DNA of 35,928 nucleotides, taken from positions 1-35,928 of IMG/VR virus record IMGVR_UViG_3300032323_001164. One strand, 5' to 3'. This DNA is from a virus. Positions 1 through 35,928 of this stretch are shown one piece after another; positions within the stretch are counted from its first letter, which is position 1; every line of letters starts with the position of its first letter. Position numbers and translations under genes: made by a program. Below the pieces are notes generated by a model. It saw only the letters and a list, made by a program, of their open reading frames with translations, made no database searches and was not told the origin of the DNA.

Positions 1-515
1 GGAAATAAAAACGCACCTCTAGTTGATGGATTGCTTACAAAATCAAATGCAATTAATTCAAAGTCGTCTTGTACTTCGTCAGCGTTCTCTCTAACATTTT
101 TACGAACACTTCCAAGACCACGGCTACTAATACCCAATTTAATACCTGCCTTGAACAATGCCTTAAGAATGTTACCACTTGGTGTAGGAAGAATTTCAAC
201 CTTACCAACCAAGTCATCACCATTCCACATCATTTCAACAACGTTGTGGCTTACGTTTTGAAGATTAACAACGCTACTGTCTGGGTGATCCAATTCACCC
301 AAAGCACGTCTCTCTTTAACAAAACTGTCGTCGTACTTTTTGACTTCACGTTCCAAGATATCTTTTGGATACACACGACCATTTTGGTTCTTAGCGTTTG
401 CACGTTGAAGAACACCTTGAACGATCATTGGTTTTGATGGATCTTCATTTGCTTCATTGAGCATTCCACCAATTGGTTCGAAAAAGATCCAACCTGTTTG
501 TACTGTTTTATCCAT
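1..515 (-). CDS. 21: Prohead maturation protease, T4 gp21-like (partial, C-terminus off window)
   Basis: The first 171 residues of a T4 gp21-type prohead core protease, the serine protease that cleaves scaffold and capsid proteins during head maturation. Visible hallmarks are the early motif NGRVYPKDIL (about residues 45-54), a candidate catalytic histidine in GELDHP (His77) and a candidate catalytic serine in GISSRGLGS (Ser130/Ser131), followed by FELIAFDFVSNPST, as in the family. The ATG at 515 lies 2 nt after the stop of the upstream gene (TAA-TT-ATG), suggesting translational coupling, and there is no clear Shine-Dalgarno sequence. The reading frame is open to the window edge, so the C-terminal part is missing. 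Its place after portal and core genes matches the T4 head gene order. I am confident of the family; the catalytic assignments come from motif position. Confidence 0.9.
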   Translation of the reverse strand, partial: MDKTVQTGWIFFEPIGGMLNEANEDPSKPMIVQGVLQRANAKNQNGRVYPKDILEREVKKYDDSFVKERRALGELDHPDSSVVNLQNVSHNVVEMMWNGDDLVGKVEILPTPSGNILKALFKAGIKLGISSRGLGSVRKNVRENADEVQDDFELIAFDFVSNPSTRGAFLF

Positions 516-517
516 AA

Positions 518-1051
518 TTAAGCTGTTTTTGTTTGTTGTGGTTGTGCCTGAGGTTTTGGAGCAGGAGTAACTGATTGTACAGCTGCCTGACCAACTTGAG
601 TTGTTGCCTTGGTTCCTGGCTCTGCTGTCTTTGGTTCCTTTGGTGCCTTAACCTTCAGAGGTTCTCCCTGACCAAGAATTGTGATCTTGAAACCTGGCTT
701 CAAAAAGTATTCTTTGTCATCTTCATCTCTGAGAATCACAACATAACGATCATAAAAGTAGTCAAGACTGGTACTGGTGACTGAAATTTCATAGTCACGA
801 ACTGGTTGACCATATCCCTTAGATGCTTGAATAGAAACCTTCTTATTCAAAACACGATTGTTCAAATTACGAAGAAATGCAGCTTTTGATTCTGCTGTGG
901 TTCTTGCAATTTTGGCTTCAAAATCAGAAAAGTCAGAACTCACATTGTAGTCTACAGATGTAGATGGCAATGGTTGACCACCAGCAGTGGATGTACCAAA
1001 ATGCTGTGGAGCACCTTCATCTTCAGTAATAAGTTTTACGAGTGAAATCAT
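518..1051 (-). CDS. Putative prohead-associated protein of unknown function
   Basis: A 177-aa protein I do not recognise. The first 60 residues are polar (DEGAPQHFGTSTAGGQ). A central part (about 70-130) looks folded and beta-rich, with YFYDRYVVILRDEDDKEYFLKPGFKITILG. The last 45 residues are a low-complexity tail rich in Lys, Pro, Ala, Gln and Thr. It sits 1 nt after the preceding stop (TAA-T-ATG) and 2 nt before the prohead protease gene, a slot where T4-like phages carry prohead core proteins, so a head-assembly role is a positional inference only. The charged, proline-rich tail could be cleaved during maturation, but I see no proof of a cleavage site. Confidence 0.75.
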   Translation of the reverse strand: MISLVKLITEDEGAPQHFGTSTAGGQPLPSTSVDYNVSSDFSDFEAKIARTTAESKAAFLRNLNNRVLNKKVSIQASKGYGQPVRDYEISVTSTSLDYFYDRYVVILRDEDDKEYFLKPGFKITILGQGEPLKVKAPKEPKTAEPGTKATTQVGQAAVQSVTPAPKPQAQPQQTKTA

Positions 1052-1052
1052 A

Positions 1053-1736
1053 TTATTGTAATTTTCTAAGTTTCATACCAATTGACTTCAATCTTGCTTT
1101 GATTTCAGCAATTCTACCTGATGTACGCTTCCAAAGTTCTTCGTTTGGTACGTTCATTTCGGTTTTGAGTCTTTGATTGACACTCATTAAAAAGTCAACT
1201 TCTCTGAGCATCTTTGTAATTTCTTGAGTAATCAAAGATACTTTGTAGGAATGTCTCTTGGGATTTTCTTTCAAACGAGCATAACGTGAGACTGCTTCAT
1301 TCAACTTCTTTTCGTTTTCGTCTAGTGCATCAAGATCTTTTTGAAGTTTTTCAACTCCCTTTTTCCAGACCATCTTTTTCTTTGATTTCTTTTCAAAGTC
1401 AGCATCATTCTTACCGGGATGTTTATCTGCCCAGTCAGGAACACCATCACCATCAGCGTCAGGTTTCTTTTTCTTCTTGTGATCTTTCTTTTCGTCAAGT
1501 TCTTCTTCTTTTTCTGCAAGCTTTGAACCCGGATTTTGTTTCAATGTAGCTTTGGTTGCATTGTTAGTGCCGCCTTTTTTAGAAAATGCAAATGGGGTTG
1601 AAAAGCCAGCAACTGCACCGGTACCGGTCATTTCCTCAAGTTCTTGTTTAATGAGACTCTTGATGAGTTCTTTTATCTTGGCTTCTTCTTCGCCGGTGAT
1701 AAGATCTGGGGTTTTTTGTTTTTTATCTTTACTCAT
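1053..1736 (-). CDS. Putative prohead core/scaffold protein with calcium-loop motif
   Basis: A 227-aa, very charged protein. Residues 1-35 form a predicted amphipathic helix rich in Lys and Glu. The middle holds a run of lysines followed by DADGDGVPDWADKHPGKND (about 93-111), which matches the aspartate-rich calcium loop of thrombospondin type 3-like repeats (DxDxDGxxDxxD). Residues 115-227 are strongly helical and probably coiled coil. Composition and position, between a portal-side gene and the prohead protease, fit an internal scaffold or core protein, but I cannot assign it to gp22, gp67 or gp68 by sequence. ATG at 1736 follows the upstream TAA by 1 nt. The calcium-loop motif is an unusual feature for a core protein. 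Confidence 0.75.
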   Translation of the reverse strand: MSKDKKQKTPDLITGEEEAKIKELIKSLIKQELEEMTGTGAVAGFSTPFAFSKKGGTNNATKATLKQNPGSKLAEKEEELDEKKDHKKKKKPDADGDGVPDWADKHPGKNDADFEKKSKKKMVWKKGVEKLQKDLDALDENEKKLNEAVSRYARLKENPKRHSYKVSLITQEITKMLREVDFLMSVNQRLKTEMNVPNEELWKRTSGRIAEIKARLKSIGMKLRKLQ

Positions 1737-1737
1737 A

Positions 1738-2601
1738 TTATTTCAAATTGTTAAGTTCCTTTACCAACTCATACGACAACAATAGAGCCATAATATGATT
1801 GTCTTTTACAACAGTTGTTGGTTTTACTTTTTCCAACACATTTACAATTTCAGACAACTTAATTGCAACGACCTGATTGTCTTGAATCTTTGACTTTGAA
1901 CTAGAAATTAGTTTCTTGATCTTTTCAATTTCTTCACACACATATTTAGACAACGAATTTGTGTTAGAAATGTTCAAAATATACTCACGTATAAGCTTCT
2001 TTTGATTTTCATCAAAGTCCTTATACTTGGTATTCAATCCTTCCAATAACAACTTATATGCCAACAAACGAATGTCTTCACTTTGTTGTTTGTAGTATTC
2101 AAGGAGATTTTCTTCAGTGTCAGACTTCTTACTTACGGTGCTGCACAAACACTCAATAATAGACTCTCTGGACTGAAGAACCTCCTTGACATCAAACTTT
2201 GAAGCGGTCTTGTTTTCAAAAATCTTGTATATCGAAGCTAAAATACGATAATTTTTGATATTTCCCTTCAAAAAGCTATCAATTGGATACAATTCTTTGA
2301 TCTCACTGATAAGATCGTACTTTTGTTGTGCCAACTTTTTGTTATCTAGTTGGGCTCTCGACTCAAGAACAACACCAATCATTCGATCAGCGTGTGATGT
2401 GTCTCTAGCTTTTTCGTTCAACAAGAAATTATAAAGTTGGTATTCTTTTCCCAATTCTGTGTTCTCAGAAAAATACTTAAACAAAATTTGTTTTGCAGCA
2501 GATTCGTCTTTACCACCAATGATATCAGCAGTAATTTGACGGGTCAGCAACTCAAACAAAATTCCTGTATTTTTGAACTTTGAATGCTTCGATTTGTGCA
2601 T
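1738..2601 (-). CDS. Conserved-looking helical protein of unknown function in head module
   Basis: A 287-aa, almost entirely helical protein with a basic N-terminus (KSKHSKFKNTGILFELLTRQI), no signal peptide and no membrane segment. It lies between the portal gene and the putative core genes. I do not recognise a domain. Position and all-helical composition suggest a role in head assembly (scaffold or portal-initiator complex), which is inference. The ATG at 2601 is preceded by a 56-nt non-coding gap containing TATTTATA on the coding strand and has no Shine-Dalgarno sequence. The stop TAA is followed after 1 nt by the next ATG, so it is likely co-translated with the downstream core genes. Confidence 0.75.
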   Translation of the reverse strand: MHKSKHSKFKNTGILFELLTRQITADIIGGKDESAAKQILFKYFSENTELGKEYQLYNFLLNEKARDTSHADRMIGVVLESRAQLDNKKLAQQKYDLISEIKELYPIDSFLKGNIKNYRILASIYKIFENKTASKFDVKEVLQSRESIIECLCSTVSKKSDTEENLLEYYKQQSEDIRLLAYKLLLEGLNTKYKDFDENQKKLIREYILNISNTNSLSKYVCEEIEKIKKLISSSKSKIQDNQVVAIKLSEIVNVLEKVKPTTVVKDNHIMALLLSYELVKELNNLK

Positions 2602-2617
2602 ATTAGTAGTTATAATC

Positions 2618-2625
2618 TATAAATA
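2618..2625 (-). promoter_or_regulatory. TATTTATA octamer upstream of the 287-aa head gene
   Basis: On the coding strand the octamer TATTTATA lies 16 nt upstream of the ATG at 2601, inside a 56-nt gap. The same octamer occurs in the leaders of genes starting at 7554, 14939 and 34523. It is the reverse complement of the T4 late promoter core TATAAATA, so it could be a diverged -10 element for this phage's late sigma factor, or a host-type -10 element. No -35 element is obvious. Confidence 0.3.
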
Positions 2626-2657
2626 TATTAATTTTTGATAAAACTCCCATATTTGTA

Positions 2658-4547
2658 TTATTCCAATATATTCGTTTCATCCATCATGGATTTATTGTTA
2701 TTTTCCGACAATAGTTCCTGTTTCTCCTGTTTTAGAGACTTTAAATAGTTATCTAACTTTGGAACCAAACCTTTAGAAATACTTTCAAGGCTAAATACCG
2801 ATCCGCCAGCAAACTTAGGAGTAATAGACATATCTGATTTTATTGATCTATTATTCTCTAATCGTCCAGTAGGATCTTCTCCAAACGGATAGTTTGATGC
2901 CTTCTTCAATCCTTTTTGAGAAGGTCTTTCATAGTCTGGTTTAGCCTTTTCCTTCAATGTAGGAGCACCGGCTTCGCCTCCAGCCTCAGTACCACCTGTT
3001 TCTGAAGCACCACCGCCTCCACCACCAGTGGATTCAGTTCCACCTTCAGGATTTACCTTTTGGAATGATTTTGCAGGATCGTTACCTTCGTCTTCGATCT
3101 GTTTGAAACGATATGTTTGCTTAGAATCCTCAACAATATCATTTCTCAAAGCAGAAGCATCATCGTCCGACATATTGAAAACTTCACGATATACCCACTT
3201 CTTGCTAAACAACTTGTTTTCAATCATGTCCTTAGCAACATTAACCTTGTCACCCCAAATAGAGATCTTTTCCTTTTCAAAGACAGTGGATGGATTGGTC
3301 AATTCCAAACTAAAATCCACCAAACTAGCATCTCTATAACCTTGAGCATATAAATGAACAATACCAATCTTGGTCAACTCACTAATAATAATACGTTGAA
3401 TACGTTCAATGGTACGTGAAAAACGCACATCTTCTTGTGCCAACGTAGCTTTACCACTTAAATCTTCATCGTAACTCAAGAACGCCTTAGGAATCTTGAG
3501 AGCAGCCATCATCTTCTTACGAAGATATTCAATGTCGTCTGTACCAGTAAACTCCATACCACTCAACGATTCAATGCTGGTACCACTATCACCACCACGA
3601 ACTGGCAAATAAAAGTCTTCCACCATGTTCTGAAGATTGAAACGTAGGTTGTAATCTCCTGTCTTTTCATCGACATATGGAACTTTCTTGGTCTTGGCAA
3701 TCAACTTCTCCATGTAAGAATCAATTTCATTGGGAGGAATGTTACCAACGTCGATCTTAAAAATACGCTTTTCAGGAGCACGCATGATACGATGAATCAA
3801 CATTGCGTCTTCCATCAAACTTAACTGTTTCCAAACACGACGAGCGCCTTCCAACATACTCTTACCATAAGGAAGGAAATTACTGTCACTCAACAAACGA
3901 AAATGTGCTACCTGATAATTTTCCAAATCTTCCACTTTACCGCCGTCTGGAAGATTCACTTGAAACTTGATATAATTCTTGTTGTACAAATCGCTGTTTT
4001 CAACACGGGTAACATTATAAGCACTGATTGGTTCAATCATGTATACACCGTATTCGGGACTAACATAAAGACGAAGATAAAAATCTCCGTACTTACACAT
4101 ATTACGAACATAACTCCAAAGGTTAAATTCAATGTTCATGATATCATAATACAAATTGCGTAGAATTTGTTTGATGTTATCATCCGGTGTATTAATAACC
4201 AATACATCACCCAACTCATTACGAGTCAATGATTCATCAGCATAAATGTCAAGAGCAGAACTTAGAATAGGATCCATGTCCATTGTATCATAATCTCTGA
4301 AAAGTTCAATACGAGCTGCTTGATAACTGAGGGTAAAATCTCTACTATATTGATTGTACGCAGATGTACGAATACGGTTGAAACGATCACGAAGTGTGTT
4401 ACGATCTGTTGCGTATGCTACTTCGTCAGTATCTACTACTTTTAGTTTTTTACCACCAATGTTACGTACAATAACATCTGTGGAAAAAAGTCTCTTAAGA
4501 CGAGCAAATAGTGATCTACTCTTTAAATCGGTCGGTTGATCTGCCAT
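2658..4547 (-). CDS. 20: Portal vertex protein, T4 gp20-like
   Basis: A 629-aa portal protein of the T4 gp20 family. It forms the dodecameric DNA entry channel of the head and docks the terminase. The family signature is clear: SYQAARIELFRDYDTMDMDPILSSALDIYADE near residues 54-85, then YGDFYLRL, VAHFRLLSDSNFLPYGKSMLEGARRVWKQL and a MMAALKIPKAFLSYDEDLSGKATLAQEDVRFSRTIERIQ region, all typical of myovirus portals. The length is somewhat above T4 gp20 (about 520 aa). The excess is mostly a C-terminal extension with a glycine/threonine/glutamate-rich linker (around residues 500-530, including six consecutive Gly) and a final charged segment. It starts at ATG 4547, 41 nt after the terminase gene, with no Shine-Dalgarno sequence. 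In T4, genes 18 and 19 lie between 17 and 20; here they are absent. Confidence 0.95.
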   Translation of the reverse strand: MADQPTDLKSRSLFARLKRLFSTDVIVRNIGGKKLKVVDTDEVAYATDRNTLRDRFNRIRTSAYNQYSRDFTLSYQAARIELFRDYDTMDMDPILSSALDIYADESLTRNELGDVLVINTPDDNIKQILRNLYYDIMNIEFNLWSYVRNMCKYGDFYLRLYVSPEYGVYMIEPISAYNVTRVENSDLYNKNYIKFQVNLPDGGKVEDLENYQVAHFRLLSDSNFLPYGKSMLEGARRVWKQLSLMEDAMLIHRIMRAPEKRIFKIDVGNIPPNEIDSYMEKLIAKTKKVPYVDEKTGDYNLRFNLQNMVEDFYLPVRGGDSGTSIESLSGMEFTGTDDIEYLRKKMMAALKIPKAFLSYDEDLSGKATLAQEDVRFSRTIERIQRIIISELTKIGIVHLYAQGYRDASLVDFSLELTNPSTVFEKEKISIWGDKVNVAKDMIENKLFSKKWVYREVFNMSDDDASALRNDIVEDSKQTYRFKQIEDEGNDPAKSFQKVNPEGGTESTGGGGGGASETGGTEAGGEAGAPTLKEKAKPDYERPSQKGLKKASNYPFGEDPTGRLENNRSIKSDMSITPKFAGGSVFSLESISKGLVPKLDNYLKSLKQEKQELLSENNNKSMMDETNILE

Positions 4548-4588
4548 ACAAGTTTATTATTTTCTGGTAAATAAATAGTGAAAGAGTA

Positions 4589-6184
4589 TTATAATAACCA
4601 CGTTAAACTCTCTTTTTGATCTTTTAAACCTGTGGGCATTTCCCATGATTGATGGGCTGCTGCTTGTTTAGATGAATAAATTGGAGCAGATTGTGTTTCT
4701 GATCTATTGATACTTCCCAACATGTTTCGAGTCAGATCAATAGATTGTTGACGTAGTTTCAATGCGGTATCACGAACCCACAATCCAATTGCAAATGCCA
4801 TTACCAAGTCGTCATTGTAATTTCGCATGGCTTCTGCTTTACCATTATTCCAAATAAAGGTATATAATTCATCAACAATACGAGTAGATTGTACGTTAAT
4901 AGCCTTTTCACGCATATAGGTTTCCAATCGTGAAATGATCAATTGTCTAGTTACTGATGTAGTAGTAAAACCCGGAGTCATTTTCTTTTCAGAAGAATGA
5001 ATACGATTTGTCATTTGATGTTCCACATCTACATACTTCAAATCGGCACTACTATAAAACAAATTGGCATACTTACGGTCCAACGCTTGTTGAATTGCAC
5101 CCCAACCAACATTCATATTTTCAATAACCAACAAAGCGTTATTGTATTCTGTGGCAACATTAACTAACATGTTACCATAATCTTTTGTACTGACCTGTCC
5201 TTTGTATTCAGCAACTTGAGTGAAACTTTCTACGTCAATAACATGAAACGCACTGTAGTCAGCACCATCACCACGAGCAACGTCCGCTGCTAACAAATAT
5301 GATCGTGAGTAATCGGGATACTCCCAAATCCAATACGATTTGTCCATTCCTCTTGTTTCAACCGGAGGACGTACTTTTGACTGTTTATAAAAATCAAGAA
5401 TAGGAACATCAATGACTGTGTTACCAGATGTAGCAAAGTCACAGTCACATTCTTGAGCTGCCATTTTGGGTCCAAGAAGTTTTGTTTGTTCATCTCTCCA
5501 TGTTTGATCACGTTCTGGATGTAAATACCATGGAAGTTTGATGGTATGAAACTTGTTCTTTTTTGCGTCAGCTTCAACCCACGTTCTATGAAAGAAATTA
5601 CCTACACCATTTGGAGTAGACAACACAATAGCTTTACCACCAGTTGACAATGTGGATTGTGCAGAAGTCCAAATTTCATCAATGTTGTCAATAAACGCAG
5701 CTTCGTCAATAATCAACATTGATAGTGCAGCAGAACGACCTGCGGTACCAGATGATGACACCGCTTTGATTTGTGATCCGTTTTTTAATCGTAGTGACAA
5801 ACGATTATCTTCAACACATGGAACTTTCAACCAACTTGGAAGATTGTCATTTGCAAAACGAACACGGGTAACAATTTCTTTTGAAGTTTCTTGGGTAATA
5901 CTGATACACAGAATGTTTTTATCACTGTGAAATATCATCATCCACAAACTATACGCACTACTCAATGTAGTAATACCCAACTGTCTACTCTTGAGAATGA
6001 TGTTATAGTCGTTATCAATCAACTCCTGAAGAGCTGTATCTTGAAACGGATACAACTCAAATGGAATAGTACCACGTTTAGGATGTTGAATTTTCACATA
6101 CTTCTTCATGAAGTACATGGGATTTTCAAGGCACTTTTTGTATTCGGCCTTGATGATATCTCTCAATGATTTCTCATTCGACAT
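4589..6184 (-). CDS. 17: Terminase large subunit, T4 gp17-like
   Basis: A 531-aa DNA-packaging motor protein with ATPase and headful nuclease domains. Visible motifs are a Walker A-like loop SRQLGITT (66-73), Walker B MLIIDEAAF (156-164, Asp160/Glu161), the coupling motif LSTPNG (189-193 region), and the RNase H-fold nuclease acidic residues in LLAADVARGDGADYS (Asp301), VIENMN (Glu355) and NYNDDLVMAFA (Asp458/459). Length is a little below T4 gp17 (about 610 aa). The start ATG overlaps the end of the upstream zinc-finger gene by 11 nt, as expected for a coupled small/large terminase pair. A GGAG lies about 10 nt upstream of the ATG, one of the few plausible Shine-Dalgarno sequences in the window. 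Assignment is secure. Confidence 0.96.
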   Translation of the reverse strand: MSNEKSLRDIIKAEYKKCLENPMYFMKKYVKIQHPKRGTIPFELYPFQDTALQELIDNDYNIILKSRQLGITTLSSAYSLWMMIFHSDKNILCISITQETSKEIVTRVRFANDNLPSWLKVPCVEDNRLSLRLKNGSQIKAVSSSGTAGRSAALSMLIIDEAAFIDNIDEIWTSAQSTLSTGGKAIVLSTPNGVGNFFHRTWVEADAKKNKFHTIKLPWYLHPERDQTWRDEQTKLLGPKMAAQECDCDFATSGNTVIDVPILDFYKQSKVRPPVETRGMDKSYWIWEYPDYSRSYLLAADVARGDGADYSAFHVIDVESFTQVAEYKGQVSTKDYGNMLVNVATEYNNALLVIENMNVGWGAIQQALDRKYANLFYSSADLKYVDVEHQMTNRIHSSEKKMTPGFTTTSVTRQLIISRLETYMREKAINVQSTRIVDELYTFIWNNGKAEAMRNYNDDLVMAFAIGLWVRDTALKLRQQSIDLTRNMLGSINRSETQSAPIYSSKQAAAHQSWEMPTGLKDQKESLTWLL

Positions 6185-6782
6185 GATTTAACTTCTCCAA
6201 TTTTTGTTCTATCTTGATAATCTGTTTGTCAATCTTTTTGAGATCCTTACCTAAATCTTTCAAAATGTTTTCACGACGTTCAATCGTCCATTCGTCCAAT
6301 GTTCCATCACCGTTTGGAAACGAAATCTTTTCGTGTGTAGATACAAAATCAAAACTCTCTTGAACTTTGGTTCTAAACTCTTTGGCCTGACTCAATTGAT
6401 TCTGAAGCAACTTCTTTTGTTCATAATCATCATATTTGCCGTCCAATCGTAGTTTGCTTTCAAACTTCGCCAAACATTCTTGGCAACGACCTGTTTTGTT
6501 AAAAAATATTTGGTCATAACGGTTACCCCATCGAATATCCATGTTACAGTCTTTACAGATCTGTTTGGTTGCTTCGATTACCGAACAATTGACTTGGTTG
6601 ATAGCTCGTTTTGATCCATTCTTCTTGATCCACTTTCTTCCATTTGCATCAATCCAAACTTCGCCTTCTTTACGACTTGCAAAATCTGAATCTGGTGTGT
6701 AACCAACTTGAATAAAAGGACGTTCTCCGTTCAGATAGTCCCTGACGATTGCCAAATTACTTTTTCCTGTTGCTTTTTTCAT
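6174..6782 (-). CDS. Zinc-finger and coiled-coil protein, candidate small terminase subunit
   Basis: A 202-aa protein whose end overlaps the large terminase gene by 11 nt. The N-terminal half contains an EGEVWIDANGRKWIKKNGSKR segment and a four-cysteine zinc-binding pattern: CKDC (about residues 76-79) and CQEC (about 99-102). The C-terminal half (about 105-202) is charged and helical, ending in a heptad-like coiled coil (KDLKKIDKQIIKIEQKLEKL). T4 gp16, the small terminase, lies in this position, overlaps gene 17 and has a central coiled coil; on position and architecture this is the best gp16 candidate. I see no direct sequence match to gp16, and the zinc finger is not a feature of T4 gp16. 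A DNA-binding accessory or HNH-like remnant remains possible, but no HNH motif is visible. Confidence 0.6.
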   Translation of the reverse strand: MKKATGKSNLAIVRDYLNGERPFIQVGYTPDSDFASRKEGEVWIDANGRKWIKKNGSKRAINQVNCSVIEATKQICKDCNMDIRWGNRYDQIFFNKTGRCQECLAKFESKLRLDGKYDDYEQKKLLQNQLSQAKEFRTKVQESFDFVSTHEKISFPNGDGTLDEWTIERRENILKDLGKDLKKIDKQIIKIEQKLEKLNHVE

Positions 6783-6795
6783 AACTTTTTATTTT

Positions 6796-6803
6796 GATTT
6801 ATA
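6796..6803 (-). promoter_or_regulatory. TATAAATC, T4-late-promoter-like element before the terminase block
   Basis: On the coding strand TATAAATC lies 13 nt upstream of the ATG at 6782, overlapping the stop codon of the flavodoxin-like gene. It matches seven of eight bases of the T4 late promoter core TATAAATA in the correct orientation for the packaging genes. The same octamer occurs upstream of the gene starting at 32416. A short AT octamer can arise by chance in this AT-rich DNA. Confidence 0.3.
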
Positions 6804-7554
6804 CTTCGAACGTATCATTAAATACTGTGATGGCTTTGGAATATGACTTTTTTGTTTCATCCAATGGATTATCTGTATATTGCCAATTCCAAAATAGTTC
6901 TGATGGTGTCTGAAATCCATAAAACTCTAACATCTCTTTTTGTGTTTTAACTACGTCTTTACCATTCCAATTTTGACCCAAAGCAATAACTCCAGAATCA
7001 ACGTTTTTGATAATGTTAGATTCACCAAGTGTAGAGTGTCGGTTTTCAATCCATGTTAATCTTTCAATCAACTTTTGATGTACACTGTTGGTTTGACCCC
7101 AACGGATTGATGTAAAAAATACAACGGTGTCACTTTCAAATAATGGCTTTGTGATCTTCCACAGTTCATCCGATTTGTTATTGATACTTGCCCAACAACG
7201 ATGATATCCACTTGGATTTTTATCTTTGTCTTTTAACAATGCACCTTTTTCTCCACAATGATTTCCAAACTTGGAAGATACATTGCCTTCACAAACAGCA
7301 ATGTTCAATTTGCTGGCATCAATAAATTCACATTTATCGGTTCCTAAACGTTCAGCAACCAACTTTGCAAGTTTGGTAGATTTAGCTTCATCGTCTTTAT
7401 GACCTTCCCATCTGTTGGATGTCGCAATCAACAATACCTTTTTCTTGGTCTGAAGATATTTGATGGTGTTTTCAAGACGCAATGAATTTTTCTCCATGTC
7501 CTGTTGACTAGAACTTGAAGCTGCCTCGACCAAAAAATCAGATAGTTTTACCAT
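6799..7554 (-). CDS. Flavodoxin-fold protein, NAD(P)H-dependent FMN reductase-like
   Basis: A 251-aa cytosolic protein with the look of the flavodoxin/NADPH-dependent FMN reductase superfamily. After a 35-residue leader comes the first strand and phosphate-binding loop, KKVLLIATSNRWEGHKDDEA (about 38-57), then an AKLVAERL helix. A mid-protein cysteine-bearing segment (NHCGEKGALL...GYHRCW) follows, then a strand and FMN-loop-like segment SDTVVFFTSIRWGQTNSVHQKLIERL (about 144-169), in which flavin-contacting residues usually lie. The likely role is flavin-dependent redox chemistry; substrate unknown. It is out of place between a virion gene and the terminase block and may be an auxiliary metabolic gene. 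A paired direct repeat with TATTTATA immediately precedes the ATG, so it may have its own control. The fold call is moderately secure; the reaction is not. Confidence 0.7.
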   Translation of the reverse strand: MVKLSDFLVEAASSSSQQDMEKNSLRLENTIKYLQTKKKVLLIATSNRWEGHKDDEAKSTKLAKLVAERLGTDKCEFIDASKLNIAVCEGNVSSKFGNHCGEKGALLKDKDKNPSGYHRCWASINNKSDELWKITKPLFESDTVVFFTSIRWGQTNSVHQKLIERLTWIENRHSTLGESNIIKNVDSGVIALGQNWNGKDVVKTQKEMLEFYGFQTPSELFWNWQYTDNPLDETKKSYSKAITVFNDTFEV

Positions 7555-7574
7555 ATCGTCTTATAAATATCGTC
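7553..7574 (-). repeat. 8-bp direct repeat flanking TTATAA upstream of the flavodoxin gene
   Basis: On the plus strand ATATCGTC occurs at 7553-7560 and again at 7567-7574, separated by TTATAA. On the coding strand this reads GACGATAT-TTATAA-GACGATAT and runs into the ATG at 7554. It fills the 22-nt gap between the stop at 7577 and that start, and contains the octamer TATTTATA (7562-7569). It could be an operator over a promoter element, but the distance to the start (7 nt from the octamer) leaves almost no leader, so a post-transcriptional or chance origin is possible. Confidence 0.35.
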
Positions 7575-7576
7575 AA

Positions 7577-9889
7577 TTAGTTGTAATAAGGAACTTTCTT
7601 GCCATTGATTAATAACCAACCATCTGGGGTTTTTAACGGACATACCACGTCAACCGTACCAGGCGTTGATGCCAAAGTGGTACTTGTAACGGTAGCACTT
7701 ACTGTTACAGGAGCAGTAGTAGTTGGAACGGTAGCAGATACAGTTGCTTCCAAATCAGTAAACTTTCCTTTTTTATGAGTTGATTGTCCAATATCAATGT
7801 TGTCTAATGTACCCAATGATGTTGGATTGATTTCTAAAGTTGTACTTGGTTTAATAAATACTTTACCTCCAACCCCGCTAGTAACTTGGGGACTAATACT
7901 TACTGTACCCCGTTTAATATAAAAGGTTCCATTTGTTGCATTGTCACCACCACTTCCACTCGCCTCAAAACTAAATCTTGATGCGTCCAACATGGTTATA
8001 CCTTGTACAGGACTGGTTTGTTCTGTCTTGACAATTACATTAAACACCGTCAATCCGTTGGTCGTATCAGCTGAGGTTATACCCGGAACTTTATTGAGAG
8101 TAGATCCAGAAACGTCAAATGTACTAATTGTACGAAGATCCGAATACACAAGATTTGAATTAACGTCAAACAACTCAGCCTTGATTTCAAACTGTTCTCC
8201 AGCAACTGATACTTGAAATGGAATACGAGTTACAAAAATATCAGGTGAAAATGATGGTTCCGAATATGTTGTGAGTTTGATGTCAGATAGTGTTGCTTCA
8301 CAATTTCTTGTGTAAATAACCATGGTACCATTAAACTCATTTTTGAACTTGTTGTAAAACACAACAGGAGACGGATAATATAATGACGATGATCGTTCAT
8401 CCAAATAAAACTCACCAATCTTTATTCCCCTATTTACATCGTAGTTTGCATCACTATTAATTTGATCATACAATGATGATGTAATGTAAAACGATACATA
8501 AGCAGGTTTTGATGTATTCGATTTTATAATTCTGGTCTTACAAGATAGTTTATATGTGACATCAGGATAAAACCTCATGAAATTACTATCATATCCCAAT
8601 CCAGATTCATTATTGTTTTCGGTCTCATCATATGGAGAATAAACATGATTTTGACTTCCACCATTAGTATCGTTCTTGACAATTACGTAATTTTCAACAT
8701 CGTTATTGTTGGTGAACATCATTGCGTCCATCAAATATGATGCATCTCTGGCCAACGATGTTGCACCAGAACTTTTATACCAATAGTGGTTCAAGTGACT
8801 AACATTTGGAAACGATCCTAAACTCTTAAAGAAACTATTGGGTGTAGTTTGATCAATCAACAAATCAGAATCTACGATTGGTTCATCAGCAATAATTTCA
8901 AAATCACCAGCGGTACTCAAACTTCTTCTGTACATTTTGTGACGATATACATTGCCAGAAAATGTTTTGATGTCAGAGTATTCGACAAATGCTACAGATT
9001 GATTGTATGATGAACTGGTTAAAAACCGTGCGTCATATTTGACATTAGTGAACAGTGCATTTAATGTTGCATCAACCGCATTGACAATAATCTTTTTATT
9101 CTGATTATTGATATAGTAGATTGGATGTTTTAACTTGACATTTTTATCATCAATGATTTCAGTGATCACATTTGATGATGTAATGTTTACAGATCCAACT
9201 ACATCATCTACCTTGGTGACGTATATGTCTACCAAAGAGTTCTTCATTGATGATGACATAATCAATCCGGCGTCAAATATAGTTAATCTATAATCAATTG
9301 GAACCGAATTGATATCAAACAACCCATAGTCATCACCCTTCTTTGGAGTAACCGCATTGGTTTGTACAGAAGACCCCGCCACCGTTTGAACATATCCTGT
9401 AGACTGATCGGTAACGATTGGTACAAATGCTGAATTGACCGTTAATGTGGGTGGTTTATAAAAAAGAACCTTTGATGTGTTTTGAACTAACGGGTTAATT
9501 TGTATATTACCAATCCATCTTACTACCTTGTTATTTTGTTTTTCACGACTAACAAGAATGATTTTACCAACACCATACGGAGTATCACTGTAAACATAAA
9601 CAGAAATTCGAATAGCTCCACCTTCTTTGTACGCAACATTATTGGTTTTGGCAATTTCAACATACAAAGAATTGCCCACCGTATCCAAAACCTCTAACTG
9701 TATAGGTGTACCGGACGCAAGTTTGTCAGACCCATTTAATAAGAATGTGTTTTTACCGGCAGTAAACTTGGGAGAGTATTCCGATAATACAAAATATTCG
9801 GACAGAAATGAAGAATCTTCAATATCAACTTTAAGACTTGATAGATTCAGCTTCTGTCCGACATTTCGTGGATTTGATATAATTGCCAT
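7577..9889 (-). CDS. Large putative virion (tail) protein
   Basis: A 770-aa, beta-rich, Ser/Thr/Asn-rich protein with few cysteines, typical of extracellular phage tail proteins. The N-terminal 150 residues (including YFVLSEYSPKFTAGKNTFLL and a following Ig-like stretch) look like an attachment domain. The middle has beta-rich repeats with many aromatic residues. The C-terminus has a Thr/Val/Ala-rich linker (SATVPTTTAPVTVSATVTST) and a short terminal module ending DGWLLINGKKVPYYN. I take the ATG at 9889 (MAIISNPRN) rather than an in-frame TTG at 9907. The start lies in one arm of an 11-bp inverted repeat. It is separated from the other tail genes by the recombination cassette. Function within the virion is unknown; tail fibre or baseplate-associated protein is inference. 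Confidence 0.75.
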   Translation of the reverse strand: MAIISNPRNVGQKLNLSSLKVDIEDSSFLSEYFVLSEYSPKFTAGKNTFLLNGSDKLASGTPIQLEVLDTVGNSLYVEIAKTNNVAYKEGGAIRISVYVYSDTPYGVGKIILVSREKQNNKVVRWIGNIQINPLVQNTSKVLFYKPPTLTVNSAFVPIVTDQSTGYVQTVAGSSVQTNAVTPKKGDDYGLFDINSVPIDYRLTIFDAGLIMSSSMKNSLVDIYVTKVDDVVGSVNITSSNVITEIIDDKNVKLKHPIYYINNQNKKIIVNAVDATLNALFTNVKYDARFLTSSSYNQSVAFVEYSDIKTFSGNVYRHKMYRRSLSTAGDFEIIADEPIVDSDLLIDQTTPNSFFKSLGSFPNVSHLNHYWYKSSGATSLARDASYLMDAMMFTNNNDVENYVIVKNDTNGGSQNHVYSPYDETENNNESGLGYDSNFMRFYPDVTYKLSCKTRIIKSNTSKPAYVSFYITSSLYDQINSDANYDVNRGIKIGEFYLDERSSSLYYPSPVVFYNKFKNEFNGTMVIYTRNCEATLSDIKLTTYSEPSFSPDIFVTRIPFQVSVAGEQFEIKAELFDVNSNLVYSDLRTISTFDVSGSTLNKVPGITSADTTNGLTVFNVIVKTEQTSPVQGITMLDASRFSFEASGSGGDNATNGTFYIKRGTVSISPQVTSGVGGKVFIKPSTTLEINPTSLGTLDNIDIGQSTHKKGKFTDLEATVSATVPTTTAPVTVSATVTSTTLASTPGTVDVVCPLKTPDGWLLINGKKVPYYN

Positions 9890-9914
9890 ATGTATTGTGT
9901 TCAACAATACATAT
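9888..9914 (-). promoter_or_regulatory. Perfect 11-bp inverted repeat over a start codon
   Basis: ATATGTATTGT (9888-9898) and ACAATACATAT (9904-9914) form a perfect dyad with a 5-nt loop. In the mRNA the hairpin would begin 5 nt after the stop of the gp47-gp46 gene and pair the first two bases of the ATG at 9889. It lacks a GC-rich stem and U tract, so it is not a standard terminator. A translational block, an RNA-processing site or an operator are the main options. Confidence 0.5.
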
Positions 9915-9919
9915 AGAAA

Positions 9920-12900
9920 TCACTGGAAATTAATACGTGAAAACCCATTGTCCTTGACTATCTCCAAACGGGTATCAACCATATCCTTTAGTACATCCAA
10001 GTGACTCACAATCCATACAAAGTCAAAATTGCTCTTCAAAAACGAGAACAAATTGGCCATGGCAGACAAGTGATCACTGTCAGCACATCCAAATCCTTCA
10101 TCAATAGCAATAAAGTTAGGTCGGGGTAGATTAGATACATTGATCAATGCAACTCTAATTGCCAACGAACTTACAAACTTCTCCAAACCACTAGCAAGTT
10201 CCAACGGCCACTTCTTATCCTCATACACAATGTAAGTCATAATGTTCTTACCATCAGTATGAAACGATACCGTGAACTCAACGATCTGATTCAGAATGTT
10301 ATTGACCTCTGCCTCAATACCAGGCAACGCTTTAGAGATGATTTGATACTGCAATCCATCTCTTGACACTGCATCGACATAATAAGTGTAGGCATTGTAA
10401 ATCTTCTCGGTCTCCTTTGCTTCCACGATCTTCTTTTCAATTTCAGACTTCTGATAGGTCCATGTATTGATCTTACTCTTCAAATCAACAATCTTTCCAT
10501 TGACGGTCTTAATGTTGAAATCGATGTTCTTGATATTAACTTTGAGACCGTCAATAGTTTGTTGAATCTTGACATTGGATTCAATTGCATCCTTAGCATC
10601 ATAGTATTCCTTAATCTTGCCATTGATGGTCTCCAGTGAGTTCTTATCCTTGACAATCGTGTTCTCCAACTGCAACTGACTATTTTCCGACGATGAAATG
10701 TTCTTATTCAACGTTGTCAGATCAGTGGACAACTTTCGATATTCCTGATATTGTCCCGCCACGGTCTCGACAGCAGACACCTTGTTTTTGACTTCTGTCA
10801 ACTTTGTAATCAAAGATCTAGCTTCAACCTTATCGTTTTCAAGATCTTCCTTGGTCTTAATTGCATCCTGAACAAACACATTATTGACACAGTATGTACA
10901 ATTTGGGTCGTACTTGTGAGCTTCAAGCTTCTTCAACTTGTCCAACTTGTTGTTGACAACCAACTTCTTACGTTCCAATTGACCTTCATATGAAGACACT
11001 TCCAACATCAACGTGTTGTATTGAGAATGCTTACTCTCAATGTCATCCGATTTAAACTGTTCAACTTTTTCATTCAAAGGTTTGACATCATTCTTCAACT
11101 TCTCAATGTTTACGATTTCGTTGTCGTATTTTGACTGATTATTGGAAATACGTTGTTCGGTGGTACGTCGTTGAGATTCCAACGAAACAATATCAGTTGT
11201 ACCAACATTGACCTTGATCAACTGTGAAGACGTTTCCACGACTTTATCGTTTTCAACATCACGTTGTTCGCCCAATTGTTTCAATTCAGTTTCGTTCACC
11301 CGAATAACCGATTCAGCGTTGGCGATGTTTGTAGTCAACGTTTCTAGTTCAACGGTATAATCCGTCTTTGCAAAGTTCTTCATTACTACAGCCCACTCAC
11401 GCATCTGATCATTAGCCAGACCATGTAGCTTATCAAAGATTGTAAGACCCATGAATTGTGCCAATAAATCTTTGCGTTCAGTTTGACCTAGATCAATGAA
11501 TGAACCGGTCTTACTGTTTTGAATGCTCAACACTGTGAGAATAAAGTCATCATATGTGCCAACATAATCTCTAATGAGATCGTTGGTATTACGACGGGCT
11601 TCTCCATTGAGTTCAATGACCTGACCATTTTCTTCCTTCCAAAACTTGACATCAACCTTGACACTTCCCTTCTTATCAGCGTTTCCAATACGTTCAATGA
11701 AGTAATTGACCTTATCAATTTCAAAGTTGAACTTACAACGAAACGACAACTTTTGGGTATTCATGACGTGAACTGCCTTGAAAGCACGATCACATTTATC
11801 AAAAATACAAAACGATAGAGCAGAAAGAATACTGGATTTTCCACTTGCGTTTGCAGCAAATAGACCCACGACATCTTTCATCTTACTGAAGTCAATGACG
11901 TTTCCTTCACCATAACTAAACATGTTATCAAACTCAAACCGCTTAGGCTTCCATCGAATATTCTTTGCGGTAAGATCCTTGACAATCAAATCATTCAGTT
12001 CCTTGTTGATCTTTTCCACCCCCAAAATAAGAGCATCTGGAATATTGGCATGTTTATCTTGAAGATATTCTGAGATCAACTTGTTTTGATACGTAATGTT
12101 TGAAAGTCCATGAACATTCAAATTGGGTACAACCGAATTAGTCAGACTAGACACCAAGTTATCCACCCGTAGATAGTTGATATCAACCAGTTCAGTATGT
12201 TTACGTACTTCGGCAATAATGGCCTTCATTTCAGAAGCCACGGTTTCTAGTGCCTTAACTCGTAAAGTGGTTTTCTTGGGAATGTCAGTCAGATCGGTAA
12301 GCAACCGTCCTTTATCAACTTCAACGGTAAAGTATCCATAGTCGTTTTTGACTTCAACGTGTTTGAACTTGAGGGTTTTGAGATCCCAATAAACAAAGCC
12401 ATGACCACGAAGCTCTTCACCGTGGTTCTGTTGAATCAATGATCCAGAATACACAACCACCGGTTTGCGTACATTGTTATCGTCAACACCATATGTTTGA
12501 AGAACCTGATGACGGTGAATATCACCAAGCAAAATGATTTGGTGACCATCAAACAGTTCATTCTTGGTACTGCTACTGACTTTATAGCCAATGTCAGTCA
12601 CAGCACTATCAATTGGTCCATGATACAGTCCAATACAATAAGTAGCGTTGTTAACATAGGTCTTGGGAATATTCGCAAACCGAATGTAGTTTTCAGGAGA
12701 GTGTTCATCAAATACTGAAAAGTTATTGAAGAGGATATCTCCAAGAAGATAGATTCCGGTATCCTTTAGATAAAACAGATTTGGATGTTTGAGTGCATTA
12801 ACGATTGGACTCAAACTGTCCATTCGATTTTTATTGGTCAAAGTAGCGTCATGATTACCCGCAGTAAGTATGGTTGGACGAAGATCCGCCAATCTCTTGA

Positions 12901-13129
12901 GAAATTGGGACGCAATTTCAACGCATTCAGGGCTAAGATCGCTTTTGTTATGAAAAACGTCTCCAACTACACAAACAGCAGTTGACGATGGTGTTCTGTC
13001 AATTGACTTGTATAGATTTTCAAACACCTCACGATATTCGGTATGACGCTTGGTCAACAGAATATGAATATCTGCAACGTGGAGAATGTTGGTAAAGTTT
13101 GATACTTCACATGTAAGTTTTGTGACCAT
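9920..13129 (-). CDS. Fused gp47-gp46 (SbcD-SbcC / Mre11-Rad50) recombination nuclease
   Basis: A 1069-aa single polypeptide joining two subunits that are separate in T4. Residues 1 to about 290 are an Mre11/SbcD/gp47-type metallophosphoesterase: VADIH (Asp20, His22), VVGDVFH (Asp57), GNHD (92-94), YHGP (His170) and GDIHRH (203-207). From about residue 395 begins a Rad50/SbcC/gp46 ATPase: RFEFDNMFSYGEG, Walker A-type AANASGKSS, and the Q-loop region near VLSIQNS. A long coiled coil follows, interrupted by the zinc-hook cysteines CTYC (about 744-747), then the ABC signature region ASGLEKFVSSLAIRVAL, Walker B FIAIDEGFG (about 1007-1015) and the His switch VSHLD. All catalytic elements are present. 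It should process DNA ends for recombination-dependent replication. An in-frame TTG at 13138 overlaps the primase stop; I prefer the ATG at 13129. No internal stop or frameshift is seen at the junction. Confidence 0.93.
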   Translation of the reverse strand: MVTKLTCEVSNFTNILHVADIHILLTKRHTEYREVFENLYKSIDRTPSSTAVCVVGDVFHNKSDLSPECVEIASQFLKRLADLRPTILTAGNHDATLTNKNRMDSLSPIVNALKHPNLFYLKDTGIYLLGDILFNNFSVFDEHSPENYIRFANIPKTYVNNATYCIGLYHGPIDSAVTDIGYKVSSSTKNELFDGHQIILLGDIHRHQVLQTYGVDDNNVRKPVVVYSGSLIQQNHGEELRGHGFVYWDLKTLKFKHVEVKNDYGYFTVEVDKGRLLTDLTDIPKKTTLRVKALETVASEMKAIIAEVRKHTELVDINYLRVDNLVSSLTNSVVPNLNVHGLSNITYQNKLISEYLQDKHANIPDALILGVEKINKELNDLIVKDLTAKNIRWKPKRFEFDNMFSYGEGNVIDFSKMKDVVGLFAANASGKSSILSALSFCIFDKCDRAFKAVHVMNTQKLSFRCKFNFEIDKVNYFIERIGNADKKGSVKVDVKFWKEENGQVIELNGEARRNTNDLIRDYVGTYDDFILTVLSIQNSKTGSFIDLGQTERKDLLAQFMGLTIFDKLHGLANDQMREWAVVMKNFAKTDYTVELETLTTNIANAESVIRVNETELKQLGEQRDVENDKVVETSSQLIKVNVGTTDIVSLESQRRTTEQRISNNQSKYDNEIVNIEKLKNDVKPLNEKVEQFKSDDIESKHSQYNTLMLEVSSYEGQLERKKLVVNNKLDKLKKLEAHKYDPNCTYCVNNVFVQDAIKTKEDLENDKVEARSLITKLTEVKNKVSAVETVAGQYQEYRKLSTDLTTLNKNISSSENSQLQLENTIVKDKNSLETINGKIKEYYDAKDAIESNVKIQQTIDGLKVNIKNIDFNIKTVNGKIVDLKSKINTWTYQKSEIEKKIVEAKETEKIYNAYTYYVDAVSRDGLQYQIISKALPGIEAEVNNILNQIVEFTVSFHTDGKNIMTYIVYEDKKWPLELASGLEKFVSSLAIRVALINVSNLPRPNFIAIDEGFGCADSDHLSAMANLFSFLKSNFDFVWIVSHLDVLKDMVDTRLEIVKDNGFSRINFQ

Positions 13130-13134
13130 AAAAT

Positions 13135-14097
13135 TCAAATAGATAATTTGTTACGAAACAAAGATTCAAAATCAAGAACCTGAGTATTGTTAATCAGTTC
13201 CCATGTTTTTGTGAATCCGATTTCAGACGGATCTTTTCCGTCAAGTTTAACCAAACGAGTTTCAATGTTGTTTTTCAACAAAAATTCACTGATTCGAATA
13301 GAATCAGCCATAGCATCATTATCCAAAACAATATTGACCTTCTTCACTGTATTACAGATCAAAGCAGATTTCAACTTATTTGAAAGCGTTTTTCCAAATA
13401 AAGGAATTGCGTTGTTTCTCACCGATATAGCATCAAACGCACCTTCAACCAACGTAATTGGCTGATGGTAATCCACAAACATTTCAAAGCCAATAATGTC
13501 TTTGGATCCAAAACTGTTGACGTATTTCATTTTGGCATCTTCAAATACGCTACGAGTTGAATAAAAATTCAAATGACCAGATGCATCATAAGATGGAATC
13601 AGCACTCTTCCATGAAACTGTCCACCTTCACAATATCCGATATTGTATCTCAAAACATCGTATTTTGTGATGTTACGACTTTTCAAATACTTCAAAGCGT
13701 GTCTTCCAGTCAACGTCAACTCTTCGTCATAAAACGAACGATATTCCTTTGGAAGCATCAATTGTTCAACGATATCAGCCTTCTTCTCAGAAAAGATTTC
13801 CAGAATGGCACTGATATCGTTTTGTGGAAGTTTTCTATAAGTCTCGGTATTTTTATAGATCTGACTGAGATAGTCCCCAGACAATCCCAACTTCTTGAAC
13901 AATGTCTTTAACGATGTACCTGATAATCCACACACCCAACAATGATACTTTCCAGTAACCGTGTTGATTTCCAGTTTGCGTTTGTAATGCTTACATACCG
14001 GACAAAAGTACACAGCATCAGTCCCCTTACGAATTTTGGCGGACTGTTTTAGTGCTTTATTTAAAATGGTGACAACTTCTGTCTGATACAACAGCAT
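13135..14097 (-). CDS. 61: DnaG-type DNA primase, T4 gp61-like
   Basis: A 320-aa primase that would make RNA primers for lagging-strand synthesis. The N-terminus has a CHC2-type zinc-binding domain with CPVC (Cys32, Cys35) and HCWVC (His52, Cys53, Cys56). The catalytic TOPRIM domain shows LVEGAFDAISV (Glu218), PLFGKTLS, and VNIVLDNDAMADS (Asp259, Asp261), followed by the DGKDPSEIG motif common in DnaG-like proteins. There is no fused helicase domain, so a separate replicative helicase is expected elsewhere. The length is close to that of T4 gp61 (about 340 aa). It lies between the RuvC-like resolvase and the gp47-gp46 fusion. The start codon sits in the loop of an 8-bp inverted repeat, and the gene's stop almost touches the next start. 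Confidence 0.92.
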   Translation of the reverse strand: MLLYQTEVVTILNKALKQSAKIRKGTDAVYFCPVCKHYKRKLEINTVTGKYHCWVCGLSGTSLKTLFKKLGLSGDYLSQIYKNTETYRKLPQNDISAILEIFSEKKADIVEQLMLPKEYRSFYDEELTLTGRHALKYLKSRNITKYDVLRYNIGYCEGGQFHGRVLIPSYDASGHLNFYSTRSVFEDAKMKYVNSFGSKDIIGFEMFVDYHQPITLVEGAFDAISVRNNAIPLFGKTLSNKLKSALICNTVKKVNIVLDNDAMADSIRISEFLLKNNIETRLVKLDGKDPSEIGFTKTWELINNTQVLDFESLFRNKLSI

Positions 14098-14113
14098 GCT
14101 AGTACTGTATCAG
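14083..14113 (-). promoter_or_regulatory. Inverted repeat with the primase start codon in its loop
   Basis: CTGATACA (14083-14090) and TGTATCAG (14106-14113) form an 8-bp perfect dyad with a 15-nt loop that contains the primase ATG (14095-14097) and the palindrome AGCATGCT. An mRNA hairpin here would present or hide the start codon depending on bound factors. Regulatory meaning is inferred; the dyad itself is seen directly. Confidence 0.4.
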
Positions 14114-14136
14114 AAATTCTACCCAAATCAACAAAA

Positions 14137-14640
14137 TTATGCTTTAAATAAAGCACAGACCATGGCATCATACATGTCACCGTTTCGATCATCCCAACTA
14201 CCTTTTTTCTTTTTCTGATCAAATTTGGTCACATCAACGAAGTTCACAATGTTGGCTTTAACAAATTCCTTGGCCTTCATGCCCTTGACTCTTGCTTTTC
14301 CAAACAACTGTTTTCTCATGGTGTTGACGTTACACAAGTTAACCTTCAACTCGGTTTCTTCAGAAACGATATACTCAAAAACAGCATTGAATCTTGCCAA
14401 CTTGATGATAACTTGTTGACTGGTTCTACCTCCAGCAAATCCACTCAAGGCTGCCTCAAGATTAATTTCGGCAACGTTTTTGAGTAACGGTGTAGTTTTA
14501 AGATAGTCTAAAACAAAAAGAGACTTCTCTTTGGAAGTCTCTAAATGTGATATGTCTAAAAATCCAGCACTAACAATCTTACCGTCATCTGAAAATGCCC
14601 ATCCAACGGTAGATGTACTAGCATCCAATCCTAATGTCAT
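14137..14640 (-). CDS. RuvC-like Holliday junction resolvase
   Basis: A 167-aa RNase H-fold nuclease. The first strand holds MTLGLDASTSTVGWAF with the catalytic Asp6, the second acidic residue is Glu62 in INLEAALSGFAGG, and the C-terminal acidic cluster is NGDMYDAMVCAL (Asp155, Asp158). The GR-T-QQ segment after Glu62 and the length match RuvC-type resolvases. It would resolve branched DNA before packaging, the job done in T4 by the unrelated endonuclease VII (gp49). It precedes the primase and gp47-gp46 fusion and so completes a recombination cassette. The ATG at 14640 has an A/T-rich leader (AATAAATAAGTT) and no Shine-Dalgarno sequence. A related non-resolvase RNase H-fold role cannot be excluded. 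Confidence 0.85.
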   Translation of the reverse strand: MTLGLDASTSTVGWAFSDDGKIVSAGFLDISHLETSKEKSLFVLDYLKTTPLLKNVAEINLEAALSGFAGGRTSQQVIIKLARFNAVFEYIVSEETELKVNLCNVNTMRKQLFGKARVKGMKAKEFVKANIVNFVDVTKFDQKKKKGSWDDRNGDMYDAMVCALFKA

Positions 14641-14657
14641 AACTTATTTATTTATTT

Positions 14658-14939
14658 TTATGGGCGGTATCTATTGGTATTACCAACACGATACAATCCC
14701 GAAGTATTCAAAGCCTTATCAGTGAAGTTTTCACGGCGGCTTGTATTCATTCCCGTAGTAAATCCCGGTTCAATGGTCAACGTCTTTGACAATTGAGTAT
14801 AGCCATGTGGTGTTTGAACACCCTGAATCATGGTGTTTGTACCAGCTTGCTTTGCATCAAACGCACCACCAGTACGATCTGAGGCATATCTTGATTCAAG
14901 ATTTTTGGTTAATGACGTTCTTTCAATTGAATTTGCCAT
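14658..14939 (-). CDS. Small hypothetical protein, 93 aa
   Basis: A 93-aa basic, polar protein rich in Thr, Asn, Arg and Gly (for example SRYASDRTGGAFDAKQAGTN and a final RVGNTNRYRP). It has no signal peptide, membrane segment or recognisable motif. The gene is supported by its tight fit, with 30 nt to the upstream gene and 17 nt to the RuvC-like gene, and by a TATTTATA octamer 19 nt before its ATG. Disordered composition and position at the end of the tail block suggest a small virion or assembly protein, but nothing in the sequence shows this. Confidence 0.65.
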   Translation of the reverse strand: MANSIERTSLTKNLESRYASDRTGGAFDAKQAGTNTMIQGVQTPHGYTQLSKTLTIEPGFTTGMNTSRRENFTDKALNTSGLYRVGNTNRYRP

Positions 14940-14958
14940 AATATTAGTCTATGTTGAT

Positions 14959-14966
14959 TATAAATA
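14959..14966 (-). promoter_or_regulatory. TATTTATA octamer upstream of the 93-aa gene and recombination cassette
   Basis: On the coding strand the segment AATATTTATAATC lies 19 nt upstream of the ATG at 14939, in the 30-nt gap after the FG-GAP/dockerin gene. It also contains TATAAT, which resembles a general -10 element. A promoter here would give separate expression of the RuvC-primase-nuclease cassette from the tail genes above it. Confidence 0.3.
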
Positions 14967-14969
14967 TTA

Positions 14970-17312
14970 TTATACGTCCCATTTAACCAAAAAATTTAAC
15001 GGATACTCTCCGCTGTTTTTGATTGGAGACGACAACTTAGCTACTGCCACCAAATCGGAACCGCTATATAACCCAATTGTAGTAATATAGGGTGCCAAGT
15101 ATGAGCCAGTGATATCAAGTGAAGCACTTTCTTGATAATCCAAGAATGTAGATTTGATAGTAGGTATTCCATTTGTATCAGGATATTTTGATGTCTTTGA
15201 TGTTATATATGAAACAACATCTGAAAGATTCACTCTTGTTGAAAATGGGTTGATTAAATTATTGTAATTTTCAATCTTCAATTCTCCAATGAAGAACTTC
15301 CACAATATCTTGGCATCATTAATAGTGACTTTACCATCACCATCAAAATCAAATTCCATTTCTTTTTGTACAAGAGTTGATTGATAACGTGAATACTGTT
15401 GTTTTAGTGTATACTGACCATACTCATAGAAGGTCGTATAATATTCAAACAGACTTCGTTCAGTTGCGTTTTCAATAACATATTCATCCCAAAATGTAGA
15501 GTCAGCAGCAAAATTAGGACTACCGGGAGTATTAACATCAACGATATACAACAAAATCAAATTCAAATCTCTGAAATCAAATTGTCCGTTGCCAAACAAA
15601 TCAAATGAAGGGCGTGAACTGATCAACGAGGTTGGGTTTGTTGGCACATTGAACTCTCCGGACTCAACAACACAAATCACTGACTTTTCATTCAATGTGT
15701 ATTTGCTCTTATACGTCAAATCATATTGATATTCACCAGTGTCTCTGGTTTCAAATATGTTCTCAAATTGAGATCCAGTATTTGATAAAACAATATCACC
15801 GTTCTTGTAAAATACGTTTCCTACATGATAGTCGGTTCTCAATGAACTCAAGGTTGAAATGTATGCGTGACCTCTCATGTTCAATAGATCAGACTGAGCA
15901 ACAGACGGACTAACTACAAACGTGTTACTCGACGTAAAATCGTTGATAATGTACGGCGATCCAATTGCAATTGATCTGTCACTAATTGCAACATCATATC
16001 CATATGACATGTACGGATATCCTATTGCCTTCTTTTTGTAATCGTATGTTATTGACGTGACGGTTGAACCTGTCTTTTCAAACAAAATGTATTGTCCGTT
16101 TATAACGTTAGTATCATCATATGATTGACTGATAGAACTTGAAACCGTGGCTCTTGTTGCCAATGCGTTACTTGACGAAATACATCCAACAATAATTTTG
16201 TCATTGAATACGTCAACTGAACAACCCAATCGATTTGATTTGATCGTATACTGATCACCAATATACTTCATGATCAAATCCCAATAAACTTGTTCACCGC
16301 CAGCATAAATTCCACTTGCGTTTGCGGTATTGACTGGACAATCTTTACGATTGTAGATGTATGCTGCTCCTCTATTATATTGAGTATTTGATCCACTATA
16401 TTCGTAATAACTTGCATCATATGGTGCACCTATTACAATTGTGTTTCCGTTGATTTGAATATCATTACCAAATTGGTCATATGAATTTTTTACATATCCA
16501 TATGAGTTGATCGAATCAAATGGAACATACTGAGAACCAGTGATTGAAGAAAAGGTATGCGTCAATGACCATCCACCAGAAGCACTTTCAAACAAGTAGA
16601 CGTTTGGATTTGCTAACGATGAAGTTTCAGAAATCAAAATAGCATTGCTTCCAGACTTGTCGATTCGAACCAATGATCCAAAGTTATTTCCACTTGTTAC
16701 AGCAGAAATCGTAGATACTGGAGATCCCGAGATTGTGATTCCACTAGAGCCTGTAGTGTAACTATAAACATACACCGTACCATTACCATTACGATTTGCA
16801 CCAATAACGATATATTTATTGTTTATAGAAACCGTGTGACCAAATGAATTATTTGTAGTTCCAATTGGCGAATTGATTTTTCTAGCAGAAATCAATGATG
16901 AAACAAGAGTAGAAGAATTTGATGATGTAGGATTCAATACGTATACATCCACAATACTAGCATGAGTATATGGCGTACCAAAATATGATCCTGTAAAATA
17001 TTCATCACCCACAACAAAAATGTTTTCATACAAATCAAAAGATTGACCATAACCATCTTTTGTAATGGTAGTACCACCCGTTCCACTTGATCCAGCACTA
17101 CCTCCGGTACCACTTGTACCATATGCAAAAACAGATCGGGATGTGCCGTAGTAAGCATACGATCCTTTTGATACGTCAAACCTATACAAATCGATACTTC
17201 CTGTGCCAGCTTGAGATGCATACTGTGGATTTGGGTTTCCAACAGCAACAAACTTGCCGTAGGCTTCAACCTTAGATCCATACATTGTTACTGGTCCAAC
17301 TGTTCCATTCAT
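14970..17312 (-). CDS. Virion protein with FG-GAP-type beta-propeller and dockerin-like repeats
   Basis: A 780-aa protein. Residues 1 to about 490 are repeated blade-like units of the form F-G-x-x-V-x-I-x-x-x-x-I-V-I-G-A/S-P, for example FGHTVSINNKYIVIGANRNG, FGNDIQINGNTIVIGAPYD, LGCSVDVFNDKIIVGC and YGYDVAISDRSIAIGSPYI. These are typical of FG-GAP/integrin-alpha-like propellers. A phage structural segment follows (VGNVFYKNGDIVLSN...). Then come two dockerin-like calcium loops: DLFGNGQFDFRDLNLILLYI (571-590) and FDFDGDGKVTINDAKILWKF (654-673), the second canonical. The C-terminus (about 742-780; IGLYSGSDLVAVAKLSSPIK) matches the end of the 412-aa protein at 20117-21355. The likely role is a tail-tip adhesin or fibre; binding partner unknown. 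The start follows the LRR gene's stop by 4 nt. Confidence 0.85.
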   Translation of the reverse strand: MNGTVGPVTMYGSKVEAYGKFVAVGNPNPQYASQAGTGSIDLYRFDVSKGSYAYYGTSRSVFAYGTSGTGGSAGSSGTGGTTITKDGYGQSFDLYENIFVVGDEYFTGSYFGTPYTHASIVDVYVLNPTSSNSSTLVSSLISARKINSPIGTTNNSFGHTVSINNKYIVIGANRNGNGTVYVYSYTTGSSGITISGSPVSTISAVTSGNNFGSLVRIDKSGSNAILISETSSLANPNVYLFESASGGWSLTHTFSSITGSQYVPFDSINSYGYVKNSYDQFGNDIQINGNTIVIGAPYDASYYEYSGSNTQYNRGAAYIYNRKDCPVNTANASGIYAGGEQVYWDLIMKYIGDQYTIKSNRLGCSVDVFNDKIIVGCISSSNALATRATVSSSISQSYDDTNVINGQYILFEKTGSTVTSITYDYKKKAIGYPYMSYGYDVAISDRSIAIGSPYIINDFTSSNTFVVSPSVAQSDLLNMRGHAYISTLSSLRTDYHVGNVFYKNGDIVLSNTGSQFENIFETRDTGEYQYDLTYKSKYTLNEKSVICVVESGEFNVPTNPTSLISSRPSFDLFGNGQFDFRDLNLILLYIVDVNTPGSPNFAADSTFWDEYVIENATERSLFEYYTTFYEYGQYTLKQQYSRYQSTLVQKEMEFDFDGDGKVTINDAKILWKFFIGELKIENYNNLINPFSTRVNLSDVVSYITSKTSKYPDTNGIPTIKSTFLDYQESASLDITGSYLAPYITTIGLYSGSDLVAVAKLSSPIKNSGEYPLNFLVKWDV

Positions 17313-17316
17313 AAAA

Positions 17317-20112
17317 TTAGTTTGTAGTTACCGTCCAACCTTTAGATAACAAATTGTTCTTGGCTGTAATTCCTGCACCGGTAGGAGCAGCATTTGTTCC
17401 ACCCTGCAATTGAACTTGTCCACCTGAAATTCCATTAGCATCCAATTTAGTCAAAATACTATTGACTTCAGCAGCAGTTAACGCACATTGATATCCATAA
17501 ACCGTTTTCAATTGAGGTACACTTGCTGGTAAATTAAATGTAGTAATCAATGAACATTTGGTTATGACTACCGATTTCAACTTAGTACATGTGCTTAAAT
17601 TGACAGAGGGAATATTGGTGTCACTGTCACCACATGAGAATGTCTCCAAATCAACAAATGGGGTACAATTAATTGGAACTGTAATTCCACATTGTGCCAT
17701 TGCTAAGTCTTTCAACTTGGTCAAACCACTAAACCCTGTGGGTATACCAACACTAGTATTGGCATACATATAAAGGAATATCAACTTCGTGTTGTTAGTA
17801 ACGTTCAATGATGTAAGTGAATTTCCATTGACAGCTAAAGATTGTAACTCTGTATTGTTACTTGTGTTAATTGATGATAAACCGTTATCTTGACAATACA
17901 ATGCAGTCAACTTCGTATTGTTAGTGACATCCAACGATGCCATGTTTGGATTTCCACTAACCTGTAAAAATCGTAGTTCTGTTAGAGCACTAATATTAAA
18001 TGGTGTCAGTCCAGTTCCTCGTAAATCACAATTGAACATGATCAACATGTACATATTCGTACAATCAGACAATCCAGTTATTGAAGTTAATCCACTATTG
18101 TCATAAGCAGACAACCAATTCAATCCAGTATTTCCAGTTACATTAATTGTAGTGAGTGCTCCATTGCTACTGTTGAGCCATAAATTAGTCAATGTAGGTT
18201 TTCCATTGATATTAAATGTGCCTGACAAATTACAATTTGTCGCAGCCAATGTAGACAAACTAGTCAAGTCGGAAACGTTAATTGAAGACAATGAAGAATT
18301 GTTGTTCAACGTTAGGACTAACAAGCCCGATATTCCAATACCACTTATGCTCGATAGATTTTGGTTTGATAGATCAAGAGTTTTTAAAGCAGTATAATAG
18401 TTTGTATTTGATATTGTGGTTATAGGATTGGTTGCACTTGTTACTTCAATTGTCTTGATGTTAGTAGGATCAATAATTGATTTGAAACTTGCCAACGTAA
18501 TATTGTCATAAAAAGTCACACCCGTCAAACCTCTAGTTCCATCTCCCCAGTTCATCAATTGCGTTGATGGACTGTAATCTAATCTGTCTGCTGGATCATA
18601 TGCAGTAACCGTAGTTGTAGCAGGAGTAGATGACCCCGCCACGTTTGTAGCTGTCAATGAAACTGTATAGGTTCCTTTAGTTGAATACGTGTTTGGCGAT
18701 GGGTTTTTACTTGTACTTGTGTTTGTATCTCCAAAGTTCCATGCCCAACTATATGGGTTGAATACAGCATTCTCCGATGTTGTATTCGTGAATGCAACTG
18801 AAAGGGGAATGTCTCCTACGGACGGTGTTAATGTAAACGAAGCTACGGGTACAATACCCGAAGAAACCGTGATGATATTTGTTTTAATTTCAGAATCACT
18901 TCCTCCCACATTTGTTGCTGTAAGGGTTATGGTATATGTTCCAGGCGTTGAATATATGTGCGTTGGATTTTCGGATGTACTAGTATTGGTATCACCAAAG
19001 TTCCACAAGTACGTAATTGGTCCAACTCCAGTAGTCTTGTTCGTGAAGTTAATCGTGGTGATGGAAGCGTAGACACCAGTGAGAGGACTTAGTTCAAAAT
19101 CAGCAACAGGAACAGGAACAACAAGTGCTGTAATGTAAGATGGTATGGTCAATGTAGTTGATCCACCTGCGTTAGTTGCTACCAATGTTACATCATAGAT
19201 TCCGGCTGATGTATAAATATGACTTGGATTTTCAGATGCGCTTCCCGACAAATCTCCGAATGACCACAAATAAGAAGATGCCCCAGTCGTGTTGTTGGTG
19301 AATGACACCGTGAGTGGAATATATCCACTTAGAGGAGTTCCAGTGAAATTTACTATTGGAAGAGGAATTACAGCGTTAGCTGTTATGTAGTTGGTTCTGG
19401 TTTTTGTTTTTGTACCACCGAATCCGCTTGCAGTCAACGAAATTGTATATATGCCGGGATTAATATAAACGTGACTAAAAGCAGAAGATGAAACTGAAGT
19501 AGTTCCGTCTCCCAGATCCCACAAGTATTCAGTAACATTGCCTGATACGATAGGACTTACTGTCGTGGCAAGTGGAGCAAACCCAGACAAAGGTGATGCT
19601 GTGAAATCCACTGTTGGAGCAGAATATAAACTTGACGTTGTTTCGGTATAGTCTATAAAATGCGTGCCATCGACGTACAAGTTGCCGTATGTATCATCAT
19701 AAATGATATAATCCTTATCCTTGGAACGATCAACTAATACAACAGAATCACGTAGTATTGATTCACCAAAATATATTCTTGGTAAAGTAATTCTAACGCA
19801 ACTATTCTGTAGTATTTTTACAACTTTGTCAGTATCAGTAGTTTCTAATCCAAATGATTGTGCAATGTTTGGATTGTAATACGCATTTTTTACTAACTGA
19901 TAAACAAGTCGTTTATATGTTCCATTTGAATTTTGTGTATCGGCAACAAACCCATACTGAGCTGCCGATGCAGAATCAAAAAAGTTATAACTACTACTGA
20001 CAAAAAAACCTTCTTCCACCGTTTGGACCGAACTGGAAGCACTTAGTGTCCATGATTTGTTCGAACTAAAAGGTGTATTGAAAATCTCATTAGACTGTAT
20101 AGACTTTATCAT
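17317..20112 (-). CDS. Tail adhesin with four PKD domains and leucine-rich repeats
   Basis: A 931-aa putative receptor-binding protein. Residues 1-165 are a putative virion-attachment region (GNLYVDGTHFIDYTE near its end). Four PKD domains follow at about 166-245, 252-330, 335-416 and 422-505, each with the PKD core YLW-x-F/L-GD and an IYT-x-x-L-TA strand. From about 510 to 860 are leucine-rich repeats with a 21-residue period such as SLDVTNNTKLTALYCQDNGL, of the kind common in Bacteroidota surface proteins. The last 50 residues (AAEVNSILTKLDANG...LLSKGWTVTTN) resemble the tail that closes many such proteins. No signal peptide is present, which fits a cytoplasmically assembled virion protein rather than a secreted one. 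The gene is 4 nt from both neighbours. Receptor binding is inferred from domains and context. Confidence 0.87.
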   Translation of the reverse strand: MIKSIQSNEIFNTPFSSNKSWTLSASSSVQTVEEGFFVSSSYNFFDSASAAQYGFVADTQNSNGTYKRLVYQLVKNAYYNPNIAQSFGLETTDTDKVVKILQNSCVRITLPRIYFGESILRDSVVLVDRSKDKDYIIYDDTYGNLYVDGTHFIDYTETTSSLYSAPTVDFTASPLSGFAPLATTVSPIVSGNVTEYLWDLGDGTTSVSSSAFSHVYINPGIYTISLTASGFGGTKTKTRTNYITANAVIPLPIVNFTGTPLSGYIPLTVSFTNNTTGASSYLWSFGDLSGSASENPSHIYTSAGIYDVTLVATNAGGSTTLTIPSYITALVVPVPVADFELSPLTGVYASITTINFTNKTTGVGPITYLWNFGDTNTSTSENPTHIYSTPGTYTITLTATNVGGSDSEIKTNIITVSSGIVPVASFTLTPSVGDIPLSVAFTNTTSENAVFNPYSWAWNFGDTNTSTSKNPSPNTYSTKGTYTVSLTATNVAGSSTPATTTVTAYDPADRLDYSPSTQLMNWGDGTRGLTGVTFYDNITLASFKSIIDPTNIKTIEVTSATNPITTISNTNYYTALKTLDLSNQNLSSISGIGISGLLVLTLNNNSSLSSINVSDLTSLSTLAATNCNLSGTFNINGKPTLTNLWLNSSNGALTTINVTGNTGLNWLSAYDNSGLTSITGLSDCTNMYMLIMFNCDLRGTGLTPFNISALTELRFLQVSGNPNMASLDVTNNTKLTALYCQDNGLSSINTSNNTELQSLAVNGNSLTSLNVTNNTKLIFLYMYANTSVGIPTGFSGLTKLKDLAMAQCGITVPINCTPFVDLETFSCGDSDTNIPSVNLSTCTKLKSVVITKCSLITTFNLPASVPQLKTVYGYQCALTAAEVNSILTKLDANGISGGQVQLQGGTNAAPTGAGITAKNNLLSKGWTVTTN
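17781..17928 (-). repeat. Leucine-rich-repeat coding direct repeats
   Basis: The 22-nt stretch starting TCAACTTCGT occurs at 17781-17802 and again at 17907-17928, identical at 20 of 22 positions, 126 nt apart, which is two 21-codon repeat units. A weaker copy lies between them near 17848. They encode the conserved NVTNNTKL core of the leucine-rich repeats. Near-identical in-frame repeats could allow gain or loss of whole units by recombination, changing adhesin length without a frameshift. Confidence 0.7.
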
Positions 20113-20116
20113 TGAA

Positions 20117-21355
20117 TTAGAAATCCAGGCGTACTTTGATCAAAAGTTCATTAGAGAAGGTCTTTTGTGCTGGTCTACTCAATTTAGCTACAGCAACAAG
20201 TTCGTTGTTACTGTTATACAATCCAACTGAAGTAGGATACACTTTTGGATCAGTCAAAAAGTCTGATTGTTTAATATCACCGCGTTGACGAATCTCACCA
20301 GTAATCGGATCGGTTGTTGCCGTTGAATAAGTAAATGTAGGATTGTTACTATAGTTAAAATCACGGTTCTTTATACGTACAAAATAATGACGTGAAGGAA
20401 CAAACTCACTACGTCTCACCCGCATTTTATCTGATGATGAACGAATCATGTTGTACACTGCTTCTTTGTACAATTGATTATTCAAATACGTTCCAACAGC
20501 TGGTGCATTTGTACGAGCATTTCCGCCTGTTCCTGTACTTGGAATTGGAATCTTTGCGCTAGTTGATGTAATCGAATTTAAAAATTGTGGATTCAAAATC
20601 ACAATACCAGCCTTAGGAAATACCAATCCAATACCCGTTGTTGGATGATATTGTGCAACGCTTTTAGCACCAGTGTAATTAGTAGTACCAGTTGCGTTCA
20701 ACAAGCCTGTAGCCAACGTCGAATAATCGTTATATGATGCAGCACCTGTGGTTTCGTCATATTGACCCAAAATCAAATTGTAATATCCAGCAGATCCACT
20801 TTGAGATGTAATTGAAGAATCATCAATCATACGTACATAACTACCGCTGGTATCATTCTTAAGAGTCAACTGAAATTGTCCAGCGTCAATTCCGTCACGC
20901 AACTTCTGTGAGTTGTATGTCAAAACAATAAAGTCAGTTGAAAGAGATACTGAAGTTACAACTGACGTTGGTGATCCGGCTGTTTGAGATTTAGCAGTAA
21001 ACGTTTCACCGTTGTTCAAAATGTTGACGTACTGTGACCAAATAGCTTTGGTCGGACTGACCTTGATGTTTGTGTACTCATCGTAACTGGTTGCGTAACC
21101 ATTTGCATTACCATACGCAATGCTAAACAAAGCATCATTAGAACTTGATGTAGCATCCAAACTAGGATACACATCCAAGTAATAATATCCATTATACACG
21201 TCGAATCTATTGGAACCAGAAATGGTTGCTTGAAGACTTCCTGTTGCTACATTGCTTTGTACCTGAAAGAGTGAACCAGTACTAAACATACCAGTCGATA
21301 CCTTGGTAGATCTTCCGGCAACAATATCAGATTGTTCAAATTGTTTATAAATCAT
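20117..21355 (-). CDS. Virion structural protein with shared C-terminal module
   Basis: A 412-aa protein, Ser/Thr/Tyr-rich and beta-rich, without signal peptide. Recognisable pieces are a start MIYKQFEQSDIVAGRSTKVS, the central segment KAGIVILNPQFLN, and the end YPTSVGLYNSNNELVAVAKLSRPAQKTFSNELLIKVRLDF. The overall plan resembles baseplate/tail structural proteins of marine T4-like phages (the VrlC-like group); I hold that family name loosely. The C-terminal 40 residues align with those of the FG-GAP/dockerin protein at 14970-17312, so the two probably dock to the same virion site or share a fold. It lies 4 nt from the 210-aa gene and 4 nt from the PKD/LRR gene. Confidence 0.75.
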   Translation of the reverse strand: MIYKQFEQSDIVAGRSTKVSTGMFSTGSLFQVQSNVATGSLQATISGSNRFDVYNGYYYLDVYPSLDATSSSNDALFSIAYGNANGYATSYDEYTNIKVSPTKAIWSQYVNILNNGETFTAKSQTAGSPTSVVTSVSLSTDFIVLTYNSQKLRDGIDAGQFQLTLKNDTSGSYVRMIDDSSITSQSGSAGYYNLILGQYDETTGAASYNDYSTLATGLLNATGTTNYTGAKSVAQYHPTTGIGLVFPKAGIVILNPQFLNSITSTSAKIPIPSTGTGGNARTNAPAVGTYLNNQLYKEAVYNMIRSSSDKMRVRRSEFVPSRHYFVRIKNRDFNYSNNPTFTYSTATTDPITGEIRQRGDIKQSDFLTDPKVYPTSVGLYNSNNELVAVAKLSRPAQKTFSNELLIKVRLDF

Positions 21356-21359
21356 ATAA

Positions 21360-21992
21360 TTAAGAAATTCTCACTGTTACTGGAATTGTAATAGATCCAC
21401 CACTTTCATTTCCTACCACTGTAATTGTAGCAGATGTTGTTACCGTTAACGAGGTGTTTGGAATAAACTTGAATCTGTTACCAACAACAACCTGTGAAGT
21501 TGTGCTGATCAAGTCATTAGCAAACGAAGGTACCGTACTGGTACTGGTATTTGATGAATTGGTTTGATCTACAACCAATGTTCCTAACTTCTTGTTTGAC
21601 AAAATGGCAGTGTATCCCAAAGTCAAATTGTATGCTGGATTGGTTGTTGGAGAAATAATATTATCGGACTTGTTGTCTTTTTGAACGTCGATTGATTGAA
21701 TGTTCAAACTGATTACTGGTACAGAAGTTACACCCTGCGCAAGTGTTACCAACTTGTACTTCATGGTTTGTGTTTCGTCTGACAAAGGTTGAAACACTGG
21801 TGTATTTCTAATGGCGATGTCATAGTACGCACTACCCTGTGGATGATTTGGATTGTAAAGGTTATAATCGATTTCATCATCGGCAAGAGCAAATGAAGTA
21901 ATATTCAAATTACCGGTCTGTGCCAACAGTTCTCTTCCTCTTTTTGTAAGAACTGCATCTACAGTTATAGTTTTGTTATCTACGTATGCCAT
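21360..21992 (-). CDS. Putative tail/baseplate structural protein, 210 aa
   Basis: A 210-aa protein beginning MAYVDNKTITVDAVLTKRGRELLAQTGNLNITSFALADDEIDYNLYNPNHPQGS. This N-terminus, with the LTKRGRELLA and FALxDDEIDYxLYNxxHPxGS motifs, is one I associate with conserved myovirus virion proteins of unknown exact role. The rest is beta-rich and Thr/Ser-rich, ending in a TVTTSATITVVGNESGGSITIPVTVRIS strand-rich segment. It sits between the 1419-aa gpI-like protein and the 412-aa virion protein, so a baseplate-periphery or fibre-connector role is likely. The ATG at 21992 follows a 50-nt A/T-rich leader without a Shine-Dalgarno sequence. Confidence 0.72.
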   Translation of the reverse strand: MAYVDNKTITVDAVLTKRGRELLAQTGNLNITSFALADDEIDYNLYNPNHPQGSAYYDIAIRNTPVFQPLSDETQTMKYKLVTLAQGVTSVPVISLNIQSIDVQKDNKSDNIISPTTNPAYNLTLGYTAILSNKKLGTLVVDQTNSSNTSTSTVPSFANDLISTTSQVVVGNRFKFIPNTSLTVTTSATITVVGNESGGSITIPVTVRIS

Positions 21993-22042
21993 ATGTCTTT
22001 TTCTATAAGTATTGTTTTACCTGTCTTTTTATTTATTATTTT

Positions 22043-25000
22043 TTACTGAACTGTCAAAACTCCGTTGTTTCCGGTTGATATAGAAGTATTCGTTACAACA
22101 GTACTAATTACTGGCAAACTCTTGTCTGGATTACCACATGAATCCACTGTATAATTAGTTGTTTGTTTCGATTTAACAAAATATCCATATTTGACACCAT
22201 CGTCAGATGTAACTATACTCAAATCCCAACGAATAGGATTGTGTCTAGTACCCAAAAAGTTTTGAGTGGAACCTCTGAAAATTGTAGCGGGTTGATATGA
22301 ATACGAGTCATAAGTATCCTTTTTAGATACTGAAAGTTTATTCATTGTTACTGTGTATGAGTCAATAGACCCCATAAAGTTATATTCTTGTACAGAAGCA
22401 CTGTATGGAATCATCCATGTGTAATGTGGAACTGACTCAGAAATGTTTTGGTAACTTGATCCCGACACCAAAATGTCGAAATACGTAATACCAAAACCTG
22501 TTGATGAATCCAACTCGCTTGCTGTCCACAATTCTTCATATGCAGTTACATCATTGATATAACTGTATGTTCCTTGGAAATTATTTTGCAATATCAAGGA
22601 TTGTGATACAGGATATGCTGCTATTGGACTCTTCTGCACGAATTGACCGAAACTACTAGAAGTTTGTGTTTGATATTGATCGTTTCTCCAAACGATGATA
22701 TTATCAGCCGAACTGGATCTAATCAAATTGGTCAACTCTACTGTTTCTTCTACAATTTCACTATCAATTGGCTTCAACGGAAACTTGATTCTCTCCAAGA
22801 TGGTTGGTTCAATCAAAATACCGTTTAACAATATATTGCGGGCAGCAACAACGTTTCGAATCGATTCAAAAATACTAGAATCGAAATATAGTTTGTATAT
22901 ACTGGTGAACTCTTGATACAAGATACGTCCACTTGCAGCTGGTGATCCGGCTGAATAATATGATGATCTCATATCTTCCAAGACCGAATAACTAGATGAA
23001 AACTCTTGTCGAGGATCTCCCAATTCGCCGACCACATCTTTATTACCAAAGTATCTTAAAATCTCTTCATTCTTACTTGATACAGGTGACATGAATATAC
23101 CAACCAATGGCGAATCGGTGTCAGAATTGAATGGCGTACTCTTATCAAACGGAGTCAAATCAGATGTATCATAATGATCCTTAACCGCAATCTTGTTGTT
23201 CCACAACAAGTTAGGACCATAGTTTGATATTCTGTAAGATTGATTTACACTGTATTCAATAAAGTTGTATGGGAACGCAGACGATTGTTCTCCCAAGCAC
23301 ACATTTGCGTAAGGATACAATGAACTAGTAGAATAACTACCAGAATACATTGAACGAATTACCAATGTTTCATCATACAAATCTGGATTTTCTGATAAAG
23401 AGTTGTACGCAGTTTCGGATCCTACAGCCACTGTTGGAAGGTTATACAAATAAGCATACAACGTAGATCCAACCTTTTTATACTCATACGTTTCAACTGA
23501 TGTACTAAGTTGACGTGGGTAATTGTAAGCCAATCTGAAATACAAATTGTCTCGGATATATGCGTCATTCGTTTCGTAGTACGAATCAAAGTTGTTGGCA
23601 TGTTCCGTCAAGTTATCAAACGAAATGGGAACCTTCCACAAGTTCAACTTGTCAATTGATCCACTGAATTGCGTTGATCCCAACTTCAAAAATCTTGCTG
23701 TACCTTCTTTGAACAATACGTTTTCTTGATATTCAAACAATTGTGAGTTGATTGATTTTAAACGATTTTCACCTTCATCACTGATCGTGACAACCAAGTC
23801 ATAAACAGTTGGCATTTCATCGATATTTGCAGATTGTGAATAATATGTTGATGGCTGGTTTTTACGAACCATCACACTGTACACATTTCCATCAAATATT
23901 GGCAATAAATCCGAATAGATTTCTTCGCCACCAATTTCAAATACGACTTTACCGTTGTTGCTCAAAGACTCTTTGTATGCGTAAACACGATAATCATAAT
24001 CAGATGAACTGTCTGGATATTTTCTCAACAAATCAATCTTGGTCAATTGACCGTACAATTTACTGTATCTGTTGCTGAACGCAAACTTAAATTCCACAGT
24101 ATTGATATCTTCACTATAAGGAGTCAAAATATATGATTGTGGATTTAGATTCAACAAATATGAGTTTCTGTCAAAGCTATATCTTGATTGTGATACATCT
24201 GAATATGCACCAAACTCTCTTACGCTGATAATGTTGTTTGGAACACCGTAACATGCCAACAACAACTTCACACTTTCAACAGTACCTTTGGCTTTCAATA
24301 TAGCGGGAAGACTGTTTAAAATACGATTGTTGATGATGTTTGTTTTATCAGCAATAGATGCATAATTGGTTCCAGCAATATAGTTAGATAACAACGTGGA
24401 ATCATTCACAGAAGACTGCATCTTCCAACCAAATGATGATAATAGACCATCCAACACTTTGTTTGGTATTGTAGTATCAACACCAGTATTGTTGAATGAC
24501 AACATCGGAAACTTGTCGATGTAAATATAAATGTTGTCAAAATGATGTCCTATCATTGATAGGAAGATCAAAAAGTCGTCGTTATTTACGTCTTCCAACA
24601 GATACGTTGGCAAGTTATTGATCAAACTATCTCTGTTATTTGCATCATATTCATCAGCTTCATCTTCGTAAGATTGAGGAAAACGGTCAACGTTATTATA
24701 CAAATCGTTGGTCCACAAATAGTATTCATATCCATCAAACGAAAGCTTGATGTCATTGATTTCTTTGGTCAACTGTTCAATCTTCTGTACAGTATATTGA
24801 TCGGAATATGGTGCAGCATTCAATTCACCAATTGATGAATTTTTAGATTTGATCGACATCAACTTGTTCTTGTAGATGACGATACGAGTTTTTGCTGATG
24901 AATATACAATGAAGTTTTCAAAGTTTGTGTAGTCAACACTGATATTTGAAAACCGTTGTTTCAAAATCAAATCAATGTCTTCGACGCTAGTCGAATCGGT

Positions 25001-26302
25001 TACAGTATATTCTACAGAAAGAGATGTCTTTTTATCATTAACCTTCAAATTTAGATTTGCAGGTTTGATAGAAAATGTATTGTATTTTGGAGTAGTTACC
25101 AATACCACATCTTGTACAATTGGACTCAATGATGTATTGACAATCCAAAATGTACTATTGACGCCGACAGTATTTGGTAGTGCTTCTTGTAACTTAATTA
25201 CCAACGTGCCATCAGAAAACTGTTTTTGTGACAGAATCTTAATCATCTGATTCTGACCAAAATTGATAGAATTCTTCAAAGGACCAACATACTTTTTATC
25301 GTACTCAAACTTGATGTCCGACATGTATTGTTGAATCTGTCCGTTGAAAACGTTATACAAATACGAATAACATACAATTGTATCGTTATTATCAGTCTCA
25401 TGAATATTCTTGAGACGGATTTTGATAGTTTCAGATACAATAGCATCTAAAATTTTAACATACTGATCGTATGAATAACATTCGGCATAGTTTTCGTACA
25501 AAAACGTTGTAATGTAATCGGATATACCAATAAAGTTGATATCCTTTGCCAATCCATTAGTAGGTGTTGCAGCAATGACAAATCCGTTGTAAATTTCATT
25601 CATCAACTTATACAGACCGTCACCACCTATTACTGAATAAGCTTTGTCAAATGAGTTTAAAACTGACTCTGAGGCAGTATTAACAAAATTCAACAGATAT
25701 GTTTGTTTTAGATAATACTCGAAATATGGAATGATGTCCCGACATTCAATTTTACCCGAAACAAAACAATCATACTCACTTTGAAAGTCAACTTTGTCTT
25801 GTTGGTTAAAATTCTCCTTATCCAAAATCAATGCAGTCTTGATTTCTTTTCTTGAAGGAGAAACTTGTTTGATGATAAAACACTGTTTATCATGACTACC
25901 AACGATATTTGATAGAAAGTTATAAACAACTTTGTAACTTCCATTTTGTATTCCGTACCGAGAAAGATCGTTACGTGGATCCAACAAAATCTTGGAATTG
26001 TTATAAAGAGTAAATGCAGGAATAAACTCTTGATATGTTACAGATATCGTGTTGTTTTTAGAATCCTGATACTCAACCGTCCGAGATTGATAATTAGGCG
26101 GTTGATCAATTGCTTGCCACGTATTAAGACTGTCCTCTACATCAAATACTGAAAATTCAATATAATCGTCAATTTGAGATCCGTAAAACTTTTCAGATGA
26201 CGGAGGAGTCTTTTTCATCAACGCTGAAATCTCAGTTGGCAAATAAGATGAACTATTTACCTGATCGGTGAACTCCGTGGTAGTTGGAAATGGATATGCC
26301 AT
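22043..26302 (-). CDS. Large baseplate protein with gpI-like and LamG-like regions
   Basis: A 1419-aa protein, the largest here. The N-terminal 550 residues are unassigned, mixed alpha/beta. Residues about 560-690 (INNLPTYLLEDVNNDDFLIF, a helical bundle, then LPAILKAKGTVESVKLLLACYGVP) resemble the P2 gpI family of tail proteins that link baseplate to fibres. Residues about 730-895 look like a concanavalin/LamG-type sandwich, ending FSGSIDKLNLWKVPIS. The remaining 500 residues are beta-rich and Ser/Tyr-rich. It is placed after gp6 and the DNRLRE- and PA14-like proteins, consistent with the outer baseplate. I chose the ATG at 26302 (MAYPFPTT) over an in-frame TTG at 26314. The leader GATAGTAAAT has no Shine-Dalgarno sequence. 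Confidence 0.82.
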   Translation of the reverse strand: MAYPFPTTTEFTDQVNSSSYLPTEISALMKKTPPSSEKFYGSQIDDYIEFSVFDVEDSLNTWQAIDQPPNYQSRTVEYQDSKNNTISVTYQEFIPAFTLYNNSKILLDPRNDLSRYGIQNGSYKVVYNFLSNIVGSHDKQCFIIKQVSPSRKEIKTALILDKENFNQQDKVDFQSEYDCFVSGKIECRDIIPYFEYYLKQTYLLNFVNTASESVLNSFDKAYSVIGGDGLYKLMNEIYNGFVIAATPTNGLAKDINFIGISDYITTFLYENYAECYSYDQYVKILDAIVSETIKIRLKNIHETDNNDTIVCYSYLYNVFNGQIQQYMSDIKFEYDKKYVGPLKNSINFGQNQMIKILSQKQFSDGTLVIKLQEALPNTVGVNSTFWIVNTSLSPIVQDVVLVTTPKYNTFSIKPANLNLKVNDKKTSLSVEYTVTDSTSVEDIDLILKQRFSNISVDYTNFENFIVYSSAKTRIVIYKNKLMSIKSKNSSIGELNAAPYSDQYTVQKIEQLTKEINDIKLSFDGYEYYLWTNDLYNNVDRFPQSYEDEADEYDANNRDSLINNLPTYLLEDVNNDDFLIFLSMIGHHFDNIYIYIDKFPMLSFNNTGVDTTIPNKVLDGLLSSFGWKMQSSVNDSTLLSNYIAGTNYASIADKTNIINNRILNSLPAILKAKGTVESVKLLLACYGVPNNIISVREFGAYSDVSQSRYSFDRNSYLLNLNPQSYILTPYSEDINTVEFKFAFSNRYSKLYGQLTKIDLLRKYPDSSSDYDYRVYAYKESLSNNGKVVFEIGGEEIYSDLLPIFDGNVYSVMVRKNQPSTYYSQSANIDEMPTVYDLVVTISDEGENRLKSINSQLFEYQENVLFKEGTARFLKLGSTQFSGSIDKLNLWKVPISFDNLTEHANNFDSYYETNDAYIRDNLYFRLAYNYPRQLSTSVETYEYKKVGSTLYAYLYNLPTVAVGSETAYNSLSENPDLYDETLVIRSMYSGSYSTSSLYPYANVCLGEQSSAFPYNFIEYSVNQSYRISNYGPNLLWNNKIAVKDHYDTSDLTPFDKSTPFNSDTDSPLVGIFMSPVSSKNEEILRYFGNKDVVGELGDPRQEFSSSYSVLEDMRSSYYSAGSPAASGRILYQEFTSIYKLYFDSSIFESIRNVVAARNILLNGILIEPTILERIKFPLKPIDSEIVEETVELTNLIRSSSADNIIVWRNDQYQTQTSSSFGQFVQKSPIAAYPVSQSLILQNNFQGTYSYINDVTAYEELWTASELDSSTGFGITYFDILVSGSSYQNISESVPHYTWMIPYSASVQEYNFMGSIDSYTVTMNKLSVSKKDTYDSYSYQPATIFRGSTQNFLGTRHNPIRWDLSIVTSDDGVKYGYFVKSKQTTNYTVDSCGNPDKSLPVISTVVTNTSISTGNNGVLTVQ

Positions 26303-26320
26303 ATTTACTATCAATATATA

Positions 26321-27973
26321 TCAATTGAGAAGTCTTCTAATCTGTACATTTCCTGTTGACCCGAAAGTTTGAAGAGTTCCTCCTGCATTATTACGTTCAC
26401 TTAATTGTGTTGCGGGTGGTCTTGAACACTTGAGTTGAAGAACTTCAACATTGTATGTTGCCTCGCTACTTCTTCCATCGAAAATGTCTATAATTGCTGT
26501 GTAATTGTTTGAAGAATTTGGCTGTTGTGATACTTTGACTTCACCACGACCAGTCCATTTCAACACTAAGTTTGTATTATATGGACCAACACCATTGTTG
26601 GTCACTTCGCTTACTACTCTGGGCAAAGTTCCACGATATATCTCATTAGAATATGTTACCTTATTAGATTGTAAAGTAATTCTCAACGTATGATCCACGT
26701 TTCCTTGGAACTTGAAAATACTGATTGGATTGACACAATCTTCAGACGGGCCCACATTTTCAACGGGTCCACGACAGTTATTATAATCTTGTTGATTGTA
26801 AGCGTTACGACTTGTCCACACAATTCTGCCATCGTAAATAATAACAGCAGCAACACTATGTGGTCCACCCCAGTTTTTATAGAACAAATCAACAGTCTTC
26901 CAACCTTCTGTAAGTTGAACATTCTTAGGATGATCATTTTGATACACATCCAACTGTGCTGAAAACGGCGACTGTGAAGTGATATTTGTTAAATCAATTT
27001 GATTCACACCATCGATTGCAAAATATCCACTATTATCAGCAGCAAATTTTAACGTATATGTTCCAGTGTATGGAAAATAAACTTGATAACTCAACGTGTC
27101 TGATGATTCGGTCTGAAATGACTCACCTACTTTTTCACTGTAAACACCATACGCATACATCAATGGACTCTTACCGACACCATATGTAGGCCAAATGTTA
27201 TCATACTTGCCATATGAATAAAACAACTCCTTACATTCTTTGATTGGTGGAATAACCTTTTGTACCGCCAATTGATGTACAGGAAGTGAAGGTGTGACCG
27301 CCAAAGTAGTTACAGGCATTGAAACTGGTGTAACCGGCTTCAATGTGGTAGGAGCAGGAACCAAAAACTCCAATGGTGGAGAAAGCTGAATATCTTGTTG
27401 ACGTTGACACTGTTCTGATGGTATCAAACCAGCTTGAGCACCAGTTAATGTTGTAGACACCGTATTAGATTGTGCAGTAACAACGTCTGTGGTACTAGTA
27501 TTTGCTGTGCCAGATCCCAATCCTGTAGATGATGCATCGGATTGAATTGCGTCTTGAGATTTCAATGGAAGATATGGAAACACGGTGTTAAAATCACTAA
27601 CCGTTTTACCTTCTCCGGCTTTAATACGCAACTGAATGATGGTATCTTTACTAGCAGAAATCAATGCATCTTTACCCGACGAATTGCTAATTTTAGACAA
27701 TTCGGTAGTTAAAGTGGTGATTTTATCTTGAAGTGTCTTTTTCTCAGATTTGAGCGTAGTAACTTTTACGTCTTCTTTTGGTTCAATATCTTTGAACTCG
27801 GAGATATTGATATCGTAGACGTTGGTTATAGAGTTAACTTCGTAAACATCTGGAGTTAATGTAACTGCAAAATATTTCTCAGTAGAATCGACAATAATCA
27901 AATTACCAAATTCGTCAAATTGATTATCATATGATCCATCCCGTTTAAATGAACTTTGTGTTTCTGTGATCAT
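26321..27973 (-). CDS. Virion protein with coiled coil and PA14-like domain
   Basis: A 550-aa protein. The N-terminal 65 residues begin with a tag-like stretch (DNQFDEFGNLIIVDSTEKYFAV). A coiled coil (about 70-95, LKSEKKTLQDKITTLTTELSKI) and a Ser/Thr/Pro-rich linker to about residue 245 follow. Residues about 250-390 look like a PA14-type beta-sandwich, with SYQVYFPYTGTYTLKFAADNSGYFAIDG and VQLTEGWKTVDLFYKNWGGPHSVAAVIIYDG. PA14 domains commonly bind carbohydrate or sit in adhesins. The C-terminal 150 residues contain a second beta domain. Its ATG overlaps the TGA of the upstream gene (ATGA). The likely role is a tail-associated glycan-binding protein; the PA14 call rests on the pattern of strands and the ADNSGYFAIDG motif. 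Confidence 0.75.
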   Translation of the reverse strand: MITETQSSFKRDGSYDNQFDEFGNLIIVDSTEKYFAVTLTPDVYEVNSITNVYDINISEFKDIEPKEDVKVTTLKSEKKTLQDKITTLTTELSKISNSSGKDALISASKDTIIQLRIKAGEGKTVSDFNTVFPYLPLKSQDAIQSDASSTGLGSGTANTSTTDVVTAQSNTVSTTLTGAQAGLIPSEQCQRQQDIQLSPPLEFLVPAPTTLKPVTPVSMPVTTLAVTPSLPVHQLAVQKVIPPIKECKELFYSYGKYDNIWPTYGVGKSPLMYAYGVYSEKVGESFQTESSDTLSYQVYFPYTGTYTLKFAADNSGYFAIDGVNQIDLTNITSQSPFSAQLDVYQNDHPKNVQLTEGWKTVDLFYKNWGGPHSVAAVIIYDGRIVWTSRNAYNQQDYNNCRGPVENVGPSEDCVNPISIFKFQGNVDHTLRITLQSNKVTYSNEIYRGTLPRVVSEVTNNGVGPYNTNLVLKWTGRGEVKVSQQPNSSNNYTAIIDIFDGRSSEATYNVEVLQLKCSRPPATQLSERNNAGGTLQTFGSTGNVQIRRLLN

Positions 27974-29646
27974 CTTACAATTTTGAAATAAGTATTATTG
28001 TCGAATACGTCAATGGCACCATTTAATTCTGTCTTGATAAGAATTTTAAAGTATCGTTCTTGTGGTAGACATGACATGTCCAACATGAAGTAATTACCAT
28101 TAGAATCACAACTCAACTTGGTACCTTCATCAAAATCAATAATTACTTCTTCGGTTTCAGTATCTTTAATCGAATAGTATGAAGTTTCAGGCAAATACTT
28201 TGGTGTCAAATATGCGGTTTGTTGTGTTGACTTAACAAAATTCTTTAGTGGGAATTTTTCTCTAGCAAACACAGTGATTCTTACAACGCTGTTACTCTTA
28301 TATTCCTTTTTAACGTTCTTTAACACAACAGCAAGTTGAGTGTCATCAGTAATTGGACTCAAACTTCCGGTGACAAATGTTGAATCATCATATACAACAT
28401 CAACATATGGTGTGTAAATAGTATTGGTTTCTTTACCATAGAACCCAAGATTTCCATTGCTGACGTTTTGAGTGTTTAACTCTTCGGATGTCAATAGAAT
28501 AAATCCTTCGTTTGGAACACAACCGCACATCCATGATTTAACGATAGGAGTAACATCCATCTTGATATCAGATGATTCGTATCCGAAACTCTGTGAAGCA
28601 ATCAATGAACTTCCAGTATGAAGAGTTGAACAAAAACTAGAAGTTGATACCGTGGCTGAATTTGGCACAGAATAATGCCAGGTTCCTCCACCATTTCCAA
28701 ATGCTATAGATTTATTGGATTCGTTGGTCAAATAGTCATACAAATCCTTTGTTGGATTAGATGGGTACCAACGCGTTCCACCTGTAGAACTATAATCTCT
28801 ATAATTCCAACTTGCTCCGGTAGTTGATCCATTGTCAGCAAACCTTCCATTACCCATTTCCCAACTTTGACTAACAGGATAAGCGTAAAGAGTGTATGTC
28901 AATGGAAGTTCTTGTTGTTTAAGAACTTTCATATTCAACACAAACTTTGGATCAACAATATCCCCCGATGAAATTGAACTGGATATAGCAGATACATCAA
29001 ATTTCAGTAACGCTCTACTAAATTTTGAGTAGGTGTTAAAAGAAAACTTTGGATTGTAGTAACTGTAACTACCAGATATGTCCCCTTCCAAGGTTCCAGA
29101 AATTCCATATAAACTGCCCGATAGAACTGTGACGATACCAGTCAAACTACCCGATACATTTCCACGCACCGTTGATCCAGACACACTTCCTGACAATTCC
29201 GTCACACTTCCGCTTACACGTGTCAATGACACCGTTTGAGTTGTATATGTAGTTCCGTTCAACAAAGCGCTTGAAACGTAGCCTGAGACGCTGCCCGTGA
29301 CATTACCTGTGAACCTTGTAGTTGTGAAATCAGCACATGATGACGTTGGATTTGCATATGCCAATACTGATCCATATACAATGGATGTATTGGTGGATGT
29401 ATCAGATATAATTACATTTGTGGTACTTCCTGAAAAATATCCAATGACGGTACCATTAAAATTGACTAAATTGTTGAGAATATAGTCGTTTGAATCCAAA
29501 CTTCCGGATTGATATTTGACAACAGATTTGACACTAGAAGCTACAGTGCTAATATTCAGCAACTCGTCTATACCAAAATTTTTGTTTTCAAAATTGGTAA
29601 AGTTCGTTATGTATGTATCTTTGGATGGAAAAATAAAAATATGCAT
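27970..29646 (-). CDS. Virion protein with DNRLRE-like domain and Gly/Ser repeat insert
   Basis: A 558-aa protein. The start (FPSKDTYITNFTNFENKNFGIDELLNIS) and later RALLKFDVSAISSSI and AYPVSQSWEMGNGRFADNG are typical of DNRLRE-type domains found in surface-exposed and secreted bacterial proteins. Between them, about residues 110-190, lies a low-complexity insert built on G-x-V/L-x-G-S-V-S-G units. The C-terminal 140 residues (FAREKFPLKNFVKSTQQ onward) look like a separate phage structural domain. It follows gp6 by 1 nt (TAA-T-ATG) and is coupled to the PA14-like gene by a 4-nt overlap. A baseplate-attached adhesin or fibre role is inferred. Confidence 0.78.
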   Translation of the reverse strand: MHIFIFPSKDTYITNFTNFENKNFGIDELLNISTVASSVKSVVKYQSGSLDSNDYILNNLVNFNGTVIGYFSGSTTNVIISDTSTNTSIVYGSVLAYANPTSSCADFTTTRFTGNVTGSVSGYVSSALLNGTTYTTQTVSLTRVSGSVTELSGSVSGSTVRGNVSGSLTGIVTVLSGSLYGISGTLEGDISGSYSYYNPKFSFNTYSKFSRALLKFDVSAISSSISSGDIVDPKFVLNMKVLKQQELPLTYTLYAYPVSQSWEMGNGRFADNGSTTGASWNYRDYSSTGGTRWYPSNPTKDLYDYLTNESNKSIAFGNGGGTWHYSVPNSATVSTSSFCSTLHTGSSLIASQSFGYESSDIKMDVTPIVKSWMCGCVPNEGFILLTSEELNTQNVSNGNLGFYGKETNTIYTPYVDVVYDDSTFVTGSLSPITDDTQLAVVLKNVKKEYKSNSVVRITVFAREKFPLKNFVKSTQQTAYLTPKYLPETSYYSIKDTETEEVIIDFDEGTKLSCDSNGNYFMLDMSCLPQERYFKILIKTELNGAIDVFDNNTYFKIVR

Positions 29647-29647
29647 A

Positions 29648-31603
29648 TTATACTGAGGTGGCTTTTATGTCTACGTCTGGATACTTAAGTTCAAATACAC
29701 ATGGATCAAGAGATGGATAAATGATTTTATTGACGGTTGCAGCATCAACGTTGTATTCTACATCCGAATACGTTCCATTTCTTGATGTTAAATTGTTGAT
29801 CTTCAAATACGCAACAGATTGAACACCTTCCACTTTGGCAATTTCCAATTCCAATTGACTCAAGTTAATTGGTTGATTGAATCCCCACAAATCGATATTA
29901 AAGAAGTCTTTGATTGTTTGTACACAATTTGCTAACACTTCTTTTTTGTTAAAATTGTTGTAAGTAACAATCTTAAAATCTACTCCGATATTGATAATAT
30001 ATCCGTCAATCAAGTTGATACCGTCAGTCATCATACGATAACGACTGAGATATTGACGAAGGTTGTGCAACAATGCTTGATTTGGTTTTGTTAAGTTCTT
30101 ATTTTCATCGTAACTCAACAAATAAAAATTGACAGAGAATGGATTCTTTAGATTGCCACTAATTTGTCGATTGCTAATGACTTCATTATTTTGAGTCAAT
30201 TGACCATCCACAATCGAATTAGCATTCAAATTGTTATCAGATATCACTGTTGCTTTTGCTACAGATCCAAATTTGGCTGGCATTGCGTAACTACGAGCAA
30301 TATAGTCATCAGCAGTTACCACACGATTTTGTGCAGCAAAAAACGCAGTAGCGTTTTGCTTTATTTCATCACTTGATTCTGGACCATCACCACCCACTGC
30401 TGGAGTGTTGTTTTCTGCTGCTAATGAATTTCTTACAACCTGAAATAGACTTTGTTCAGCGTTTGACAAAATTGAAATGTCGTTTTCGTATTCAACGCTG
30501 ACAATTTTGTTGATATCACCAGTTTGACTGTTGGCTTCAACACCCCCACCAACCAAGTATTTGACGGTAAACTGAGTTCCTTGTTTTGGATACACACCAA
30601 AAGAATCTGAATTTACAATGTTGGATGGATCAATATTGACGTTAAGATTGTTTAGGTTAGACAAACTGACACCCAAAATCTCAGCAGATGGAATAACAAT
30701 TTCGTCATTTACTCCCTGATTTCCCGGTCCAAACTCTAAATATGTCAAATTATTTTGGTCAATGTGCGTGACAAATTTACGTTGGGTTCTCAACAACTTA
30801 ACAATATTTGGAACCGAAGATTGATATTGAATGAATCGATCATCATTCAACGATACGTTTTCATATGAAGTCAATACGATATCTTGTGCAAGATATTCAA
30901 CTTCATACCATGGAACGTTATCTTGATCACGCACATCCAAAATCTCAAGTACATTTGGTTCATCCAAATACAATTTGTAGTATGGAGTGTTTTCGTTAAC
31001 AATAAAAGTCTTAGTTACAATCTGTCCAGAAATACCATTTGCAGTCTTCTTTATCAAAAAGAACTGGGGAATACCATATTCATCTCTGGAACTTACAGTG
31101 ATTTCTCTTGGTGAATTGACGGTATCCATTGAAAAATCAATCACATCAGTAGTAACAAATGCTATACCTGCACTATTAATCAACTGCATTCCGGACTTGA
31201 TACGAAGTGTATATTTTTCATCAGGAATATATTCACCTACGTCATTTTTTACAGATGGTACCAACTGATATACATCAAAATTAGTCAATGATGGACGAGA
31301 TACTTTTGGCTTATATCCCAAGAATTTGGATAGTGCAAGTACGTTTTTACGTTCTTCGGTATATGGAAATAGACTTTCTTTGAACTGTTGATCCAAGTAA
31401 AAAGAAAGTACATCTCCTACATATGCGGCCATATCAATAAAGATAGTACCCGGAGAAGAGTCTGAAAAGTCCTGATAGTTCTTTGGAAAATACGTCTTGG
31501 TATACTCAATCAGGTTCTTCTTAAACTGAGAAAAATCTCTGTTCAAATAAGATATGTCCTTATTTGTTAGAGGTTTAAATGTTTTCTGTGTAGTCGATGC
31601 CAT
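29648..31603 (-). CDS. 6: Baseplate wedge protein, T4 gp6-like (baseplate J-like family)
   Basis: A 651-aa baseplate wedge subunit homologous to T4 gp6 (660 aa), the protein that forms the inner ring holding the wedges and drives the sheath-contraction switch. The N-terminal signature is clear: KDISYLNRDFSQFKKNLIEY, DFSDSSPGTIFIDMAAYVGDVLSFYLDQQFKE and ALSKFLGYKPKVSRPSL. The middle contains an AAQNRVVTADDYIARSYAMP motif shared with gpJ-like proteins, and the C-terminus has the VNFYLLSYDENKNL and LSQLELEIAKVEGVQSVAYL segments. The stop of gp25 and the gp6 start are 2 nt apart (TAA-TT-ATG). The neighbouring gp25 and gp5-like genes confirm a baseplate operon. Confidence 0.95.
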   Translation of the reverse strand: MASTTQKTFKPLTNKDISYLNRDFSQFKKNLIEYTKTYFPKNYQDFSDSSPGTIFIDMAAYVGDVLSFYLDQQFKESLFPYTEERKNVLALSKFLGYKPKVSRPSLTNFDVYQLVPSVKNDVGEYIPDEKYTLRIKSGMQLINSAGIAFVTTDVIDFSMDTVNSPREITVSSRDEYGIPQFFLIKKTANGISGQIVTKTFIVNENTPYYKLYLDEPNVLEILDVRDQDNVPWYEVEYLAQDIVLTSYENVSLNDDRFIQYQSSVPNIVKLLRTQRKFVTHIDQNNLTYLEFGPGNQGVNDEIVIPSAEILGVSLSNLNNLNVNIDPSNIVNSDSFGVYPKQGTQFTVKYLVGGGVEANSQTGDINKIVSVEYENDISILSNAEQSLFQVVRNSLAAENNTPAVGGDGPESSDEIKQNATAFFAAQNRVVTADDYIARSYAMPAKFGSVAKATVISDNNLNANSIVDGQLTQNNEVISNRQISGNLKNPFSVNFYLLSYDENKNLTKPNQALLHNLRQYLSRYRMMTDGINLIDGYIINIGVDFKIVTYNNFNKKEVLANCVQTIKDFFNIDLWGFNQPINLSQLELEIAKVEGVQSVAYLKINNLTSRNGTYSDVEYNVDAATVNKIIYPSLDPCVFELKYPDVDIKATSV

Positions 31604-31605
31604 AA

Positions 31606-31995
31606 TTAGTTATTTTCCAAAAACATTTCGATTTGAGCCTGATCGTTATTGACAGAAATGGTCAAATTAATGTATAATCTATAAATATCCACGTCTTCTT
31701 TTTTTAAAACTTTAATGTCAATATTATCAATAGTAGCAACCGGAATCCAAAAATTGATGTCAGTTGTTAAAGATTGCTTAACACGTTGAGGTAATGTTGT
31801 ATCATTTGGATCAAATACAAAGTTGTTCAACGAATGTCCAAAGGTAGGTTGCATACGACGTTCTCCCTTTCGTGTGTTCAAAAGGTTACGAATGTTCGTT
31901 TTTACCTGTTCCAATGTATAAATGGTTTGGTTGAAAAATCCCCCAGCACCATTTTGAATAGGTAATGTCAACCCGATTGGATATAATGTTGCCAT
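31606..31995 (-). CDS. 25: Baseplate wedge protein, T4 gp25-like
   Basis: A 129-aa wedge subunit of the GPW/gp25 family, found in contractile tails, where it initiates sheath assembly. The diagnostic core NIRNLLNTRKGERRMQPTFGHSLNNFVFDPND (about residues 34-65), including the conserved E-R-R segment, is intact, and the C-terminus has the usual YRLYINLTISVNND strand. Length matches the family (T4 gp25, 132 aa). It is coupled to its upstream neighbour by TAA-T-ATG and to gp6 by TAA-TT-ATG. Confidence 0.95.
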   Translation of the reverse strand: MATLYPIGLTLPIQNGAGGFFNQTIYTLEQVKTNIRNLLNTRKGERRMQPTFGHSLNNFVFDPNDTTLPQRVKQSLTTDINFWIPVATIDNIDIKVLKKEDVDIYRLYINLTISVNNDQAQIEMFLENN

Positions 31996-31996
31996 A

Positions 31997-32416
31997 TTAC
32001 ATCATTGATACAGATCCAGATGAAAGTCCACCAGATCGTTTTTTATCAATTGCCTTCATCAATGCTGAATAGTTCTTTGTTAGTGCTTGTGCTACAACTG
32101 GTGGTGCTTTTTCTACATGATCCATTACAGAGGGAGCAGACAATTCCGATGTTACCATGGTTCCTTCTTTTGGAAGTCCACCAACGGTCTCATTCAGTGC
32201 CTTATTTAGAAGTTCATTACTGGTGTACTTCTTATACTCCTTCTTTGGGTTAAGTACAGGTTGTACTGGAGTAGATGTTACCTTCGTCTTTGGAGCTGTA
32301 TTGGTTACCTGTTGTTCTGGTTTAGAAAAAATCTCTGTAAGAACTTCAGGAATTGCAGCACGCACTTCTTCCTTCACCATTTCTCTGATCATTTGTCTTA
32401 GTAGGTCTTTTGTCAT
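31997..32416 (-). CDS. Hypothetical helical protein between the hub protein and gp25
   Basis: A 139-aa protein starting MTKDLLRQMIREMVKEEVRA, an amphipathic helix. A Thr/Pro/Lys-rich linker (about 40-65) follows, then a second helical part (NELLNKALNETVGGLPKEG ... VAQALTKNYSALMKAIDKKR) and a Ser/Gly tail. No family is recognised. An in-frame TTG at 32434 would add six residues, but the ATG is preferred. The upstream gap of 39 nt carries TATAAATC. Location between the gp5-like and gp25 genes suggests an accessory baseplate or chaperone role, by position only. Confidence 0.7.
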   Translation of the reverse strand: MTKDLLRQMIREMVKEEVRAAIPEVLTEIFSKPEQQVTNTAPKTKVTSTPVQPVLNPKKEYKKYTSNELLNKALNETVGGLPKEGTMVTSELSAPSVMDHVEKAPPVVAQALTKNYSALMKAIDKKRSGGLSSGSVSMM

Positions 32417-32434
32417 ATTATTATTAAATATCAA

Positions 32435-32442
32435 GATTTATA
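32435..32442 (-). promoter_or_regulatory. TATAAATC, T4-late-promoter-like element before the gp25-gp6 genes
   Basis: On the coding strand TATAAATC lies 18 nt upstream of the ATG at 32416 in a 39-nt gap, the widest gap within the baseplate block. It matches seven of eight bases of the T4 late core TATAAATA in the correct orientation and is identical to the element before the terminase block. Candidate late promoter for the wedge and adhesin genes. Confidence 0.3.
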
Positions 32443-32455
32443 GTTCAAAATGTAC

Positions 32456-34156
32456 TTATGTTTCAGTTTCCAAAACATCAACAACTTGTCTGTTACGGCG
32501 ATCTACACCGAAAAATCCACCGGGAACCCCTTCACCAGTCTCTACGTTAACGGAAACTGGTTGAGAACCGTCTTGTATTGTACCACCGTCTTGACCCGGA
32601 GCATACCCACCACCGGTCAAAAATACACGTCTACTCAACAAAGTAGATAGTCGGTTCTGTAGTTCCTGTAATTCAAATAGTTGAACAGGAATTTGAGTAA
32701 ATGGAAGTGACGCACCACCGGCATCAGGATGTGAGTGATAATACCAATGTACATGTGTCTTTAACCATTCACACAAATCAAACAACCAATCCACTGTAGT
32801 TTGTCCCAACAATGCGGGTTCATTGGTTTCATCGTACTGGCCCAAATAAATAGCGGGACTATTCAATACAGTCTTGGTATTCGTAGTCATCACGATTTGT
32901 TCATGTGCATCAACTGTATATTCACTATCAGTCACCACAGCATATCGTTTCTTAGAAAAATGTATGGTCTCTGAGAACCGGCTACTTAAAATCAAACGAT
33001 CCGAATTTACTATCAATTGATCTTTATTCAGTATTGGATATTTAAACGACGTAGCACCATCTGGACAAAACGCAGCAACTTCTTCTCTTGAGTCATTACC
33101 AAATAACTTTTTGTAACAGGTACTAACATACTTGGAAATTGTACATCCAGACGTAATATGAATTGATGTACCATCATTATTAATATCTTCCAATAAAAAC
33201 CCACCGGTATTTCTTTCTGGATTTGATAAATCAGATTCATTAATTGCAGCAATAGCTGGAAGTCTATCATGCAACTTGATCTCTTTATTCTTTTTCAAAG
33301 GACGTTGACGGTTTCTCAACAAAATCATTGGATTTCCACCACCAACTTCATACTCATTATTGTAGAAGTTGTTGGTTTTCTTTTGTCCAATATTATAATC
33401 GACATATCCCTTTTCAAAATCGTGTGCGGGATTTGTACTATATGCTTTATCATTCTCACGACTATCATCGTATCCACCAAATCGGATAGACTGACCAAAT
33501 CTACTTTCAATCAACGTATCACCTTCAAATCGTTTCAATGAACGAATATACGGATTGTGTAGAAAATATCTACCAAGTGAACCTTCAAATCCATACCCTC
33601 CTTCAGCTCTTAATTTGCTTACTGGACCTTTGTAATCGATAAATGGATCTTCGGGTGACTTATACTCTTCACGGTTGCCCATATTAGCACCGTAAGTTTG
33701 TTCAAACCCAATATCCGCATTATTGTTTACAAAGTTCTTGTAGTTGATTTTTCTGGTGTAATACAAGTTTTCGTTGTATTTGACAACTCCAACTATTTCG
33801 TTTACCAGAGGATACTCAGATATATTATTTTCCAAAGGAAGTGCCCATGGAAGACCTTCTTTTGGCAAAGTAGTTTGTGTGTTTAACAATCGCAGTTTGA
33901 CACGACCAATCCATGTATAATCGACATCATCAATTGATGGCTTCTTTCCTACATAATTTTCAGGCCACTGATCTGGATCCAAATAATGTCCGTTCTCACT
34001 TATTTCAGGATGATCTTCATCCAAAATAATATCCAACACGACAGCTGGTTCAAACTGTGGAGTCTGAGATACATCTGTCAATAAAAACTTTAGATCTCTC
34101 TTTGTGGCCAAAAGATTTACATCTTTTGACTGATCCATTGCAATAGGGGCATTCAT
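32456..34156 (-). CDS. Baseplate hub/spike protein, gp5-like without lysozyme domain
   Basis: A 566-aa protein resembling the gp5-type central spike/hub of T4-like marine phages. About residues 80-150 form an OB-fold-like segment (YTWIGRVKLRLL ... LPWALPLENN ... EIVGVVKYNENLYY), as in the gp5/gpV N-terminus. A long middle region rich in Asn/Tyr/Gly follows. Near 395-440 a beta-rich stretch (HFSKKRYAVVTDSEYTVDAHEQIV, VLNSPAIYLG) looks like the start of a beta-helix needle, and then comes HVHWYYHSHP. No lysozyme domain is visible, unlike T4 gp5. The C-terminus is Gly/Gln/Val-rich. The start is coupled to the 121-aa gene by TAA-T-ATG. The gp5-type call is moderately secure from fold pattern and context. 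Confidence 0.75.
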   Translation of the reverse strand: MNAPIAMDQSKDVNLLATKRDLKFLLTDVSQTPQFEPAVVLDIILDEDHPEISENGHYLDPDQWPENYVGKKPSIDDVDYTWIGRVKLRLLNTQTTLPKEGLPWALPLENNISEYPLVNEIVGVVKYNENLYYTRKINYKNFVNNNADIGFEQTYGANMGNREEYKSPEDPFIDYKGPVSKLRAEGGYGFEGSLGRYFLHNPYIRSLKRFEGDTLIESRFGQSIRFGGYDDSRENDKAYSTNPAHDFEKGYVDYNIGQKKTNNFYNNEYEVGGGNPMILLRNRQRPLKKNKEIKLHDRLPAIAAINESDLSNPERNTGGFLLEDINNDGTSIHITSGCTISKYVSTCYKKLFGNDSREEVAAFCPDGATSFKYPILNKDQLIVNSDRLILSSRFSETIHFSKKRYAVVTDSEYTVDAHEQIVMTTNTKTVLNSPAIYLGQYDETNEPALLGQTTVDWLFDLCEWLKTHVHWYYHSHPDAGGASLPFTQIPVQLFELQELQNRLSTLLSRRVFLTGGGYAPGQDGGTIQDGSQPVSVNVETGEGVPGGFFGVDRRNRQVVDVLETET

Positions 34157-34157
34157 A

Positions 34158-34523
34158 TTACGACTTATTAATCTTTATCTCGGAAGATGTGTTGATAACT
34201 TCAATTTCTTTCATGAGTTGACGTTTTTCATCTTCTGTCAAAAACCCAGTCATTTCACCGTCAGCACCAACTGTCTGCTTGGACAAAATACGTTGAATTA
34301 CTGCTGCCAATTTAACCAACTGTTCATCATTCTTTACTTGCACATCCAAGTATTCTTTTATCAATGGTACAATCATTAATGCGTCATTTGCGGTCTTAAT
34401 TAACGATCTAAGATCACTAATAAGAATATCAAGTTGATCTCTATTATTTTCGGAATTTTTTACAATGTCCTTACAAAGATCCGAAAATTTCTTATTTTTG
34501 TATATTTCAATATCGTTGTCCAT
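34158..34523 (-). CDS. Hypothetical helical protein opening the baseplate operon
   Basis: A 121-aa all-helical acidic protein with no recognised domain. It has heptad-like segments (LDILISDLRSLIKTANDALMI, LVKLAAVIQRILSKQ) and a charged end. It is the first gene after the terminator that closes the late sigma-factor gene and has TATTTATA 16 nt upstream of its ATG, so it probably opens a new transcript. It is coupled to the gp5-like gene by 1 nt. A chaperone or small baseplate component is a positional guess only. Confidence 0.7.
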   Translation of the reverse strand: MDNDIEIYKNKKFSDLCKDIVKNSENNRDQLDILISDLRSLIKTANDALMIVPLIKEYLDVQVKNDEQLVKLAAVIQRILSKQTVGADGEMTGFLTEDEKRQLMKEIEVINTSSEIKINKS

Positions 34524-34539
34524 GCCAAGTATCTATTGT

Positions 34540-34547
34540 TATAAATA
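34540..34547 (-). promoter_or_regulatory. TATTTATA octamer directly after the terminator
   Basis: On the coding strand the terminator T tract runs straight into CTATTTATAACAATAG; the octamer is 16 nt upstream of the ATG at 34523. A promoter is expected between a terminator and the next co-directional gene, making this the best-supported copy of the motif. Whether it is read by the gp55-like factor or by host polymerase is unknown. Confidence 0.4.
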
Positions 34548-34548
34548 G

Positions 34549-34575
34549 AAAAACCACTCTTTTTGGAGTGGTTTT
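34549..34575 (-). terminator. Intrinsic terminator after the late sigma-factor gene
   Basis: AAAACCACTC (34550-34559) and GAGTGGTTTT (34566-34575) form a perfect 10-bp stem with a 6-nt loop. On the minus strand the stem is followed by a short T run (GAGTGGTTTTTC), and it lies 23 nt after the stop of the sigma-factor gene. The plus-strand side is also T-rich, but no rightward gene needs it. This is the only clear intrinsic terminator I find in the window. Confidence 0.8.
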
Positions 34576-34598
34576 CCTTATTTTATTTTAAAACACTG

Positions 34599-35507
34599 TC
34601 ACAACTTACCTGTGTCAACGTAAGCTTTAGTGATGTTATTCTGGTAATTCTTCATTCGATTAATCACTTTTGTAATTTGTTGAGTCTTACATGATGAAAT
34701 CTCTCGGATATAAAGATACAGCGCCTTCTTGTTAAATGCATCAATTCTATCACTGTTACGAAACAATTCGATTACTGCGTTTGCAATATTGATATCACGT
34801 TGCTTGGTGAAAATTTTGTTTACGTTCTTTTCCCAATAACTGACCATCAAATCAAGAAACTCACGGTTTTCTTCATCCTTGTAATATCCGTCTTCCTGTT
34901 GCAACTTGTAGGTGTTTTCACTAGTGTCATCGCCAATTTCAACATGTTGATTGAATCGTTTGTAGTTAGTATTGTTCTGAAAAATCAAATAGTTCTTAGC
35001 GATAATACTGAAATAACTAAATGCCTTACCTTTACCACTTTCAAACTTATGAATGTTGGCAACCAAATGTGCAACGGTTTCCTTTTGAACTTCAATAGGA
35101 CTAGTTTCAAAATAACAGAACTTAAATGTATTGAACACATTTTCTACCAACTTCTCAAACGCATATTTGATTCTAACATTATAGATTTCGTCTCGTTGAG
35201 ATTGATCATCCGTAATGTTGTATTGGTTAATAGCCTCTTCGGTCTCTGTGGTAAAATACATCTTCTCCTTAGGCTTACGAGCATTTCGTTTCTTTCCTTT
35301 GGATTCAATAACTGGATCTTCAGAAATAGTAACGATTGCTACAGGCGTTTCGAGAATCGGCTTACTTACGGACTTGGATTTTGTTTGTGGAGACTTCTTC
35401 TTTGTCAATCGAGTCACCAATCGTGGGGCAGGCTTTTTTCCCTTTTTGGGAGATTTAACTTTGGGCGATGTCGTCTTGTTCTTTTTCTTGGTTTTGGCTT
35501 TTGACAT
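34599..35507 (-). CDS. 55: Late-transcription sigma factor, T4 gp55-like
   Basis: A 302-aa RNA polymerase sigma factor of the T4 gp55 family, which directs host polymerase to late promoters together with the sliding clamp. The conserved part starts near residue 83 (MYFTTETEEAINQYNITDDQ), then EIYNVRIKYAFEKLVENVFN and the family hallmark FESGKGKAFSYFSIIAKNYLI (about 154-174), matching the region 2-like core. The C-terminal helical part extends to the end. It is longer than T4 gp55 (185 aa) because of an 80-residue Lys/Pro/Ser/Thr-rich N-terminal extension. The start at 35507 is supported by AAAGGA about 8 nt upstream, one of the few Shine-Dalgarno-like sites here, but it overlaps the upstream membrane-protein gene by 53 nt. 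If the Met near residue 83 were used instead, the extension would be absent. Confidence 0.9.
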   Translation of the reverse strand: MSKAKTKKKNKTTSPKVKSPKKGKKPAPRLVTRLTKKKSPQTKSKSVSKPILETPVAIVTISEDPVIESKGKKRNARKPKEKMYFTTETEEAINQYNITDDQSQRDEIYNVRIKYAFEKLVENVFNTFKFCYFETSPIEVQKETVAHLVANIHKFESGKGKAFSYFSIIAKNYLIFQNNTNYKRFNQHVEIGDDTSENTYKLQQEDGYYKDEENREFLDLMVSYWEKNVNKIFTKQRDINIANAVIELFRNSDRIDAFNKKALYLYIREISSCKTQQITKVINRMKNYQNNITKAYVDTGKL

Positions 35508-35763
35508 TTGATTCTATCCTTTGATTGAGTTTTTGGATTATTAAATATAAATCTGAAAAGATCGATCCTACTTCATCATCTTTTTCAAATAATTGTTTAT
35601 CATCGACTCCTTTGATTTCTTGATAAACTTCATTAATATCATTCTTGAATTCTACTATCCAACTCTCATAAATGTCAATTTTATTTTGACAATTATAAAC
35701 GATATAACTTAATATAACCGTTGTGGCAAAAAATAGGCCCAACAATAAACTTATTATAATCAT
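35455..35763 (-). CDS. Small membrane-anchored coiled-coil protein
   Basis: A 102-aa protein with an N-terminal hydrophobic helix (IIISLLLGLFFATTVILSYIVY, about residues 2-23) followed by an acidic, helical soluble part with coiled-coil character (residues 25-85) and a Gln/Glu/Asp-rich end. It is probably anchored in the inner membrane with the soluble part in the cytoplasm; there is no cleavable signal. Its last 53 nt overlap the start of the gp55-like gene in another frame. The start lies 3 nt after the stop of the 45-aa gene (TAA-GTT-ATG). The function is unknown. Confidence 0.7.
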   Translation of the reverse strand: MIIISLLLGLFFATTVILSYIVYNCQNKIDIYESWIVEFKNDINEVYQEIKGVDDKQLFEKDDEVGSIFSDLYLIIQKLNQRIESNVKSQNQEKEQDDIAQS

Positions 35764-35766
35764 AAC

Positions 35767-35904
35767 TTATTCTTCTTCATCTTCCTCACACTCGGCACAG
35801 TAATTCGTTAGATATATGAGAGCCTCGTCAACCACGTCCCAATCTTTAGTTGTTTTGGCTTCTCGTAACATTTGTACAATTTCGCATGTTTCTTCTTGAC
35901 TCAT
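35767..35904 (-). CDS. Small acidic protein, 45 aa
   Basis: A 45-aa ORF (start MSQEETCEIVQMLREAKTTK, then a WDVVDEALIYL helix) ending in YCAECEEDEEE. It has cysteines at positions 7, 36 and 39, the last two as CAEC, and a very acidic tail. Two amphipathic helices are likely. It is kept because it begins with ATG, ends 3 nt before the next start in the same stop-start pattern as its neighbours, and fills the space exactly. The function is unknown; the CxxC pair could bind a metal, with only three cysteines in the chain. Confidence 0.6.
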   Translation of the reverse strand: MSQEETCEIVQMLREAKTTKDWDVVDEALIYLTNYCAECEEDEEE

Positions 35905-35928
35905 AGACACTTAGAAAATTAATTTCAA

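Follow-up and report, generated by a model that had tools for sequence, protein, structure and literature searches.

A myovirus-type tailed phage gene joining Mre11 (SbcD) and Rad50 (SbcC) halves in a single protein, a further example of a fusion common in aquatic phages

A single open frame on the minus strand of the IMG/VR virus record IMGVR_UViG_3300032323_001164 (positions 9920-13129; 1069 aa plus stop) joins the Mre11 (SbcD) and Rad50 (SbcC) halves of the T4 gp47-gp46 families in one protein. The window, by which is meant the whole stretch of 35,928 nucleotides analyzed here, is a 36-kb virus fragment with myovirus-type terminase large subunit, portal and baseplate wedge genes, and the fused gene very probably provides a tailed phage of this type with a single-chain Mre11-Rad50 (SbcD-SbcC, T4 gp47-gp46-like) complex. 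The first-pass annotation had placed both enzymes in one 1069-aa frame, with no mention of the strand, and this is borne out: there are no internal stops whether the frame is read from its ATG (9920-13129, 1069 aa) or from an alternative TTG (9920-13138, 1072 aa), and over these positions the opposite (plus) strand carries many. The protein matches both SbcD (phrog_100, residues 8-308, E 1.6e-20) and SbcC (phrog_77, residues 295-1070, E 7e-47) in PHROG, as well as Pfam Metallophos (residues 17-208, E 5e-9) and, below the Pfam cut-off, SMC_N (residues 400-515); solved Rad50/SbcC and Mre11/SbcD chains were also recovered with it in a profile search. The Mre11-like half is N-terminal to the Rad50-like half, as in fusions of the Mimivirus R555 kind. 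The architecture of the protein, the conservation of its motifs, purifying selection across its junction, its wide distribution and its primase neighbor are all directly observed. All features of the window given below lie on the minus strand.

The nuclease half contains the five motifs of SbcD/Mre11, present and conserved, with GDIH instead of GHxH in the last. In motif I (D20-I-H22, positions 13064-13072), neither D20 nor H22 varies in alignments A1/A2, and across 116 distinct homologues the motif reads DxH in 111 and DIQ in 5. The Gly, Asp and His of motif II (G56-D-V-F-H60, 12950-12964) are likewise invariant in A1/A2, and motif III (G91-N-H-D94, 12848-12859), motif IV (H170-G171, 12617-12622) and motif V (G202-D-I-H205, 12515-12526) are the same in 116 of 116. 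Among 26 aligned relatives the invariant residues on the nuclease side are D20, H22, D57, H60, N92, H93, H170, D203 and H205. Asp thus stands in motif V in place of the His of cellular Mre11 and T4 gp47 (GHFH), a change also found in Tenacibaculum phage pT24, the uncultured megaphage LR756501 and the split gp47 of Vibrio phage vB_ValS_X1.

The second half has the full SbcC/Rad50 arrangement, in which Walker A, signature, Walker B and His switch are placed around a coiled coil with a CxxC hook. The P-loop (A425-A-N-A-S-G-K-S-S433, 11831-11857) has A425, N427, G430, K431 and S432 invariant; it is typically AxNASGKSS or AxNAAGKSS (variants APNASGKSS, AANASGKSS and others), with Ala at both of the usual Gly positions of GxNGxGKS. 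Two coiled-coil arms, seen as long helices in the structure model (residues ~563-737, 10919-11443, and ~751-949, 10283-10879), flank the zinc hook C744-T-Y-C747 (10889-10900), of which both Cys are invariant. These are followed by the ABC signature L978-A-S-G-L-E-K984 (10178-10198; S980, G981 and E983 invariant), Walker B F1006-I-A-I-D-E1011 (10097-10114; D1010 and E1011 invariant) and the invariant His switch H1043 (10001-10003). The catalytic and ATPase-side residues are invariant across the 26 aligned relatives and nearly so in the 116. The residue numbers first proposed for the nuclease motifs, the P-loop (425-433), the zinc hook (C744-C747) and the His switch (H1043) were correct; the accompanying remark that every motif is visible stands as to their presence and conservation, but they are not all canonical, motif V being GDIH and the P-loop AxNASGKS.

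These two departures weigh somewhat against the single-chain Mre11-Rad50 reading, in that they leave the exact chemistry of the enzyme putative. They also give some substance to the idea that the protein is a catalytically reduced tether, mainly bridging DNA ends, in which motif V and the P-loop have been altered (Asp for the motif V His in 116 of 116; Ala for the usual Gly in the P-loop). This is nevertheless improbable, as D20, D57, N92, H93, H170, H205, K431, D1010, E1011 and all other catalytic residues are invariant, and the same His-to-Asp change occurs in Mimivirus R555 (PMC3175470). Because the remaining catalytic residues are invariant, it can be argued that catalysis has been retained in the single-chain Mre11-Rad50 protein.

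Between the two halves, the first-pass annotation proposed a linker of about 100 residues. A linker does exist, but it comprises only ~11 residues (380-390, 11960-11992), which have no predicted secondary structure and lie between a helix (365-379) and a strand (391-401). The remainder (265-379) is predicted to be the folded C-terminal part of Mre11, and it is this prediction that reduces the true linker to ~11 residues: a putative Mre11 capping domain (residues 265-321, 12167-12337; strand-strand-helix-strand in AlphaFold2, moderate confidence) is followed by a putative Rad50-binding helix-loop-helix (residues 345-379, 11993-12097; helices 345-359 and 365-379, block pLDDT ~82-91), in which Q348, N349, L351, N375 and N379 are invariant in the 26 aligned relatives. 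The AlphaFold2 monomer model as a whole is of moderate quality (pLDDT 71, pTM 0.38), with pLDDT below 50 at the P-loop region. With this moderate-confidence model, Foldseek aligned ~420 columns to full-length Thermotoga Mre11, and the PDB matches comprise full-length Thermotoga Mre11 from Mre11:Rad50 complexes (3qg5_C, 3tho_B) and several Rad50 heads. In the Thermotoga complex, 9-12 residues were estimated to be enough to span the ~28 Å from the Mre11 C-terminus to the Rad50 N-terminus (PMC3175470), a gap that the ~11-residue linker fits.

Dimer assembly, activity and a phage function in recombination-dependent replication can be proposed from what is known of the two families. The N-terminal half would be a metal-dependent phosphodiesterase nuclease, followed by the capping domain and then by the helix-loop-helix, which would dock on the root of the Rad50 coiled coil; the short linker would lead into the Rad50 ATPase head, from which two coiled-coil arms would extend to the CxxC zinc hook. 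Two chains may pair through their ATPase heads and hook, so that an M2R2 assembly would result from a single gene, and ATP binding and hydrolysis would control whether DNA ends can reach the nuclease. The role in the phage would most likely be that of gp46/gp47, namely resection and tethering of DNA ends for recombination-dependent replication, and may further include helping host DNA degradation.

Directly upstream of the fused gene lies a DnaG-type primase (13135-14097; phrog_47, E 6e-38), whose stop codon overlaps the TTG from which the fused frame could alternatively begin. A primase is found upstream of the fusion in 77 of 80 related IMG/VR loci (L006-L085), and the other three (L009, L016, L043) are cut at a contig end. 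Beyond it is a putative RuvC-like Holliday-junction resolvase (14137-14640; phrog_827, E 5e-4, a weak match), which is kept in most related loci. In 11 related IMG/VR contigs (103-304 kb, possibly incomplete), no separate SbcC match was found outside the fused frame; the full-length SbcD match in each lies within that frame, and the only metallophosphoesterase matches elsewhere, in two of the contigs, are short and partial. As no SbcC match occurs outside it, the fusion appears, as judged from these sequences, to be the only gp46/gp47 of these phages. The window also encodes (14970-20112) two large proteins, one of 780 aa with FG-GAP repeats and one of 931 aa with PKD and leucine-rich repeats, which sit between the replication and structural genes, are of variable conservation in relatives and have a possible role in adhesion or receptor binding.

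This setting also bears on the proposal that the protein is an SMC-nuclease of the Lamassu or Wadjet type, serving in defense or in the sensing of nucleic acids, and not an enzyme of replication or recombination. In its favor, PADLOC gives weak hits to LmuB and JetC, and the SMC heads of Lamassu and Jet are among the Foldseek matches. What is matched, however, is the head and coil that SMC and Rad50 proteins have in common; SbcC and SbcD are matched far more strongly, the same chain includes an Mre11 half, and the adjacent genes encode a primase and a putative resolvase, so that a defense role has little probability, slightly less than that of a reduced tether.

In line with the single-chain Mre11-Rad50 reading, the frame is intact in independent sequences. 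In three contigs from other metagenomes (L006, L007, L008), genes 97-98% identical to that of the window have an open frame, and one frame spans both halves in 158 of 168 fetched loci, yielding 116 distinct full-length proteins, nearly all of 1032-1099 aa; these loci include some contigs fetched twice and are the best 80 to a fused query per search, and therefore allow no estimate of the frequency of split forms. The 10 exceptions are contig ends, L080 (= L110), L081 (= L116), a locus with an insert (L002, described below) and the distant phage pT24, the gene of which is itself a single frame although it was counted here. L080 and L081 lose the fused frame close to the C-terminal ATPase or within the coiled coil, through either a real break or an assembly error. 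Pairwise dN/dS is 0.07-0.10 at residues 290-395 and ~0.1 over residues 265-380, from which it follows that purifying selection acts on the junction and that it is translated; together with the open frames of L006, L007 and L008, this answers the concern about a stop or frameshift at residues 290-395. Since gp47 and gp46 adjoin in many phages, one indel could in principle merge them, but the open frames on three further, independent contigs, the 116 distinct full-length proteins and the low dN/dS across the junction in practice refute an assembly or sequencing artefact in which a lost stop or frameshift fused two adjacent genes.

One search of IMG/VR for relatives of the fused gene returned 161 stretches and a profile-guided search at least 585. 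In the isolate phage collection, full-length relatives of more than 30% identity are limited to Microcystis phage Mel-JY01 and an uncultured 484-kb phage, and there are no close relatives at the DNA level among isolated phages. Plasmids gave only five matches, all of them partial and to the Rad50 half. The only candidate cellular relatives are three metagenome-assembled contigs (L166, L167, L168); they carry the fusion, were binned as archaeal (Nitrosopelagicus) or bacterial genomes, and may be phage contigs binned with their hosts. Among viruses, the fold is matched best by full-length repair exonucleases, likewise single-chain, of Tupanvirus, Yasminevirus, Harvfovirus, Catovirus and Tenacibaculum phages. 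In a quick tree of fused and split forms, all fused sequences grouped together (support 76), but the split sequences and two fused ones lie on very long branches, which would fit either a single fusion or several.

Two relatives carry insertions in the nuclease half. In a 303-kb phage contig (IMGVR_UViG_3300037042_006844; L084:5962-10125, = L118), an in-frame insert of ~325 aa immediately follows GNHD, begins CYSEDHELLT, ends GN before Cys and matches Pfam Intein_splicing (E 1.5e-7, just under the cut-off), so that the Mre11 active site probably harbors an intein. In a 484-kb phage (LR756508.1; L002:4941-9166), the fused gene is interrupted immediately behind motif V (GDIH) by an ORF of 305 aa, itself weakly matching a TnsA-like nuclease, and is left as frames of 243 and 861 aa; a homing-endonuclease-type insertion, an intron and a true split are the candidate explanations. 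A search of both loci for introns gave no Rfam match at the gathering threshold.

The novelty implied for the fusion by the first-pass annotation does not hold. Mre11/Rad50 fusions of the same order were published in 2011 for Mimivirus, plasmids, bacteria, eukaryotes and a phage, Bacillus phage 0305phi8-36 (Yoshida, Claverie and Ogata, 2011; PMC3175470), and the abundant R555-like genes of aquatic viromes, with primase genes on the same scaffolds, were argued there to be phage genes. Novelty had been made to depend on the scarcity of described phage fusions, and these are many (116 distinct homologues, at least 585 viral stretches and WWT39521.1 of Mel-JY01); the window gene is a sound further example of the fusions described in 2011, which are common in aquatic phages. 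Like the window protein, R555 has by published description the Mre11 half first and the Rad50 half second in a single chain; both have His at the third place of motif II and Asp for His206 in motif V, and phage primases occur on R555-like scaffolds from aquatic metagenomes (PMC3175470), as in the window. R555 differs in being a giant-virus protein of 1351 aa, compared with 1069 aa for the window protein, which comes from a tailed phage whose structural genes are of myovirus type, and the full-length giant-virus matches in BFVD share only ~16-24% identity with the window protein (Tupanvirus, 24%).

Another close counterpart is WWT39521.1 of Microcystis phage Mel-JY01 (PP395634), annotated only as 'AAA domain containing protein', which shares 38% identity over 99% of the length and is likewise a single frame with a primase upstream, although there the primase is separated from the fusion by a small gene and the flanking genes are partly different. 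The 'DNA repair' protein of Tenacibaculum phage pT24 (1310 aa) and a 1202-aa protein of the uncultured megaphage LR756501 are also single-chain Metallophos and Rad50-like proteins with GDIH, but they are very distant (~25% identity over parts) and lie on long branches apart from the window clade. The gp47 and gp46 pairs of T4, cyanophages, Herelleviridae and T5-like phages belong to the same families (phrog_100, phrog_77) and most likely perform the same task, but are encoded by two separate genes, between which small genes often intervene. Compared with T4 gp46 (560 aa, hook at 288), the Rad50 half of the window protein is longer (~680 aa), and the T4 motif V (GHFH) and P-loop (GRNGGGKST) correspond to GDIH and AANASGKSS.

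The full-length genes and neighborhoods assembled here support the inference drawn in 2011 from short sequences, that many aquatic R555-like fusions are genes of tailed phages. As a single chain with a fixed 1:1 stoichiometry, the protein could prove a practical construct for biochemical work on Mre11-Rad50. It is further conceivable, if rather doubtful, that the fused clade is an old and self-contained single-chain MR lineage, with an altered metal site and P-loop, in which nuclease and ATPase are coupled unlike those of the two-subunit enzymes; if so, these phages would offer a compact one-gene model of Mre11-Rad50.
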